This document shows, piece by piece, positions 1 to 64,000 of a stretch of DNA of 64,000 bases. The DNA is from Hyphomonas chukchiensis (GTDB lineage: Bacteria > Pseudomonadota > Alphaproteobacteria > Caulobacterales > Hyphomonadaceae): positions 62,001 through 126,000 of the forward strand of contig NZ_AWFG01000052.1 in the NCBI RefSeq assembly GCF_000682695.1. The letters are read 5' to 3'. How positions within the stretch are numbered: position 1 is the first letter of the stretch; the number at the start of each line of letters is the position of its first letter. Position numbers and translations under genes: made by a program. The notes under the pieces are model-generated. The model did no database searches, was not told the DNA's origin, and worked only from the letters and a program-made list of their open reading frames with translations.

Positions 1-143
1 ACGATGATGAGCAATCTCGCCCATACAGGCCACTTATCGGGGGCGCCGTTGTGGATATAGCCAGCCTCTGGATGCATCTGGGCATCAACAGAATAGTCGA
101 CCGCAGATCGACGAGACGGAAAGGCTGGGTTTGGAGTCATCAT
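1..143 (-). CDS. Partial CDS: N-terminus of a probable membrane protein in the polysaccharide operon
   Basis: An open frame starts at tandem ATG codons (141-143 and 138-140, minus strand) and runs off the left edge, giving 47 codons. The first 40 residues are polar (MMTPNPAFPSRRSAVDYS...). A hydrophobic stretch begins at WARLLII just before the edge, as in a membrane protein with a cytoplasmic N-terminal tail. It lies downstream of, and in the same direction as, the polymerase gene, so it probably continues the exopolysaccharide operon; a polyprenyl-phosphate sugar transferase would fit, but this is a guess from position. No clear ribosome site is visible, and the 163-bp gap could hold its own promoter. 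Confidence 0.4.
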   Translation of the reverse strand, partial: MMTPNPAFPSRRSAVDYSVDAQMHPEAGYIHNGAPDKWPVWARLLII

Positions 144-306
144 CGCATGTTTGACCAACCAACTTTAACGACAGCTTAAAAAAGTACGCCTTGCGTTCAG
201 CCCCTATTCATAAGGTTTGCTCCGGAAATCGGGCAGCAATGCGTCTGAAACGCGGTACAGGCGCCTTGGTTCCCGTGAAATTATCGAGAGGTTCGATCAG
301 GCGTGC

Positions 307-1593
307 TCAGGTCGAGTGTCGTATCACAACCGGCACCCTGCCCTCGAACTTGCGAGAACCTGCCCCCATCGTCGTCATTGCCCCGAAATAAAACAGGTTC
401 ACCAGGGTATTGAACGTGCTCCAGAGAGAGGATTCCGTGAAGGTGGAGGTGAATATGATGACCATGGTGATCAACAGCGCCGAACTGTCCATTCCCGGCG
501 CCTTCAGCCAGTTCATGATAGTCCGCTTCATGCACCAGCCGAGGATCAGCATAAACAGCACAAGGCCGACATAGCCTAGGTGAACCCGAACCTCCCAATA
601 TGCATTATGGAAGGTCAGTTTTGTACCGAAAGCCTTGAAATCATTCTCGTTGATTGTCTGCGCCGCACCCACGTCATACTGCCAGAACCCTTCAAGCCCG
701 AGGCCCATAACCGGATGCTCCTGGCTCACAAGTTCAGCCTCACGCCAGATCAGGGCCCGGCCGGAGAAGGTTGAATCCTTGCCGAGAAGGCCGAGGAAAT
801 CATTCATCAGTGTGTTTTCAGGCATGCTGAGCACAACCATCGTGCTGGAAAGCGCAACGAATGCAGCAAACATCGCCAGCGAAAGCCGCAGATGGCGTAT
901 CTTGCCAAAGCTGATCCAGAAATAGCGCACCCCGATCATACCGGCGATGCCGACAACGGCGAAGACCAGCGATGTCGCGGAATGCGCCAGGTATTGATAC
1001 ACGAAACAGATCGGCACGAAGGCCAGGCCCAGCAAGCGGATCCAGATCGGTTCCTTGTCATTGAGCGCCGTAACCAGGCTCATCAGCATGGCAAAAAGCA
1101 TCTGCATGGCGAGCAGGTTCTTCGAGCCATATGCTCCGCCATCAGCAAAATCGCTAAGCGTCGGCGTGATGTAAATTGTGGTTATCATACCCGCGAACAT
1201 GAGGCAGCGCAGCACCTGACGCGTATTGAGCCGCACACCGATAACGATGATTGTCAGCGGCGTCAGCAGCATCAGCACGCCTGACCTCAGCGCTTCCGAG
1301 GGATAGGGGGACCACATAAACGAGAAAAGCCCAAATATAGGCAGCAGGAAAAGCGGCCAGCACTTGAACACAACCGGCAGTATCTCCCGGTAAAACATCA
1401 CGGTGAGACCGACAAAATAAGCCACAAGCAAGTAGCGGATCGGTGCGACCCCATCCAGCGGCAGGTAGGTCACGAAGAACCAGAGTGTTATAATCGCCTG
1501 TTCCCAGAGCGGTGCCGAACGGCCCGAACTGTAGAGGTTGCCGAACCCCACCACTTCCTCTTCACTGACCTTGATGGGGTTGACCATGTTCAT
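307..1593 (-). CDS. O-antigen ligase/polymerase family (Wzy/WaaL-like) membrane protein
   Basis: This 428-residue protein is built of many hydrophobic segments. A larger soluble loop (about 260-330) has the pattern SGRALIWREAE...HPVMGLGLEGFW, with GRxxIW and GxG(L/F)xxF elements seen in the O-antigen ligase/polymerase family. Such inner-membrane enzymes join lipid-linked repeat units into polysaccharide, or ligate them to an acceptor. The start codon overlaps the stop of the upstream glycosyltransferase by four bases (ATGA), and the kinase/co-polymerase and outer-membrane protein lie further upstream, so polymerisation of an exported exopolysaccharide is the likely job. Polymerase and ligase cannot be told apart from sequence alone. 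Confidence 0.75.
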   Translation of the reverse strand: MNMVNPIKVSEEEVVGFGNLYSSGRSAPLWEQAIITLWFFVTYLPLDGVAPIRYLLVAYFVGLTVMFYREILPVVFKCWPLFLLPIFGLFSFMWSPYPSEALRSGVLMLLTPLTIIVIGVRLNTRQVLRCLMFAGMITTIYITPTLSDFADGGAYGSKNLLAMQMLFAMLMSLVTALNDKEPIWIRLLGLAFVPICFVYQYLAHSATSLVFAVVGIAGMIGVRYFWISFGKIRHLRLSLAMFAAFVALSSTMVVLSMPENTLMNDFLGLLGKDSTFSGRALIWREAELVSQEHPVMGLGLEGFWQYDVGAAQTINENDFKAFGTKLTFHNAYWEVRVHLGYVGLVLFMLILGWCMKRTIMNWLKAPGMDSSALLITMVIIFTSTFTESSLWSTFNTLVNLFYFGAMTTMGAGSRKFEGRVPVVIRHST

Positions 1594-2738
1594 CTTGAGC
1601 GCGCTCCAGCAAGGGCCCGCGCTAAAACCTCCGAGAAAAATCCCTTTGGCTGGATAAACACCTCGTTGGGCAGTTCAAGCAACCGCTTGCGGTAGCTCTC
1701 GAGACCCGAACGATCATGCATCACAGCCGCAATCAAGTTCGGCAAGGTCTCAGAAAGGGGTTCCGAAATGGTGAACCCACAGGCTTTCTGCTCGATCCAC
1801 GCGGCCGTTTCAGTCTCCTTGGGCGCGATGGCCGGCGTCGCGAAATAACCGCCTTCGTAGATCCGGTTCGGCAATAGCCAGACAGAATTATATCCGGCCT
1901 CCATGAAGTCTCCCGCCCAGACCATGTCCAGGCCATCATAGATGGTGGAGAGGTCTTCGGGAGACCGGTACCGGCCGGCGAACGTCATATTGGGCCGCGC
2001 GTCGATCTTCGGTTCGAACACGGGGATCTCGTTACGCGCAGGCTGCCCGTGGAGACGGATCTCGAGCGTATCCGGAAACTGGTCTGCCAGATCGCAAAGC
2101 AGGCCGAAGGACCGCTCGCACCTGAGATTGCCGACCCACCCGAGAACAAACCGTCCATCATCCTTCGGAGCGTCGCCATGCTCGACCGCTGGCCGCGGAC
2201 CAAAATCACTTCCGGCCGCCAACCTGTTTTCGATCAGAAAAGGCGTGTAGAGCCCCGGATAGTGTTTCTCGAAATGGTTCGCGAGAAATGCTGGCGAGCT
2301 GACGACCAGACCGATTGTTCGCCGCAACAGGCTCTTTTCGACCCACCGCAATGCCTTGCCGATAAAGTCCTCGCGCGTCAGCAACCGGTGAACATCGAGA
2401 CTTTCATAGATGACCGGCGTGTCGAGTTTCGTATGGCGCTTGGCCAGGAAGGCACATGCCAGCATGTCCAGATTGCGCGCATAGATCACATCCACGGCGG
2501 CGAGCTTTTCTTTGGACCTCGTCGCGACACGCGCGCCTGAGAAAATGCGCAGCACACGTTGAACAAAGGCTCCGTCACGCGTCTTGCCCAAGTCCACATT
2601 GTCCCAGTCGGCCGCGACATCGTCCTTTCGCCGCATCATGAAGCCCGTCACCGACACGCCATCATCCTGCATCGCCTGGACGCGGCGCCTTATAGCGGCG
2701 TCGCCGGCATCGTGACCAAAAAAGGCAACCTTGGTCAT
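1590..2738 (-). CDS. GT4-like glycosyltransferase of the exopolysaccharide operon
   Basis: The protein (about 382 residues) opens with TKVAFFGHD, a first Rossmann strand, followed by a glycosyltransferase-like layout: VIYARNLDML, a GWVGNLR strand in the middle and an acidic region IYEGGYFATPAIAP near the C-terminus where GT-B enzymes bind the nucleotide sugar. I place the start at ATG 2736-2738, because AAGGG lies about six bases upstream; longer in-frame extensions to 2816 have no ribosome site and unlikely composition. It probably adds one sugar to a lipid-linked repeat unit on the cytoplasmic face. The gene follows the kinase gene by 80 bp and overlaps the polymerase gene. Donor and acceptor are unknown. 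Confidence 0.68.
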   Translation of the reverse strand: MTKVAFFGHDAGDAAIRRRVQAMQDDGVSVTGFMMRRKDDVAADWDNVDLGKTRDGAFVQRVLRIFSGARVATRSKEKLAAVDVIYARNLDMLACAFLAKRHTKLDTPVIYESLDVHRLLTREDFIGKALRWVEKSLLRRTIGLVVSSPAFLANHFEKHYPGLYTPFLIENRLAAGSDFGPRPAVEHGDAPKDDGRFVLGWVGNLRCERSFGLLCDLADQFPDTLEIRLHGQPARNEIPVFEPKIDARPNMTFAGRYRSPEDLSTIYDGLDMVWAGDFMEAGYNSVWLLPNRIYEGGYFATPAIAPKETETAAWIEQKACGFTISEPLSETLPNLIAAVMHDRSGLESYRKRLLELPNEVFIQPKGFFSEVLARALAGARSR

Positions 2739-2818
2739 TGCCATCCCTTGCGCAGCCCCTTCCCCGGTGTGGATCCGGGGCGACGATCCGCCGCCCTGAT
2801 CACCCACATGTCTCATGA

Positions 2819-5215
2819 TCAGTGCGTGGAAACTTCGGTGGAAGATCCCGTCTTGACCGGCGACTTTTCAGGTTTGACAGGCGTGGCCATCGGGTTCGGC
2901 GCAGACGTCATGCCATTGGCCTTGGGCGTCTTGTTCCAGCCAAAGATCGAGCGCTTGGTCTCCATCGAATAATACTTGCTGTAAGCCTTGTAGGCAGCGC
3001 CCGGATCCTTGTGGTGACGGCGGCGCGTCAGGTCGACCATGTTGAGCGTGATGCCCAGCAGGTCAGCATTGAAGGTCTTGAGCAGCGTCAGCGACTGGCG
3101 CACGGCCGACCGTAGCGAACGGCGCCAGCGGATCACAAGAATGGTCTTGTCGGTCTTGCCAGCGACGACACGCGCTTCCGCCATGAGAAGGAGCGGCCCC
3201 GTATCAATCAGGATCAGGTCATACATCGAACGTAGCCGCGCGAGCAGGTCATCAAATGCCCGCGTGCCGAACACGTCATGCGGCACATGGCCTGCCTTGG
3301 ACAGCGGGAGGATATCCAGCATGCTGCGGCTATCCTTGCAGATGGCGTCAGACAGCTGGCCAGCACCGAAAAGATGCTCGATGAAACCGATTTCAGGCGA
3401 CATGCCGGCAGCGTCGGTCAATTGGCGACGACGGAAGTCGCCATCGATCACCAGTGTCCGCGAGCCCGACATGGCCGACATCCGGCCAAGGCTCAAGGTC
3501 AGGCTGGTCTTGCCTTCATCAGGCAGCGACGACGTGATCGCCACCGTCTTGGTTTCGCTATCGAGATCAGAAAAGGCAATCGCAGCCCGCAAATAGCGAA
3601 TGCTCTCGGCAAAGGCCGACAAGGGATTGTCGACAAGGAAATCGGCCGGATTGATTTGCGAGAACGGTAGCAGGCTGGTGCTACGGATGAGCGGAACGGA
3701 TCCGATCGAGTTCACGCCGAGTTTGCGTTCGATATCGTCTGCGGAACTGATCTTCATGTCGAAGATCTCAGCCAGCAGCGCGAGGCCACCGCCAATAATG
3801 CCGCCCAGCAAGGCGCCAATGATCAGGTTCAGCAATTTTTTCGGCGAACTTGGAGAATCCGGCACCGTGGCGGTCGACAGGATATTCGCATCGGCCTGGA
3901 CCAGGTCGTCCTGTTCGCGTGTCTCCTTCGAGCGGCTGATAAACTCTTCGTAGAGAACACGGCTCGTTTCGGCATCGCGCTCGAGCTCGCGGAGCCTCAC
4001 AAGATTTATATTGTTGCCGCGAAGCTGGGCCGTCGACTGGCCGATATTCGAGTTGATGCTGTTGATCTGGTCTTGTGCAGCCTTGACCTCGTTCTCGAGG
4101 TTCGCCGCGATCCGGTTCACTTCAGCTTCGATCTGCTTCTCGATGTCCGCTGCTTCGTTGCGGGCACCGATCAGTTCCGGGTGGGATGGGCCAAGCGTGG
4201 TTTCCAGTTCCGCAACGCGGCGAAGGATCTGGGCCCGTTGGGCTTTCAGTCCGGAGATGACGGGAGAGTCGAGCACTTCGGCAATCGCATCGATGCCGAC
4301 ACCGCTGTCGATCTGACGCTTCATGTTGTCATAGCGCGAACGCGCACGGTTCAACTGCGCCTGGAGCTGGCTCTTCTGCGTCGTATTATAGGCGATCTGC
4401 TGCTCTGTCAGCGTGGCGCCCTGAGCCGACAAGAGGCCAGTTTCCGCGCGGAATTCCTCGACACGTTTCTCTTTGGCTTCAACCTCATCGCGCAGGCCAG
4501 CGACACGCTCGGACAGCCATGCGGTGGCGCGGCGGGTGGCCTCAAGCTTGGAATCGAGTTGCTGGACACGGTACTGATCCGCGACAGCATCGGCGATGCG
4601 GGCAGCTGTTTCCGGCGACTGGCTCGTGACTTCGACCTGGATCAGATAGGTCGTGCCGATCCGGCTGATATGAACCTTGTTCATCAGCGTCCGCGTCACC
4701 GACTCTAGGATAGCGGCTTCACGCTCGGCGGCGCTAAGGTTGGCGTATGGAACCGTCTTCTTCGGCGGATGCCCCGTCCATGCACCGATCTGGCCCTTGG
4801 CCATATCGATAAGGCTTGGCTTCTGTTCTCTCAGTGTCCAGTTGAACTCGGGATCTTCAGACAGTTTGAGCTTTGTCGCGACCTTGGTCAGCAGCGACTT
4901 TGACCCCATCACCCGGACTTCCGTATCGATGGTCGCCGTGCTGGCCGCGAGGCCCCCAAGCACGCTGCCGAGATCGATGACGTTTTCCTTGTTCGTATCG
5001 AGCTGCAGGATCGAGTTTGCCTTGTAGATCGGCGTCTGCGTGAAGGTGATGTACGCGACAGCAAAGAGCGTCACCAGGAAACCAGTTACGATGATCCAGA
5101 ACCGGCGGTAGACGGTGCCAATCAATGCCTTGAAATCGATCGGCATGTCATCCGAACTGCCACCACCGAGCGGCATGTTCTGCGAGGGAATTTCAAGACT
5201 GTAAGTCTTAGTCAA
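2819..5215 (-). CDS. Polysaccharide co-polymerase with BY-kinase domain (Wzc/ExoP-like)
   Basis: At 798 residues this is the full length for a proteobacterial Wzc-type protein. A transmembrane helix at about 39-60 opens the Wzz domain, coiled-coil periplasmic sequence follows, and a glycine-rich second helix sits at about 458-482. The cytoplasmic BY-kinase domain has Walker A near 565 (LPDEGKTSL), Walker A' near 590 (VIDGDFRR) and Walker B near 670 (LILIDTGPL). A tyrosine cluster near 743 (YKAYSKYY) is the expected autophosphorylation site. The family controls chain length and export by cycles of phosphorylation. The start is a TTG without a strong ribosome site and is therefore uncertain. 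A Pro/Lys/Thr-rich tail of about 40 residues follows the tyrosine cluster. Confidence 0.88.
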   Translation of the reverse strand: MTKTYSLEIPSQNMPLGGGSSDDMPIDFKALIGTVYRRFWIIVTGFLVTLFAVAYITFTQTPIYKANSILQLDTNKENVIDLGSVLGGLAASTATIDTEVRVMGSKSLLTKVATKLKLSEDPEFNWTLREQKPSLIDMAKGQIGAWTGHPPKKTVPYANLSAAEREAAILESVTRTLMNKVHISRIGTTYLIQVEVTSQSPETAARIADAVADQYRVQQLDSKLEATRRATAWLSERVAGLRDEVEAKEKRVEEFRAETGLLSAQGATLTEQQIAYNTTQKSQLQAQLNRARSRYDNMKRQIDSGVGIDAIAEVLDSPVISGLKAQRAQILRRVAELETTLGPSHPELIGARNEAADIEKQIEAEVNRIAANLENEVKAAQDQINSINSNIGQSTAQLRGNNINLVRLRELERDAETSRVLYEEFISRSKETREQDDLVQADANILSTATVPDSPSSPKKLLNLIIGALLGGIIGGGLALLAEIFDMKISSADDIERKLGVNSIGSVPLIRSTSLLPFSQINPADFLVDNPLSAFAESIRYLRAAIAFSDLDSETKTVAITSSLPDEGKTSLTLSLGRMSAMSGSRTLVIDGDFRRRQLTDAAGMSPEIGFIEHLFGAGQLSDAICKDSRSMLDILPLSKAGHVPHDVFGTRAFDDLLARLRSMYDLILIDTGPLLLMAEARVVAGKTDKTILVIRWRRSLRSAVRQSLTLLKTFNADLLGITLNMVDLTRRRHHKDPGAAYKAYSKYYSMETKRSIFGWNKTPKANGMTSAPNPMATPVKPEKSPVKTGSSTEVSTH

Positions 5216-5268
5216 TTTACTACACCAATTCGTATCTGGAGTGATCCCGAAGCCGGATCCGGGAAAAA

Positions 5269-6555
5269 TCAGGGGAAGAGTTTGATACCGACGCCGACAA
5301 GATTGACGTCAAAGGATGGACTGCCGAACACGCTGTTGCCGCTTGTGTCGCGATTCAGGTGACGCACGAAGGTCTCAAGGTGAACACGGCGGTTCATCTT
5401 GTAGGCGGCTGTCAGAGAATAATCCGCGATATCATCTGAGCGGTCGATTTCCTGATAGTCATATTTTGCGAAGTCCGCAGACGCTGACAGGATGATATTG
5501 CGACGCAGCTCATGGTCGATTCGAGCGCCATATGTTGTTTGCAGGGCGCTAGGCGATTCAAACACGCCGATATCGACCACACGGCGCCCCGCCTTGAAGC
5601 CAACAGTCGTCAGGCGTGTCGGGAACCATTGCACACGGCCATCAACCGAAACGCCGTCGACATCCTTGAAGTATGGATCATCCTTGTTCTCGCTGAGATA
5701 GCCGACGTTCACGTCACCGCGAACGAGTGTCTTGAGTTCAAAGTCGACACCCACGGCAGCTGTGTAACCGGAGGAGTCGCGCGAGCGAAGCGCCCCATCC
5801 AGCAGCTGGTCCTGATCATAGGACGTTTCACGAAGAGTGCCCTGTGTGTAGACGGCCACATTGGGAGACAAGGCATAGGACAGGCGCGACCGGCCTGCTG
5901 TCACGGTATTGTCGCGATAGTCCTGGTCAATAATGATGCCTGTTCCGGCTTGCTGCCCGTCCTTGAAGTTCTCTTCTGTCACTTCAACGGAGTTGTACCA
6001 GCGGAAGCGGTCACTCTGGTAGTTAGCCTCCAGCGAGCCACCCATACGCGTATACTCGACCGGCGCATCCAGGCCGACGGCGTTGGCAAGGTCGGTTCGG
6101 GCTTCGACAATGTCCTGTGCAAACACAGCGGCGCCGAGCGATACGTTGCGATTCACGTCAAGCCGACCCCGAAGACGGGCCCGCAGGTCGTTCGCAGACT
6201 CATCACCGATATCGATATACTCGCTGCGATAGGCTGACACGTCCACGCCAATCTCGTGGACATTCCAGTTTGTGCGGGCAGCAATGTCTGCGCCGATACG
6301 CACGATCGTATCTGAAATCTTGTTGTTCTCGGTGGCCTGAACGTTGTCTGTATAAGTCGCCGAGCCATTTAGGCTGGAATCCACCAGAAACGCGCCAAGC
6401 CGGATAGGCTCTGGATCATAGGCCGGCTGGCGGCGGTCGAGGACGGCCTCATACTTTTCGCGGCTATAATAGTTCTGCCCTTGGGCTGCTGCCGAGGTGG
6501 CCAGAATTCCACCGGTCGCCACACTGAGCAGACACAAGCGCTTGAAGTTAGACAT
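5269..6555 (-). CDS. Outer-membrane beta-barrel protein of the exopolysaccharide locus
   Basis: The protein (428 residues) has a signal peptide of about 25 residues ending in ATSAAAQG. After it come many alternating-polarity strands with aromatic girdles (SLNGSATYTDNV, YNSVEVTEENF, RVVDIGVF) and a C-terminus ending GIKLFP, the final aromatic residue typical of barrels. It resembles the outer-membrane beta-barrel proteins found in alphaproteobacterial exopolysaccharide clusters and may act in export or anchoring. An AAGGGA ribosome site lies upstream of the ATG. It is the first gene of the operon and is followed by the Wzc-like gene after 53 bp. No Wza-type export lipoprotein is visible in this window. 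Confidence 0.72.
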   Translation of the reverse strand: MSNFKRLCLLSVATGGILATSAAAQGQNYYSREKYEAVLDRRQPAYDPEPIRLGAFLVDSSLNGSATYTDNVQATENNKISDTIVRIGADIAARTNWNVHEIGVDVSAYRSEYIDIGDESANDLRARLRGRLDVNRNVSLGAAVFAQDIVEARTDLANAVGLDAPVEYTRMGGSLEANYQSDRFRWYNSVEVTEENFKDGQQAGTGIIIDQDYRDNTVTAGRSRLSYALSPNVAVYTQGTLRETSYDQDQLLDGALRSRDSSGYTAAVGVDFELKTLVRGDVNVGYLSENKDDPYFKDVDGVSVDGRVQWFPTRLTTVGFKAGRRVVDIGVFESPSALQTTYGARIDHELRRNIILSASADFAKYDYQEIDRSDDIADYSLTAAYKMNRRVHLETFVRHLNRDTSGNSVFGSPSFDVNLVGVGIKLFP

Positions 6556-6575
6556 TGCTGGTATTCCCTTGAAAA

Positions 6576-6604
6576 ATTTATGTATCGGTATTGGTCCAGA
6601 TCAA
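6576..6604 (-). promoter_or_regulatory. Candidate promoter of the exopolysaccharide operon
   Basis: On the minus strand TTGATC (6599-6604) is followed after 17 bases by ATAAAT (6576-6581), just upstream of the ribosome site of the beta-barrel gene. The spacing is ideal and the hexamers are fair matches to the vegetative consensus. Confidence 0.35.
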
Positions 6605-7307
6605 GCCTGCGGCGGATGCAATCTCGGGACCATGTTTAACAGCGCTCTGCGAATGACCTGTACGGCAACGCGACAGACCCCAAAGTCGACCGACGCGCGT
6701 CGCACATGATGTGAAACTTGGAACACCCTATGCACCAACCGGATGAAAATGTGCTGAACAGGATAGGCTAAATTGGCGCCAAAAACCGATTGGACGCCAC
6801 CTTTTGCTGCATTTTCAGGGTTTCTTGCAGGTGGCAAAGTCTTGAAAACGGTTAATTTCAAGAATTGGGCACTTGTCGATCTGCGTCTCTCCGGCATCCC
6901 CCAAACCCATTTTCTATGCGTCCCGCCAAGGCGAGGTCTTCAATATGGATCCGGCCGAACACTTTGCGCCTTCTTGCGCCGAAGCCTTCAGGATCAAAAA
7001 CAAACCCCACCTGTAATAGTATTTGCATTCGGAGCCGCAACACACCGAAAGCAAGTAAAAGCTACACTGTTCATGGTTAACTGTCACCCTTCCGTATCTG
7101 CAAATTCGTGGAAGAACCCAGTCCATCACGGGCTTGGCCCAGGTCTGCCCTGCTCCCCGCCCCTATGTCTGGTCGCGGCGGTGCGATTGCGCCAGACTGG
7201 CATGTGGCTCGCATCCGAGTCCCCAACTTCCCGTTTTGAGCCCGCATGATCACTCCTCACCTGCCCCGCATCAGCACATCCCGTACCGGCACGAAGGCCC
7301 CCGGCCT
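6605..7307. other. Long intergenic region without a convincing gene
   Basis: Between the divergent exopolysaccharide operon and the FAD oxidoreductase I find no credible protein gene, tRNA or rRNA. Frames in this stretch lack family features and ribosome sites. It contains an operator-like inverted repeat (6841-6862) and a 23-codon mini-frame starting at 6943 (MDPAEHFAPSC...PHL) of unknown meaning. Its length and moderate AT content relative to the neighbours suggest a regulated control region for the operon. Confidence 0.5.
6841..6862. promoter_or_regulatory. Inverted repeat, possible operator
   Basis: CTTGAAA (6841-6847) and TTTCAAG (6856-6862) are perfect 7-bp inverted arms around an 8-base spacer. 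It lies about 285 bp upstream of the exopolysaccharide operon start. A dimeric regulator could bind here; the regulator is unknown. Confidence 0.3.
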
Positions 7308-8438
7308 GTGACGCAGGTGGACTGTATCATTATAGGCGCCGGCGCCGTCGGCCTGGCCTGCGCGGTTGAACTCGCCCGACGCGGCCAGGAAACCTACGTT
7401 CTGGAAGCGGCGCGCGACATCGGCACCGGCACGTCATCGCGCAACAGCGAAGTGATCCATGCCGGGCTTTATTATCCAACCGGCAGCCTGCGCCATCGCC
7501 TGTGCGTCTCAGGCCGCCGCAAGCTCTACGCCTATCTCGCCTCCCGTGGTGTCGCCCATAAGCGAACCGGCAAGATGATCGTCGCCACCGACACTGACCA
7601 GATCGTAAAACTCGAGAGCCTGCTCCAGCAGGGCCAAAGCAACGATGTCGAAGGCCTGTCGATGCTTGACGCCTCCAAGGCGATTGCCCTCGAACCCCAG
7701 CTGACATGCGCTGGGGCGCTCATGTCTGCAGAAACCGGCCTCATCGACAGCCACGGCTATATGACCGCGCTTCGGAATGAACTGGAAGACCTGGGCGGCG
7801 CAGTTGTCCTCGACGCCCCGGTTCTTGGCATCGAGATCCTCTCGGATGGCCAGTTCGAGCTGCGCATTGGCGGACGCGACCCGCACGAAATCACCACCCG
7901 CCGACTTGTGAACAGCGCCGGCCTCTATGCCCACCGTCTTGCCAGCAGGATGGAGGGCTATGACGCCGCGCTCCTGCCCGGCTTCACCCTCGCCAAGGGC
8001 AATTATTTCAGCTGCCAGACGCGTCCCGCCTTTTCGCATCTCATCTATCCCGTCCCCGTCAATGGCGGTCTGGGCGTTCACGTCACGCTCGATCTCGCGG
8101 GCCGGATGCGCTTTGGCCCGGACGTTGAATGGCTCGGCCATGATGACCCCGACCGCATCGACTACCGCGTGGATGCCGCCCGCGCGGATGATTTCTACGA
8201 AGCGGTGCGCCGCTACTGGCCCGGGCTGCCTGAGGGTGCCATCGTGCCTGATTATGCAGGCTGCCGCCCCAAGCTGACGGGCCCGAATGAGCCCGCTGCC
8301 GACTTCCGCATCGACGGCCCTGCCCTTCACGGCCATGAAGGCCTCGTTCACCTGTTCGGGATAGAATCACCCGGCCTGACAAGTTCGCTGGCGATTGCCG
8401 AATACGTTGCCGACTGCCTGAACACACCCCCTGCCTGA
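7308..8438 (+). CDS. FAD-dependent oxidoreductase, LhgO-like (DAO family)
   Basis: The N-terminal dinucleotide fold reads DCIIIGAGAVGLACAVELARRG, here with GxGxxG around residues 9-14, followed by the LhgO-type signature SSRNSEVIHAGLYY. The C-terminal HLFGIESPGLTSS closes the FAD site. The family oxidises 2-hydroxy acids such as L-2-hydroxyglutarate to 2-oxo acids, or amino acids. I start it at GTG 7308, where GAAGG lies ten bases upstream and the dinucleotide fold begins at once; in-frame sequence upstream to 7134 looks non-coding. Length is then about 376 residues, close to LhgO. The exact substrate is not determinable. Confidence 0.78.
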   Translation: MTQVDCIIIGAGAVGLACAVELARRGQETYVLEAARDIGTGTSSRNSEVIHAGLYYPTGSLRHRLCVSGRRKLYAYLASRGVAHKRTGKMIVATDTDQIVKLESLLQQGQSNDVEGLSMLDASKAIALEPQLTCAGALMSAETGLIDSHGYMTALRNELEDLGGAVVLDAPVLGIEILSDGQFELRIGGRDPHEITTRRLVNSAGLYAHRLASRMEGYDAALLPGFTLAKGNYFSCQTRPAFSHLIYPVPVNGGLGVHVTLDLAGRMRFGPDVEWLGHDDPDRIDYRVDAARADDFYEAVRRYWPGLPEGAIVPDYAGCRPKLTGPNEPAADFRIDGPALHGHEGLVHLFGIESPGLTSSLAIAEYVADCLNTPPA

Positions 8439-8471
8439 AGCCACCGCGCAGACCTCTAGGACACAAAGCCA

Positions 8472-9365
8472 TTGTTGATCGAAATTTGCGTCTGCACCTT
8501 CCGCCGTCCATCCTTGGCCGACGCGCTCCAATCATTGGGCAAGCAAGTCCTGCCTGAACGGGCCACGCTGCGCATCATTGTCGCCGACAATGATGAAACG
8601 CCTTCAGCGCAAGACATGGTGACCCGCGTCGCTCAGGATCTGCCCTTCCCCCTCCACTATGTGCACGCTCCCAGCCGGAACATCTCGCTGGCCCGCAATG
8701 CCTGTCTGGACGCCGCCAAGGGCGAGTTCCTGGCCTTTATAGATGATGACGAAGTCGCTCCGCCGACCTGGATTGCAGACCTCTACACCCTAATCGCTCA
8801 AGGCCCTTATGACGCGGTCTTTGGCCCCGCCATGGCGGAATATCCCGACACCGCCCCCGACTGGATCAAGCAGGCCGATTATCACTCAAACGTGCCGACG
8901 CGCCGAAACGGCGCGGTCCAGACCGGCCATACCTGCAATGCCCTCATCCGGACCAATGCCCCCTCCTTCGCGGGCCAGCGCTTCCTGCTGGAGAAGGGCC
9001 GCACCGGCGGTGAGGATACCGAATTCTTCTTCCGGGCCTGGCGCGCGGGCGGCCATTTTGCCATCTCCGAGGACGCAAAAGTCTACGAGCCCGTTGACCC
9101 GGCCCGCCTCAACTTTCGCTGGATTGCCAAGCGCAAGTTCCGGTCCGGAATCACATACGGCCGCCTCGAAAGAGGAAGATTGTCCCTCGCCAAGGCGGCC
9201 GCATCATTGTGCGCGACAATCCTGAAGATTGCCTACTGTCTGCTACGCGCCCTGCTGGCAGTCTTTTCCAGCACGAAGCGCAATTTCTGGCTCCTGAGAG
9301 CCGTATTCCATGCGGGCGTCATCACATCCATCCTGTCCGTCAAGGAACAGGAACTCTACGGATAA
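8472..9365 (+). CDS. Family 2 (GT-A) glycosyltransferase
   Basis: The protein (297 residues) has the GT2 layout: IEICVCTFRRP at the N-terminus, SLARNACLDAAKGEFLAFIDDDE with the metal-binding DDD near residues 93-95, and GGEDTEFFFRAWRAG, an ED acceptor-side motif. The C-terminal 70 residues are hydrophobic or basic and may associate with the membrane. The start is TTG 8472 with AGGA ten bases upstream. It follows the FAD oxidoreductase by 33 bp on the same strand. A role in the adjacent exopolysaccharide pathway is plausible but inferred only from proximity. It converges with the acyl-CoA dehydrogenase genes. Confidence 0.8.
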   Translation: MLIEICVCTFRRPSLADALQSLGKQVLPERATLRIIVADNDETPSAQDMVTRVAQDLPFPLHYVHAPSRNISLARNACLDAAKGEFLAFIDDDEVAPPTWIADLYTLIAQGPYDAVFGPAMAEYPDTAPDWIKQADYHSNVPTRRNGAVQTGHTCNALIRTNAPSFAGQRFLLEKGRTGGEDTEFFFRAWRAGGHFAISEDAKVYEPVDPARLNFRWIAKRKFRSGITYGRLERGRLSLAKAAASLCATILKIAYCLLRALLAVFSSTKRNFWLLRAVFHAGVITSILSVKEQELYG

Positions 9366-9390
9366 CGCCCGAAAGGATCGGGTCTGAAGG

Positions 9391-10545
9391 CTATTCAGCC
9401 GCCATGGGAACGTCCACAGTCGAGAGTTCGGTGTAGCGCTTCAGGTGGTGGTCGACGTTGCCGAACTCGGCATCGATCATGGTCAGACGCTTGAAGTAAT
9501 GGCCGACAGCCATCTCGTCCGTCATGCCCATGCCGCCGTGGATCTGGATCGCCTGCTGGCCGACAAAACGTCCGCCCTGGCCGATCCGCACCTTGGCCGC
9601 GGATGCCGCTTTCTTGCGGGTCACTTCATCTTCGTCGAGTTTCAGCGTGGCCATATAGGTCATCGAAACCGACTGTTCGTGCTCCATGAACATGTCGACC
9701 ATACGGTGCTGCAGCACCTGGAACTTGCCGATGGCCGTACCGAACTGTTTCCGGTTACGCGAGTACTCAACCGTCATGGCGTGCGCGACTTTCATCGCAC
9801 CGCAGGCTTCTGCGCAGAGGGCAGCAATTGCCTCGTCCGCAACCAGCTCCACAAGCGGCAAGCCATTGTCGACTTCGCCGATCACGGCATCTGCGCTGAC
9901 AGCCACGTTTTCGAAATAGACTTCCGACGCCCGGCGGCCATCGACCGTCGGATAATCACGCGTCGAAACGCCTTTGGCATCCTTGGCAACGACGAACACG
10001 GTCACACCCTTGGCATCGCGGCGATCGCCCGATGTGCGGGCTGTCACGACGAAATGCGTGGCCCATGGTGCGCCGATAACGACCGCTTTGTGACCGTTCA
10101 GGACGAAGCCCGAGCCATCTTTCTTTGCGGTGGTTTCGAGGTCGGCCAAGTTATAACGGCCGCGTGGCTCTGCATAAGCAAACGCAAAGATCGCCTCGCC
10201 CGACATGATGCCGCCGAGATACTCGGCCTTTTGCGCATCGTTGCCGCGCTTCAGGAAGCCGCCGCCGCACACAACGCTCGGCAGGTAGGGCTCGACCACG
10301 AGGCCTTTGCCGAATTCTTCCATGACAACCATGGCGTCGATCGGGCCGCCACCAAGGCCGCCGTCTTCTTCGCTGAAAGGCGCCATCAGCAGGCCGAGTT
10401 CGGCAAACTGGGCCCACATTTCCGGACGCCAGCCGTCCTTCGACGCCACGACCTTGCGGCGCGTGTCGAAGTCATACTGCTCCCGGATCAGCCTCGAGAG
10501 GCTGTCGCGGATCATGGTTTGCTCTTCGGTGAAATTGAAATCCAT
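9391..10545 (-). CDS. Acyl-CoA dehydrogenase, small-subunit type (PimD-like)
   Basis: The protein (384 residues) starts MDFNFTEEQTMIRDSLSRL and has the acyl-CoA dehydrogenase N-terminal, middle and C-terminal domains, including IQIHGGMGMTDE near 340. The C-terminal segment where the catalytic glutamate and the EGTxxIQR motif normally sit is replaced by AEFGNVDHHLKRY. This pattern resembles the small subunits of heteromeric enzymes such as pimeloyl-CoA dehydrogenase. It lies 26 bp downstream of a second, large-subunit-like gene, so an alpha/beta complex is likely. It would oxidise an acyl-CoA to the 2-enoyl-CoA with electron transfer to ETF. The substrate is unknown. Confidence 0.83.
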   Translation of the reverse strand: MDFNFTEEQTMIRDSLSRLIREQYDFDTRRKVVASKDGWRPEMWAQFAELGLLMAPFSEEDGGLGGGPIDAMVVMEEFGKGLVVEPYLPSVVCGGGFLKRGNDAQKAEYLGGIMSGEAIFAFAYAEPRGRYNLADLETTAKKDGSGFVLNGHKAVVIGAPWATHFVVTARTSGDRRDAKGVTVFVVAKDAKGVSTRDYPTVDGRRASEVYFENVAVSADAVIGEVDNGLPLVELVADEAIAALCAEACGAMKVAHAMTVEYSRNRKQFGTAIGKFQVLQHRMVDMFMEHEQSVSMTYMATLKLDEDEVTRKKAASAAKVRIGQGGRFVGQQAIQIHGGMGMTDEMAVGHYFKRLTMIDAEFGNVDHHLKRYTELSTVDVPMAAE

Positions 10546-10571
10546 AAAGTTTTCTCCCTGCCCCGTGTGCC

Positions 10572-11768
10572 TTAAAGGCCCAGGATCATTTTGCTGATGA
10601 TGCCGCGCTGAATTTCGTTCGATCCGCCATAGATCGACGTCTTGCGCATGTTGAAATACGTCTCTGCCACGAAGTGCGAGTGGTCAGGGCCAACGCCCAG
10701 CTCATTCGAACCATCGGACTCCATGCCAGCCGTGTAAGGCTCGGCATAATTGCCCACCGCTTCAAGTGTGAGCTCGGTCAGGCGCTGCTGGATCTCCGTG
10801 CCCTTGATCTTGAGGATCGAGCTTTCAGGACCAGGACCCTTGCCGGCCGATTCTGCAGCAAGTGTGCGCAGTTCGGTGAATTCCAGCGCCGTCAGGTCGA
10901 TCTCGAGCTGGCTGATCTTGCGGGCAAATTCATTCGTCTGAATCAGCGGTTCGCCATCAACAAGCTCGGTGCTTGCAATCGCGCGCAGCTTCTCGACGCC
11001 GCGCTTCGAACGGGCAACGCCTGCAATGCCGGAACGCTCGTGAGCGAGCAGGAACTTGGCGCATGTCCAGCCTTCGTTTTCCTTGCCGACAAGATTTTCG
11101 ACAGGCACGCGAACGTCCGTCAGCCAGACTTCGTTTACTTCGTGGCCGCCATCGAGCAGCTTGATCGGGCGCACTTCAACGCCTGGCGTTTTCATGTCGA
11201 CGAGGATGAAGCTGATACCTTCCTGTGGCTTCGCAGCCGTCGGGTCGGTACGGCAGAGGAAGAAGCCCCAGTCAGCGAACTGGGCCAGAGTTGTCCAGGT
11301 CTTCTGGCCGTTGATGACCCATTCGTCGCCGTCGCGGACAGCCGTGGTTTTCACGCTGGCAAGGTCAGACCCCGCACCCGGCTCGGAATAGCCCTGACAC
11401 CACCACACATCACCAGAGAGGATTCCCGGCAAGTGCTTTTGCTTCTGCTCTTCCGTTCCGAATGTGTAGATAACCGGCGCCACCATCGCCATGCCGAACG
11501 GAAGCGGCATGATGGCGTCAACGCGTGCATTCTCTTCAGACCAGATGTAGCGCTGCGTCGAGGTCCAGCCGGTGCCGCCATATTTCTTCGGCCATGCGGC
11601 TGCAGACCAGCCCTTCTTGCCGAGAATCTTGTGCCAGGCGAGAAATTGCTCGCGGGTCAGGTCTTCGCGCGTGCCGACGCCTGCGAGTTCCTTGGGATAA
11701 TTTTCGGCGATGAAGGCGCGGACTTCATCGCGAAAGGCGATTTCCTCGGGGGAAAATTCAAGGTTCAT
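10572..11768 (-). CDS. Acyl-CoA dehydrogenase, large-subunit type (PimC-like)
   Basis: The protein (398 residues) begins MNLEFSPEEIAFRDEVRAF and contains GYSEPGAGSDLASV (flavin and substrate loop), INGQKTWTT and a C-terminal KTSIYGGSNEIQRGIISK. The position corresponding to the YEG glutamate of medium-chain enzymes is glycine (YGG), so the base, if present, must lie elsewhere. A GGAGGAG ribosome site sits ten bases before the ATG. It is the first gene of the pair with the small-subunit gene. A tandem ACGTAA repeat lies about 90 bp upstream. Substrate is not predictable; dicarboxylyl-, branched- or ring-derived acyl-CoA are all possible. Confidence 0.85.
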   Translation of the reverse strand: MNLEFSPEEIAFRDEVRAFIAENYPKELAGVGTREDLTREQFLAWHKILGKKGWSAAAWPKKYGGTGWTSTQRYIWSEENARVDAIMPLPFGMAMVAPVIYTFGTEEQKQKHLPGILSGDVWWCQGYSEPGAGSDLASVKTTAVRDGDEWVINGQKTWTTLAQFADWGFFLCRTDPTAAKPQEGISFILVDMKTPGVEVRPIKLLDGGHEVNEVWLTDVRVPVENLVGKENEGWTCAKFLLAHERSGIAGVARSKRGVEKLRAIASTELVDGEPLIQTNEFARKISQLEIDLTALEFTELRTLAAESAGKGPGPESSILKIKGTEIQQRLTELTLEAVGNYAEPYTAGMESDGSNELGVGPDHSHFVAETYFNMRKTSIYGGSNEIQRGIISKMILGL

Positions 11769-11848
11769 GGGTGGACGACTCCTCCGGACAATTTTTGAGT
11801 GGGGTGACTTGAACCCTCTATGTCAGTCAAATGTGGCCCGTGGCAAGG

Positions 11849-11870
11849 TTACGCGCACGTAAACGTAAAC
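11849..11870. promoter_or_regulatory. Tandem ACGTAA repeat, candidate operator for the acyl-CoA dehydrogenase pair
   Basis: The plus strand has ACGTAA twice in tandem (11857-11868), ending in AC. The upstream GTTACGCGCACGTAAAC (11848-11864) forms an imperfect inverted repeat with it. It lies upstream of the dehydrogenase start at 11768. MerR- and TetR-family regulators of acyl-CoA catabolism use palindromes of this kind; assignment to a regulator is inference. Confidence 0.3.
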
Positions 11871-11916
11871 TTTGCCGCAGCTTTTCGCTGCATTTTCGCA
11901 AACTAACCATGCAAAA

Positions 11917-12918
11917 TTAGGAGGCGGCGGGTTCCGCAATGAACGGCGCACAGGCCGTTTTGAGAAGGCCGATGGCCGACGCTGAGCCGAGTCCGCCGCC
12001 CGTCTGGAACTCCAGCTGCATTAGCGGGCGCAGGCCAAGGCGCTCAAGCGCCGCCTCATGCGCGGGGCGTTGCGTGCTATGAGAGGCCATACAATGACTA
12101 ATGGCGGTCGGGTCGATGGCATGCACCACACCTGCCGCAATCGTCGTCGCGAAGCCGTCCAGCACGACGGGCACGCCTTCGTGCCGCGCCGCGATAATGG
12201 CGCCCACGCAGGCCGCAAGCTCGCGGCCGCCAAGGCACCGCAAAGCCTCCAGCGGGTCTGACAGGTGCCCCCGGTGCAGGGTCAGGGCGCGACTCACAAG
12301 CTCACTCCGGCGTTTGGAAATGGCTGGCGGTGTATGGTTGCTGGGCCGCACCCAGTAATCCGGCGAACCGCCATAAAGCGCGCAGGCGACAGCCGCCGCC
12401 GCAGTCCCGACACCCGCACCAGACACGGCAAGCGCCAGCAGGTCCGGCTTGTCCTCGATGGCCTCAAAGCCAAAGGCGATGGTTGCGGCGCATTCGCGCT
12501 CAGACATGGCTGCCGTCTCGGCAATGCTCGGCGTGGGGCGGTCCAGCGCCAGCTCGAACACCCGGATATTGGCGCCAGCCTGGGTCGCGATGGCCGATAG
12601 CGGGGCCTTGCCCTCGCGCAGCGCATCAACATGCGCGCGGGTATCGACATCGCTCGACAGCGACACGCCCTCGTCCACAAGTCCGTGTGAACCGGCAAAG
12701 ATCGCCAGAACAGGTTGCTCGATGCGCGGCGGGTAGCGACGCTGCCAGTTGGCCAGCCATTCAGCCGCTTCACCCAGGCGACCGAAATCGCCCTCGCGCC
12801 CCATGGTCAGCAGCGCCTCGCGCACTTTCCTGCCCGGCTCGGTATCAAGCGGAATCCGCTTCAGAACGAGCGCACGAACATCATCAAGCGGCGCCGAGGA
12901 ATTGGCAGGGTCAGTCAC
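11917..12918 (-). CDS. CobT-family protein (nicotinate-nucleotide:DMB phosphoribosyltransferase homologue), divergent
   Basis: The overall CobT fold is recognisable: VLAIFAGSHGLVDEGVS, HLSDPLEALRCLGGRELAA, VLDGFATTIAA and the C-terminal HSTQRPAHEAALERLGLRPL. The family activates the lower base of cobalamin by forming alpha-ribazole phosphate. By eye, two catalytic segments differ: the usual EMGIGNTT reads SGAGVGTA, and the usual GEGTG near the C-terminus reads QTGGG. Both glutamates held to be catalytic in Salmonella CobT therefore appear absent. I choose GTG 12918, with GGGAG ten bases upstream, over a TTG at 12945. No cobalamin riboswitch is visible. It may be a diverged or differently acting member. 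It lies upstream of the acyl-CoA dehydrogenases on the same strand. Confidence 0.72.
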   Translation of the reverse strand: MTDPANSSAPLDDVRALVLKRIPLDTEPGRKVREALLTMGREGDFGRLGEAAEWLANWQRRYPPRIEQPVLAIFAGSHGLVDEGVSLSSDVDTRAHVDALREGKAPLSAIATQAGANIRVFELALDRPTPSIAETAAMSERECAATIAFGFEAIEDKPDLLALAVSGAGVGTAAAAVACALYGGSPDYWVRPSNHTPPAISKRRSELVSRALTLHRGHLSDPLEALRCLGGRELAACVGAIIAARHEGVPVVLDGFATTIAAGVVHAIDPTAISHCMASHSTQRPAHEAALERLGLRPLMQLEFQTGGGLGSASAIGLLKTACAPFIAEPAAS

Positions 12919-13056
12919 GTCAGTAAGTCTCCCGGTCCCGCGCAAATGGGGACAGTGCGAATCTATCAGAGAAAACGGCTATTGCACGACAAGGATTTGT
13001 TACCTTGAAGCATGGCATACTTGCCCATTCTGCTCCATGAATTACGCTGTATATTG

Positions 13057-13251
13057 ATGACCGACCAACCAATAAAGACCCCATGTATCAAAGTCTGCGC
13101 AATCGACGCCTCAACAGGGTGGTGTCTCGGTTGCGGGCGCACCCTGCCCGAGATTGGCGGATGGATGGCCATGGGCGGCATTTCGCGCGATCTGGTGATG
13201 GAGTCGCTGCCGGAGCGCATCTCGAAACTCCAGGCGATGGGAAAGCGCTGA
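13057..13251 (+). CDS. DUF1289 domain protein
   Basis: This small protein (64 residues) carries the DUF1289 cysteine pattern TPCIKVCAIDASTGWCLGCGRT near its N-terminus, i.e. C-x3-C-x8-C-x2-C, followed by the conserved tryptophan and a helical tail. The cysteines suggest a metal or iron-sulfur site; the function of the family is unknown. The ATG at 13057 is directly followed by the conserved region, so I do not use the longer frame from 13012. The retropepsin gene begins only two bases after its stop, indicating translational coupling. Confidence 0.78.
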   Translation: MTDQPIKTPCIKVCAIDASTGWCLGCGRTLPEIGGWMAMGGISRDLVMESLPERISKLQAMGKR

Positions 13252-13253
13252 GC

Positions 13254-13784
13254 GTGCGCGGCTGGGTCGCCAACATGGTCTCGATGGTCGCCGCAGCCGC
13301 CATGATTGCGGCCGGGGTCGTTATTTTCATCGTGCCAAAGCTGCAGGAAAAGCACGACGCCTCTGAAATGCCGGTCGTCGCCAGCGCCGTCGTCTCGGCT
13401 CCGCGGGCAGCCTTTGACAATGCCGCCATTATCGACCGCGAGCGCGACGGCCACTATTGGACCCGCGCCGATGTCGACGGCACAGCCGTCAAATTCATGG
13501 TCGACACCGGCGCGAGCACGGTGGCCATCACCTTCCGGGATGCCCAGCGCATCGGCCTGAAACCGGAAGAGCTTGACTTCAAATGGGAAATTCGCACCGC
13601 GGGCGGCGTTGTCCACGGTGCAGCGGTCACGCTGGAAAAAATCAGCATCGGTCGGGTCGAGGTCGACAATGTCGAAGCCATGGTCCTGCGCGAGGGGCTC
13701 GATCAGTCGCTGCTCGGCATGACCTTCCTCGGCGAGCTCTACTCCTACGAGTTCCGCAAGAGCCAGCTTGTCATACGCCAGTGA
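13254..13784 (+). CDS. Membrane-anchored retropepsin-like aspartic protease (TIGR02281-like)
   Basis: The protein (176 residues) has an N-terminal membrane anchor (MVSMVAAAAMIAAGVVIFIV) and then a single retropepsin-type domain. Its active-site motif VDTGASTVAIT gives DTGAS near residue 83, and the C-terminal LLGMTFLGELYSYEF is typical of the family. Such proteins work as dimers, here probably facing the periplasm. I start it at GTG 13254, two bases after the DUF1289 stop; upstream sequence in this frame overlaps the DUF1289 gene and is not protein-like. Its last 14 bases overlap the 3' end of the convergent pyruvate kinase gene. Substrates are unknown. Confidence 0.8.
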   Translation: MRGWVANMVSMVAAAAMIAAGVVIFIVPKLQEKHDASEMPVVASAVVSAPRAAFDNAAIIDRERDGHYWTRADVDGTAVKFMVDTGASTVAITFRDAQRIGLKPEELDFKWEIRTAGGVVHGAAVTLEKISIGRVEVDNVEAMVLREGLDQSLLGMTFLGELYSYEFRKSQLVIRQ

Positions 13785-15195
13785 CGGGCTTGCCATCCTT
13801 GCCGACACCAATACCGATTTCCCAGGCAAACCGCCCGTCCTCACCGGCCCAGCGGGCATAGGCCACGCGGCCCTCAAGGCCCGCCGCATTCATAAGGTCA
13901 CGATACCAGTGCGCCTCGCCGGCGTTCAGCTTCTGCGGATGCACACCCCACAGCAGGCAGGCCTGCCGCAAGCGCTGGTCATCGAGCGACCCATAGAGAA
14001 TCGGTGCCGCGCCTCGAACGCGGGAGAATCGGGCCAGCCGGTCAAAGGCGCCCGTTCGCAGCGCCAGCGCCGACGCGCCTTCGGCTTCCGCCATTGCCTG
14101 TGCTGTGCGGGCGACAACATCGACCGCACTCTCATCCTCGCAATCCCCATCGAACTGCTCGATCGACCGGCGATAGTCCTCGGCATTCTCCGTCGCGCGG
14201 ATAATCCGGGACATGATCGCAACCGCCGTGGCCGGGTGGCGGCCCACGGCTGTCTCCGCTGACAACATCACGGCGTCGGCGCCCTGATAGATCGCCGTCG
14301 CCACGTCGCTGGCCTCGGCCCGTGTCGGCGCCGCATTCTCGATCATGGATTCCAGCATCTGCGTCGCCACGATCACCGGACGCCCCGCCGCCCGCGCCGC
14401 CCGCACAATGCGCCGCTGAATGACGGGCACTTCCTCCGGCGCAAACTCCACGCCCAAATCGCCCCGCGCCACCATGACGGCATCCGCAGCCTCGACAATC
14501 GCCAGCAGATTCGTGATCGCCGCCGGCTTTTCGAGTTTCGCCACCAGGGGCGCCCGTCCCGCAATGATGGCTTTCGCCTCCATCACGTCCTCAACCGTCT
14601 GCACGAACGAGAGCGCGACGAGATCCACGCCGATTTCCAGCGCAAAGGCAAGATCGCGGCGATCCTTGTCCGTCAGCGCCTGCACCGGCAGCGCCTTGCC
14701 ACGGACTGTAAAGCCCTTCTTGTCGCCCAGCTTCCCTGGCACTTCAGCCCGTACGCGCGGCTTGTCACCAGCCTGCGTCACCGTCAGGATCAGCTTGCCG
14801 TCATCGACGAGAATGGTGTCGCCCTCTTCCAGCATCGCCACGATCTCGACATGCGGCACCGGGATCGTATCGTCCCGGTCGGTGCTCTCCGCAGCGATCA
14901 GGTCATATTCCGTCCGGAAGCCCAGCCGCATCGTCCCGCCGGGAAAGCTGCCGACACGTACCTTGGGGCCCTGCATGTCGGCCAGTACAGCGAGCGGCTG
15001 GCCCGTGGCTGCCTCTGCCGCCCGTACCGCTTCAAGCGCCTCGAGATGCGCCTCATGTGCGCCATGACTGAAATTCAGCCGGAAGACATCGACGCCGGCT
15101 TCCGCCAGCGCGCGGATTTCCTTGCGCGAGAGACTGCCCGGCCCGAGTGTGGCAACAATCTTGGCATTCTCACCGCGTAGTCGGTTCTGGCCCAT
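13771..15195 (-). CDS. pyk: Pyruvate kinase
   Basis: The protein (474 residues) has all pyruvate kinase hallmarks: KIVATLGPGS at the N-terminus, VFRLNFSHG, the active-site region LVAKLEKPAAITN with the catalytic lysine, VARGDLGVE (metal and phosphate binding) and TQMLESM...PTRAEASDVA. It converts phosphoenolpyruvate and ADP to pyruvate and ATP in the cytoplasm. A GGGGAG ribosome site precedes the ATG. It lies 91 bp downstream of the metH C-terminal gene on the same strand and may be read through from that operon. The C-terminal 14 bases overlap the convergent protease gene. Confidence 0.95.
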   Translation of the reverse strand: MGQNRLRGENAKIVATLGPGSLSRKEIRALAEAGVDVFRLNFSHGAHEAHLEALEAVRAAEAATGQPLAVLADMQGPKVRVGSFPGGTMRLGFRTEYDLIAAESTDRDDTIPVPHVEIVAMLEEGDTILVDDGKLILTVTQAGDKPRVRAEVPGKLGDKKGFTVRGKALPVQALTDKDRRDLAFALEIGVDLVALSFVQTVEDVMEAKAIIAGRAPLVAKLEKPAAITNLLAIVEAADAVMVARGDLGVEFAPEEVPVIQRRIVRAARAAGRPVIVATQMLESMIENAAPTRAEASDVATAIYQGADAVMLSAETAVGRHPATAVAIMSRIIRATENAEDYRRSIEQFDGDCEDESAVDVVARTAQAMAEAEGASALALRTGAFDRLARFSRVRGAAPILYGSLDDQRLRQACLLWGVHPQKLNAGEAHWYRDLMNAAGLEGRVAYARWAGEDGRFAWEIGIGVGKDGKPVTGV

Positions 15196-15286
15196 TCTTC
15201 ATCTCCCCTGCCGCACGGTGCGCTGATTACGTCATATGCGACTCGTGGCTGGTCCACCAGTAGCGATGATAGCGCAAACATTTATG

Positions 15287-17935
15287 TCAGGCGACACCAT
15301 CTGCCAGAACGGCCAGCGGATCGTAATTGAGAATGGGCGCAAGCCAGCGCTCCGCCGTCCGCATGTCCCAGCCCTTGCGGCGCGCATAGTCCTCGACCTG
15401 GTCCCGCTCGATGCGGCCGACAGCAAAGTAGACGCTTTCGGGATGGGCAAAATACATGCCCGACACGCTCGATGCAGGCGTCATGGCGAAGCTGGATGTC
15501 AGCGAGACGCCAATCTGGTTTTCGGTATCCAGCAGCTTGAACAGCGTCGCCTTTTCCGTGTGCTCCGGCTGGCTCGGATAACCGGGCGCCGGGCGGATAC
15601 CGCGGTACTTCTCTTCGATCAGGTCCTGCGGGTTCAGGCCCTCATCCGGCGCATAGGCCCACAGCTCCTTGCGGACACGCTCGTGCATATACTCGGCCAT
15701 GGCCTCGGCAAAGCGGTCAGCGAGTGCCTTCACCATGATCGAGGAATAATCGTCACCCTTTTCCGCAAAGTCCGCCGCGATGGCTTCAACCTGCGGACCA
15801 GCCGTGACACAGAAGCCGCCAATCCAGTCCTCGCCTTCAGGGGCGACAAAGTCCGAGAGCGCGAAGTTCGCCCGCGTGTTGTCCTTCACCATCTGCTGGC
15901 GCAGCGTGTGGAACACGTCGCCTGTTTCGAGACGGATATCGTCAACGTCGCCATTTGCTTTCCAGAACCCGACAACCGCCTTCGGCTGGAACCACGCTTC
16001 GCCAACAAGGCGCTGCATCATCGCCTCGGTATCCCGCCACAAGCCGCTCGCCGCCTCACCGACCACCTTGTCCGTCAGGATCGCCGGATACTTGCCCGCC
16101 AGATCCCAGGCCGAAAAGTAAGGCGTCCAGTCGATGTAGCGCGCCAGCGTGGCCAGATCGATGTCGTCAAACGTCCTCACGCCGGAATAGGTCGGCACCG
16201 GGCGCTCATAGGCATCCCAGTCGATTTTCATGGCGGCTGCACGCGCCTCGGCCAGCGGCAGGCGCGGCTTGGGCGGGCCATCCTTGCGGGCGTCCCGCAT
16301 GCGCTGGTAGCGCGCCTTGGTCTGCGCCAGGAAACCGGGCTTGTCCGTCTCGCTCAGCAATGTGCTCACCACACCCACGGCCCGGCTCGCATCGGACACA
16401 TGGATGACGGGGGCGCACTGGATCGCCGGCTCGACCTTCACCGCCGTGTGGGCCGGGCTCGTCGTCGCCCCGCCGATCATCAGCGGTTGCGTCATGCCGC
16501 GCCGCTGCATCTCGGAAGCCACATAGACCATCTCGTCCAGGCTTGGCGTAATCAGGCCCGACAGGCCGATGATATCAACGTTCTGCTCAATGGCCGTGTC
16601 GAGAATTTTCTCAGCCGCAACCATCACGCCCAGGTCGATAATCTCGTATCCGTTACAGGCCAGCACAACGCCTACAATATTCTTGCCAATGTCGTGCACA
16701 TCGCCCTTCACGGTCGCCATCAGCACCTTGCCATTGGACACATCGACCGTCCCGAGACGGATCTTTTCTTCCTCGAGATAGGGCTCGAGATAGGCCACAG
16801 CCGCCTTCATCACGCGGGCCGATTTCACCACCTGCGGCAGGAACATCTTGCCGGATCCGAACAGGTCACCGACCACGTTCATGCCGTCCATCAATGGCCC
16901 TTCGATCACATGCAGTGGGCGCTCGAAAGACTGGCGCGCCTCTTCGGTGTCCACCTCGATGAACTCCGTGATGCCGTGGACAAGGCTATGCTCCAGACGC
17001 TTGGCTACAGGTGCCTCACGCCAACGCGTGTCCTTCTCCTGAACCTTGCCCTTCTGGCCGCGATATGTCTCGGCAATGTCGACAAGGCGTTCTGTCGCTT
17101 CAGGGTTCCGGTTGAGGATCACGTCCTCGACGGCGTCGCGCAGCGCAGGCTCGATATCGTCATAGATGTCCAGCTGGCCGGCATTGACGATGCCCATGTC
17201 CATGCCCGCGGGGATCGCATAATACAGGAACACCGAGTGCATCGCCCGGCGTACCGGCTCATTGCCCCGAAAGCTGAACGACACGTTCGAAAGCCCGCCC
17301 GAGATATGACAACCGGGGCACGTCTCGCGGATCACCTTGGCAGCCTCGATAAAGTCCACCGCGTAATTGTTGTGCTCCTCGATCCCCGTCGCCACCGCGA
17401 AAATGTTCGGATCAAAGATGATGTCTTCAGCCGGGAAGCCGACCTCTTCGGTCAGTATCTTGTAGGCCCGCTGGCAAATCTCGATCTTGCGCGCCGCCGT
17501 ATCGGCCTGCCCGTCTTCATCGAAGGCCATCACAACCACGGCCGCTCCATAGGCGAGACACGCCCTGGCATGCTTGCGGAAAATCTCCTCGCCCTCTTTC
17601 ATCGAGATCGAGTTGACGACCGCCTTGCCCTGCACGCATTTCAGGCCGGCCTCGATCACTTCCCATTTCGAGCTGTCGATCATCACCGGTACGCGCGCAA
17701 TGTCCGGTTCGGCGGCGATCAGGTTCAGGAACGTCCGCATGGCCTCGGCGCCGTCGAGCATGCCCTCGTCCATGTTCACGTCGATGATCTGCGCGCCATT
17801 CTCGACCTGGTTGCGCGCCACTTCCACTGCGTCGGCGTAGCGCCCCTCGGTGATCATCTTCCGGAACACGGCAGAGCCGGTCACGTTCGTGCGTTCGCCG
17901 ATATTGATAAAGCGGGTGGAGGCAGATGAAGTCAT
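15287..17935 (-). CDS. metH: Methionine synthase, C-terminal part (pterin-, cobalamin- and activation domains)
   Basis: The protein (882 residues) matches E. coli MetH without its N-terminal homocysteine domain. The pterin-binding domain begins [11 protein letters not shown] at residue 11. The cobalamin domain follows with [13 protein letters not shown], placing the lower-ligand histidine at residue 414. The activation domain has the AdoMet-binding [16 protein letters not shown] near 780. It transfers the methyl group from methyltetrahydrofolate through cobalamin to homocysteine bound by its partner, encoded at 18357-19424. Its start overlaps the stop of the intervening cyclotransferase-like gene by four bases. 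All key domains look intact. Confidence 0.95.
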
Positions 17936-18360
17936 TTGCGGGTGCGTCCCCTGTCGAGCGGCCAGTTGCCGTCCGGAATGTCAGTGAAGCCCTCTGCGGG
18001 CTGATTGTACCAGTAGATCCAGGCCTGCTCGCCGGTCGGCGCGCCCTGGTCATCCAGCAGCGGAATTTTCTGTCTTGTATAGAGCGACGTATCCGGGTCG
18101 TCCGTGACGTCCTCGAATGCATCCATCGCACCGATGATTGAAATATCGTCCAGCGCGTAGCGCACGCCATGGCAAAGCTGCTCGCCGTCCACCACGCCCG
18201 GAAAGCCGCCAAGATCCAGCAACCTTCCGCGAAACCGGCAGGCGCCGAGAAACTTGCCCGACGCTTCCAGCGGCAGGTCTGACGGCATGCCCGCAGCGCC
18301 CTGCTTCAGCAGGCCATAGAACACGAACAGGTCGCCTTTTTTGACCGTTCCGCCCGTCAT
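17932..18360 (-). CDS. Gamma-glutamylcyclotransferase-like (AIG2/GGCT) protein between the metH halves
   Basis: The protein (142 residues) has the GGCT-fold signature [11 protein letters not shown] at the N-terminus, where the usual motif is YGSL or [18 protein letters not shown] carries the candidate catalytic glutamate of the fold, and [11 protein letters not shown] plus AWIYWYNQ are later strands. Family members cleave gamma-glutamyl compounds to 5-oxoproline, or act as amine cyclotransferases. It overlaps both metH half genes by four bases (ATGA), so it is made in step with them. A link to glutathione or gamma-glutamyl peptide turnover feeding the sulfur cycle is conceivable, but the substrate is unknown. 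Confidence 0.72.
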
Positions 18361-19424
18361 GACGCCAGCACGAAGGGTTCCAGGCCCGCAAGGCGCATGT
18401 CGTGCGAGGTCGGCGCAGGGTCACGCGGCTTCAGGCCAGCCGTCGCCTTGGCAATCGCCGCGATATGCTCCGGTGTCGTGCCACAGCAGCCACCGAGGAT
18501 GTTGACGATCCCGTCCTTCGCCCAGCCGCCCACAGAGCCCGATGTCTGGCCCGGCGTCTCGTCATACTGGCCCATCTCGTTCGGCAGGCCGGCATTCGGA
18601 TAGGCCGCCACCAGCGTATCGGCAATCCGCGACAGCGACGCGATGTGCGGCCGCATCAGGTCCGCCCCGAGCGCGCAATTGAACCCGATGGCAAACGGCT
18701 TGGCATGCCGCACCGAATTCCAGAACGCCTCGACCGTCTGGCCAGACAGCGTACGCCCCGACCGGTCAGTAATTGTTCCCGAAATCCAGATCGGCAGTTT
18801 CTCCATGCCCTCTTCTTCAAGGTCCATGATCGCCTTGATCGCGGCCTTGCAGTTCAGCGTGTCGGTAATCGTCTCGATCAGGTAGAGGTCCACCCCGCCT
18901 TCGTTCAGCGCCTGAACCTGCATCCGGTAGGCCTCATAGACCTCATCGAACGTCACCGAGCGATGGCCCGGGTCGTTCACGTCCGACGACATGGACAGCA
19001 TCTTGTTCAACGGTCCGATCGAGCCGGCAGCAAAGCGTGGCTTGTCCGGCGTCTTCGCCGTCCATTCATCGGCTGCCGCCCGTGCCAGTTTCGCACCTTC
19101 CAGATTGATGTCGCGCACGGCCTCCGCATCGAGCTTGTAATCGTCCTGCGCAATCGTCGTCGCCGAGAACGTGTTCGTCTCGGAAATATCGGCGCCGGCC
19201 GCATAATAGGCGTTGTGCAGGTCAGTCACGATATCCGGCCGGGTGAGGCACAGGATGTCATTATTGCCCTTCATCTGCCCCTCATGGCCAATGAAGCGCT
19301 CACCGAGGAAATCGGCCTCGTCGAGCCCCCGCCGCTGGATCATCACACCCCACGACCCATCGAGGATCAGGATGCGCTCCTTGGCGGCGGCTTTCAGTGC
19401 GGCGATGCGGTCTTTGCGTGTCAT
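18357..19424 (-). CDS. metH: Methionine synthase, N-terminal homocysteine methyltransferase part
   Basis: The protein (355 residues) is a homocysteine S-methyltransferase domain: ILDGSWGVMIQ at the start, TNTFSATTIAQ, and the zinc-binding cysteines in GFNCALG (about 250) and GGCCGTTPEHI (about 311-312). It corresponds to residues 1-350 of E. coli MetH and must work with the separate cobalamin-binding polypeptide at 15287-17935. A split MetH is common in alphaproteobacteria. metF ends nine bases upstream of its start, and its stop overlaps the cyclotransferase-like gene. Confidence 0.93.
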   Translation of the reverse strand: MTRKDRIAALKAAAKERILILDGSWGVMIQRRGLDEADFLGERFIGHEGQMKGNNDILCLTRPDIVTDLHNAYYAAGADISETNTFSATTIAQDDYKLDAEAVRDINLEGAKLARAAADEWTAKTPDKPRFAAGSIGPLNKMLSMSSDVNDPGHRSVTFDEVYEAYRMQVQALNEGGVDLYLIETITDTLNCKAAIKAIMDLEEEGMEKLPIWISGTITDRSGRTLSGQTVEAFWNSVRHAKPFAIGFNCALGADLMRPHIASLSRIADTLVAAYPNAGLPNEMGQYDETPGQTSGSVGGWAKDGIVNILGGCCGTTPEHIAAIAKATAGLKPRDPAPTSHDMRLAGLEPFVLAS

Positions 19425-19433
19425 GTCAGGGCC

Positions 19434-20333
19434 TCATGCAGCCTGTGCAGGCTTGGGTTTCATGCCGAGCAGGCGGCAGGTCGACAGCGCCAGTCCCGCC
19501 CGGTTCAGCGTGTAGAAGTGAAAGTCGCTGACGCCTTCATCGGCCAGCTTGTGGCACAGTTCGGCGGCCACAGTCGCCGTTACAAGGTCTCGTGTCTCAT
19601 CATCGCTGTCGAGCCCGTCATACAGCCGGTCGAGCCAGGCAGGAATTGTCGCCTGCACCATGCCAGCCATGCGCTTGAGGCCGGCAAAGTTCGGCTGCAG
19701 CATGATCCCTGGCACGAGCGGCATGGTGATGCCCTTCGCGCGCGCTTTTTCGACAAAGCGCAGGTAAGTGTCCGGTTCGAAGAAGAATTGCGTGATCGCC
19801 CGCTTGGCGCCTGCATCCTGCTTCGCCTTCAGGAAGGCGAGGTCTTCGTCCCAGCCCCGGCTGTTCGGGTGGGGCTCCGGGTAGCACGACACCGATATCT
19901 CGAACTTGCCAGCCTCGGAGAGCGCTTCGATCAGCTCCACCGAATTGGCAAAGCCATCGGGATGAGGCGCAAAAGCGGCGCCCATGCCTTCGGGCGGATC
20001 GCCGCGCAGGGCCACGATATGGTGCACGCCCGCCGCTGCATAGGAATCGGCTACGTCCAGCACTTCCGCCTTCGTCGCCGACACGCAGGTCAGGTGCGCC
20101 GCCGGGCGCAGCGCCGTGTCACTGGCAATTCGTTTCACCGTGTCATGCGTGCGCTCACGCGTGGACCCGCCGGCGCCATAGGTCACAGACACAAATTCCG
20201 GCGCCATAGGCTCCAGCCGCTGCACGGTCTCCCACAGGCGCGCCGCCATGGCTTCGCTCTTGGGCGGGAAGAACTCGAACGATACGGACGGCGCCGCATG
20301 CTTCTGACGGTTGGCAATCGAAAGACTGCTCAT
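19434..20333 (-). CDS. metF: 5,10-methylenetetrahydrofolate reductase
   Basis: The protein (299 residues) has the MetF pattern: SFEFFPPKSEAM at the N-terminus, EFVSVTYGAGGSTRERT, HLTCVSATKAEV, HIVALRGDPPEG and QFFFEPDTYLRF. It reduces methylenetetrahydrofolate to methyltetrahydrofolate, using FAD and NAD(P)H, and so supplies the methyl donor to the split MetH encoded directly downstream. Its ATG overlaps the stop of the SahR-like regulator gene by four bases. Length matches E. coli MetF (296). Confidence 0.95.
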   Translation of the reverse strand: MSSLSIANRQKHAAPSVSFEFFPPKSEAMAARLWETVQRLEPMAPEFVSVTYGAGGSTRERTHDTVKRIASDTALRPAAHLTCVSATKAEVLDVADSYAAAGVHHIVALRGDPPEGMGAAFAPHPDGFANSVELIEALSEAGKFEISVSCYPEPHPNSRGWDEDLAFLKAKQDAGAKRAITQFFFEPDTYLRFVEKARAKGITMPLVPGIMLQPNFAGLKRMAGMVQATIPAWLDRLYDGLDSDDETRDLVTATVAAELCHKLADEGVSDFHFYTLNRAGLALSTCRLLGMKPKPAQAA

Positions 20334-21307
20334 GCTTTGGCCTCCTCGGGCAGGGCCGCCTTTTCGGCGACCCAGATATTGACCACCAGTCCCGGGCCAG
20401 TGGCCTCGGGCGGCGCGAAGGAAGCGGGCGCGGACAGCTTCAGCTGCGCATCCTGGGCCCAGGCTTCCATATTGTCGTTCCGCATGCCCAACCGGTGGTG
20501 ACCATGCTCGGACCGCAGGAACTCCAGATCATGGGCGGCAAAATCGACCACCAGCAGGCGCCCGCCGGGTTTCAGCACGCGGCTCGCCTCGGCAATCACC
20601 CTCCCCGGCGCATCCATGAAGTGCAGCACCTGGTGAATGATGACGAGATCGGCTGAGGCATCCTCAAACGGCGCGGATGTAACATCGCCCTGGCGCACAC
20701 GGGCGCCCGTGATGCCCGCCCGCTCAAGATTTGCCCGGGCCACGGTCAGCATCTGGTGGCTGAGGTCGATACCTTCGGCCTCGCGCGCCAGCGGCGCAAA
20801 AAGCGCCAGCATCCGGCCTGTCCCCGTACCGAAGTCCACGACCCGCTCGAACGGGCCGGGTCCGGCAAGCTCCAGCAGCGCCGCTTCAATGGCCTCATTC
20901 GGATAGTGAAGCGACCGGATCGTGTCCCATGTACCGGCCAATTCGGAAAAGTAAGACTCCGCCGAGGCCGCGCGCAGGGCCGTCACTTCCTCAAGCTGCT
21001 GCGAATCGCGCTGCAATGTCGGCGAATCGACCGCAATCTGCTCGAATAGGGAATCGAGAAAGGCGCGCCCCTCCCCTCGACTGGCCGCGCGATAGAAAAC
21101 AAACGAGCCCTCTGGCATACGTTCAACCAGTCCCGCACTCGTCAGGGCCTTCAGATGATGAGACAATCGGGGCTGGGACTGCGCCAGGACCTGCACAAGC
21201 TCGCCGACTGACAAATCCCTGCCGCGCAGAAGCGCAAGTATCCGCAAGCGCGTCGGTTCGCCCGCCGCGCGCAGCCGGTCCAGAGTGGGAACGAGATCAG
21301 ACTTCAT
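20330..21307 (-). CDS. ArsR-family regulator fused to a SAM-dependent methyltransferase domain (SahR-like)
   Basis: The N-terminal 85 residues form an ArsR winged helix (LRAAGEPTRLRILALLRG, QSQPRLSHHLKALTSAGLVE). Residues about 135-300 form a class I methyltransferase domain with motif I VVDFGTGTGRML and VLKPGGRLLVVDF. This architecture, beside metF and metH, matches SahR, described as an S-adenosylhomocysteine-sensing repressor of the methionine cycle in proteobacteria. The methyltransferase fold probably binds SAH as effector rather than acting as an enzyme. I choose ATG 21307 over 21349, because a promoter and palindrome end just before it. It is the first gene of the operon and probably autoregulated. 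Confidence 0.82.
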   Translation of the reverse strand: MKSDLVPTLDRLRAAGEPTRLRILALLRGRDLSVGELVQVLAQSQPRLSHHLKALTSAGLVERMPEGSFVFYRAASRGEGRAFLDSLFEQIAVDSPTLQRDSQQLEEVTALRAASAESYFSELAGTWDTIRSLHYPNEAIEAALLELAGPGPFERVVDFGTGTGRMLALFAPLAREAEGIDLSHQMLTVARANLERAGITGARVRQGDVTSAPFEDASADLVIIHQVLHFMDAPGRVIAEASRVLKPGGRLLVVDFAAHDLEFLRSEHGHHRLGMRNDNMEAWAQDAQLKLSAPASFAPPEATGPGLVVNIWVAEKAALPEEAKA

Positions 21308-21313
21308 ATCAGT

Positions 21314-21342
21314 ATATAAACATGGGTTTATATGTTCTGCAA
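21314..21342 (-). promoter_or_regulatory. Promoter and palindromic operator of the sahR-metF-metH operon
   Basis: On the minus strand TTGCAG (21337-21342) and TTATAT (21314-21319) are separated by exactly 17 bases. A perfect 8-bp inverted repeat, ATATAAAC-ATGG-GTTTATAT on the plus strand (21314-21333), covers the -10 hexamer and most of the spacer. A bound ArsR dimer would block RNA polymerase. The expected transcription start falls at or next to the ATG (21305-21307), and no ribosome site is present, so the message may be leaderless. Confidence 0.65.
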
Positions 21343-21452
21343 TAAACATTTCATGTGTTCATGCAGAATGAATTTACCAAACTGTGTGTTGATGGAGCGG
21401 TTTCGAATTACCATTCTAATAATCCAACCTAACCTCCCAGAGGGCTTTCCTC

Positions 21453-22199
21453 ATGCAAATACGTTTCCTTGGCGCCGCCCTGACACTGGGTTTGGGCGCC
21501 TGCGCTTCGACACCACCGCCAGAGCCAGGCATGATTGCCGACCCGTATGAGGGGTTCAACCGGCAGATGTTCGCCTTCAATAATGGCGTCGATCGCTACG
21601 CCCTCGCCCCTGCTGCCAACGTATACGAGACGGTCACGCCCTCGTTCGCACGCGATCGCGTCGGGGATTTCCTTGCCAACCTGAAATCGCCCGTCATCTT
21701 CGTGAATGACGTGCTGCAAGCTCAGCCTGGACGCGCAAGCGACACGTTCTTCCGCTTCACCCTCAACACCACGATCGGGCTCGTCGGCCTCTGGGACGCG
21801 GCGCACTATTTCGGTCTTGAGGGCCACACGGAAGACTTTGGCCAGACGCTCGCTGTTTGGGGCGTCGACAGCGGCCCTTACCTGGTGATGCCCATCCTTG
21901 GCCCGACAAATCCCCGCGATCTTCTCGGAAGCGGCGTCGATGTGGCGTTCGATCCGCTGAACTGGACCGAATTCGAAGGCCAACCCGATCTCGACGACCA
22001 GATCGCCATGGGCCGCCGCGTCCTGGGCGCCCTCAATGCACGCGTTGAGTTCGACGATCAGATCAAGACCCTGAACGAGCAGCCCGAGCCCTACATTGCC
22101 CTTCGTCGGATCTATTCATCTCAGCGTCAGGCAGACATCCGTAATGGTAAGCCGGTCGATGACGCAGATGCGTACGAAGATCTCCCTGATTTTGACTAA
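21453..22199 (+). CDS. mlaA: MlaA family outer-membrane lipoprotein
   Basis: The protein (248 residues) has a lipoprotein signal peptide with lipobox LGAC at about residues 14-17. The MlaA/VacJ core follows: DPYEGFNRQMFAFNNGVDRY, INLKSP-type loop NLKSPVIFVNDVLQ, and RFTLNTTIGLVGLWDAA. MlaA extracts misplaced phospholipids from the outer leaflet of the outer membrane and passes them to the periplasmic carrier MlaC, encoded next. GAGGG lies about ten bases before the ATG. The MlaDEF transporter genes are not in this window. Confidence 0.9.
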   Translation: MQIRFLGAALTLGLGACASTPPPEPGMIADPYEGFNRQMFAFNNGVDRYALAPAANVYETVTPSFARDRVGDFLANLKSPVIFVNDVLQAQPGRASDTFFRFTLNTTIGLVGLWDAAHYFGLEGHTEDFGQTLAVWGVDSGPYLVMPILGPTNPRDLLGSGVDVAFDPLNWTEFEGQPDLDDQIAMGRRVLGALNARVEFDDQIKTLNEQPEPYIALRRIYSSQRQADIRNGKPVDDADAYEDLPDFD

Positions 22200-22242
22200 T
22201 TTGGGACCTAACAGGACGCTTACGAAAAGCAGGAGCAGCCGC

Positions 22243-22869
22243 TTGAAACGCATGACAACAATAGGTCTGGCCCTGGTCGGATTGACCCTGAGCGCATTGC
22301 CTGCAGCAGCAGACGCAAAAACCGAAGCCTATGTCCAGACCAATGCAAGCGAAGTCCTGGCAACGCTGAACGACCCTGCGCTGACCGCTGACCAGCGGAC
22401 CAAGGCCTTCAGCGTGTATATGGACAAGTTCACCGACCTCGACGCGGTGTCCAATTTCGTGATCGGCAAGTATAGCCGCCGCTTCACGGATGCAGAGCTT
22501 GCCGCCTATCGCAAGGCGTTCCGCGACTACGCGCTCGCCGTTTACGAGAACCAGCTCGATGACTATCGCGGCAAGGAAGTCATCGTGAAGGATTCCGTTG
22601 ACCGTTCAGCCACCGATTCCATCGTGAATACGGTCATCAAGCGCCAGGACGGCAAGGATATGGATGTTCGCTGGCGCGTTCTTTATCGCGACGGCAAGTA
22701 TCAGGTCGTCGACGTTGCCCTCAATCTCGACGGAAATCTGATCTGGCTTGGTATAGAACAGCGGGCACAATTTATTGCCTTGCTGGACCGTTCGAATGGA
22801 TCGGCTGAAGTATTAATCAAAAAGATTGAAAGCATGACAGCTGACCTGAAAGCGTCAAAACGCACCTAA
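22243..22869 (+). CDS. mlaC: MlaC/Ttg2D family periplasmic phospholipid-binding protein
   Basis: The protein (208 residues) has a signal peptide (GLALVGLTLSALPAAADA), then the MlaC domain with FVIGKYSRRFTDAELAAYRKAF, YENQLDDYRG and VRWRVLYRDGKYQVVDVALN. It carries phospholipid across the periplasm between MlaA and the inner-membrane MlaFEDB complex. I choose TTG 22243, because AGGAG lies seven bases upstream; ATG 22252 is the alternative. The gap to mlaA is 43 bp, so the two are co-transcribed. Confidence 0.88.
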   Translation: MKRMTTIGLALVGLTLSALPAAADAKTEAYVQTNASEVLATLNDPALTADQRTKAFSVYMDKFTDLDAVSNFVIGKYSRRFTDAELAAYRKAFRDYALAVYENQLDDYRGKEVIVKDSVDRSATDSIVNTVIKRQDGKDMDVRWRVLYRDGKYQVVDVALNLDGNLIWLGIEQRAQFIALLDRSNGSAEVLIKKIESMTADLKASKRT

Positions 22870-23056
22870 AATCTGTTAAACTTTATACGTTTCAGTGCAT
22901 TAAGTGGCATTTCCGGCAAAAATTCGCGATTTGGTCATATACTTGGGCTATCATTCGGGCATTGAATGGTCAGGGTGGCGTTTACTTTGATATAGCCAGC
23001 TTGGCCCGTTTCCTGCACACCCCGGGGGTGAATTTCCGGATGGGTACAACGCCGCG

Positions 23057-24268
23057 ATGAGAGTTTCAGTTTACAGGGACAGATACCCCACGTCGTTCGT
23101 GGTGCCCCGTCGCAGCGGGCACCAGATCGATAGCCGTCTGTTCCTGCCGTTCGATAAACTGCTGAACAAGCTCGACGGCATCGCCTGGATGGCCCCGTTC
23201 CACAATGCCGACCTGGTTCACGCTTTCAACCGCGTGCCCATTGGCGAGCGTAAATATGTCATCTCGTTTGAGAGCCACCTGCCCCGTCGTTTCGGAATTG
23301 CGCGGGACAATAGTTATACCGACTGGCTGACACGCGAGATATCCAGCCGCCATTGCCGCCGCATAATCGCCCTCTCGCATTATGCACGCAACCAGTTCAT
23401 CGACCAGACGAAAGACGCGTGCACTGCGGAAGCGCTGAAGGCCAAGCTGCTGGTGCGCCACCCGAACGTCCTCATGGGACCGGATGTCGACCCGCTCGCC
23501 GCAGAGCTGGCCGAGGGCCGTATGGACGAACTCGTCATCACCTTCGTCGGCTCACACTTTGCGCGCAAAGGCGGCTGCGTGGCTGTTCGCCTTGCGCAGA
23601 AGGCGCTTGAAGAGAACCTGCCCGTACGCATCCAGATCGTGTCATCCCTCACGGTTGGCGCCTCGGTATGGACAGACCCGACGTCCGAAGCCTTCTTCAA
23701 GCCCTACCTGGACCTGCTCGACCTGCCCAATGTCACGCGATTTGACGGCCTGCCGAATAGCGCCGTCAGGCAGTTGCTCGGCCGCTCTCACTTCAGCTTC
23801 CTGCCCACCTTCTCGGATACATTCGGGTACTCGATCATCGAAGCCATGGCGGAACACACCCCCTCCATTGCCACGCCCGTGCAGGCGATCCCGGAATTCG
23901 TGATGGACGGCCTGAATGGCCTGATGCTGCCCCTTGATGTCGATGAACTCGGCCACTGGGTACAGCCAGAGGGCGTCAAACACGGTGACGCAGCCTACGA
24001 GGCTTTCTTTGCCGAAGAGATCGAAAGGCTGGCCGATCACGCGCTGGCTGCCATCCGGCCCTATATCGGTGCCCCTGAAAAGCTGCTGCCCATGCGCCGG
24101 GCAGCCCGCCTGACGGCCGAGAAGATGTTCTCCCCCGCCGTTTCCGGGGCCTTTTACGACCCGTTCTACGAGCGCGTTGCGGCCGAAAAACCGTCCAGCG
24201 ATCCGCAAAACACCCCGCTGGATGTGTCATCGCCGACGATTTCGGATATCGAAGACCAACTGGCCTGA
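23057..24268 (+). CDS. GT4 family glycosyltransferase
   Basis: The protein (403 residues) has the GT-B plan. The N-terminal half contains IALSHYARNQFIDQT, a typical acceptor-side segment. The C-terminal half has ITFVGSHFARKGG (strand and phosphate loop), VTRFDGLPNSAVRQLLGRSHF, and FSDTFGYSIIEAMAEHTPSIAT with the EX7E-type acidic motif of family 4. It is likely a cytoplasmic sugar transferase for a surface glycan or glycolipid. It is preceded by a 187-bp gap after mlaC and followed by the channel gene. No pathway partners are adjacent. Confidence 0.82.
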   Translation: MRVSVYRDRYPTSFVVPRRSGHQIDSRLFLPFDKLLNKLDGIAWMAPFHNADLVHAFNRVPIGERKYVISFESHLPRRFGIARDNSYTDWLTREISSRHCRRIIALSHYARNQFIDQTKDACTAEALKAKLLVRHPNVLMGPDVDPLAAELAEGRMDELVITFVGSHFARKGGCVAVRLAQKALEENLPVRIQIVSSLTVGASVWTDPTSEAFFKPYLDLLDLPNVTRFDGLPNSAVRQLLGRSHFSFLPTFSDTFGYSIIEAMAEHTPSIATPVQAIPEFVMDGLNGLMLPLDVDELGHWVQPEGVKHGDAAYEAFFAEEIERLADHALAAIRPYIGAPEKLLPMRRAARLTAEKMFSPAVSGAFYDPFYERVAAEKPSSDPQNTPLDVSSPTISDIEDQLA

Positions 24269-24343
24269 CGCCGACGCGGGCAAACCTGCGGAACACCTGC
24301 GTCGCTCATGCCTTTGTAGATCAAGGCTGAGGGAACCGGCGCA

Positions 24344-25717
24344 ATGCCCATGATGACAAGACGACTGATCCACTTGCTGGCCGGCCTGTGCCTTCTGGCC
24401 ATTGTTCCTGTACTGCCAACCCACGCGCAGGCACCCACCGAGCAGCCCCCGGCGCAAGTCGTTCAGACGGCCAGTGATGCCCCGGACGACAAGGCCATCG
24501 AGAGCCGAATCATTGCCATCTTCTCGGAGATCGACTCGCTCAAACGGGTGGAGGTCGATGTCAGCGAAGGCGTCGTCACGCTCTCAGGCGGGGTCTCCAA
24601 TTCAGCGGCCGCCACGCGCGCCATCGACATTGCCGGGCGCCTCGTGGGCGTTGTCACGGTCGAGGACAAGATGGACCGCACGCTGGACATTGAAGGGAAC
24701 GTCTCGCCCCTCGTTGATACGTTCCATGCCCGTCTCAAGAGCTATTACCGCGCCCTCCCGCTCCTCGGCCTCGGCCTCGCGCTCTTCCTCATCGTCAGCC
24801 TGCTGGGCCACCTGCTCGCCAGCTGGATGTGGCTGTGGCGCCGGCTCCTGCGCAACGTCTTCCTGGCCGAACTCGTGTCACAGGCCGTGCGCGTCATCGC
24901 CATCGGTATCGCGCTGGTACTGGCGCTCAGCCTTGTCGGCGCCACCGCGCTGATGGGTACGCTGCTCGGCGGCATAGGTGTGCTCGGTATCGCTGTGGGC
25001 TTTGCGGTGCGCGACAGCCTCGAGAACTATATCTCGTCCATCATGCTCAGCCTGCGCCAGCCTTTCCGCGCCAATGAGCACGTCGTGATCGGCGATCAGG
25101 AGGGCAAGGTGGTCCGCCTCACATCCCGCGCTACGGTGCTGATGACGCTCGACGGCAACCATTTGCGCATTCCGAACGCCGTGGTCTTCAAGGCCGTCAT
25201 CCTGAACTATAGCCGCAACCCGGAACGGCGCTTCGAGTTCGATCTCGGCGTCGATGCCGAAGACGATCCGGTCGCCGCCATGAACCTTGGCCTCGGCACG
25301 CTGGACACGCTGCCCTTCGTGCTGAAACAGCCGGACGCGAGCGCCTTCATTCAGACGGTTGGCGATTCCAATATCGTGCTGCGCTTCCAGGGCTGGGTGA
25401 ATCAGAACGAGACCGATTTCAACAAGGCCCGCGGCCTTGCCATCAGCGCCACAAAGGATGCCCTCGAAACCGGCGGCTTCACCCTGCCCGAACCCATCTA
25501 TCGTCTCCGCTTCGACGGCCCGGTCGATGCCGGCAAGATCGTGCAGGACATGGGCGGCACGCCGACCGAGCGCCGCAAGCCGGAACGCCCCGCCGTGCCC
25601 GCCGGCTCGGAAGCCCTCAGCGTCACGCCCGACGATCACATCGAGAAAAAGGTCGACGAAGAACGCGCCGAAACCAAGGAGACAGACCTCCTCGATTCCG
25701 ACCGTCCTGTCGAATAG
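24344..25717 (+). CDS. Mechanosensitive channel (MscS family) with periplasmic BON domain
   Basis: The protein (457 residues) has a signal peptide to about residue 29 (LPTHAQA), then a BON domain at about 50-115 (IESRIIAIFSEI..VEVDVSEGVVTLSGGV). Membrane helices follow at about 140-210. The MscS pore helix and beta domain include GVLGIAVGFAVRDSLENYISS and RIPNAVVFKAVILNYSRNP. The C-terminal 55 residues are charged and low in complexity. MscS channels open under membrane tension to release solutes. The BON domain, known for envelope or lipid contact, is an addition to the MscS core. GAGGGA lies eight bases before the ATG. Confidence 0.87.
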   Translation: MPMMTRRLIHLLAGLCLLAIVPVLPTHAQAPTEQPPAQVVQTASDAPDDKAIESRIIAIFSEIDSLKRVEVDVSEGVVTLSGGVSNSAAATRAIDIAGRLVGVVTVEDKMDRTLDIEGNVSPLVDTFHARLKSYYRALPLLGLGLALFLIVSLLGHLLASWMWLWRRLLRNVFLAELVSQAVRVIAIGIALVLALSLVGATALMGTLLGGIGVLGIAVGFAVRDSLENYISSIMLSLRQPFRANEHVVIGDQEGKVVRLTSRATVLMTLDGNHLRIPNAVVFKAVILNYSRNPERRFEFDLGVDAEDDPVAAMNLGLGTLDTLPFVLKQPDASAFIQTVGDSNIVLRFQGWVNQNETDFNKARGLAISATKDALETGGFTLPEPIYRLRFDGPVDAGKIVQDMGGTPTERRKPERPAVPAGSEALSVTPDDHIEKKVDEERAETKETDLLDSDRPVE

Positions 25718-25841
25718 GCGTTATGTTCTCATCTTCGCTGAGCAGCCCTTGTATAAAACCCGAATGCGCTCGCTAAATCGCAAGCAATAATTATTTCCTT
25801 GCACAAACATAATTCGAGAAATCGCTTTTATTTAGATATAA

Positions 25842-25869
25842 TTGACTTTTTCTACCTTTTGGGTATTTT
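25842..25869 (+). promoter_or_regulatory. Candidate promoter of the DyP peroxidase gene
   Basis: TTGACT (25842-25847) is followed after 16 bases by TATTTT (25864-25869), in an AT-rich 190-bp upstream region. The start codon at 25907 lies about 30 bases beyond the expected transcription start, with GGAGGG in between. Confidence 0.45.
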
Positions 25870-25906
25870 TTTGCGACCCTAAGTGATCTGTGTGGAGGGA
25901 CAACAG

Positions 25907-27331
25907 ATGGCTATCGATTTAAATCGTTCGCTTGCATGGACGTCGGCCAATGCGGCAGAAAATGCCATGCTGGATGACCTTCAGGCAAATATATTAAAGG
26001 GTCACGGACGGCTTCACACTGCAAACGCATTCTTCAAATTTGATAATGCAGATGATGGTCGCGCTTTCCTCGGCGGTCTCGCGTCGTCAGTGACGAGCGC
26101 CTCCAAACAGCTGCAAGAGACCGTCGCATTCAGACAAAAGGGGACTCCCGGTGACCCCGTCTTGCTCGTATTTCTGACACATGCAGGATACAGCGCACTT
26201 GGCATTCCAACAAACCAGACGCCGACTGACGAAGCCTTTGTTGATGGCATGGCCGCCCGTCAAGAGGCGCTGAATGATCCAGACAAATCAAGCTGGGACA
26301 AGCACCTCAGCGCCAACATTCACGCTATGATACTTCTCGCCGATACGCATGGCGAGAATGTTCAGGCTGCACTTAAATTACTATTGAAAACTAAGTCCAA
26401 GGGGGTCGTTCATCTGGGCACCGACATCGGACTAGGCATGAAGTCTCTGCTAAGCGAGGGTGAAGGAATAGAGCATTTTGGCTATGTAGACGGACGTAGT
26501 CAGCCTCTTATCCTTCGCGAGGACGTCGAGCGGGAGCGGGACGCGCGAGATGGAATTTCTGTGTGGAATCCTGAGTTCCCTCTCAAGACCGCTCTTGTAA
26601 ACGATCCGGGAGGAAAATCCGAATTCAGCTTCGGCAGCTATTTCGTCTATCGCAAGCTGGAGCAAAATGTGCGAGCTTTTAAGAAAGCGGAGAAGAATCT
26701 CGCAAAGGCACTCAATCTTCGTCCCAAGCAGGCAGAACTGGCTGGGGCCATGATCGTCGGCAGGTTCGAGGACGGAACGCCGGTCGTTCTGCAGAAGGAA
26801 GACGGGATCAACGCCCCCGTGATGAATAATTTCGATTATAAGGATGACGAATTCGGTTCTAAATGTCCTTTCCATTCACACATCCGAAAAACCAACCCGC
26901 GGGGAGATTCTGGTATCCTCGGTGCGCCTCTGGAAGATGAACGAAGCCACATAATGGCACGTCGTGGGATAACTTACGGGAAGCGCCTAACACACCCGAA
27001 TTCGAAATCTCTCACCATCGACGAGATGCCAACAAAGGGCGTTGGCCTTCTCTTCATGGCGTATCAAAATAACATACAGAACCAATTCGAATTCACGCAG
27101 CGCTTTTGGGCCAACAATCAGAATTTCGTTCATGACGACACAGGCATTGATCCCGTGATAGGGCAAGGTCCATCAGGCGGGCAGGCTTGTCCCGTAGAAT
27201 GGGGCGGTGGGGAAAAAACCAAAAAAATGAAATTCGATTTCCGCAACTTTGTCAGCATGAAAGGCGGCGAGTATTTTTTTGCGCCATCCCTCTCCATGCT
27301 AAAATCCCTGAGTCCGAGGCCAATCGTCTAG
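25907..27331 (+). CDS. Dyp-type haem peroxidase
   Basis: The protein (474 residues) has the DyP signature GYVDGRSQP (the GxxDG motif with the catalytic aspartate) near residue 190. The haem region is CPFHSHIRKTNPRGD with the proximal histidine near 320, followed by RRGITYG and LLFMAYQNNIQNQFEFTQ with the distal arginine upstream. DyP enzymes use hydrogen peroxide to oxidise dyes, phenols or metals. GGAGGG lies seven bases before ATG 25907, which I prefer over GTG 25883. The coding sequence is clearly more AT-rich than its neighbours and uses rarer codons, suggesting horizontal transfer. No secretion signal is visible. Confidence 0.88.
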   Translation: MAIDLNRSLAWTSANAAENAMLDDLQANILKGHGRLHTANAFFKFDNADDGRAFLGGLASSVTSASKQLQETVAFRQKGTPGDPVLLVFLTHAGYSALGIPTNQTPTDEAFVDGMAARQEALNDPDKSSWDKHLSANIHAMILLADTHGENVQAALKLLLKTKSKGVVHLGTDIGLGMKSLLSEGEGIEHFGYVDGRSQPLILREDVERERDARDGISVWNPEFPLKTALVNDPGGKSEFSFGSYFVYRKLEQNVRAFKKAEKNLAKALNLRPKQAELAGAMIVGRFEDGTPVVLQKEDGINAPVMNNFDYKDDEFGSKCPFHSHIRKTNPRGDSGILGAPLEDERSHIMARRGITYGKRLTHPNSKSLTIDEMPTKGVGLLFMAYQNNIQNQFEFTQRFWANNQNFVHDDTGIDPVIGQGPSGGQACPVEWGGGEKTKKMKFDFRNFVSMKGGEYFFAPSLSMLKSLSPRPIV

Positions 27332-27367
27332 ACCCTTCTCAAGAAACGATCCCTATTTTTGCGGCCC

Positions 27368-29032
27368 CTAGCGTCCGAACTTCTTGAACTTCAGGCGTTT
27401 CGGATTGACCGCGTCTTCGCCAAGGCGGCGCTTCTTGTCTTCGAGGTAGGACGAGAAATCGCCCTCGAACCATTCGACATGGCTGTTGCCCTCGAAGGCG
27501 AGGATGTGCGTGGCCATACGGTCAAGGAACCAGCGATCGTGCGAGATGATAACGGCGCAGCCGGGGAAATTGTCGAGGCCTTCTTCGAGGGCCTGCAGCG
27601 TTTCCACGTCGAGGTCGTTGGTCGGTTCATCGAGGAGGAGCAGGTTGTGGCTGCCCTTGAGCATCTTCGCGAGGTGGACGCGGTTGCGCTCACCGCCTGA
27701 GAGCAGGCCGACCTTCTTCTGCTGGTCGGTGCCCTTGAAGTTGAAGGCGCCGACATAGGCGCGCGACATGACCTGCACGCCGCCAAGGTCGATCATGTCC
27801 GTACCGCCCGAGATTTCCTCCCAGACGTTCTTGTTCGGATCGAGCTTGTCGCGGCTCTGGTCGACATAGCCGATCTTCACAGTCTCGCCGACGCGCAGGC
27901 TGCCCGAATCCGGCTTTTCCTGATCGAGGATCATCTTGAACAGCGTCGATTTACCGGCGCCGTTCGGGCCGATCACGCCGACAATGCCACCCGGTGGCAG
28001 TTTGAAGTCCAGGTCTTCGATCAGAACGTTTTCGCCAAAGGCCTTGTTCAGGCCTTCCGCTTCCAGCACGACGCCGCCAAGGCGCGGGCCGGGCGGGATG
28101 CGGATCTGCGCGGTCATCACCTGCTCGCGCTCGGCCTTGGAGGCCATTTCCTCATAGGCATTGATACGGGCCTTGGATTTCGCCTGACGCGCTTTCTGGC
28201 CGGAGCGGACCCATTCGAGTTCCTTGGCCAGCGTGCGCTTGCGGCCGGTGTCTTCGCGCGCTTCCTGTTCCATCCGCTTGGCCTTCTGTTCGACCCAGCC
28301 GGAATAGTTGCCCTGAAAGGGCACGCCGCGGCCGCGGTCGAGTTCGAGGATCCAGCTCGTGATATCGTCGAGGAAGTAACGGTCGTGGGTCACGAGGATG
28401 ACGCAGCCGGGGAAGTTGATCAGATAGTTCTGCAGCCAGGCAACCGTCTCGGCGTCGAGGTGGTTGGTCGGTTCATCCATCAGGATCATGTCGGGCTTGG
28501 ACAGCAGCAGCTGGCAGATCGCCACGCGGCGCGCTTCACCGCCGGAGAGGGCCGACACGTCGGCATCGTTCTCGGGGCAGCCGAGCGCCGTCAGCGCCAT
28601 GTCGATCTTGGAATCGATGTCCCATGCATCGGCCGCGTCGATCTGCTCCTGCAGCTTGGTCATCTCTTCCATCAGCTCGTCGGAATAGTCTTCGCCGAGC
28701 TTTTCGGAGATGGCGTTGAACTGTTCCAGCATCTGCTTTTCAGGGCATTTGGAAGCCACGTTCTCGAACACTGTCAGCGTCGGGTCGAGCTTCGGCTCCT
28801 GTGGCAGGTAGCCAACCTTGATGCCGTCAGCGGCCCAGGCCTCGCCCTGATAGTCCTTGTCCTCGCCGGCCATGATGCGCAGCAGGGTCGACTTACCCGA
28901 ACCGTTGACGCCGACGACACCGATCTTGGCGTCAGGCAGGAAGTTCAGGTGGATGTTCTCGAACACCTTCTTGCCGCCAGGATAGGCCTTCGTGAGGCCT
29001 TGCATGTGAAAAACAATCTGGGGACCGGCCAT
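27368..29032 (-). CDS. ettA: Energy-dependent translational throttle protein EttA (ABC-F ATPase)
   Basis: The protein (554 residues, E. coli EttA 555) has two ABC domains. The first has Walker A GVNGSGKST near residue 43, signature LSGGEARRVAI and Walker B LMDEPTNHLD. The second has GPNGAGKST near 360, LSGGERNRVHLAK and LLLDEPTNDLD. Between them is the helical linker that contacts the ribosomal exit site. EttA binds the E site and slows or releases initiating ribosomes according to ATP/ADP. It lies 83 bp downstream of a metallo-beta-lactamase-fold gene on the same strand, and its 3' end faces the DyP gene. Confidence 0.95.
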   Translation of the reverse strand: MAGPQIVFHMQGLTKAYPGGKKVFENIHLNFLPDAKIGVVGVNGSGKSTLLRIMAGEDKDYQGEAWAADGIKVGYLPQEPKLDPTLTVFENVASKCPEKQMLEQFNAISEKLGEDYSDELMEEMTKLQEQIDAADAWDIDSKIDMALTALGCPENDADVSALSGGEARRVAICQLLLSKPDMILMDEPTNHLDAETVAWLQNYLINFPGCVILVTHDRYFLDDITSWILELDRGRGVPFQGNYSGWVEQKAKRMEQEAREDTGRKRTLAKELEWVRSGQKARQAKSKARINAYEEMASKAEREQVMTAQIRIPPGPRLGGVVLEAEGLNKAFGENVLIEDLDFKLPPGGIVGVIGPNGAGKSTLFKMILDQEKPDSGSLRVGETVKIGYVDQSRDKLDPNKNVWEEISGGTDMIDLGGVQVMSRAYVGAFNFKGTDQQKKVGLLSGGERNRVHLAKMLKGSHNLLLLDEPTNDLDVETLQALEEGLDNFPGCAVIISHDRWFLDRMATHILAFEGNSHVEWFEGDFSSYLEDKKRRLGEDAVNPKRLKFKKFGR

Positions 29033-29115
29033 GGCGCGTATTCCTGTTCGAACGGGAGGGAGAATGCGCTCTACTCGCGCGCGCGCAGCGGAAAATCAAG
29101 CCGTCAATGGCAATG

Positions 29116-30048
29116 CTAGTCCTGAAAACCCCAGCTGATCAGGCCTTCCTGCTCCAGCATTTCCAGCCATGTGCGGTCATGACTCGGGAAGAGGGTCACC
29201 TCCGGATTGGCTTCCCAGAGGTCGTGCAGGGCGCGGATCTGGTCCTTGACGGCCGCGCGGTCCTCGTTCGGGTCGATCACGGCGTACTGGGTGAAGACCG
29301 GCCGCATGACCAGCTCGTCGAGCGAGGTCATGGTCCAGACGATATCGCCGATCATCAGGTATTCATGGCCATTCTCCAGCGTGATGAAGAACAACTGACT
29401 GCCCGCCGTATGCCCGGGTACGGGGATCGCAACAACGCCCGGCGCAACCAGCTGGACCGATCCATCAAGGCGCGGGGCAAGATCGCGCAAGGCCGGCGCC
29501 AGCTCGCCAATCGCGAACAGCGGCAGGGCGGCAATCTGGGGCGCATTGAGCACAAGGCGCGGCGCCAGCGCGTCCGGCTGGGGGTGGCGCGCGATGGCCA
29601 TGACGTGATCGAGATGCTCGTGCGTGATGAGCACCTGGTCGGCGCGCAGCATGGCCGCCGTCAGCTGCTCATAGGCGGCGTCATCGAACGACCAGTCGTC
29701 CGGTGCGGCCACCATGCCCTCGGAGGTGAGGCGATCCAGCGCCCCGCCAATGACGATTGTCTTGTCCGGATAGACCAGCTGCACGGAATTATAGCTCGTC
29801 TCCCATTTGCCGCCCCACGCTCCGGCGCGCGCCGCCACCATGGGCGCAGAATCCCGGCCGACTTCCAGTATGCGCACCTCTGTCGGCAGCGTACCGCCGC
29901 CTTCGCGCACCATGCTGCGCCATTGGTCTATGTCCATCAGCCCCGCCGCTGCCTTGGGCGCGTGGCTGAAGCCAACGAACAGCCACCAGCCAGCCGCAGC
30001 CGCCACGACGACAAGCGCTCCGGCGATACCCAGAATCCATTTCAGCAT
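29116..30048 (-). CDS. Membrane-anchored metallo-beta-lactamase-fold hydrolase
   Basis: The protein (310 residues) begins with one hydrophobic helix (LKWILGIAGALVVVAAAAGW) and then carries the metallo-beta-lactamase motif THEHLDHV (HxHxDH), followed by PVPGHTAGS, IGDIVW and PSHDRTW as further metal ligands. The catalytic domain is probably periplasmic. GGAGGA lies six to seven bases before ATG 30048, so the longer frame to 30084 is unlikely. The substrate cannot be read from the sequence. It precedes ettA on the same strand. Confidence 0.8.
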   Translation of the reverse strand: MLKWILGIAGALVVVAAAAGWWLFVGFSHAPKAAAGLMDIDQWRSMVREGGGTLPTEVRILEVGRDSAPMVAARAGAWGGKWETSYNSVQLVYPDKTIVIGGALDRLTSEGMVAAPDDWSFDDAAYEQLTAAMLRADQVLITHEHLDHVMAIARHPQPDALAPRLVLNAPQIAALPLFAIGELAPALRDLAPRLDGSVQLVAPGVVAIPVPGHTAGSQLFFITLENGHEYLMIGDIVWTMTSLDELVMRPVFTQYAVIDPNEDRAAVKDQIRALHDLWEANPEVTLFPSHDRTWLEMLEQEGLISWGFQD

Positions 30049-30179
30049 ATTATGTCCTCCCCTTTGGGGGAGACCTAACAGCATTCTGAACGGAATGAAA
30101 TTTGTTTATCGTTCAGACCGGTTTACCCCGCGCTTGATTTCACGCTCAAATGCCGCCCAATGGCATCGGGAGTCCCGCC

Positions 30180-30929
30180 ATGAGTGAACCGGTGAAACAG
30201 GCAAAAGGTGCCGATGACGACATGAGCCGCGCTTCCGGCTGGGACGCGCTGCTGGACGACCTTTTCGGCCTGAATGTCCGTGCGCTGGGCTCGATGTGGG
30301 CGGTCCTGGCCACGCCGCGCAAAGTGTTCGCGGCGGCGCGCGATGCGGACTGGCTGGGCAAGTACACGCCCTCGATCCGGCTGGTGTTCACCCTGATCGC
30401 CGCCATGGTCTTCCTGCGCTTCCTCTGGGGCGGCGAAGACAGCGCGCTGCACCAGATGACCAAGGCAGGGCTCACCGATTCCGATGTGCTTGGCTATGGC
30501 GACATGGACCAGTTCACGCAGGACTATCTCGGCCTGTGGCTGGTCATGTTCCCGTTCAGCTATTTTTTCGTGCACGGCCTGCTGGCCCTTGTGGTGCGGA
30601 TATGGGGCAAGGGCACACGGGCGCCCCTTCGGCTGCGCCTCTACTTCGCGGCCCTGCTGCCGGGCCTTTTGCTCGGTGTCCTGTCGACGCTCGCCATCCC
30701 CTTGCTGGATGCAGCCCTGTTCGAACAGACGCTCATGCCGGCGCTTGCACTGACAGGCGTGATCTATGCGCTGACTGTGTTCCGGGGGCTGCCTGCGGCC
30801 GTGAGCAAGATGGGTCGGGCGTCGCGCGGCCTCCTGTTCGCGTGTGTTGCGCTTTGCGGCGACCTGTTCATCGCCTTGTCGACCTTCGTGATCGGCTATG
30901 CCTGGCTCTATGAGCGCGGCCCGGTCTAG
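30180..30929 (+). CDS. Conserved membrane protein of unknown function, five predicted helices
   Basis: The protein (249 residues) has a polar N-terminal part to about residue 60. About five hydrophobic segments follow: LVFTLIAAMVFLRFLW, LWLVMFPFSYFFVHGLLALVV, LYFAALLPGLLLGVLSTLAI, MPALALTGVIYALTVF and LLFACVALCGDLFIALSTFVIG. I do not recognise a catalytic motif. The start is supported by GGGAG seven bases upstream. It is divergent from the MBL-fold gene across 130 bp, and its final bases overlap the stop of the convergent Sel1 gene. Confidence 0.65.
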   Translation: MSEPVKQAKGADDDMSRASGWDALLDDLFGLNVRALGSMWAVLATPRKVFAAARDADWLGKYTPSIRLVFTLIAAMVFLRFLWGGEDSALHQMTKAGLTDSDVLGYGDMDQFTQDYLGLWLVMFPFSYFFVHGLLALVVRIWGKGTRAPLRLRLYFAALLPGLLLGVLSTLAIPLLDAALFEQTLMPALALTGVIYALTVFRGLPAAVSKMGRASRGLLFACVALCGDLFIALSTFVIGYAWLYERGPV

Positions 30930-31561
30930 CGGGCGGCGCAGGCCTTGGCGGCGGCGTGTTCCTCGTCGGACATGACGCTTTCCAGCCGCTCAAGCTCTAC
31001 GACTGCCCCGGCATTGCCGAGCCTCTCAGCTTCCCGGAACCAGTGCCATGCGGCGATGAAGTCGGACTCGCCCCAATGGCCGCCGGCATGGGCGATGCCG
31101 AGATTGAAGGCGCAGCGGCTGTCGCCCAAGCGGGCCCCGCGTGTCCACCATTCGCGGGCAGAATTGAATTCCTGATCGCCGCCCGTTCCGGTCATCATCA
31201 TTGCGCCGAGATGGGTGATCGCGTCGACCTCGCCATCCTCAGCCGCCAGCAGGAACAGGGTGCGCGCGCGGGGCAAATCCTTCTCGCCGCCAAGGCCGCG
31301 CACCAGCATGAAACCCAGGTTGAAGCGCGCCGTGGGCAGGCCGGTTTCGGCCGCCTGATGGTAATAGGCCCGGGCCGCAGCGAGGTCCTTGTGGACCCCC
31401 CGGCCATGATGGAGCATTGTTCCGAAATTGTTGGCTGCCGCCGCGTGGCCGGCATTCGCCGCCTTGCGCATCGCCTCGGCCGCCTTCACCAGCGACTCGC
31501 CTCCCTCACTGCCCGCGAGCAGTGCCTGAGCGTGTTCGTAGATGGCGTTCCCCTCATCCAT
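30926..31561 (-). CDS. Sel1-like repeat (SLR) protein
   Basis: The protein (211 residues) is made of about four Sel1/TPR-like helical repeats of 36 residues with the pattern A..LG.ML..G.GV..D...A..YY..AA: NNFGTMLHHGRGVHKDLAAA, FNLGFMLVRGLGGEKDLPRA, THLGAMMMTGTGG. It has no signal peptide and is probably cytoplasmic, as a protein-protein interaction scaffold. The function is unknown. It converges with the five-helix membrane protein gene (four-base overlap) and diverges from the S9 peptidase gene. Confidence 0.82.
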   Translation of the reverse strand: MDEGNAIYEHAQALLAGSEGGESLVKAAEAMRKAANAGHAAAANNFGTMLHHGRGVHKDLAAARAYYHQAAETGLPTARFNLGFMLVRGLGGEKDLPRARTLFLLAAEDGEVDAITHLGAMMMTGTGGDQEFNSAREWWTRGARLGDSRCAFNLGIAHAGGHWGESDFIAAWHWFREAERLGNAGAVVELERLESVMSDEEHAAAKACAAR

Positions 31562-31709
31562 AGGTGTACTTTAATTCACGTCTTCAACCTGACCAGACAC
31601 GAAACACAGTTTCGCCACAAATTATCAATCTGTGCGCGATTTCCGGTCGGCGGGATGACACAAGCCCGATGATCGCTAGTGTGCGCTACAGAACACGCGG
31701 AGAGCACCA

Positions 31710-33965
31710 TTGCCTGAATCCCCTGAAGTCCTGACGATTGAACGCCTCTATGGCTCCCCCTCCCTGTCAGGACCGGCTCCGAGGGGCGTTCAATTCTCGC
31801 CGGACGGCCAGCGCGTGACCTTCCTGAAAGGCCGCCCCGACGAGCAGGACCGCTACGACCTCTGGCAGTTTGACGTAAAAACGGGCCAGCAGAGCCGCCT
31901 GATCGATTCGCAGCTTCTTCAACCTGTCGAAGCAGAACTCTCGGAAATGGAGAAAGCCACGCGGGAGCGAAAGCGCATCGCGGGCGCAAAAGGCATTGTC
32001 GACTACAGTTGGGGCACGGCGGACACGCTGCTCGTGCCAATGGGCGGCGACCTGTTCCTGGTGACGCTTGGCGACGGCGCGCCTGAGGTTCGCCAGCTGA
32101 CGGATAGCGATGCTTTCGAGACCGACGCGAAGGTCTCGCCGGGCGGCCGCTATGCCAGCTTCGTGCGCGACGGGGCGCTTTACGCGATCGACCTGCCGAG
32201 CGGCGAGGAGACCCGCCTCTCCCCCGCCGCCGAGCCGGACAAAGCGATTTCGTATGGCGTCGCCGAATTCGTGGCACAGGAAGAGATGCATCGTTTCACC
32301 GGCTACTGGTGGAGCCCGGACGACCGCTATGTCGCCTATACGCGCGTGGATGAGTCCCCGGTCGATATCATCCCCCGGTTCGACATCGAGGCGGACAAGG
32401 TGAGCGTCATCGAGCAGCGCTACCCGCGCGCCGGTCGGCCAAATGCCGTGGTGGACCTGTTCGTTCGGGACATGGCGACGGGCGAGACAGTTGAAATCAA
32501 CTGGCGGAGAAATGATTGGGGACCTGCGACGGACCAGTATCTCGCGCGGGTGAACTGGGCGCAGGATACGCTCTTCGTACAACGTGTGAACCGCGATCAG
32601 ACGGATCTCGATCTTGTACAATTCATGGTCTTCCAGCATCCGTCAAAAGGCGTGCGCCTCTACGAAGCCTCACATCGAACGCTCGACCGGCAGCCGAATT
32701 GGATCAATCTCTCAACAGACTTCAAGAGCCTCGGCGATTGGGGCATCGCGCTCAGCGACGAAACGAATGGTTATCGTCAGATTTGCCTGCTTCCCGCTTC
32801 AGGCAGCGCGCCGCCCCGTCACATCGGTGGCGACTGGGCGGTCGACGAGTTGAAGATGGCCAGCGCCAAGCGCATGGATATCCACTTCACGGGCTTCAAG
32901 GACTCTCCCCTCGAACGCCACTTGTACCATGCCGGAATTCCGGCTCTCGGCGGTGCCAATGCCCAGTTAATTTCACGCGATGCCGATCTCGCGCCCTCGC
33001 GCATTACCGAACCCGGCAAGACATGGGCGATCACGATGGCGCCAGACGGCAAGTCCTTTGTTGGTGCAAGCTCGTCGCCCGGCCAGCCGCCGCAGGTCGG
33101 GCTCTACAGGGCCGACGGGTCGCTGATTGCGTGGATCGAGGAAAACAGGCTGGACGAGAGCCATCCCTATGCGCCCTTCCTTCCAGACCACTCCTTGCCG
33201 GAATTCGGCACGCTGAAGGCCGAGGACGGGCAGGACCTCCATTACTCCATCCTGAAGCCGCCGGGTTTCGACCCCGCCAAAAAGTATCCCGTCATTGTCG
33301 AGGTCTATGGCGGGCCGCATGTGCAGACCGTGGTGAATGAATGGGCCCGCGTGTCGGACCAGTTCTATGCCCGCGAGGGCTACATCCTCTTCCGGCTGGA
33401 CAATCGCGGCAGCGCCAACCGGGGCAAGCAGTTCGAGGACGTCATCTATCGCCGCACGGGCGGGCCGGAAGTGCGCGACCAGCTGGCCGGCGTCGACTGG
33501 CTGAAAGCCCAGCCCTTCGTGGACGCGAGCCGCATCGCCATCCAGGGCTGGTCATACGGTGGCTACATGACGCTGATGACGGTGCTGCAGGCCCCCGAGG
33601 GCACGTTCGCCGCTGCCGCCGCCGGCGCGCCCGTCACCGACTGGCGGCTCTATGACACGTTCTATACCGAGCGCTACATGGACACGCCGGAGGACAATCC
33701 GGACGGCTACGAAGCCTCCAGCGTCTTCCCCTATGTCGACAATCTGACGACGCCCCTGCTGCTGATGCACGGCATGGCCGACGACAATGTCACCTTCGAC
33801 AACACGACCCGGCTGATGGCCGCGCTGCAGGAGAAGGGCAAGCCTTTCGAGCTGATGACCTATCCCGGCCAGCGCCACGGCATTCGCGGCGAGAAACTCC
33901 AGGTACACCTGATGAAGACCCGCATAGCGTTTCTGGAGCGGCATTTGAAAGACAAATCCACATGA
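31710..33965 (+). CDS. S9 family peptidase, dipeptidyl peptidase IV type
   Basis: The protein (751 residues) has a beta-propeller N-terminal half, including DPPIV-like VAQEEMHRFTGYWWSPDD (the EE motif that binds the substrate N-terminus), and a C-terminal alpha/beta hydrolase. The catalytic serine is at 615 (GWSYGGYM), with the aspartate in GMADDNVTF and the histidine in GQRHGI. It should release X-Pro or X-Ala dipeptides from peptide N-termini. The start is TTG 31710 with GGAGAG upstream. No signal peptide is evident. It overlaps the Nudix gene by four bases and heads a five-gene operon. Confidence 0.9.
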   Translation: MPESPEVLTIERLYGSPSLSGPAPRGVQFSPDGQRVTFLKGRPDEQDRYDLWQFDVKTGQQSRLIDSQLLQPVEAELSEMEKATRERKRIAGAKGIVDYSWGTADTLLVPMGGDLFLVTLGDGAPEVRQLTDSDAFETDAKVSPGGRYASFVRDGALYAIDLPSGEETRLSPAAEPDKAISYGVAEFVAQEEMHRFTGYWWSPDDRYVAYTRVDESPVDIIPRFDIEADKVSVIEQRYPRAGRPNAVVDLFVRDMATGETVEINWRRNDWGPATDQYLARVNWAQDTLFVQRVNRDQTDLDLVQFMVFQHPSKGVRLYEASHRTLDRQPNWINLSTDFKSLGDWGIALSDETNGYRQICLLPASGSAPPRHIGGDWAVDELKMASAKRMDIHFTGFKDSPLERHLYHAGIPALGGANAQLISRDADLAPSRITEPGKTWAITMAPDGKSFVGASSSPGQPPQVGLYRADGSLIAWIEENRLDESHPYAPFLPDHSLPEFGTLKAEDGQDLHYSILKPPGFDPAKKYPVIVEVYGGPHVQTVVNEWARVSDQFYAREGYILFRLDNRGSANRGKQFEDVIYRRTGGPEVRDQLAGVDWLKAQPFVDASRIAIQGWSYGGYMTLMTVLQAPEGTFAAAAAGAPVTDWRLYDTFYTERYMDTPEDNPDGYEASSVFPYVDNLTTPLLLMHGMADDNVTFDNTTRLMAALQEKGKPFELMTYPGQRHGIRGEKLQVHLMKTRIAFLERHLKDKST

Positions 33966-34522
33966 TCAAACCCTGGAAGACCCTTGAGAGCCACCAGACC
34001 TTCAAGGACAAGTTCCTCTCCCTCCGCACCGACAAGTGCGAGCGCGAGGATGGCCATGTCGTGCCGACCTATCATGTTCTGGAATTCACCGAATGGGTAA
34101 CTATGATACCCGTCACGGATGAAGGCAATGTGGTGCTGATCCGCGAGTATCGCCATGCGGGCGGTGTCGTACTGCTGGGTGTGCCGGGCGGCGTGATGGA
34201 TCCGGGCGAAACCGACAAGGAAGCAGCGGGGCGGCGCGAGCTGCAGGAGGAGACGGGCTATACGGCGCGCGAGATGATCCCGGTTGGCAGCTGCTACCCG
34301 AACCCGGCCATCCAGAACAACCAGATCCACTATTTCCTCGCCACCGGCTGCACGAAGACCCACGATCAATCGCTCGACCCGAACGAGGAGATCGAAGTGC
34401 TGGAAATGCCGTATGAGGAATTTCTTGCCTACGAAAACCTCGACGCCCAGCACGGCCTTCACGCGGCGGCATTGTTTTACACCGAGCGCTATTTCGGCAA
34501 GCATCCAGATAAACGCCCTTAG
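33962..34522 (+). CDS. Nudix hydrolase, ADP-ribose pyrophosphatase-like
   Basis: The protein (186 residues) contains a full Nudix box, GGVMDPGETDKEAAGRRELQ followed by EETGY, near residues 75-98. The upstream VVLIREYRHA and downstream YPNPAIQNNQIHYFLA are typical of ADP-ribose or nucleoside-diphosphate-sugar pyrophosphatases. It hydrolyses nucleoside diphosphates linked to another group, with Mg2+. Its ATG overlaps the stop of the S9 peptidase. It may serve house-cleaning; the true substrate is not known. Confidence 0.85.
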   Translation: MIKPWKTLESHQTFKDKFLSLRTDKCEREDGHVVPTYHVLEFTEWVTMIPVTDEGNVVLIREYRHAGGVVLLGVPGGVMDPGETDKEAAGRRELQEETGYTAREMIPVGSCYPNPAIQNNQIHYFLATGCTKTHDQSLDPNEEIEVLEMPYEEFLAYENLDAQHGLHAAALFYTERYFGKHPDKRP

Positions 34523-34544
34523 ACGCGCCAGAAGAGGAAACCCC

Positions 34545-34967
34545 ATGCCAGCCTTCCAGCCCACTGCCGACCAGTTCCGCGCCTTCCGTGACGACCCGTA
34601 TGACGGGCCCGTCGCGCAGGTGAACCTGCTCAAGTTCCGCGTGAAGGCGGAGTACGCCCCGGACGACCCGGAGCATGGCGAGGCGATCAGCGGCGAAGCG
34701 GCCTATATGCGCTATTCCGAGGCCTTTACGGAAGCCGCGAAAGAAGTCGGCGGCTCGACCCTGCTGCTGGCCTCGACCGAACGCTACTTCATCGGACAGG
34801 GCGACTGGGACGGCGTGCTGGTGAACCACTTCCCGACGCGGCAGGCCTTCATCGCGACGCTGAACCACAAGGATTACAAATCCATGTCGCGCCACCGCGA
34901 GGCGGGTCTGCTCTGCCAGGAACTGATCGTGACGCGGCCGAGCTGGGTGAGTGGAGACAAGGTATGA
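34545..34967 (+). CDS. DUF1330-like (dimeric alpha/beta barrel) protein
   Basis: The protein (140 residues) has the small ferredoxin-like fold pattern of DUF1330: PVAQVNLLKFR at the first strand, YMRYSEAFTEAAKEVGGSTLL, WDGVLVNHFPTRQAFIATL and SMSRHREAGL. Family members are small, often dimeric proteins of unknown function. AGAGGA lies about seven bases upstream of ATG 34545. Its stop overlaps the GST gene start. It sits in the same operon as the peptidase, Nudix, GST and PLP enzyme genes. Confidence 0.75.
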   Translation: MPAFQPTADQFRAFRDDPYDGPVAQVNLLKFRVKAEYAPDDPEHGEAISGEAAYMRYSEAFTEAAKEVGGSTLLLASTERYFIGQGDWDGVLVNHFPTRQAFIATLNHKDYKSMSRHREAGLLCQELIVTRPSWVSGDKV

Positions 34968-35947
34968 GCGGGTACGAGGTCTATGGCGCGCTCGGCTCGC
35001 CCTATTCGATGAAGGTGCGCGCGGCGATGCGGGCGAAGCGCCTGCCGCATACATGGACCGGCATGACGGGCGAGGAGCGCGGACAGATCATGCCGAACGT
35101 GAAGGCGCCGGTCATCCCGGTCATCAAGCGCCCCGATGGGACGTGGACGAATGATTCCACGCCCTTCCTCCTGTCAATCGAAGACGAGGGGCGCCCCCTG
35201 CTGCCGCCGGACCCCGCGCAGCGCTTTGCCTGCCTCCTGCTGGAGGACATGGCGGACGAATGGTTCATGAAGGCCATGTTCCATTATCGCTGGTTCTATG
35301 AGGAAGATGCCGAATGGTGCGCTAACTGGCTGATCTTCGACACGCTGCCCAATGCCGGTCGCAAGGACGTGGAGGACACCGCTGCGGGCATTCGTGCGCG
35401 GCAGATTTCGCGCATGGCCCTTGTCGGCTGCACGCCGGAGACCGCACCGCTGATCGAGGCGAGCTGGAAGCGGGCGAACCGGGCGCTGGAGGCCATGGCG
35501 CTGGGGCCGACGCGCTTCCTGTTCGGCGATGCGGTGTCGCTGGCGGACCTCGGCTTCTACGGGCAGCTGAAAGTCATGTCCTATGATCCGACGCCGATGG
35601 CCTGGCTGCGCGCCCAGACGCCTTACCTCTATCGCTGGCTGGACCATGCCGATGATGCGGGCGGCATTGAAGGCGGCTGGGCGGAGGGGCTCAGCGACCC
35701 GGTCAATGACCTGCTGACGATTTGCGGCGATACCTACCTGCCCTTCCTGCAGGCCAATGTAGAGGCACTGGCGGCCGGGGCGGAAACGTTCAGCCTGACA
35801 GTCGAAGGCGGGCGCTATGAACAGGGCGTGTTCAAGTATCAGGCAAAATGCCTTGAGGCGCTGAAGCGCGAATGGGCCGCACTGGACAGCGCTGCCAAGG
35901 CAGCCCTTTCTGCCGCCATTGGCAAAGGAGCCTCCCTGCTTGACTGA
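34964..35947 (+). CDS. Glutathione S-transferase family protein
   Basis: The protein (327 residues) starts with a thioredoxin-like fold (YEVYGALGSPYSMKVRAAMRAK, then KAPVIPVIKRPDGTWTNDST with the cis-proline and the S/T glutathione-contact motif). A helical C-terminal GST domain follows (RFLFGDAVSLADLGFYGQL). It is longer than classical GSTs (about 220), with roughly 100 extra C-terminal residues. It may conjugate or reduce with glutathione. The start overlaps the DUF1330 stop (ATGA), and its 3' end overlaps the next gene by eight bases. Confidence 0.8.
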   Translation: MSGYEVYGALGSPYSMKVRAAMRAKRLPHTWTGMTGEERGQIMPNVKAPVIPVIKRPDGTWTNDSTPFLLSIEDEGRPLLPPDPAQRFACLLLEDMADEWFMKAMFHYRWFYEEDAEWCANWLIFDTLPNAGRKDVEDTAAGIRARQISRMALVGCTPETAPLIEASWKRANRALEAMALGPTRFLFGDAVSLADLGFYGQLKVMSYDPTPMAWLRAQTPYLYRWLDHADDAGGIEGGWAEGLSDPVNDLLTICGDTYLPFLQANVEALAAGAETFSLTVEGGRYEQGVFKYQAKCLEALKREWAALDSAAKAALSAAIGKGASLLD

Positions 35948-37049
35948 CACCCCATCGCCGATCAGCCGGCTGCTGCATTACCGCACCGAACGCCTCGCAA
36001 AGGGCGAGGCGGTGGCGCTGCCGATCCATGCCTCATCCACGTTCCACCTGCCCGGCGACCCGGACGGCAGCCATTTCTATGGCCGCAATGGCAACCCGAC
36101 CGTGGAGACGGTGGAGGCCGAAATCGGTATTCTGGAGGCGGCAGACGTGGTCTGCTTCCCGTCCGGCATGGCGGCGATTGCCTCGGTTTTCTATTCGGTT
36201 CTGCGGCCCGGCGACACGGTGCTCGTGCCGTCCGATGGCTATTACAATGTCCGCAACCTGCTCAGCGCCCAGTTCGAACCCATGGGCGTGACGATGCGCA
36301 CCTGTCCGACGGCGGAGATGGCCGAGGCGGATTTCAAGGACTGCAAGCTGGTCCTGATCGAGTCGCCGTCCAATCCGGGCCTCGCCGTATGCGACATTGC
36401 CAAAACCGCCGGGCGCGCGAAAGAGGCGGGCGCGCTGGTGATGGTCGACAATACGACCGCGTCGCCGCTGATCCAGCAGCCGCTCGATCTTGGCGCCGAT
36501 TTCAGCGTCATGTCGGACACCAAGGCCATGGCGGGTCATTCGGACGTTCTGTGCGGCCATGTGGCGACGCGCGACGCGAAACTGTTCGAGGGCGTGAAGA
36601 CATGGCGGCGGCTGGCGGGGGCGATTGTCAGCCCTTTTGACGCGTTCCTGCTGCATCGTGGGCTCGCGACCGTGGAGGTGCGCCTCGCCCGGATGAACGC
36701 CAATGCGCTGGCCGTGGCGGAAGCCGTTCAGGGCCACAAGGCGGTGCAGGCCGTTCATTACCCCGGATTGGGGAATGACCCGTTTCACCAGGTGGCACTG
36801 AAGCAAATGAACGGTTTCGGGCCGATTGTGAGTTTTGTACTCGCCGATAAGGCGAATGCGGAGCGCTTCATCGCAGACTGCCACCTGCTCTCCCCCGCCA
36901 CCAGTTTCGGCGGCGTCCATTCGAGTGCGGAGCGCCGGGCCCGGTGGGGCGACGAGGTGCCGGAGGGCTTCATACGGTTTGCCGCCGGCATTGAGCCGAC
37001 CCCAGATCTTGTGGCCGCCGTGACACAGGCCCTCGATACACTGTCCTGA
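35940..37049 (+). CDS. Cys/Met metabolism PLP-dependent enzyme (cystathionine gamma-lyase/synthase type)
   Basis: The protein (369 residues) is a trans-sulfuration enzyme: FYGRNGNPTVETVEAEI (tetramer and phosphate-site motif), FPSGMAAIASV, ESPSNPGLAVCDI, MVDNTTASP, and the Schiff-base lysine 195 in SDTKAMAGHSDVLCGH. Such enzymes cleave or form cystathionine, or split methionine. I choose TTG 35940, where AAGGAG lies nine bases upstream inside the GST gene. It is the last gene of the peptidase-Nudix operon. Which sulfur reaction it performs cannot be told from sequence; neighbours do not settle it. Confidence 0.87.
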   Translation: MTDTPSPISRLLHYRTERLAKGEAVALPIHASSTFHLPGDPDGSHFYGRNGNPTVETVEAEIGILEAADVVCFPSGMAAIASVFYSVLRPGDTVLVPSDGYYNVRNLLSAQFEPMGVTMRTCPTAEMAEADFKDCKLVLIESPSNPGLAVCDIAKTAGRAKEAGALVMVDNTTASPLIQQPLDLGADFSVMSDTKAMAGHSDVLCGHVATRDAKLFEGVKTWRRLAGAIVSPFDAFLLHRGLATVEVRLARMNANALAVAEAVQGHKAVQAVHYPGLGNDPFHQVALKQMNGFGPIVSFVLADKANAERFIADCHLLSPATSFGGVHSSAERRARWGDEVPEGFIRFAAGIEPTPDLVAAVTQALDTLS

Positions 37050-37120
37050 GACGGACCGGTTGTCGTGACACGGCTCTAAATCTGGTATAGTTCTTGCGAA
37101 TTGCAGGTGGGAACCACGCA

Positions 37121-38905
37121 ATGAAACGTCTTAGTATAGTACTTTTTTTTGTTCTGGTCGCCGGAGTGGCCTGGGGCTGGTTCAAATTGAACCAGCCGGC
37201 CGCGCCGTTGGAGCGGACAGAACCGCTGCGCATTGCGCAGGGCGTGATCATCGGCGGCGTGGACCACGACAACCCGGACATCCAGGTCTACAACGGCCTG
37301 CCCTATGCCACCGCGCAGCGCTGGAGCGCGCCGGACATACCGCCGCAATGGGGCGCCATTCCCCGGGATTCCCGCACTTTTGGCCCCGAATGCCTGCAGG
37401 GCCGTGACAGCCTCGCCGGCTTTGTCGACAACATCCTGAAAGGCAATGGCCTGCCCTGGTGGAAACGGTTCGTGGCCGAGAAATACCTCGCCGCCCAGCC
37501 CGCCCCGCAGGAATCCGAAAGCTGTCTCTTCCTGAATGTCCGCACCGGCAACATGGGCGGCGCAGAGCCCGCGCCCGTTATGGTGTGGATCCATGGCGGC
37601 GCACACAAGGCCGGCTCCGGCTCGTCCAGCTTCTACCAGGCGAACGGCCTTGTCGAAAAAGGCGTCGTTCTGGTCACGATCAATTATCGCCTCGGCGCCC
37701 TTGGCTATCTCGCGCATCCGGCGCTGACGGAAGTCGACGGAACGTCCGGCAATTACGGCCTGCTGGACCAGATGGCCGCGCTCAAATGGGTGCGCCAGAA
37801 CATTGCGAGCTTTGGCGGCGACCCGAATAACGTCACCGTGTTCGGCGAGAGCGCCGGCGCAGGATCGGTCAGCGAACTCATGGCCTCGCCCATGTCGGCC
37901 GGCCTGTTCGACAAGGTGATCCTCGAAAGCGGATCGAGCAGCGGCAATGCCATCCACCTGTCGAAATCCCCGCTCGCCAGCGTGCGCAGCGCCGAGGACG
38001 TCGGCACCGAATTCCTCTCGACCCTCGCACCGCCCGCCGCGACAGCGGCTGACCTGCGCGCCATCCCGGCCGCCGCGATCATCTCGCGGGCCAAGGTGCG
38101 CAGCGACCTCGGCGACTATTTCCTGCCGGTCGTTGACGGCAAGGTGCTGCCTGAAATGATCGGCAAGGCCATCCGTGACGGCAATGTGCCCCACCTGCCA
38201 ATGCTGGCCGGATACAATGCCGATGAAGGCACGCTGTTCTACGACGATATCCGCTCGCCGACCCTGATGGCGGGACCGATGGTCGGCACGCTGGAGGAAC
38301 GCGAAGAGGCGCTGGCCGATGTGTTCGGCGCCAACCCGGCCAAGGCGCTGCAGTCGCTCTATGGCATGGAAAGCCTTGAGACCTGGGACCGCGGCGCGGT
38401 CGACATGCTGGGCGACGACGTGTTCGGCGTCCACATGCGCTTCCTCGGCAAGCATAATGCCGATACCGGTCAGCCGACCTGGATGTACATTTTCTCGCGC
38501 GTGCCGCCCTCCAAACACCAGACGCTCGGCGCCTATCATGCGGCCGAAGTGCCGTTCGTGTTCGGCAAGCCCTTCCCGCTGCTGCCGGTCACGCACAGCG
38601 ACGAGAAACTGGCCGAGACGATGATGACCTATTGGACCAATTTCGCGAAGACGGGCAATCCGAACAGCGATGGCGTGCCGGTATGGCCGCCCTACACGTC
38701 CGAAACGGACACGTGGATGGAGCTGCACTATCCGCTGGAGCCGCACCGCGAATTGCGCGCCCGCAAGCTCGATATCCTTGAAGAGAAGCTCAACGAGCGG
38801 ATCGACATGGTGACCGAAGTGCTCGCCCCGCGCGACATGGCCCTGAACGTGGACCCGCTGGCCGCCGTGTCAGGCGACGAGGAGGCTGTTGCAGATAGCA
38901 ACTAG
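37121..38905 (+). CDS. Type-B carboxylesterase family protein, membrane-anchored or secreted
   Basis: The protein (594 residues) has an N-terminal hydrophobic segment (LSIVLFFVLVAGVAWGWF) acting as signal or anchor. The carboxylesterase/para-nitrobenzyl esterase fold follows, with QVYNGLPYA, MVWIHGGAHKAGSGS (oxyanion hole), nucleophile Ser244 in FGESAGAGSV, glutamate in YNADEGTLF and histidine in LGAYHAAEVPFVFG. It hydrolyses carboxylic esters, probably in the periplasm. ATG 37121 is preceded by AGGTGGGA. Its last 36 bases overlap the 3' end of the convergent fRMsr gene. Confidence 0.87.
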   Translation: MKRLSIVLFFVLVAGVAWGWFKLNQPAAPLERTEPLRIAQGVIIGGVDHDNPDIQVYNGLPYATAQRWSAPDIPPQWGAIPRDSRTFGPECLQGRDSLAGFVDNILKGNGLPWWKRFVAEKYLAAQPAPQESESCLFLNVRTGNMGGAEPAPVMVWIHGGAHKAGSGSSSFYQANGLVEKGVVLVTINYRLGALGYLAHPALTEVDGTSGNYGLLDQMAALKWVRQNIASFGGDPNNVTVFGESAGAGSVSELMASPMSAGLFDKVILESGSSSGNAIHLSKSPLASVRSAEDVGTEFLSTLAPPAATAADLRAIPAAAIISRAKVRSDLGDYFLPVVDGKVLPEMIGKAIRDGNVPHLPMLAGYNADEGTLFYDDIRSPTLMAGPMVGTLEEREEALADVFGANPAKALQSLYGMESLETWDRGAVDMLGDDVFGVHMRFLGKHNADTGQPTWMYIFSRVPPSKHQTLGAYHAAEVPFVFGKPFPLLPVTHSDEKLAETMMTYWTNFAKTGNPNSDGVPVWPPYTSETDTWMELHYPLEPHRELRARKLDILEEKLNERIDMVTEVLAPRDMALNVDPLAAVSGDEEAVADSN

Positions 38906-39337
38906 GCCCGCCTGATCCACCTCGTCGAACGCGTCGAGCGACGTTGAATCCACATCCAGAACCGCCGCGAGTTTTCCGTCACCATCGAAGACCGGCACGA
39001 CGATCTCGGAATTCGAGGCGGAATCGCAGGCAATGTGGCCCGGGAAGGCGTGCACATCCGGCACGATGATCGGCTCGCCGGTGGCCGCGACATGGCCGCA
39101 GACGCCCCTGCCAAAGGGAATGCGCAGGCAGCCCAGCGTGCCCTGATAGGGCCCGACGACGAGTTCGCGGTCCTTCAGCGGGTCAACAACGTAGAATCCG
39201 GTCCAGAAGAAGCGCGGCGCCATGGCCTGCGCCAGGATGCAGGCCGCCGTGGCATAGCGGGCCGTTACAGAGGTTTCACCGGCGACGACGCTGTCGATTT
39301 CCGCCTTAAGATCGCGATAGTGTTCAGCCTTGTCCAT
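38870..39337 (-). CDS. msrC: Free methionine-R-sulfoxide reductase (GAF domain)
   Basis: The protein (155 residues) is a single GAF domain with the fRMsr cysteines at 70, 80 and 104 (GTLGCLRIPFGRGVCGH, then IACDSASNSEIVVPV). The spacing of 10 and 24 residues is the same as in the E. coli enzyme (84, 94, 118). It reduces free methionine-(R)-sulfoxide back to methionine. ATG 39337, after GAGGCGG, gives the family length; in-frame sequence upstream to 39619 is not protein-like. The 3' end overlaps the esterase gene tail to tail. Confidence 0.9.
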   Translation of the reverse strand: MDKAEHYRDLKAEIDSVVAGETSVTARYATAACILAQAMAPRFFWTGFYVVDPLKDRELVVGPYQGTLGCLRIPFGRGVCGHVAATGEPIIVPDVHAFPGHIACDSASNSEIVVPVFDGDGKLAAVLDVDSTSLDAFDEVDQAGLVAICNSLLVA

Positions 39338-39479
39338 ATTCCGCCTCATCCTTGCCGTGGAGCGGCTATATCGGATGGCCAGGCCAATAGGGCAATAGGT
39401 CGTTGAAGCAGCGGGCAACCTCTGGAATAGTCTGTCACACGCACAGGCAACAGGGTGCCTGAGGCAGGAGGGTCGATAC

Positions 39480-40307
39480 GTGAGCATTCCGGTCCGGATG
39501 GCAGCCTTGCTCGCGCTTTGCGCCGCGCTGGCAACGCCTGTAGGGCTGGCCCAGAACACGCTGCCGGACATGACCGCCGCCCCGGAGACGGGCGGCCTGC
39601 ACGATGATGGCGCCGACACCTATGATGACGACACCTATGTCTATGATGAAGACGATGATTACGGTCCGCAGACCGATCTCGAGGCGCTGGACCGGGCCCA
39701 TGCGGCCTACCTGAAGAAAACGGACCTGCAGCTGAAGCGGCCGGAATATGATGCGCCGCCCGAGGACTTCAAGCCACCCAAGCCACCGCCGCGCTGGTTG
39801 CAGGCGATCTTTGAATTTCTCGGGAGCCTCGGGCCGCTCCTGCAGGTCGTCTTCTTTATTGCCGTGGGCCTGGTGGTGGCGGGCGTGCTCTATTTCCTGT
39901 TTGGCGAGGCACTCCGCGTGCGCTTTGGCCGTGACGGCAAGGGAAAGGTGGACAATCCCGATGACGTGCTGCCGGACCTGCGCCCCGATGCGCAGGAGGC
40001 ACTGACCCTGCTGGAAGAGGCCGATGCGCTGGCCAGGGCGGGCAAGTTTGCCGAGGCCGTGCACCTGCTCCTCTTCCGCTCGATCAATGATATCCAGCAG
40101 CGCCTCGAAGGCGGCGTGCCGCGCTCGCTGACGGCGCGGGAGATCGGCAGCCTGCGACATCTGCCGGAGCGGGCGAAGCGCGGGCTCGGCCCGATCATCC
40201 AGATCGTGGAGCACAGCTTCTTCGGCGGACGCGAGGTCGACGCGGCGGGCTGGAAGACGGCGCGCGAATCCTATGAGCATTTTGCCTTCGGTGAGGGCTG
40301 GGCATGA
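39480..40307 (+). CDS. DUF4129 domain protein, first gene of the MoxR operon
   Basis: The protein (275 residues) has a signal peptide (ALLALCAALATPVGLAQ), an acidic Asp/Tyr-rich periplasmic segment at about 40-62 (DDDTYVYDEDDDYG), and one transmembrane helix near 120-145 (LLQVVFFIAVGLVVAGVLYFLF). The C-terminal cytoplasmic DUF4129 domain contains EAVHLLLFRSINDIQQR and PRSLTAREIG. DUF4129 proteins regularly accompany MoxR/DUF58 operons. The start is GTG with AGGAGG upstream. The stop overlaps the DUF4350 start. Confidence 0.82.
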   Translation: MSIPVRMAALLALCAALATPVGLAQNTLPDMTAAPETGGLHDDGADTYDDDTYVYDEDDDYGPQTDLEALDRAHAAYLKKTDLQLKRPEYDAPPEDFKPPKPPPRWLQAIFEFLGSLGPLLQVVFFIAVGLVVAGVLYFLFGEALRVRFGRDGKGKVDNPDDVLPDLRPDAQEALTLLEEADALARAGKFAEAVHLLLFRSINDIQQRLEGGVPRSLTAREIGSLRHLPERAKRGLGPIIQIVEHSFFGGREVDAAGWKTARESYEHFAFGEGWA

Positions 40308-41524
40308 GCGAGACGAATACAGGCTCTCCCTTCGCGGCGCGGACCGTGGCGATCATGCTGACCATCGCGATTGTCTCGTTCGGCGCCGTGATGGTGCTGG
40401 CCGGCTGGTCACCGGAGCTGCGCGACCGCAACCATGCCGGCGACCATCCCTTCTCGACCTCTGCCATCGGCTATAATGGCATCGTCCAGCTGCTGGAGGA
40501 TCAGGGCTATCCGGTCGAGATCTCGCGGCTGGAACACCGGCTGACCGACCGGGACTGGGGCGTGATGGTGGTGACGCTGCCGGCCTGGGGCGCCGGCGAC
40601 ATTGAAAAGACAGACCTGCAACCCACCACACTGATCGTGCTGCCCAAATGGGTCGGCACGGTCGACCCGTTCAACGCCAAGCGCCAGCGCGACACCCGGT
40701 TCACCGATGCGAGCACCGTGAACGACCTGCTGGGCAAGCTGAACGTGACCGGCGAGATCGGCCGTATCGACGTGCCGCGCCTGACCGAGACACCGTTTGG
40801 CGACATGAAGCTGAAGCCCGATGTGAAGATGCAGGTGATCAAGTCGGACACGCTGATCGAGCTGGCCGGAACCGAGGACGGCATCCTGCTGGGCAAGATG
40901 CCTGACCGGGACATCTATATCCTCGCCGACCCCGACATGCTGAACACGTTCGGCCTGGCGGACCGGGAGAATGCGCGCTTCGCGGTGCAGCTGATGGACT
41001 GGGTGCGCTATGACGCGGCCGAGCCGATCATCTTTGACGCGACGCTGCACGGCTTCGTCCGCTCTGAAAACCTGATGCAGATGATGTTCGACATTCCCTA
41101 TGTCGGCGCGACACTGGCGGCGCTGGCTGCGGCCTTCCTGCTCGGCTGGGCTGCGCTGGTGCGCTTCGGGCCGACGGTGCGCGATGGCCGCGTGATCGCG
41201 CTGGGCAAGCAGGCGCTGGTGGACAATTCGGCCGGCCTGTTCACGATGTCGCGGCGGGAGACGCGGATGGCGCCGGGCTATCTCGCCATGATGCGGCGGC
41301 GGGTGGCGCGCGAGATCGCGGCGCCAAAGACAATGACCGAGGCACAGCTGTCGGACCTGTTCGACCGGCTGGGCCCCGAGGAACAATCCGGCAAGCGGTT
41401 CTCGCAGATGGAGGCGGGCCTCAGAGGCCCCTCCGCGAACCGCGAGGAGCTCATGACAAAAGCCCGCGAACTCTATCGCTGGCGACGCGACATTCTCAGG
41501 AGAGGCACACATGAACGTAAGTGA
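40304..41524 (+). CDS. DUF4350 domain membrane protein of the MoxR operon
   Basis: The protein (406 residues) has an N-terminal helix ([21 protein letters not shown]), a DUF4350 domain with [28 protein letters not shown], and a second helix at about 270-290 ([20 protein letters not shown]) before a basic cytoplasmic tail. The domain resembles GATase/ThuA-like folds but its function is unknown. It overlaps DUF4129 by four bases and the MoxR gene by fourteen. It probably forms part of the membrane complex assembled by the MoxR ATPase. Confidence 0.8.
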
Positions 41525-42467
41525 CATCAAGGACCTGGCGGCGAAGATACGCGGCGAGGTGCGCAAGGCCGTGGTCGGCCAGGACACGACGGTCGACATA
41601 TTGCTGACGGCGCTGTTCTCGTCCGGGCATGTGCTGCTGGAAGGGCCGCCGGGAACGGCAAAGACGCTGCTGGCGCAATGCTTTGCCAAGGCGATCTCGC
41701 TGGACTTCGGGCGCATCCAGTTCACCCCCGACCTGATGCCGGGGGATGTTCTGGGCACGAACCTATTCAACTTCCAGACAAACGAGTTCAGCCTGACCAA
41801 GGGGCCGATCTTCACCGACCTCCTGCTCGCCGACGAGATCAACCGGACGCCGCCGAAGACGCAGGCCGCGCTGCTGGAAGCGATGCAGGAACGCAAGGTG
41901 ACGATTGACGGCGACACCTATCCGCTGAACCCGCGCTTCACCGTGATCGCGACGCAGAACCCGATCGAGCAGCAGGGCACCTATCCCCTGCCCGAGGCGC
42001 AGCTGGACCGTTTCCTGTTCAAGCATACGCTGGACTATCCGAGCCGCGAGGAAGAGTTCGCCATCGTTGCCCAGCACGGCATGCGGACCGGGATGAACAC
42101 GCCCGCTTCGTTCGGCATCGAGTCGGCAATCAGTGCGGCGGATCTGGACACGGCGGTGGATACGGTCGCGGGCATCAAGCTGAAGGATGACATCATCACC
42201 TATATCGTCGACCTGATCCGGGCGACGCGGGAGACCCCGGCGCTGGAGACCGGCGCGAGCCCGCGAGCAGCGGCGGCGCTGGCCACGGCGGCGCGGGCGC
42301 GGGCGGCAATTGACGGGCGCGACTTCGTGATCCCGGATGACGTGAAGATGCTGGCCCTGCCGGCGCTGCGCCACCGCATTCTTCTCTCGCCCGGTGCCGA
42401 GATCGAAGGCAAGACGACCGACGAGACACTGGCAGGCATTATCGATCAGACGGCGGCGCCAAGGTGA
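41511..42467 (+). CDS. MoxR family AAA+ ATPase
   Basis: The protein (318 residues) has Walker [10 protein letters not shown] at about 44-52, Walker [24 protein letters not shown] near 106, the sensor-1 segment [26 protein letters not shown] and a lid domain with [11 protein letters not shown] (sensor 2). MoxR ATPases act as chaperones that insert metals or assemble enzyme and membrane complexes together with VWA/DUF58 proteins. It lies centrally in the six-gene operon and overlaps both neighbours. The client is unknown. Confidence 0.93.
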
Positions 42468-43777
42468 TTTCGCCAACCCCCCGCGCAATTTTCCTGATGC
42501 TGCTCGGCGTGCCGCTGATGCTGGCCGTGGCGCTGATGGCGCCTGCGCTGTGGATCCTCTCCGCAGGCTGGATTGTCGGTGTGGGTGCGCTGATCCTGCT
42601 GGACGCGATGATTGGCGCGTCGCTCAGGGCCTATGAGGCCGAACTTGACGTGCCGCCGCTGCTCTATGTCGGCGGGAGCGATCCGCTGCCGCTGGTGCTG
42701 CGTTTCAGGGAAGGACCGCTGCCGCGCCGGGTGCAGGTGCAGCTGGAGATGAATGCGCTTCTGGAAGATATCCCCGCCAAGGGCCTGCGCGGCTGGGAGG
42801 GCAATGAGCGGCCCTATGAATTTGAGCTGACGCCGAAGCGGCGGGGCATGGCGAAACTGGTGCGCCTGTGGAGCCGGTGGCAGGGGCCGCTGGGCCTCAT
42901 TCAGAAGCGGCACATATTGGAGCTGGACCGGGACATTCCGGTGACGCCGAACATTCGCTGGGTGAAGGACGAGGCGATCCGCCTGTTCTCGCGCGACGCG
43001 GCCTTCGGCATCAAGACGCAGATCGAGCGGGGCGACGGGAGCGAGTTCGATGCGCTGCGCGAGTTTTCCAGCGGCATGGACCGGCGGGCCATCGACTGGA
43101 AACATTCGGCGCGGCACCGCAACCTGCTGGCCAAGGAATTCCGGACCGAGCGCAACCATAATATCGTGTTCGCCTTCGATACCGGGCGGCTGATGAGCGA
43201 ACCGCTGGGCGGCGTGCCGAAGATCGACCGGGCGATCAATGCGGGGCTCTTGCTCTCCTATGTCTCGCTGCGCCAGGGCGACCGGACCATGTTCTATGGG
43301 TTCGATTCCCGGCCCGGCCTGACGACCGGATTCCTGAGCGGGCCGCGCGGTTTTCCCAAGGCGCAGGGCATGGCGGCGAGCCTCGACTATTCGACGCAGG
43401 AAACCAATTACACGCTGGCCCTTTCCACGCTGGCGAGCCGGCTGGAGCGGCGCAGCCTGGTCATCATCTTTTCCGATTTCGTCGACACGATCTCGGCAGA
43501 GCTGATGCTGGAGAACGTGAAACGGCTGACCGACCGGCATCTCGTGCTGTTCGCGACGTTCGAGGACGCGGCGCTTTCCGGCATGGTGGATGCGCCGCCG
43601 GAAGAGACACTGGATGTAACGCGCGCCGTGATTGCCGACGGGCTGCTGGCCGAGCGGGACGTCGTGTTCCGGCGCCTGCAGCGGATGGGCGTGCAGATCA
43701 TCGAGACCACGCCGGAGGCCTTTGGCGGCGCGCTGATTTCGCGCTACCTGCAGATCAAGCAGAGGGACATGCTGTGA
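42464..43777 (+). CDS. DUF58 domain protein
   Basis: The protein (437 residues) has two N-terminal transmembrane helices (about 8-45), then the DUF58 core with [20 protein letters not shown] near 200. A VWA-like region follows with [12 protein letters not shown] (MIDAS-like DxG) and [13 protein letters not shown]58 proteins are standard partners of MoxR ATPases and probably bind the client. The start is GTG 42464, overlapping the MoxR stop (GTGA), and the stop likewise overlaps the SpoIIM-like gene start. Confidence 0.88.
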
Positions 43778-44778
43778 GAGGCGACACGCTGAAATCCTAC
43801 CGCTTCCGTGAGGAGCGCGAGAGCGACTGGCGCAAGCTGGACCTGATCCTGACGCGGGCGGAGAATAGCGGCGTCAATGCGCTTTCCGATGACGAGATGA
43901 CCGCCCTGCCCCGGCTCTACCGGCAGGCGGTGAGTTCGCTGTCGGTGGCGAAGTCAATCTCGCTGGACCAGAACGTGATCATCTATCTGGAGAGCCTGTG
44001 CACGCGGGCCTATTTCTTCGTCTACGGCGCGCGCACGACACTGGGCGAGCGGATCATGGACTTCCTGCGGCGCGGCTGGCCGGAGGCCGTGAGTGGCGCA
44101 GTGGGGACCACCTTGCTGGCCTTCCTGTTCTTCTTCGGCGGCATCGGACTCGCCTTTTTCCTCTGCATGCAGGACATGGACTGGTTCTGGACCTTCCATA
44201 ATGAAAGCCTGTTCGACGGGCGCAATCCGGATGCGACGGTCGAGTATCTGCGCTCGACGATTTACACTGATCCGAATGATCATGGGCAGAGCGACCTGGC
44301 CGCGTTCTCGGGATTCCTGTTCAACAATAATGCGCAGATTTCGCTGTTCGCCTTTGCGCTCGGTTTTGCGTTCGGCCTGCCGACGGCGTGGCTGCTGCTT
44401 TACAATGGCGTGACCATCGGATCGCTCTATGCCGTGTTCTGGCAGAAGGGGCTCGGCTTTGAGTTCACCGGCTGGCTGATGATCCATGGCGTGACGGAAC
44501 TGTTCGCGATCACGCTGGCGGGGGCGGCCGGTTTCGTGATCGGCGGGGCCGTGGCGTTTCCGGGGCGGATGACGCGGCTCGCTTCGGCGCGGGCGGCGGG
44601 ACAGAAGGCGGCGACCATGGCGATGGGCTGCGTCATCATGCTGGTGATCGCGGCGCTGCTGGAAGGTTTCGGGCGGCAGCTGATCAATTCCGACGTGGCG
44701 CGCTACACGATTGCGGCGGTCTCCCTCTTCCTCTGGTGCGCCTATTTCTACCTGCCGCGTGCGGGGCGTGACACATGA
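43774..44778 (+). CDS. SpoIIM/DUF95 family membrane protein
   Basis: The protein (334 residues) has a soluble helical N-terminus (DWRKLDLILTRAENSG, LPRLYRQAVSSL). About five to six hydrophobic segments follow: AVGTTLLAFLFFFGGIGLAFFL, ISLFAFALGFAFGLPTAWLLLY, ELFAITLAGAAGFVIGGAVAF, MAMGCVIMLVIAALL and a C-terminal helix. It belongs to the stage II sporulation protein M family, which in non-sporulating bacteria occurs in MoxR operons. The start is GTG (GTGA overlap with DUF58), and the stop overlaps the RDD gene start. Confidence 0.82.
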   Translation: MRGDTLKSYRFREERESDWRKLDLILTRAENSGVNALSDDEMTALPRLYRQAVSSLSVAKSISLDQNVIIYLESLCTRAYFFVYGARTTLGERIMDFLRRGWPEAVSGAVGTTLLAFLFFFGGIGLAFFLCMQDMDWFWTFHNESLFDGRNPDATVEYLRSTIYTDPNDHGQSDLAAFSGFLFNNNAQISLFAFALGFAFGLPTAWLLLYNGVTIGSLYAVFWQKGLGFEFTGWLMIHGVTELFAITLAGAAGFVIGGAVAFPGRMTRLASARAAGQKAATMAMGCVIMLVIAALLEGFGRQLINSDVARYTIAAVSLFLWCAYFYLPRAGRDT

Positions 44779-45725
44779 CGAATACCGCCGTTCCGCCGGG
44801 CCGCCCCGGCATCAGCATGGAGGCCGCCCAGCGCCGCCGGGCGCGCCTGGCCGAGCAGATGCGCGTGGGCAAGCTGACGCGCACACTGGTAACGCCGGAG
44901 GGCGCGGAGATCCGCCTGAAGCTGGCCACCGTGGCGGAGCGCGCCGGGGCCTTTGCCATCGACGTGGCGATCCAGTGGGCCATCGTGATCGGCGTGCTGC
45001 TGGGCATGATTTACACCCTGGGCGCGATGGGCATGGACCAGGCGAATTTCGCCTTTGCCTTCTGGATGGTGTTCTACTTCTTCGTGCGGAACTTCTATTA
45101 CATCTTCTTCGAGATCGGCCGGAAGGCGGCGACGCCGGGCAAGCGGGCGCTTGGCCTGAGGGTGGCGACGCGCGATGGCGGGCGGCTGACGGCGGACGCC
45201 GTTCTGGCGCGCAATTTCATGCGCGAGGTGGAGCTGGGCCTGCCGCTGCAATTCGTGGCCATGGGGCTCGGCAGCGACCAGATCAGCGGCTGGATGGCGC
45301 TGTTCGGGCTGGCCTGGTCGGGCGTGTTCCTGTTCTTCCCGGTGTTCAACAGGGACAAGATGCGGGTCGGCGACCTGCTGGCCGGGACCTGGGTGATCAA
45401 GACGCCCAAGGCGCAGCTGATGAGCGACATCACGTCGGCGATCATGACGCCGGAACAGGGCGCGCGCTTTGCCTTCACGCCGGCGCAGGCGGATGCCTAT
45501 GGCATTCACGAGCTGCATGTCCTCGAGGATGTGCTGCGGCAGTCCACGCCCGACATCAAACTGCAGGTGGCCGAGCGGATCCGGGGCAAGATCGGCTGGG
45601 CACGGACGGCTGGCGAGACCGACCTTGCTTTCCTGGAGGCCTATTATGCGGCCCTGCGCAAGCGGCTCGAACAGCGCATGTTGCTGGGCGAGCGAAAGAC
45701 CGACAAGTTTGATACGGGGCGGTAG
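44775..45725 (+). CDS. RDD family membrane protein
   Basis: The protein (316 residues) has the RDD signature: ERAGAFAIDVAIQWAIVIGV with the conserved R and D in the first helix, then FFEIGRKAATPGKRALGLRVATRDG, typical of the family loop. A final hydrophobic region (WMALFGLAWSGVFLFFPVF) and about 110 soluble C-terminal residues follow. RDD proteins are small integral membrane proteins proposed to act in ion transport. It is the last gene of the MoxR operon and ends just before a double-hairpin repeat. Confidence 0.82.
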   Translation: MTNTAVPPGRPGISMEAAQRRRARLAEQMRVGKLTRTLVTPEGAEIRLKLATVAERAGAFAIDVAIQWAIVIGVLLGMIYTLGAMGMDQANFAFAFWMVFYFFVRNFYYIFFEIGRKAATPGKRALGLRVATRDGGRLTADAVLARNFMREVELGLPLQFVAMGLGSDQISGWMALFGLAWSGVFLFFPVFNRDKMRVGDLLAGTWVIKTPKAQLMSDITSAIMTPEQGARFAFTPAQADAYGIHELHVLEDVLRQSTPDIKLQVAERIRGKIGWARTAGETDLAFLEAYYAALRKRLEQRMLLGERKTDKFDTGR

Positions 45726-45744
45726 GGTTTAAGGGCCCTCACCT

Positions 45745-45788
45745 CCCATTGCTGCGCAATGGGCCCCTCCTCTCCCGCGAACGGGAGA
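45745..45788. repeat. Double-hairpin extragenic palindromic repeat
   Basis: Two perfect inverted repeats lie side by side after the MoxR operon: CCCATTGC-TGC-GCAATGGG (45745-45763) and TCTCCCG-CGAA-CGGGAGA (45771-45788). Elements of this style recur between genes in alphaproteobacteria. It lies between two convergent genes and could also stop transcription from both sides. The copy number in the genome cannot be judged here. Confidence 0.6.
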
Positions 45789-45809
45789 TGGGTTCAAGTG
45801 GCGCAGGAC

Positions 45810-46461
45810 CTAACCCGGTGGGGCGGTGGCCTTGTAGTGGGCGGCGGCGTTGAGAAATTCGGCGTCGGCGCGCAGGTCAGGGTCGAGGCGCTGGCGGTTG
45901 AGGCCCGGAACATTGTCGAAATTGAAGGGCACGGGGCGCTTGGCGCCGGCAGCGCGGCGCCGGGCGAGCCAGCGGGCAAGACGTTTGGCGTGGGCGTCGG
46001 GGTAATTGATGACATCCTGCAGGGCCATGATGCGGGCCAGAAGCCTTGCACCAGACTGCGGCGCCCGCGGGGGGCGTTGCGGCCTGGGCGGAAGCGGCGG
46101 GCCGTCGAGGAAGCGGATGCGGGGGCCTTTGGGGTTCGGTGAAGCGGAATGCAGCCTTCCGGGACGCCGCCCCTGCCTGCGCAGGGGATACGGGAGATGG
46201 GTGAGTCGGAGCGTGAACCGCGTGGCCGGAGGGTCCGGCTTTCGCAGGAGGCACGGACACTTCAGGCGCAATCAGGTAGAGGAGACGCCGGGCCATGGCT
46301 TCGCCGGGTTTGAGGACCGCCAACACTTTCGCGGCAAGGCCGCGTGGCAGGACGTCGAGGGCTTCACCGAAGAAGGCGAGCGCCATGCCCACAATCGAGC
46401 CGAGGCGCAGCCAGCTCTCGGGCGCCACAATCTCCATGTCCTGATCATCGAGCGGAAACAT
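45810..46461 (-). pseudogene. Small gene of unknown function, apparently frameshifted by a palindromic element
   Basis: Two overlapping minus-strand frames each hold protein-like sequence at opposite ends. From 46461 the first reads MFPLDDQDMEIVAPESWLRL and continues with GEALDVLPRGLAAKVLAVL to about LLYLIAPEVSVPP, then turns into Pro/Ala-rich nonsense. The other frame reads nonsense first, then GPRIRFLDGPP and ARIMALQDVINYPDAHAKRL to a stop at 45810. A palindromic segment (about 46150-46255) lies at the switch. The simplest reading is one gene of about 190 codons interrupted by the insertion. It follows the DUF3137 gene by 51 bp. I do not recognise the family. Confidence 0.5.
46150..46255. 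repeat. Palindromic element inside the disrupted gene (approximate borders)
   Basis: This segment contains CCCCTGC-CTGC-GCAGGGG (46170-46187) and CCGGA-GGG-TCCGG (46226-46238), two perfect stem-loops about 40 bp apart. The double-hairpin design and the shared GGGAGATGGG motif (46192-46201, and 45783-45792 in the neighbouring repeat) suggest a related mobile palindrome. Borders are estimated from where the protein-like sequence stops and resumes. Confidence 0.45.
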
Positions 46462-46512
46462 GCAAGCATTGTAGGCATGATTTTGCAGGGGGCGGAGAGA
46501 GGCGCGGTTTTC

Positions 46513-47694
46513 CTACAGTTTGTCCGCCGCCCAGTCGCGGGTGAGGAAGCCGTCGATGACGTCGCAGACCAAGCCGAGTTCGATGAGGGCGGTGGTGAAG
46601 CGGGCCGGGTCGACAAGGGGTTTGAAGATGGAGCCGGCCTCGAACTGGTTGGGGGCTTCGAGCGCGATTGTCATGTGGCCGTCCTCGAACACGCCGCGCA
46701 GCTTTCCCCCGGAGAAGTGGCGCTCCAGCGCGAGGAGGCGTTCGAGACGGTCGGGCGTCAGCAGGAGCCGGGCTTCGACCTGGTCATTGGAATAGACGGT
46801 GAAGGCCTTGTCGAGTTCGGCGGAGATGAGGCGGACCTTGCTGAGGTCTTTCGAGGCCTTCCCGCGCTTCCACCAGCGCGACCGGGCGAGGAGTGTGCGG
46901 CCGAGGAAGCGCTGGGGATATTCGACGTGGAAGAGGAGGCCCTGAAAGACGGTGCCGCCATTGTCGCCGCTCGTTTCGAGGCGGCATTCGACCAAAGCGA
47001 AGTTGGCACCGGCGCGGGTGCCCTTGATCAGGTCTTCAAAGGCGCGGGAATCGTGGCCCGGCAGGAGGCTGGCGCTTTCGAGGATGTCGTAAGCGGGGGT
47101 CGGGCAATCCGGGCCGGTGGCATTGGAGCTGCCGAAACTGGCGCTGCCGAAGGGCGTGGTGATGCGCGTCTGGCCGCCGCGCTTGCGTTTCCTGCCCGTC
47201 CTGGCGCCAGGCGTGCCGTATGTCTTCTGGTAGGCGCGGCCGACGGCGACGAAGCTTTTCAGGTCGGTGACGCGGGAGACGTCCGGCGAGAGTGTTTCGT
47301 AGGTGAAGTCGAAGCATTGGCAGGCCGCGCCGAGGACGAGTTCCTTCGTGGTGGCCTTCATGTGGTAGACCTTGAGCCAGTCGAGCCCTGAGACGAGGAC
47401 GACGGAAATGCCCGAACCGAAGAAGAGGACGATGGGCCAGCCGCCGAGCAGGAACGGGAATGGCACCGACAGGACCAGCAGCAGGAGCATGGGCAGCACC
47501 GCGGCGATGATCGTCTTGCGCCAGGCCTTTTTGACAGTGGTGCGCCGGTCTGCTTCGCGGGCCTGAAGGGCCGGCGCGAGAGTTTCGCCCCAGATGCGCG
47601 GGCCGGAGAAGAATTCGGGCCGTGTGAGCGCAATCGCTTCCAGTGCGGGCACTTTAACGGGCTGGCCCGAAGCGTCATATGCCAGTTTAACCAT
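46513..47694 (-). CDS. DUF3137 domain membrane protein
   Basis: The protein (393 residues) has two adjacent transmembrane helices at about 62-105 (IIAAVLPMLLLLVLSVPFPFLL and IVLFFGSGISVVLVSGL). A large cytoplasmic DUF3137-type domain follows, with ALVECRLETSGDNGGTVFQG, VRLISAELDKAFTVYSNDQVEARLLLTPD and FEDGHMTIALE. The function of the family is unknown. GGAGGGG precedes the ATG. It diverges from groES across about 210 bp and is followed by the disrupted small gene. Confidence 0.75.
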   Translation of the reverse strand: MVKLAYDASGQPVKVPALEAIALTRPEFFSGPRIWGETLAPALQAREADRRTTVKKAWRKTIIAAVLPMLLLLVLSVPFPFLLGGWPIVLFFGSGISVVLVSGLDWLKVYHMKATTKELVLGAACQCFDFTYETLSPDVSRVTDLKSFVAVGRAYQKTYGTPGARTGRKRKRGGQTRITTPFGSASFGSSNATGPDCPTPAYDILESASLLPGHDSRAFEDLIKGTRAGANFALVECRLETSGDNGGTVFQGLLFHVEYPQRFLGRTLLARSRWWKRGKASKDLSKVRLISAELDKAFTVYSNDQVEARLLLTPDRLERLLALERHFSGGKLRGVFEDGHMTIALEAPNQFEAGSIFKPLVDPARFTTALIELGLVCDVIDGFLTRDWAADKL

Positions 47695-47768
47695 GCCCTG
47701 CCCCTCCAGATGCCTGATTTCATAGCATCCCTGGCCCTTTGGCGAACAAAATATTCACGGCTGGCCCG

Positions 47769-47797
47769 TTGACGCGCGCCTTAAGCCCTCCTAACTC
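47769..47797 (+). promoter_or_regulatory. Candidate groESL promoter
   Basis: TTGACG (47769-47774) and TAACTC (47792-47797) are spaced by 17 bases. The transcription start expected near 47804 lies directly before the CIRCE operator, the usual arrangement for HrcA control. Confidence 0.5.
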
Positions 47798-47807
47798 CGC
47801 TGCAGCG

Positions 47808-47834
47808 TTAGCAGTCGGGCCGGGTGAGTGCTAG
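47808..47834 (+). promoter_or_regulatory. CIRCE operator (HrcA binding site) of groESL
   Basis: TTAGCAGTC (47808-47816), nine bases, then GAGTGCTAG (47826-47834) matches the CIRCE consensus TTAGCACTC-N9-GAGTGCTAA with one change in each arm. HrcA should bind it and repress groESL until heat stress. The right arm also forms a separate perfect palindrome, GAGTGCTAGCACTC (47826-47839). Confidence 0.85.
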
Positions 47835-47906
47835 CACTCCTCTCCGTTCCAGAGCCAACGCCCCAGATTCAACCCCGAACCTACGTAGAAAAGCGAGAGG
47901 CTCAAT

Positions 47907-48200
47907 ATGAAACTTCGTCCCCTCCACGACCGCGTTGTCGTGCGCCGCGTCAAGGAAGAAGAGAAATCCAAAGGCGGGATCATCATTCCCGACACCGCCA
48001 AGGAAAAACCACAGGAAGGCGTCGTTGTCGCCGTTGGCGCTGGCCTTCTTGATGATAACGGCAAGCGCATCCCGCTCGACGTGAAAGCGAAAGACCGTGT
48101 CCTGTTCGGCAAATGGTCCGGTACCGAAGTCACCGTCGAAGGCGAAGAGCTGCTCATCATGAAAGAGAGCGACATCATGGGCGTGCTGGAGTCCAAATAG
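47907..48200 (+). CDS. groES: Co-chaperonin GroES
   Basis: The protein (97 residues) is a complete Gro[22 protein letters not shown] at the start, the mobile loop [18 protein letters not shown], which binds the GroEL apical domain, and ESDIMGVLE at the C-terminus. It forms the heptameric lid on GroEL. AGAGG lies upstream of the ATG. A CIRCE operator precedes it, and groEL follows after 58 bp. Confidence 0.97.
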
Positions 48201-48252
48201 GCTCCCACCCCTGCCGCGATCTCCTGAAATTCCAAACCATTCAAAGAGGTAA

Positions 48253-49902
<1,650 letters not shown>

Positions 49903-49932
49903 TCCAGGCCCCAAGCCTACCGAAACGAACAG

Positions 49933-49961
49933 ACGGCCCTCCGGAAACGGAGGGCCGTTTT
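49933..49961 (+). terminator. Intrinsic terminator of groESL
   Basis: ACGGCCCTCCG (49933-49943), loop GAAA, then CGGAGGGCCGT (49948-49958) form a perfect 11-bp stem followed by T residues. It lies 30 bases after the groEL stop. Confidence 0.9.
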
Positions 49962-50009
49962 GCCATGTGCGACACTAGCGCAATTGCCCGCCTCTTGGCG
50001 GCTGGCTAA

Positions 50010-50465
50010 GTGAGCGGCATGCGCAAGGGCCTGCTCTCTCGTATTGCCATGTTCCGGGCGGTCGCCACGCTGATGCTGGTGGCCCTGCTGGTGCGCGCTG
50101 CTGTGCCGACCGGCTGGATGATTGCGCCGGCCGGGACGGGCGGCGGATTCACGATCGAGCTGTGCTCCGGGCGGACCGTTGTGGTCGACCCGGTGAGCCG
50201 CAAGGTGACCGGCCTGCATGGCGACGAAGAGCCGGATCAGCCTTCCGACAGCGCCCCTGATGGCGACCATGGCGATCCGGGCCATATGGCGCCGTGTCCG
50301 TTTGCGACCGCGTCAATCATGGTGCAGGCGGATGCGGGCCATGCGTTCGATGTGCCTGCGATTCTGCGCCACAATGACCGCACACTGCCGCCGCTGCGGG
50401 CACCACCTGCCGCACGCGTCATTACCGCTCCCCTGCCGGCACGCGGGCCGCCTCTCTTCAGCTGA
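50010..50465 (+). CDS. DUF2946-like membrane or exported protein, upstream of a TonB receptor
   Basis: The protein (151 residues) has one hydrophobic N-terminal segment (VATLMLVALLVRAAVPTGWMI) and paired cysteines in IELCSG and APCPFA. A His/Asp/Met-rich stretch lies between them (GDHGDPGHMAPC), resembling DUF2946 proteins that accompany metal-related TonB receptors. It could bind a metal such as copper or iron in the periplasm. The start is GTG 50010 or ATG 50019; no strong ribosome site decides. It precedes the TonB receptor by about 70 bp on the same strand. Confidence 0.6.
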   Translation: MSGMRKGLLSRIAMFRAVATLMLVALLVRAAVPTGWMIAPAGTGGGFTIELCSGRTVVVDPVSRKVTGLHGDEEPDQPSDSAPDGDHGDPGHMAPCPFATASIMVQADAGHAFDVPAILRHNDRTLPPLRAPPAARVITAPLPARGPPLFS

Positions 50466-50533
50466 CACTGAACCGCTAACCCTGTCAGACCAAGCGCGCG
50501 CCCATGGCCGCGCCAGAAGAGAAATACCTTTCA

Positions 50534-52540
50534 ATGAAACATCTCAAATCGGGCTCCCGCGTGAGCCTTTTCGCGCTGGGCGCCGTGCTCGGCTGTGCGC
50601 CATTCGCTGCTGCGGATGATGCGACGCTCTATCAGGACACGATCATCGTGACCGACAATGCCAGCACGCTGGAAGCCGAAGCGCTGGTGGCGAAGACGCC
50701 GGGCGGCGCGGACGTGGTGCCGCACGAGGACTATGCCGACCGCTTTCTGGTCTCCCTGCGCGATACGCTGGCCTTCTCGCCGGGCGTCTACACGCAGCCG
50801 CGCTTCGGGCAGGAAGTGCGGATTTCAATTCGGGGATCGGGCCTCAGCCGCGGATATCACATGCGCGGCCTGACGCTGTTGCAGGACGGCGTGCCGATCA
50901 ACCTGGCCGACGACAATGGCGACTTCCAGGAGCTGGAGCCGATCTTCTTCGACCATCTGGAAGTGTTCCGGGGATCGAACGCCCTGCGCTATGGATCGGG
51001 CACGCTGGGCGGCGCGATCAATGGCGTGACGCCGACGGGCCGGACGGCACCGGGCGTCTATGTGCGGGCCGATGTGGGCAGCAATGACACGGCGCGCCTG
51101 CTTGTCTCGGGCGGCATGGCGGGGGGCCGGCTGGACGCCTGGGGGGCTGTGAGCGCGGATACATCCGATGGTGACCGCGACCATGCCAAGCGCGAGTCCG
51201 TGCGCTTCAACGGAAATGTGGGCTACGCGGTGACCGACCGGATCACGACGCGCTTCTATGCCAGTGTGAACCAGCTGAACCAGGAATTGCCGGGCGCGCT
51301 GACCGAAACGGTGGCGCTGAATGAACCGAAGACCGGCAACTTCACGGGTGATCAGGGCCGCGATATCGAGTCCGTGCGCCTGCAGAACCAGACGACCATT
51401 GCGTTCGACAATAGCGAGCTTAAGCTCGGCGTGTTCCTGAACGACAAGTCGCTGCATCACCCTATCTTCCAAGTGATCGAGCAGGACACGCAGGACAGGG
51501 GCGCCTTTGCGCGCTGGGACTGGGCGGGCGACCGCTGGGAAGCCACGATTGGCGGCGAGGCCCGCTTCGGCGATGTCGATTACCAGCGCTATATCAACAA
51601 TGATGGCGCGAGCGCCGCGCTGGCCTTCGATGCGGACCAGAAGGCCTATACGCGCAATGTCTATTCCGAACTGCGCTATCACGCGACCGACAGGCTGACG
51701 CTGATCGGTGGCGGCATCTATGCCAATGGCAAGCGCGAGCAGTTCGAGAAGTTCAACCTGTTCTCGGGTGGCGCGACCGGCGTGAAGGGGGAGAAGGAAT
51801 TCAATGCCTTCTCGCCGAAGCTTGGCGTGCTGTATGCGGCGACGCCGGACATTCAGGTCTATGGCAACCTGAGCAAGTCGGCCGAATTCCCCGGCTATGG
51901 TGAGCTGGCGCAGGTGGCGGCGTTCGTGCCGGTGGAGAAGCAGACGGCGTGGACCCTGGAGGCCGGTACGCGCGGCAGGAAGGGCATCGCGGAATGGGAC
52001 GTGTCTGTCTATCGGTCCGAGATTGATGGCGAGCTGCTTCAGTATACGGTGAATGCGGACATTCCCGCTTCCACGTTCAATGGTGACCAGACGGTGCATC
52101 AGGGCGTCGAGGCCGGGCTGTCGCTGCAGCTGAACGACTGGCTACGCCTGCGGCAGGTCTACACCTATTCGGACTTCAGGTTCGATGACGATGTGCAATA
52201 TGGCGACAACCGGCTGCCGGTTGTGCCGGAACATGTTTACCGCGCCGAGCTGCGCGTGGGCACGGACCGGCTGCATGTGGCGCCGAGTGTGGAATGGGTT
52301 CCGGAGGGGCCCTATGCCGACTATAACAACACGAAGCAGGTCGACGGCTACGTGCTGCTGGGCGCGACAGCCAGCTGGAGTGTGAATGACCGCATGGACC
52401 TGTTCCTTGATGCAAGGAACCTCGGCGGCGAGAAGGCCATCGGCGATGTCAGCGCGGCGATCACCGCGACCGATGCGTCGGCGATCTACTATCCTGTGGA
52501 ACGCCGGGCCGTGTTCGGCGGCATCCGGGCGAGGTTCTAG
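50534..52540 (+). CDS. TonB-dependent outer-membrane receptor (siderophore or metal type)
   Basis: The protein (668 residues) has a signal peptide (VSLFALGAVLGCAPFAAA), a plug domain with RISIRGSGLSRGYHMRGLTLLQDGVPIN and FRGSNALRYGSGTLGGAIN, and a barrel ending in the phenylalanine of GGIRARF. Early DTIIVT may be the TonB box. It imports a ligand across the outer membrane with energy from TonB. I choose ATG 50534 for the signal peptide; an in-frame ATG at 50504 adds ten residues. The PepSY protein downstream and the metal-motif protein upstream suggest an iron-siderophore or copper ligand. Confidence 0.9.
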   Translation: MKHLKSGSRVSLFALGAVLGCAPFAAADDATLYQDTIIVTDNASTLEAEALVAKTPGGADVVPHEDYADRFLVSLRDTLAFSPGVYTQPRFGQEVRISIRGSGLSRGYHMRGLTLLQDGVPINLADDNGDFQELEPIFFDHLEVFRGSNALRYGSGTLGGAINGVTPTGRTAPGVYVRADVGSNDTARLLVSGGMAGGRLDAWGAVSADTSDGDRDHAKRESVRFNGNVGYAVTDRITTRFYASVNQLNQELPGALTETVALNEPKTGNFTGDQGRDIESVRLQNQTTIAFDNSELKLGVFLNDKSLHHPIFQVIEQDTQDRGAFARWDWAGDRWEATIGGEARFGDVDYQRYINNDGASAALAFDADQKAYTRNVYSELRYHATDRLTLIGGGIYANGKREQFEKFNLFSGGATGVKGEKEFNAFSPKLGVLYAATPDIQVYGNLSKSAEFPGYGELAQVAAFVPVEKQTAWTLEAGTRGRKGIAEWDVSVYRSEIDGELLQYTVNADIPASTFNGDQTVHQGVEAGLSLQLNDWLRLRQVYTYSDFRFDDDVQYGDNRLPVVPEHVYRAELRVGTDRLHVAPSVEWVPEGPYADYNNTKQVDGYVLLGATASWSVNDRMDLFLDARNLGGEKAIGDVSAAITATDASAIYYPVERRAVFGGIRARF

Positions 52541-52544
52541 GACC

Positions 52545-53903
52545 ATGGCGAGCGCATTCCGATCAGGGCTGCAGCACCGCGTCTGGCGCTGGCATTTCAT
52601 GGCCGGCCTGGTGGTCATCCCCTTTGTTGTGATCCTGGCCCTGACGGGGGCGACCTACCTGTTCAAGCCGCAGGTGGAGGCCGCCGTGGAGGCCGGGATC
52701 AATGCAAAGGCGTCAGGGGCGGCGGGCGCGATGCTGCCCGCCGACGCGCTGGTCGCGACTGCGCTCGCTGCCCATGAGGGCTATGTTCTCAAACGCTATG
52801 TGTTGCCGGACGGCCCGGAGGATTTGACGGCGGAAGTGGAGATCGTTGGCGACGGGCCGGCGCGCTATCTCTGGCTCGATACGCATACGGGCGCCATCCT
52901 GCATGACGTGAAATCCGATGGGCGCATCATGACATTTGTGTCGCGCATCCATGGCACGCTGCTGGGGGGCAATCGCGGCTCGCTCGTGGTGGAGACGATG
53001 GCATCGTGGACGATCATCCTGATCGTGACGGGCCTGTATCTCTGGTGGCCGCGCGGTGTCGCGTGGTGGCGCGTGTTTGTTCCGGACTTTTCGGTGCGCC
53101 TCGGGCGGCGGGACATGTGGAAGAAGCTGCATGGTAGTGCGGGTGCGTGGATCGGCGCGCTGGTGCTGGTAATGCTGCTGTCGGGCCTGCCGTGGACACA
53201 GGTATGGGGCGCAGGGTTCACGCGGGCGAAGGCGCTGGCGGGGCTGAAGACGCCCGGGCAGGAATGGTTCGTGACGCTGCAGTCCGGCGGGGCCCATGCG
53301 GGGCACGACATGGGCGGTGCAGCCCTCTGGAAGACCGGCAGTGAGGCAGACGAGAATGCCATGATCGCCGGGATGGGCGAGATGGCGCCTGCCGGGATTT
53401 CGCTGCAGGACGTGGTGGACAAGGTGGTGCCGCAGGGCCTGTGGGCGCCGGTGAACATTCAGCCGCCGCGCGGCGAGAATGGCGTGTGGACGGTGCGGGC
53501 GATGCCGCAGTTCCGCCCGCGCTATGAGACCGTCCATTATGACAAATGGACGGGCGATGAAGTGATGCGCATCCGATTTGCCGACCAGAATGTGGCGGAC
53601 CGGACCGTGGCCTATGGCGTGGCCTTCCACGAGGGAGCGCTGTTCGGCTGGGCAAACCAGGTGCTGGGCGTGATCGCGGCGCTAGGCGTGGTGATGTTGA
53701 GCGTGACCGGCGGCGTTATGTGGTGGAAGCGGCGCCCGAAAGGCCATATCGGCGTGCCGCCCATGCCGGCGGACCGGCGGATCGCAGCAGGCGTCATTAT
53801 ACTGATTGTTGCGCTTGCCCTGTTCCTGCCGATGGCGGGCGTGACACTGCTAGCGGCACTTGGTCTGGACACGGCATGGCGCGCGGCGACTGCGAAACGC
53901 TGA
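52545..53903 (+). CDS. PepSY-associated transmembrane protein
   Basis: The protein (452 residues) starts HRVWRWHFMAGLVVIPFVVILALTGA, the first helix of the PepSY_TM family. Further helices follow: IILIVTGLYLWWPRG, LVLVMLLSGLPWTQVW, VLGVIAALGVVMLSVTGGVMWW and a C-terminal pair. A periplasmic loop carries GAHAGHDMGG. Such proteins often act beside siderophore receptors and may reduce or release iron in the periplasm. It begins four bases after the receptor stop, so the two are coupled. Confidence 0.85.
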   Translation: MASAFRSGLQHRVWRWHFMAGLVVIPFVVILALTGATYLFKPQVEAAVEAGINAKASGAAGAMLPADALVATALAAHEGYVLKRYVLPDGPEDLTAEVEIVGDGPARYLWLDTHTGAILHDVKSDGRIMTFVSRIHGTLLGGNRGSLVVETMASWTIILIVTGLYLWWPRGVAWWRVFVPDFSVRLGRRDMWKKLHGSAGAWIGALVLVMLLSGLPWTQVWGAGFTRAKALAGLKTPGQEWFVTLQSGGAHAGHDMGGAALWKTGSEADENAMIAGMGEMAPAGISLQDVVDKVVPQGLWAPVNIQPPRGENGVWTVRAMPQFRPRYETVHYDKWTGDEVMRIRFADQNVADRTVAYGVAFHEGALFGWANQVLGVIAALGVVMLSVTGGVMWWKRRPKGHIGVPPMPADRRIAAGVIILIVALALFLPMAGVTLLAALGLDTAWRAATAKR

Positions 53904-53960
53904 GGCCCGATCAGCGGAAGTTTCGTGACGGAACGGACAATAAATTGTGGCGACAGATAC

Positions 53961-53989
53961 TTGTAAGCTAACTGTCACGCCTTCGTCAC
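53961..53989 (+). promoter_or_regulatory. Pho-box-like triple direct repeat
   Basis: TTGTAAG (53961-53967), CTGTCAC (53972-53978) and TCGTCAC (53983-53989) are 7-base units spaced by 4 bases, giving the 11-bp period of PhoB sites (consensus CTGTCAT). The last two units are strong, the first is weak. It lies about 140 bp before a TonB receptor that is followed by a PhoD phosphatase, so phosphate-starvation control is likely. Confidence 0.6.
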
Positions 53990-54028
53990 CAAGAGGTCGT
54001 AGCTGACCCGATCAGCAGCACAGATCAT

Positions 54029-54080
54029 CCCCGTCGCAGAGTCGCGGCGGGGACTCCCACGCGCAGGCCAGTGGTCTGCG
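54029..54080 (+). promoter_or_regulatory. Two stable hairpins in the leader of the second TonB receptor
   Basis: CCCCGTCGC-AGAGTC-GCGGCGGGG (54029-54052) and CGCAGGCCA-G-TGGTCTGCG (54062-54080) form RNA stems of nine pairs each, counting one G-U wobble in each; the innermost pairs of the second would open to form its loop. They lie between the Pho-box-like repeat and the start codon at 54132. No U-run follows, so they are not simple terminators. They may protect the RNA or regulate it. Confidence 0.45.
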
Positions 54081-54131
54081 TGAACGGGAACGTGCGTGCG
54101 CGGGTCATACGTCTTAAACGAGGGAATAGTG

Positions 54132-56468
54132 ATGAATACTTACTGGAAAGCCGGCCTTCTGGCCGGGGTCAGCATGGGCCTGATACTGGGCGCCTATGCC
54201 GACGACGCCGCACCGACAGAGGACGAGTCGCGGTCACTCGACACGATCATCGTACTCGGTTCGCAGCAGACCTATTCGTCAGCCGAATCGACCGAAGCCA
54301 TGGCGCTGCAACAGTCGCCCGTGACGAGCCTCCTGGCGCAGATCGACAACCTGCCGGGCGTGCTGGTGACGGAAGGCGACGCGTTCGGCTTTGACGACTG
54401 GTCGACTGGCGTTGCCGTTCGCGGCTTCCAGAACAGCCTCGGCGAACAACAGGTCGGCATTACGGTTGACGGCATTCCGAACGGTGGTTCGGGTTATGGT
54501 GGCGGCTCGAAAGCCAACCGCTTTATCGACACGCAGAATGCCGGGTCAATCGAAGTGGCGCAGGGCACGGCCGACATTGCCTCGCGCTCGAACGAAGCCC
54601 TCGGCGGCACGCTGAACTTCACAACACAAAACCCGCTCGACGAGCGCCGCGTGCGTGTTTCGGCCTCACTGGGCGACTATGATGCCCAGCGTTTCTATGG
54701 CCGTTATGACAGTGGCTTCCTGGCCGACAACAAGACCAAGTTCTGGATCTCGCTGTCGACGCAGTCGGCCACAGACCATGTGAACCAGTCGGCTGACAAT
54801 AACCGCGACCACCTCGCCGCCAAGCTGCAGACCGAGCAGTTCGGCGTGGACTGGACGAGCTATTTTTCCTATGACGACACGCACGAGAACAACTACCAGC
54901 GCCTGTTCTCGCCAGCCGATTATGCGGCCGATCCGAACTCGGACCAGCTGACCGCCGACTGGACGGGCATTCCCTATATCGACCAGCTGTATCGCCAGGC
55001 CTGGGGCACGCTGCGCACGAACAGCCTGTTCTACCTGAAGGGCGAAAAGGAACTGTTCGACGGCTTCAACCTGGAAGTTGGCGTCTACCGTCATGACAAT
55101 GATGGCCGCGGCGACTGGGTGCCGCCTTACCTCGTCAATGTCGGCCAGTTTGGTGCTTCGACCAATCCGCTGGTCTATTATGTCGATGCGAGCGGCACGC
55201 CGCTGAACCCGACGCCAGGTTGCGTTTCGTCAATCACGTTCCCTTATGGCGGCGCGGGCCCGGAATATGACCCGGCCTGCTACGCGGACGGCGCTGTGCC
55301 GGTGCAGTCCTACCGCCACACGCATTACCAGAAAGAGCGGACCGGCGTTTACGGCGACTTCGAATGGCTGACGCCGATCAGCGACATGTTTGCCAACACG
55401 GTGCGCGGCGGCCTCTGGTATGAAGACGCGACACGGTACGAATATCGCGACTGGCACAAGCTGATCGATGCCCGTATCGGCGACAGCTATGACAGCACGC
55501 CTTACTGGACACAGTATAACCGCGAATTCCCGCAAACCACGTTCAAGTGGTATGTCGAGGACGTGGTGGAAGTTTCTGACTTCACCTTCCGTGTCGGCAT
55601 GAAACAATTCTCCAACGAGCTGGAACGCGTCGACAATTTCACGCCGAATGATCCGACCCTAAACTTCAAGGTATCGAGCGATTCCGACGTGCTGTTCTCG
55701 GGCGGCGCAGCATGGACCCCGTCGGCGATGCCAGGCGTGGAACTGTTTGCGGGCTATGCCGAGAACTTCAAGGCCATTCCGGACGGCGTTCTGGAAGTGC
55801 TGGGGGGTACCGGCGTGCCGGACCCGGAAACATCGAAGAACATGGAAGCCGGTGTGCGCTATGTCGGCGACCGCCTGCGCGGTTCGGTGACCTATTTCGA
55901 ATCCAAGTTTGAAAACCGTCTCTTCCCTGCCCCGACCGAGTCGGTTGGCGGCATCGACTACCTGGAATCGTCGAATGGCGGCTTCATCAATGGTGGCGGT
56001 ATCGACTCGAGCGGCGTGGAAGTGGCTGGCGAGTTCAGGGCCACGGACGCCCTGTCGCTGTTTGCATCGTACACTTACAATGACGCCACGATCCTCGGCA
56101 CGGGTGACACGGCCCTCGACGCGGCTGCGGGCATCTTTGTCGGCAACAAGGTGCCGAACATTCCGGAGAACATGTTCGTGCTCAGCGCCGACTATACGCA
56201 GGGCAACTTCAATGCAGGCCTGTCGACCAAATGGGTCGATGACCGGTTCGTGAACCTGTCGAACACCTGGGTGGCCGACAGCCATTACGAGGCGGACCTC
56301 TATGCGGGCGTCTCCGGTTCCGCGATCTCGGACGACCTGTCGAATGTCGACTTCAGACTGACCGTCAACAACCTGTTCGACCAGGACTACCTCGCCGGCA
56401 TCTCGGGCAATGGCGCCTGGATCTCGGCCCCGCGGACCGTGGTGTTCACGGTCACGGCGGACTTCTAG
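54132..56468 (+). CDS. TonB-dependent receptor, probably phosphate-regulated
   Basis: The protein (778 residues) has an N-terminal export signal ending near GAYADD, then DTIIVLGS as a possible TonB box. The plug domain has GVAVRGFQNSLGEQQVGITVDGIPNGG and EVAQGTADIASRSNEALGGTLNF, and the C-terminal barrel ends VVFTVTADF. I choose ATG 54132 with AGGGA ten bases upstream. The Pho-box-like repeat ahead and the PhoD phosphatase behind suggest it imports a phosphorylated compound, for example a phosphate ester or phytate fragment; this is inference. A terminator follows, 104 bp before phoD. Confidence 0.9.
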   Translation: MNTYWKAGLLAGVSMGLILGAYADDAAPTEDESRSLDTIIVLGSQQTYSSAESTEAMALQQSPVTSLLAQIDNLPGVLVTEGDAFGFDDWSTGVAVRGFQNSLGEQQVGITVDGIPNGGSGYGGGSKANRFIDTQNAGSIEVAQGTADIASRSNEALGGTLNFTTQNPLDERRVRVSASLGDYDAQRFYGRYDSGFLADNKTKFWISLSTQSATDHVNQSADNNRDHLAAKLQTEQFGVDWTSYFSYDDTHENNYQRLFSPADYAADPNSDQLTADWTGIPYIDQLYRQAWGTLRTNSLFYLKGEKELFDGFNLEVGVYRHDNDGRGDWVPPYLVNVGQFGASTNPLVYYVDASGTPLNPTPGCVSSITFPYGGAGPEYDPACYADGAVPVQSYRHTHYQKERTGVYGDFEWLTPISDMFANTVRGGLWYEDATRYEYRDWHKLIDARIGDSYDSTPYWTQYNREFPQTTFKWYVEDVVEVSDFTFRVGMKQFSNELERVDNFTPNDPTLNFKVSSDSDVLFSGGAAWTPSAMPGVELFAGYAENFKAIPDGVLEVLGGTGVPDPETSKNMEAGVRYVGDRLRGSVTYFESKFENRLFPAPTESVGGIDYLESSNGGFINGGGIDSSGVEVAGEFRATDALSLFASYTYNDATILGTGDTALDAAAGIFVGNKVPNIPENMFVLSADYTQGNFNAGLSTKWVDDRFVNLSNTWVADSHYEADLYAGVSGSAISDDLSNVDFRLTVNNLFDQDYLAGISGNGAWISAPRTVVFTVTADF

Positions 56469-56486
56469 TCACGTACGTAGAGTGAG

Positions 56487-56515
56487 AAGGCGGGCTCGCG
56501 AGGGCCCGCCTTTTT
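56487..56515 (+). terminator. Intrinsic terminator after the second TonB receptor
   Basis: AAGGCGGGC (56487-56495), an 8-base loop, and GCCCGCCTT (56504-56512) form a stem that runs into TTTTT. It lies about 20 bases after the receptor stop and separates it from the phosphatase gene. Confidence 0.85.
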
Positions 56516-56572
56516 CCGTTTCACAATCAGACTGTATGGCCGCAGTGTGCGGCAAAGCCTTGGGAGGCCGAT

Positions 56573-58255
56573 ATGCCGAAACTGGACCGCCGACAGACCC
56601 TGGCCCTGATGGCCGCCAGCACGCTGGGCGCGTGCGCGACGCCGCAGGAACAGGCGCCGGACATCGCCTCGCCGCCCTCCCCCCTGTTCGCGCATGGCGT
56701 GGCAAGTGGCGACCCGCGGGCGACCAGCGTGGTGCTGTGGACCCGCGTGACGACGGATGCAGCGGATATGGCTGGCACGTGCCAGATCGCGCGGGACAAT
56801 GGCTTCAACGACATCGTCGCCGAGCGGTCTGTGACGGCCTTTGCCGATGCGGACCATACGGTGAAGTTTATTCCGGACGGCCTGACACCCGGCGCGACCT
56901 ATTATTACCGTTTCATTTTTGATGGAGCCGTGTCGCCGGTGGGCCGGACGAAGACGCTGCCCGTTGGCAAGCTTGATAAACTGGGCATCGCGCTGATCTC
57001 GTGCTCGAACTACCCGTTCGGCTATTTCAACGCCTATGACGCGATCGCGAAAGACCCGGACGTGGATGTGGTGCTGCACACGGGCGACTATATCTATGAA
57101 TATGGCGCCGATGGCTGGGGCAGTGAGACCGGCACGAGCATCGGGCGGCTGCATGCGCCAGCCAATGAGATTCTGTCGCTGAGCGATTATCGCCAGCGCC
57201 ATGCGCAGTACAAGACGGATGCCGGAAGCCGGGCGATGCATGCCGCCCACCCCTTCATTGCCAGCTGGGACGATCATGAGAGTGCCAATAATCCGTGGAT
57301 CGGCGGCGCGGCGAACCACCAGCCCGAGACCGAAGGCGACTGGCCGACGCGGCGGACGGGGGCCATCCGCGCCTATTATGAATGGATGCCGATCCGCGAA
57401 CCGGAGCCGGGCTTCACGCGTTCGGAATTCTGGCGGACTTACGTGTTCGGCGACCTGGCGACGCTTGTGACGCTGGAAACACGCCACACGGCGCGGGGCG
57501 AACAGGTGGACTATGGCAAATATTACGGCACGATCACCTCAGCGCAAACGCGCGATGCGTTCATGCGGGACGTGATGAATGATCCAAGCCGGAAGATGAT
57601 CTCGCCGCATATGGAAGCGGCGCTGGCCAAGGGGCTTTCGCAGTCTGTGGCAGCTGGCCAGCCCTGGCGGTTGATCGGCAATCCGAGCCCGATTGCGCGG
57701 ATGCTGGTGCCGGATCTGGTGGCTATGGGCGTAGACGCCGCGAAGGCACCGAAAGGTGAGGCGCCGGGCGACGGGCCGAACATGCTCTGGAAGGCCGAAT
57801 GGAACCTGCCCTTCTATACCGATACATGGGACGGCTATCCGGCGGCGCGCGAGGCCTTCTATGCACTGAGCCGCGAGGCGGGCGCAGGTGACCTGCTATT
57901 CCTGACCGGTGACAGCCACAGCTTCTGGGCCAATGAGCTGTTTGACGATGAGGGCCGGCCGGCCGGGCTGGAACTCGGCACGGCGGGCGTGACCTCACCG
58001 GGTGATTTCGACGATACAGGCTGGGACGCCGACAGCGCAGTGAAACTGGACCATGTGTTTGCGCAGGCGCTGGACGAAGTGCGCTGGACCGACAACATGC
58101 ACCAGGGCTATGTGCGCGTCGTGCTGACGCCGGACAAGGCGGACGTGGCCTTTGTGGCCATGGACACGGTGCTGCTGCCCGATTACCGCACGGACGTTAT
58201 CCGTACGGAAACGATCATCAGGGACGGAAAGACACTGAAGTTCACCGACGCCTGA
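56573..58255 (+). CDS. phoD: PhoD-like alkaline phosphatase, Tat lipoprotein
   Basis: The protein (560 residues) begins MPKLDRRQTLALMAASTLGACA: a twin-arginine RRQTLAL motif and a lipobox LGAC, so Tat export and lipidation are likely. The PhoD domain has N-terminal FAHGVASGDPRATSVVLWTR, metal ligands in VLHTGDYIYEYG and ASWDDHESANN, and LFLTGDSHSFWANEL near the C-terminus. PhoD enzymes cleave phosphomono- and diesters with Ca/Fe. It stands behind the phosphate-regulated receptor gene, in keeping with organic phosphate scavenging. It converges with an acyl-CoA dehydrogenase gene. Confidence 0.9.
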   Translation: MPKLDRRQTLALMAASTLGACATPQEQAPDIASPPSPLFAHGVASGDPRATSVVLWTRVTTDAADMAGTCQIARDNGFNDIVAERSVTAFADADHTVKFIPDGLTPGATYYYRFIFDGAVSPVGRTKTLPVGKLDKLGIALISCSNYPFGYFNAYDAIAKDPDVDVVLHTGDYIYEYGADGWGSETGTSIGRLHAPANEILSLSDYRQRHAQYKTDAGSRAMHAAHPFIASWDDHESANNPWIGGAANHQPETEGDWPTRRTGAIRAYYEWMPIREPEPGFTRSEFWRTYVFGDLATLVTLETRHTARGEQVDYGKYYGTITSAQTRDAFMRDVMNDPSRKMISPHMEAALAKGLSQSVAAGQPWRLIGNPSPIARMLVPDLVAMGVDAAKAPKGEAPGDGPNMLWKAEWNLPFYTDTWDGYPAAREAFYALSREAGAGDLLFLTGDSHSFWANELFDDEGRPAGLELGTAGVTSPGDFDDTGWDADSAVKLDHVFAQALDEVRWTDNMHQGYVRVVLTPDKADVAFVAMDTVLLPDYRTDVIRTETIIRDGKTLKFTDA

Positions 58256-58273
58256 CGATCGCCCGGGTTCGGC

Positions 58274-59509
58274 CTAAAGCAGGTCGCCGCCGGCGGCTGC
58301 GGCGGTCGTGCCGTCCTTCTTGTAGGCGCGGATGACGTTCTTGCCGGTGATCCATTTGTGCACTTCGTCCGGGCCGTCGACGAGACGCTGCGAACGGATG
58401 TGGGTGTACCAGGCGGCGAGCGGCGTATCGAGGCTGTAACCGAGGGCGCCGTGGAGCTGGATGGCCGTGTCGACGACCTTGTGCACCATGTTGGCAAGGA
58501 AGACCTTGGCGATGCCGTTCTCCTGGCGCAGGTCCATGCCATTCTCGGCCTTGTAGGCGATATGCATGAGCATGAGGCGGGCGATGTAGAGTTCGCTGGC
58601 GCATTCGGCGAGCATGAACTGGACGCCCTGACGGTCTTCGAGGCCCTTGCCGAAGGTTGAGCGCTTGGTGACATGCTCTGTTGCAAGGTCGAGCGCGCGT
58701 TGGGCCATGGCGACATTGTGCATGCCGTGGCGCAGGCGACCATAGGCGAGACGGTGCTGCCCCATGGAGAAGCCGCCGCCCTCGCCGCCGAGCAGGTTTT
58801 CTTCCGGCACGATGAGGTTTTCGATTTTCACCTCGGCATGACCGCCGCCCATCTCTTCATAATGTGCGCCGTGCACGGCCATTGTGGGAATGTCGCGGAG
58901 GATCTTGTAGCCAGGGTTTGGCAGCTCCACGATGAAGGTGGAGTATTGCTGGTGGCGCGGGGCGTCGGGATTGGTCTTGGCCATGACGACGGCGATATCG
59001 GCAGCGCTGGCGGCGCTGGAGAACCATTTCTCGCCGTTGAGGACATAGTTGCCCTTGCCGTCTTTCACGGCCGTGGTCTGCATGCCGGTGGCATCGGCGC
59101 CTGCGGCCTTCTCGGTCATCGAATAGCAGATGCGCTTCTCGCCATTGAAGAGCGGCTTCAGATATTTCTCTTTCTGGAAATCGGTGCCGTGGGCGAGCAG
59201 CGTCAGCATTGTCGCGTCATCGGGGCCTTGCGAGTTCATCGAAAGGGCGCCGAGGTGGCTCTGGCCGAGTTCCATCTGGACCAAGGCGTTGGCAAGGGGG
59301 CCGAGTCCCATGCCGCCATGCTCCGTCGGGATGAAGGGCAGCCAGAGGCCCTGCGCGCGGGCCTTCTTGCGCAGTTCGGCGAGGACCGTCTTGTACGGCT
59401 TGCCGGCGGACATTTCCTTTTCGGCGGGGATGCATTCATCCTGCACCCATTGGCGCACGCGCTCGCGGACTTCCTTTGCGTCGTCCGGAATGGTGAAATC
59501 GATGGCCAT
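58274..59509 (-). CDS. Acyl-CoA dehydrogenase, ACAD10/11-like
   Basis: The protein (411 residues from ATG 59509) has the acyl-CoA dehydrogenase folds: ICYSMTEKAAGADATGMQTT (flavin loop), LNGEKWFSS, GMGQ-type middle region FSMGQHRLAYGRLRHGM, and the C-terminal LHGALGYSLDTPLA followed by RLVDGPDEVHKWI. The GPDEV motif with aspartate is typical of the ACAD10/11 branch. It oxidises an acyl-CoA, with the substrate unknown. GGGAG is nine bases from the second ATG (59509) but only three from the first (59515), so I choose the second. Confidence 0.86.
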   Translation of the reverse strand: MAIDFTIPDDAKEVRERVRQWVQDECIPAEKEMSAGKPYKTVLAELRKKARAQGLWLPFIPTEHGGMGLGPLANALVQMELGQSHLGALSMNSQGPDDATMLTLLAHGTDFQKEKYLKPLFNGEKRICYSMTEKAAGADATGMQTTAVKDGKGNYVLNGEKWFSSAASAADIAVVMAKTNPDAPRHQQYSTFIVELPNPGYKILRDIPTMAVHGAHYEEMGGGHAEVKIENLIVPEENLLGGEGGGFSMGQHRLAYGRLRHGMHNVAMAQRALDLATEHVTKRSTFGKGLEDRQGVQFMLAECASELYIARLMLMHIAYKAENGMDLRQENGIAKVFLANMVHKVVDTAIQLHGALGYSLDTPLAAWYTHIRSQRLVDGPDEVHKWITGKNVIRAYKKDGTTAAAAGGDLL

Positions 59510-59650
59510 TGTCATTTACTCCCTGTTTTTCTGACGCAGAGGCTAAGGCGGATGTGAGCGCTTGCCTATGGGTGCCGCATGGTCAGGCACTGGACGCTGA
59601 TTACCGACTGCCGCTAGGGTTTTATGGGTGAACTGGTGGGAGCTGACCTG

Positions 59651-61555
59651 ATGCAAAATATCCGTCTTCGCTGGTTGATGGCCGCCTGCTCTGCCTTCGC
59701 CCTGGGCGCTTGCGTCGCGGCGCCGGAAGCAGCGGTTGCGCCTGAAGCGCCCGAACCCGCTGCGGCGCCTGCGATGGCGACGGAGCTGCTGCCCGCTGCG
59801 AAGGTGCGGATGGAGCATTTGCAGGTGGCGATGCGCGACGGGGCACGGCTGGATACGGATGTGTACCTGCCAGAGGCGGAGGGCAAATTCCCGACCGTTC
59901 TGATCCGCACGCCTTATGAACGTGAGCTGAGCCTGAAGGGCAACCAGTATGATGCCTTTCTCGATGCCGGATATGCCGTGGTGCAACAGCATGAGCGCGG
60001 GCGCTTCCTGTCGGAAGGCGAGATGCACATGCTGGGCAATGCCGATGAGGATGGCTGGGACACGCTGAGCTGGATTGCAGCACAGGACTGGTCTGACGGA
60101 AGCGTGGCGACGTCCGGCTGTTCCTCATCGGCGGAAAACCAGCTGAAGCTGTCGACACTCGGCCACCCGGCGCTGAAAGCCATGATTGCTTATTCCTCGG
60201 GTGTGGGGATTGCAGAGGCTGGCCCCTTCCGCGAGCAGGGCAATTTCTGGCGCGGTGGCGTGTGGCAGATGGGCTGGGCCAACTATTTCTTCGGGGAAAT
60301 GCAGGTGAACCAGCCGCAATTGCCCGCCGGGCTGTCGGATGAGGAACGCCAGCGGCTGATGCGGGATTTCTCGATAAAGCAGGACTCCGCCATCACGCAG
60401 GAAGATTACCTCAAGGCACGGATGCACTTGCCGGTGATCGAGCTGGGCGAAGTGTTGGGCGCGCCGCAGACGGAGCTGGAAGACTATCTGAGGCGTGGGC
60501 CGTCTGACCCGGCCTGGGACGATGACCGGATCACCAATGGCGAGACGCCGAAAGTGCCGGGGCTCTATGCCGAGGCGCTCTACGATATTTCGGCCCGGTC
60601 GGGCACGGCGCGCTTCGAGCAGACGCGTGCGGCGAGCGCGCCCGGCACGCAGGCGCTGATGCTGATCAATGGGCAGCATTGTTCCTACCGGCGGCAGAAC
60701 GAAGACGGCACGATTGGCGAGCGGCCGATTGGTGACATGCGGTTTGATTATGACGCACGTGAGCTGTCCTTCCTGAACCATTGGATGAAGGGCGACGCCG
60801 AGGCGCCCCTGCCCGCGCAGCCTGTGACGGTTTACATGGCGGGCGTGAACCGCTGGGTGTCATTCGATGCGGTGCCCAAGGCCGGGACGAGCGAGACAAA
60901 GACCTTCTATCTTTCGGGCGGCGGCGCGGCGAATACGCTGGAAGGCGATGGTGCGCTGCTGACGGATGCGCCGGACGCCGCAGCGACGGATACGTTTGAA
61001 TATGATCCGGCTGATCCGGTGATCTCCCATGGCGGCGAGATTTCCGGCATGGGACCGGACCAGGAAGACGGGGCCTATGACCAGCGCGAAATCGAGGCCC
61101 GCGAGGATGTACTGGTCTATACGAGCGACGTGCTGGAAGAAGACCTGCCGGTGTTCGGCTCTATCAATACGGAGCTGTTTGTCTCATCCGATGCGCCGGA
61201 CACGGATTTTACGGTGAAGCTGGTGGATGTCGCGCCCGACGGAACGGCCTGGAATATTGCCGACACGATATTGCGGATGCGCTATCGCGACGGCATGGAC
61301 CATGCGGTGTTCATGACGGAGGGCGAGACCTATGCGATCACGCCGCCCCCGATGCTGGCCGGGAACGTGTTCCTCAAGGGACACCGCGTGCGGATTGAAG
61401 TCTCGTCGAGCAATTTCCCATCCTACGCGCGCAGCCTGAACACCGCGGGCGACCAGTACACCACGACCGAAACGGCTGTGGCGACGAATGCGGTTCATCA
61501 CGGACCCATGGCGCTGTCTCGGATCGAATTGCCCGTGGTGGCGCTGCCGGAATGA
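59651..61555 (+). CDS. CocE/NonD family hydrolase, predicted lipoprotein
   Basis: The protein (634 residues) has a lipoprotein signal with lipobox LGAC (about 18-21). The CocE-type alpha/beta hydrolase follows with MRDGARLDTDVYLPEAEGKFPTVLIRTPY and GYAVVQQHERGRFLSEGEM. The C-terminal jelly-roll has DTDFTVKLVDVAPDG and GHRVRIEVSSSNFP. The serine region reads ATSGCSSSAENQ, unlike the usual GxSYxG, and GQHC may hold the histidine. Family members hydrolyse X-Pro peptides, beta-lactam-type amino acid esters or cocaine-like esters. It is an outer-envelope enzyme of unknown substrate. ATG 59651 has GGGAG upstream. Confidence 0.84.
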   Translation: MQNIRLRWLMAACSAFALGACVAAPEAAVAPEAPEPAAAPAMATELLPAAKVRMEHLQVAMRDGARLDTDVYLPEAEGKFPTVLIRTPYERELSLKGNQYDAFLDAGYAVVQQHERGRFLSEGEMHMLGNADEDGWDTLSWIAAQDWSDGSVATSGCSSSAENQLKLSTLGHPALKAMIAYSSGVGIAEAGPFREQGNFWRGGVWQMGWANYFFGEMQVNQPQLPAGLSDEERQRLMRDFSIKQDSAITQEDYLKARMHLPVIELGEVLGAPQTELEDYLRRGPSDPAWDDDRITNGETPKVPGLYAEALYDISARSGTARFEQTRAASAPGTQALMLINGQHCSYRRQNEDGTIGERPIGDMRFDYDARELSFLNHWMKGDAEAPLPAQPVTVYMAGVNRWVSFDAVPKAGTSETKTFYLSGGGAANTLEGDGALLTDAPDAAATDTFEYDPADPVISHGGEISGMGPDQEDGAYDQREIEAREDVLVYTSDVLEEDLPVFGSINTELFVSSDAPDTDFTVKLVDVAPDGTAWNIADTILRMRYRDGMDHAVFMTEGETYAITPPPMLAGNVFLKGHRVRIEVSSSNFPSYARSLNTAGDQYTTTETAVATNAVHHGPMALSRIELPVVALPE

Positions 61556-61647
61556 GCTGACGCTACGGCCTGTCGCTGCGGCAGGCGTTTTCAGGACGTG
61601 GGAGTGGGTCTACTAATTCGGTAAAACATGAACCGGAGGAAGACCCC

Positions 61648-62433
61648 ATGCAGATCAGTAAAACCACACCGCTCGTTGTCACCGGCGGCGCATCCGGCCT
61701 TGGCCGGGCCACGGCCGAAGCCTTTGCCGAGGCTGGCGCGCCTGTCGCCATTTTCGACATCAATGAGGAAAAGGGCGAAGCCGTCGCCAAGGAGATTGGC
61801 GGCCTGTTCTGCAAGGTGAACATCCTCGATGAGCAGTCCGTGCTGGACGGGTTCGAGAAAGCCCGCGCGGCGCATGGGCAGGAGCGCGTGACCGTGCATT
61901 GCGCGATGACGGCCAAGGGCGGCAAGACGCTGCGCTTCGACAAGGAAACGCATGCCTTCAAGCGCCTGCCGACGGAAGACTACGCATTCGGCGCGCAAGG
62001 CATCCTGATCTCTTCCTATCGCGTTGCTTCCATCTCTGCGCTTGGCATGGCGAATGCCGAGCCGATCACCGAGGATGGCGAGCGCGGCTGTATCACGCTG
62101 ACGGCCTCCGTGGCAGCGATGGACGCGCAGATTGGCCAGGTGGTCTATGGCTCGTGCAAGGCGGGCGTGAACGGGCTGGTGCTGCCACTGGCGCGTGACC
62201 TGATGGACCTTGGCATTCGCGTGAACTCGATCATGCCGGGCATTTTTGCGACACCGCTGATGCTGGGCGCGCCGCAGAACGTGCTGGACAGCCTCGCGGC
62301 CTCGGTGCCCTTCCCCAAGCGCCTCGGCAATCCGAAGGAGTTCGGCTCGCTAGCGATGGAGTTTGCGCGCAACGGCTATTTCAACGGCCAAACGATCCGC
62401 CTCGACGGCGCGATCCGGATGGCGCCGCGCTGA
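61648..62433 (+). CDS. Short-chain dehydrogenase/reductase, HSD10-like
   Basis: The protein (261 residues) has the classical SDR elements: TGGASGLGRATAEAFAEAG (cofactor loop), a DIN acidic residue after strand 2 (AIFDINEEKG) suggesting NAD, ITLTASVAAMD, and the active-site Tyr167-Lys171 in YGSCK. The C-terminal region NGQTIRLDGAIRM is typical. Its resemblance to 3-hydroxyacyl-CoA dehydrogenase type 2 enzymes fits the acyl-CoA synthetase next door. GGAGG lies upstream of the ATG. Confidence 0.88.
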   Translation: MQISKTTPLVVTGGASGLGRATAEAFAEAGAPVAIFDINEEKGEAVAKEIGGLFCKVNILDEQSVLDGFEKARAAHGQERVTVHCAMTAKGGKTLRFDKETHAFKRLPTEDYAFGAQGILISSYRVASISALGMANAEPITEDGERGCITLTASVAAMDAQIGQVVYGSCKAGVNGLVLPLARDLMDLGIRVNSIMPGIFATPLMLGAPQNVLDSLAASVPFPKRLGNPKEFGSLAMEFARNGYFNGQTIRLDGAIRMAPR

Positions 62434-62532
62434 TCGCACGGACGCTGCGTCCATCGACTTTTCAGGCTTTGCTGCCCCAGCGGCAAGGTCGTAGAGTCGC
62501 GCGAAATAATAACATTCAGGGAGAGAAACACC

Positions 62533-64000
62533 GTGACCAAGGCTTTTGACTGGAATTTCGGGGATATGCTGGATGCGCTGGGCGAGGTGCTCGGTGACGA
62601 TGCCCCTGCCCTGATCCATGGTGACCGGGTGGTGACCTGGCCGGAGATGACGGCGCGCTCCAACCGGCTGGCGCGGAACCTGCGCGAGATGGGCGCGAAG
62701 ACGGGCGACAAGGCCGGCTTCTACCTGCGCAACCAGCCGGAATATATCGAGGCGCTGGCCGCGTGCTTCAAGGCGCGGCTGACGCATGTGAACGTCAATT
62801 ACCGCTATCTCGACGACGAGCTGGTCTACATTTTCGACAATTCCGATTCGACGGTCGTGTTCTACGATGTGGAGTTCATCGAGCAGGTGGAACGCGTGCG
62901 CGGGCGCCTGCCCGGCGTGATCGCCTGGGTGCAAATTGGCGGCGACAGCGTGCCGGACTTTGCGGTGGCCTATGAAGACCTTGCCAGTAAGGGCGATGCC
63001 TCACCGTTGGGCATTGAACGGTCCGGCGACGACCTCTTGTTCCTCTACACGGGCGGGACGACCGGCATGCCGAAGGGCGTGATGTGGTCGCACGGCATAT
63101 GGCGGCAGGCGGGCATGGAGGGCGTCGCCAAGGCAGGCGGCGTTGTGCCGAAGGACCTTGAAGAGCATGTCGCCAATGCACTGGAGCTTGGCCGGCACGC
63201 GCGGATCATTCCGGCCTGCCCGCTGATGCACGGCACGGGCCTGTTCACGGCCATGGGCGTGATGCTGAATGGCGGCACCGTGGTGACACTGACCGAGAAC
63301 AAGAATTTCAGCCCGCAGAACCTGTGGGAGACGGTCGACAGGAATGGCGTGACCAATATGGCCATCGTGGGCGATGCGTTCGGCAAGCCGATGCTGAAGG
63401 AACTGGAAGAGAACCCGGGCAAGTATGACCTCTCGACGGTGGTGGCGGTCGTGTCATCCGGCGTGATGTGGTCGGTCGAGATCAAGCGCGGGCTGCTGAA
63501 GCATATGCCTCAGGCGGCGATGATGGACAGTTTCGGCGCGTCTGAGGCTGTGGGCTTTGGCTCCTCCGCGATGACGGCGGACGGCGAGGTGAAGACGTCC
63601 AAGTTCGAACTCGGCCCGAACTGCAGGGTGTTCAGCGAAGACCATCGCGAGATCCAGCCGGGCAGCGGCGAAGCGGGCTTTGTGGCGCGCGGCGGCGCGG
63701 TGCCGCTCGGTTATTACAAGGACCCGGAGAAGACCGCGAAGACCTTCCCGACGATCAATGGCATGCGCTATTCCATTCCGGGCGACTGGTGCACGGTGGA
63801 AGCCGATGGCTCGATGACTTTGCTGGGGCGCGGATCGAACTGTATCAACACCGCTGGCGAGAAGGTCTATCCCGAGGAAGTTGAAGAGGCGCTGAAGCTG
63901 CACGATGCGGTGATCGATGCGCTGGTCGTCGGCCTGCCGGACGACAAGTGGGGACAGGCCGTGACGGCGGTTGTGTCGACGGACGGCGAGGTGAGCGAGG
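62533..64000 (+). CDS. Acyl-CoA synthetase (AMP-forming), truncated by the window end
   Basis: The frame is open from GTG 62533 (GGGAG upstream) to the end, 489 codons. It shows the adenylate-forming motifs: LYTGGTTGMPKGVMWSH (P-loop), MDSFGASEAVGFGS, YSIPGDWCTVEADGS and the hinge region LLGRGSNCINTAGEKVYPEEVE, so only the C-terminal subdomain is missing. It activates a carboxylic acid to its CoA thioester. The SDR gene lies 99 bp upstream on the same strand, so co-transcription in fatty-acid or aromatic-acid degradation is likely. Confidence 0.9.
   Translation, partial: MTKAFDWNFGDMLDALGEVLGDDAPALIHGDRVVTWPEMTARSNRLARNLREMGAKTGDKAGFYLRNQPEYIEALAACFKARLTHVNVNYRYLDDELVYIFDNSDSTVVFYDVEFIEQVERVRGRLPGVIAWVQIGGDSVPDFAVAYEDLASKGDASPLGIERSGDDLLFLYTGGTTGMPKGVMWSHGIWRQAGMEGVAKAGGVVPKDLEEHVANALELGRHARIIPACPLMHGTGLFTAMGVMLNGGTVVTLTENKNFSPQNLWETVDRNGVTNMAIVGDAFGKPMLKELEENPGKYDLSTVVAVVSSGVMWSVEIKRGLLKHMPQAAMMDSFGASEAVGFGSSAMTADGEVKTSKFELGPNCRVFSEDHREIQPGSGEAGFVARGGAVPLGYYKDPEKTAKTFPTINGMRYSIPGDWCTVEADGSMTLLGRGSNCINTAGEKVYPEEVEEALKLHDAVIDALVVGLPDDKWGQAVTAVVSTDGEVSE

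Follow-up and report, generated by a model that had tools for sequence, protein, structure and literature searches.

In Hyphomonas chukchiensis, a gene for a GGACT-like protein lies between the two genes of a split methionine synthase (MetH), at a junction that is filled in related genomes by one or another of many unrelated genes. We think it probable that the protein is a working GGACT-like enzyme and a long-standing passenger in a repeatedly filled slot, kept for its own use and not for MetH. The preference of inserts for the split-metH junction is a more interesting finding than the GGACT-like gene itself. The case is a tractable one for asking how passengers come to sit inside the operon of a single enzyme and whether they render a gene split irreversible. 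It also cautions against inferring function from a single tight neighborhood: seamless overlaps mimic partnership, yet many unrelated genes take the same seat.

The splitting of MetH is already known. An excerpt of the GapMind paper (PMC7311316) describes, for Burkholderia phytofirmans, a MetH whose S-methyltransferase domain is encoded apart from the remainder of the protein. The break point is the same here; the halves in B. phytofirmans have consecutive locus tags in that excerpt, whereas up to four genes separate them in the genomes considered below. Excerpts of two further papers describe a three-part MetH in Phaeobacter (PMC5764234) and list the Caulobacter MetH as CCNA_02221 and CCNA_02222 (PMC6538847), the latter presumably being the other half. 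The open-licence PMC literature yielded no description of genes inserted at this junction. Passenger genes in operons are familiar as "genomic hitchhiking", which the present case resembles in that unrelated genes are held in a stable operon. What sets it apart is its location, where the two parts of a single enzyme meet, and the higher frequency of inserts there than at the one neighboring junction compared.

Organization of the locus

The window, that is, the whole 64,000-nucleotide stretch that was analyzed (contig NZ_AWFG01000052.1, positions 62,001 to 126,000), contains the following features at the locus.

15287 to 17935, minus strand: MetH C half, 882 aa, with pterin-binding, B12-binding and activation domains (Pfam)
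17932 to 17935, minus strand: ATGA overlap of the GGACT-like gene and the MetH C half (sequence)
17932 to 18360, minus strand: ORF of 142 aa with an ATG start, GGACT-like (PF06094) by Pfam and fold, with Y15-G16-L17-L18 and Glu83 at the predicted active site
18357 to 18360, minus strand: ATGA overlap of the MetH N half and the GGACT-like gene (sequence)
18357 to 19424, minus strand: MetH N half, 355 aa, homocysteine S-methyltransferase domain (Pfam)
19434 to 20333, minus strand: metF (PF02219), 9 nt upstream of the MetH N half, a junction used as a control
20330 to 21349, minus strand: ArsR-type regulator fused to a class I methyltransferase, upstream of metF and overlapping it by 4 nt

The two MetH ORFs carry complementary sets of Pfam domains, S-methyl_trans (PF02574) in the N half and Pterin_bind (PF00809), B12-binding_2 (PF02607), B12-binding (PF02310) and Met_synt_B12 (PF02965) in the C half, and each aligns to its own, successive part of the MetH models, as expected of a split MetH. 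A sequence-only reading of this DNA had reported a GGCT-fold gene that overlaps both metH genes by four bases, and both overlaps are present: TCAT at 18357-18360 (ATGA on the coding strand) is common to the 142-aa ORF and the end of the N-terminal metH ORF, and TCAT at 17932-17935 (likewise ATGA) to the 142-aa ORF and the start of the C-terminal metH ORF.

From these overlaps the same reading concluded that translation of the three genes is coupled. Ribosomes ending the N half would reinitiate at ATGA on the GGACT-like gene and then on the C half, and through such reinitiation the GGACT-like protein would be made together with MetH. The stable linkage of the three genes holds in Hyphomonas and much of its family; their translational coupling is probable. 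Four-base overlaps are common in the metH operon, being found also between metF and the ArsR-methyltransferase gene (20330-20333) and at other genes that occupy the slot (RlaP in L037, DUF4259 in L023), and the exact four-base overlap is therefore less telling. Between positions 12000 and 23000 there were no Rfam matches at the gathering threshold, and promoter- and terminator-like sites showed no excess over shuffles. Control by a riboswitch or other RNA was dropped as a candidate; neither of the two results supports or refutes regulation by methionine.

Family, fold and conserved residues

The 142-aa protein matches PF06094 (GGACT) with an E-value of 6.2e-15 and 56.2 bits, against a cut-off of 22.8, and has no match to the ChaC profile PF04752 at E-values up to 1. 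Its AlphaFold model (pLDDT 85.5, pTM 0.83, 37 sequences in the alignment) is a GGCT-type barrel, the fold shared by GGCT and GGACT. In a second look with VIA-align, mouse and human GGACT came out on top, with Z-scores of 13.0-12.4 over 122-124 residues (1vkb 13.0, 3jub 12.6), followed by c4763 (12.3, tied with GGACT within 1), PH0828 (11.8), YtfP (10.2), human GGCT (2rbh/3cry; 9.0, below the GGACT rows) and ChaC2 (7.2). Foldseek's own ranking placed PH0828, YkqA and YtfP first, with TM-scores of 0.54-0.60, and no GGACT was among the best 50 matches shown. A sequence search of the PDB ranked E. coli YtfP (1xhs, profile E-value 6e-15) first, not GGACT. We nevertheless favor GGACT over YtfP because Glu83 aligns with Glu82 of human GGACT, while YtfP has no Glu at this catalytic position (LDALR, against DEFED in the 142-aa protein). 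Glu82 is given as the acid/base residue of human GGACT in an excerpt of the relevant paper (PMC7022552).

The protein thus resembles GGACT (PF06094; 3jub/3juc/1vkb) in Pfam family, predicted fold and position of the catalytic Glu, and YGTLKRG of human GGACT aligns with its YGLLKQG. It differs in that the Thr of YGTL is Leu, in that a 13-residue stretch of the human and mouse enzymes is missing, and in that identity in the structural alignment is 20-24%; it is, moreover, a predicted enzyme. Because the strict motif YG(S/T)L is not present, with Y, G and the final L kept and Leu as the third residue, we lowered the claim to "GGACT-like". The variant YGLL had been singled out in the sequence-only reading; it is as read there, and since Leu17 is conserved in 35 of the 37 aligned sequences, it is no local oddity. 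Tyr15, Gly16 and Glu83 are invariant in all 37, the window's included. On the strength of fold and residues, the protein is probably an active GGACT-like gamma-glutamyl(amine) cyclotransferase.

The gene is under purifying selection, with dN/dS of 0.04-0.23 in 12 pairs. Constraint is weaker than on the MetH N half (0.015-0.132) in 12/12 pairs and than on the MetH C half (0.025-0.068) in 11/12. Given these values and the presence of the full gene in 34 of 37 genomes of the genus, 17932-18360 is no chance ORF.

Conservation within Hyphomonas

Searching the genus gave matches at E <= 1e-3 in 36 of the 37 Hyphomonas genomes, of which 34 were counted as full length. Of the other three genomes, G010 holds only a 66-residue piece of the gene. 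The match in G011 (30% identity) contains two in-frame TGA codons, overlaps the end of the MetH N half and was counted as not intact; MetH is split in this genome too, its slot is taken by a PNPOx-like gene, and an intact GGACT-like copy was not found. G029 gave no match, but there MetH C is cut by the end of a contig, making the genome uninformative.

At all 30 Hyphomonas loci inspected, the GGACT-like gene lies between the MetH halves. Its ATG or GTG start falls in a four-base overlap with the N half at 27 of them, the exceptions being one locus with another gene intervening (L023) and two with CTGATG (L025, L030). A four-base overlap with the C half is found at 25; the other five have 556-805 nt of further DNA before the C half. 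In a separate collection of named loci, the gene is flanked by both MetH halves at 45 of 50, by the N half only at L071 and L078, and by no metH at L067, L079 and L080.

Occupants of the junction across the order

We located both MetH halves and the GGACT-like gene in each of 150 genomes of the order (order and families are the sample's own grouping; NCBI places H. oceanitis in Hyphomonadales). The halves are linked in 121 genomes, and in 61 of these, from 13 of 26 genera, they are separated by at least 350 nt, our definition of a filled slot; gaps of 120-350 nt (9/121) were not counted. As the genomes are related, these slot figures are counts and not independent events. The GGACT-like gene occupies the slot in 25 of the 31 linked genomes of the window's family (25 of the 61 filled slots) and never in the other four families, which contribute 90 linked genomes. 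A distant homologue lies outside the slot in seven genomes, all of one other family. The sequence-only reading had named the gene's place in split-metH relatives as the check on its linkage to MetH; the linkage fails this check at the level of the order (25/121, one family only, homologues elsewhere in seven genomes) and passes it at the level of the genus. In 27 of the 30 genomes of family f5 we found no linked halves; an N half was found at another place or contig in 25 of those 27.

To describe what fills the slot, we retrieved 50 of the 61 junctions counted as filled, the remaining 11 being Hyphomonas with the GGACT-like gene. Contents were assigned by tblastn with representatives that had themselves been identified by Pfam. 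The counts rest on gap length and tblastn because long antisense ORFs, a product of high G+C, hid real sense genes, e.g. GGCT in G012 and PNPOx in G127. PNPOx is present in 20 of the 50 slots, across four families, the GGACT-like gene in 14, and DUF4259 in nine (two families, with one Hyphomonas locus in addition). Less frequent are DUF1428 and a D-Ala-D-Ala-ligase-like protein (six slots each), a class I methyltransferase (five, three families), DUF6882 (five), a PIN protein and a 130-aa family without a Pfam match (three each), and RlaP (two); in five slots, tblastn found none of the searched representatives. Named loci outside the order sample add KptA and a sulfatase, and one slot has an MtlR-like protein that scores under the Pfam cut-off. 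Up to four other genes can stand between the halves, as in L061. Unrelated genes therefore replace the GGACT-like gene at the same site in relatives, as expected of an operon passenger.

Outside Hyphomonas, the window's family is represented by 17 sampled genomes, and 16 of these carry the PNPOx-family (PF01243) slot gene. This gene is also found in G011 and in three other families, with one or two genomes apiece (loci L090-L100, L102-L106, L109, L135, L141, L142 and L146), having entered the slot once or several times. In two genomes of a fifth family (L164, L165), PNPOx lies between metF and the C half, with the N half elsewhere. The PIN-domain protein occupies the slot in two families (L129 in G170, L112 in G065, L145 in G162), in a toxin-antitoxin-like arrangement, with a possible partner gene beside it in L129.

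Exchange of the MetH N half

The MetH N half exists in two well-separated versions among 44 named loci, 22 each, with 57-62% identity to the window's N half in one version and at least 78% in the other. Across Hyphomonas and its relatives (L031-L077), now one and now the other version occupies the same place. Well-supported branches of the MetH C tree of the 44 loci force at least four changes of version, one of which rests on the long-branched row L063; L048, L067, L071 and L078, of L031-L078, are omitted from this tree, a part being missing or the piece too short. The GGACT-like gene is present at all 44 loci, beside either version, and this is difficult to reconcile with the gene being closely matched to a single MetH N half. 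By the AU test, the tree of the GGACT-like gene rejects that of MetH N as well as that of MetH C, and the history of the gene was therefore not simply vertical in place.

Role of the GGACT-like protein

As a passenger, the GGACT-like enzyme would release 5-oxoproline from small gamma-glutamyl compounds, its likely role being general gamma-glutamyl turnover to 5-oxoproline. The gene would owe its retention to the cell's use of the enzyme and to steady expression from the slot, and not to any binding or serving of MetH. The 5-oxoproline could be recycled by PxpA, a 5-oxoprolinase subunit, which was found in 11 of 13 Hyphomonas genomes searched, a figure to be taken with caution since the same tool missed the GGACT-like gene itself. 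None of 21 genomes gave ChaC, a weak absence given that this tool missed the GGACT-like gene with the gene's own Pfam family; likewise, the genome-wide PF06094 search, having missed the window's gene, leaves room for other PF06094 genes in Hyphomonas. Folate polyglutamates were rejected as a substrate on chemistry, since glutamates joined through the gamma position lack the free alpha-amine that cyclisation needs.

The sequence-only reading had gone further and proposed a special link to the methionine cycle or a partner of split MetH. The protein might then clear a gamma-glutamyl compound (e.g. gamma-glutamyl-homocysteine or a glutathione-derived species), or bind split MetH, and owe its position to this. 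We do not favor this proposal and consider it unlikely. The very high and always-in-slot persistence in Hyphomonas (30/30 loci, with 45/50 in the named collection) is what a functional link would also predict, and to that extent it weighs against the passenger reading; the PxpA and ChaC counts, with the latter's absences weak, suggest in addition that the protein could be a main source of 5-oxoproline. On the other side, none of the 90 linked genomes outside the window's family has the gene in the slot, seven genomes carry homologues elsewhere, other families occupy the slot, the N half has been exchanged with the gene retained, and G011 retains split MetH without an intact copy. We infer that the protein has no MetH-specific role.

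The split junction as a site for inserts

As a control, we compared the neighboring junction between metF and the N half in the same genomes. Spacers of at least 350 nt are found there in 19/114 genomes, versus 60/114 at the junction of the halves; seven of the 121 genomes were dropped because metF is not linked to the halves, and gaps at the metF junction are uncertain by about 20 nt owing to the fixed MetH N length of 1062 nt that was used. Inserts thus favor the split-metH junction over the one neighboring junction compared. Outside the order, 34 of the sampled genomes of the class (115 genomes, two of which, G000 and G037, are order members) yielded an N half: it is fused to the C half in 12, on another contig in one, and split and linked in 21. 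Fusion was judged by equal open-frame lengths, with a possible frameshift in G198 and a contig edge in G242. The 21 split, linked metH all have gaps of 5-138 nt, only one exceeding 120 nt, and hence inserts of at least 350 nt number 0/21, against 61/121 in the order. From this we conclude that, in the samples examined, the filled slot belongs to this order.

The contents of the slot are not random, PNPOx recurring in four families, the methyltransferase in three and DUF4259 in two, which counts against a simple passenger reading. One could imagine the split-MetH junction as a selected docking site that became protected and well expressed once metH had broken. A limited group of genes (for a PNPOx-like flavin protein, the methyltransferase, DUF4259 and the GGACT-like cyclotransferase) would be taken up there again and again; some of them would act on MetH chemistry involving cobalamin, flavin or thiols, and their presence would lock the enzyme in its split state. 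To us this idea, too, seems improbable at present.

Somewhat less probable still is a translational spacer, in which the extra cistron would set the ratio of N half to C half and the identity of the gene would matter little. It would account for inserts from many families and for the C half following the gene by a four-base overlap at 25/30 Hyphomonas loci, but not for the short gaps of all 21 split, linked metH outside the order, nor for f5, where 27 of 30 genomes have halves not found linked. A decaying or non-catalytic leftover is very improbable: YGLL deviates from YG(S/T)L and G011 is without an intact copy, but the low dN/dS and the invariance of Tyr15, Gly16 and Glu83 in 37/37 sequences argue to the contrary.

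About a dozen of the inserts between metF and the N half were looked at. In some Hyphomonas and in G090 the insert is a VOC/glyoxalase-type gene (L035:2499-2927, of Pfam family PF00903; L160; L161), and in part of a second family (L159, L163) it looks, from its motif, like a metallo-beta-lactamase.
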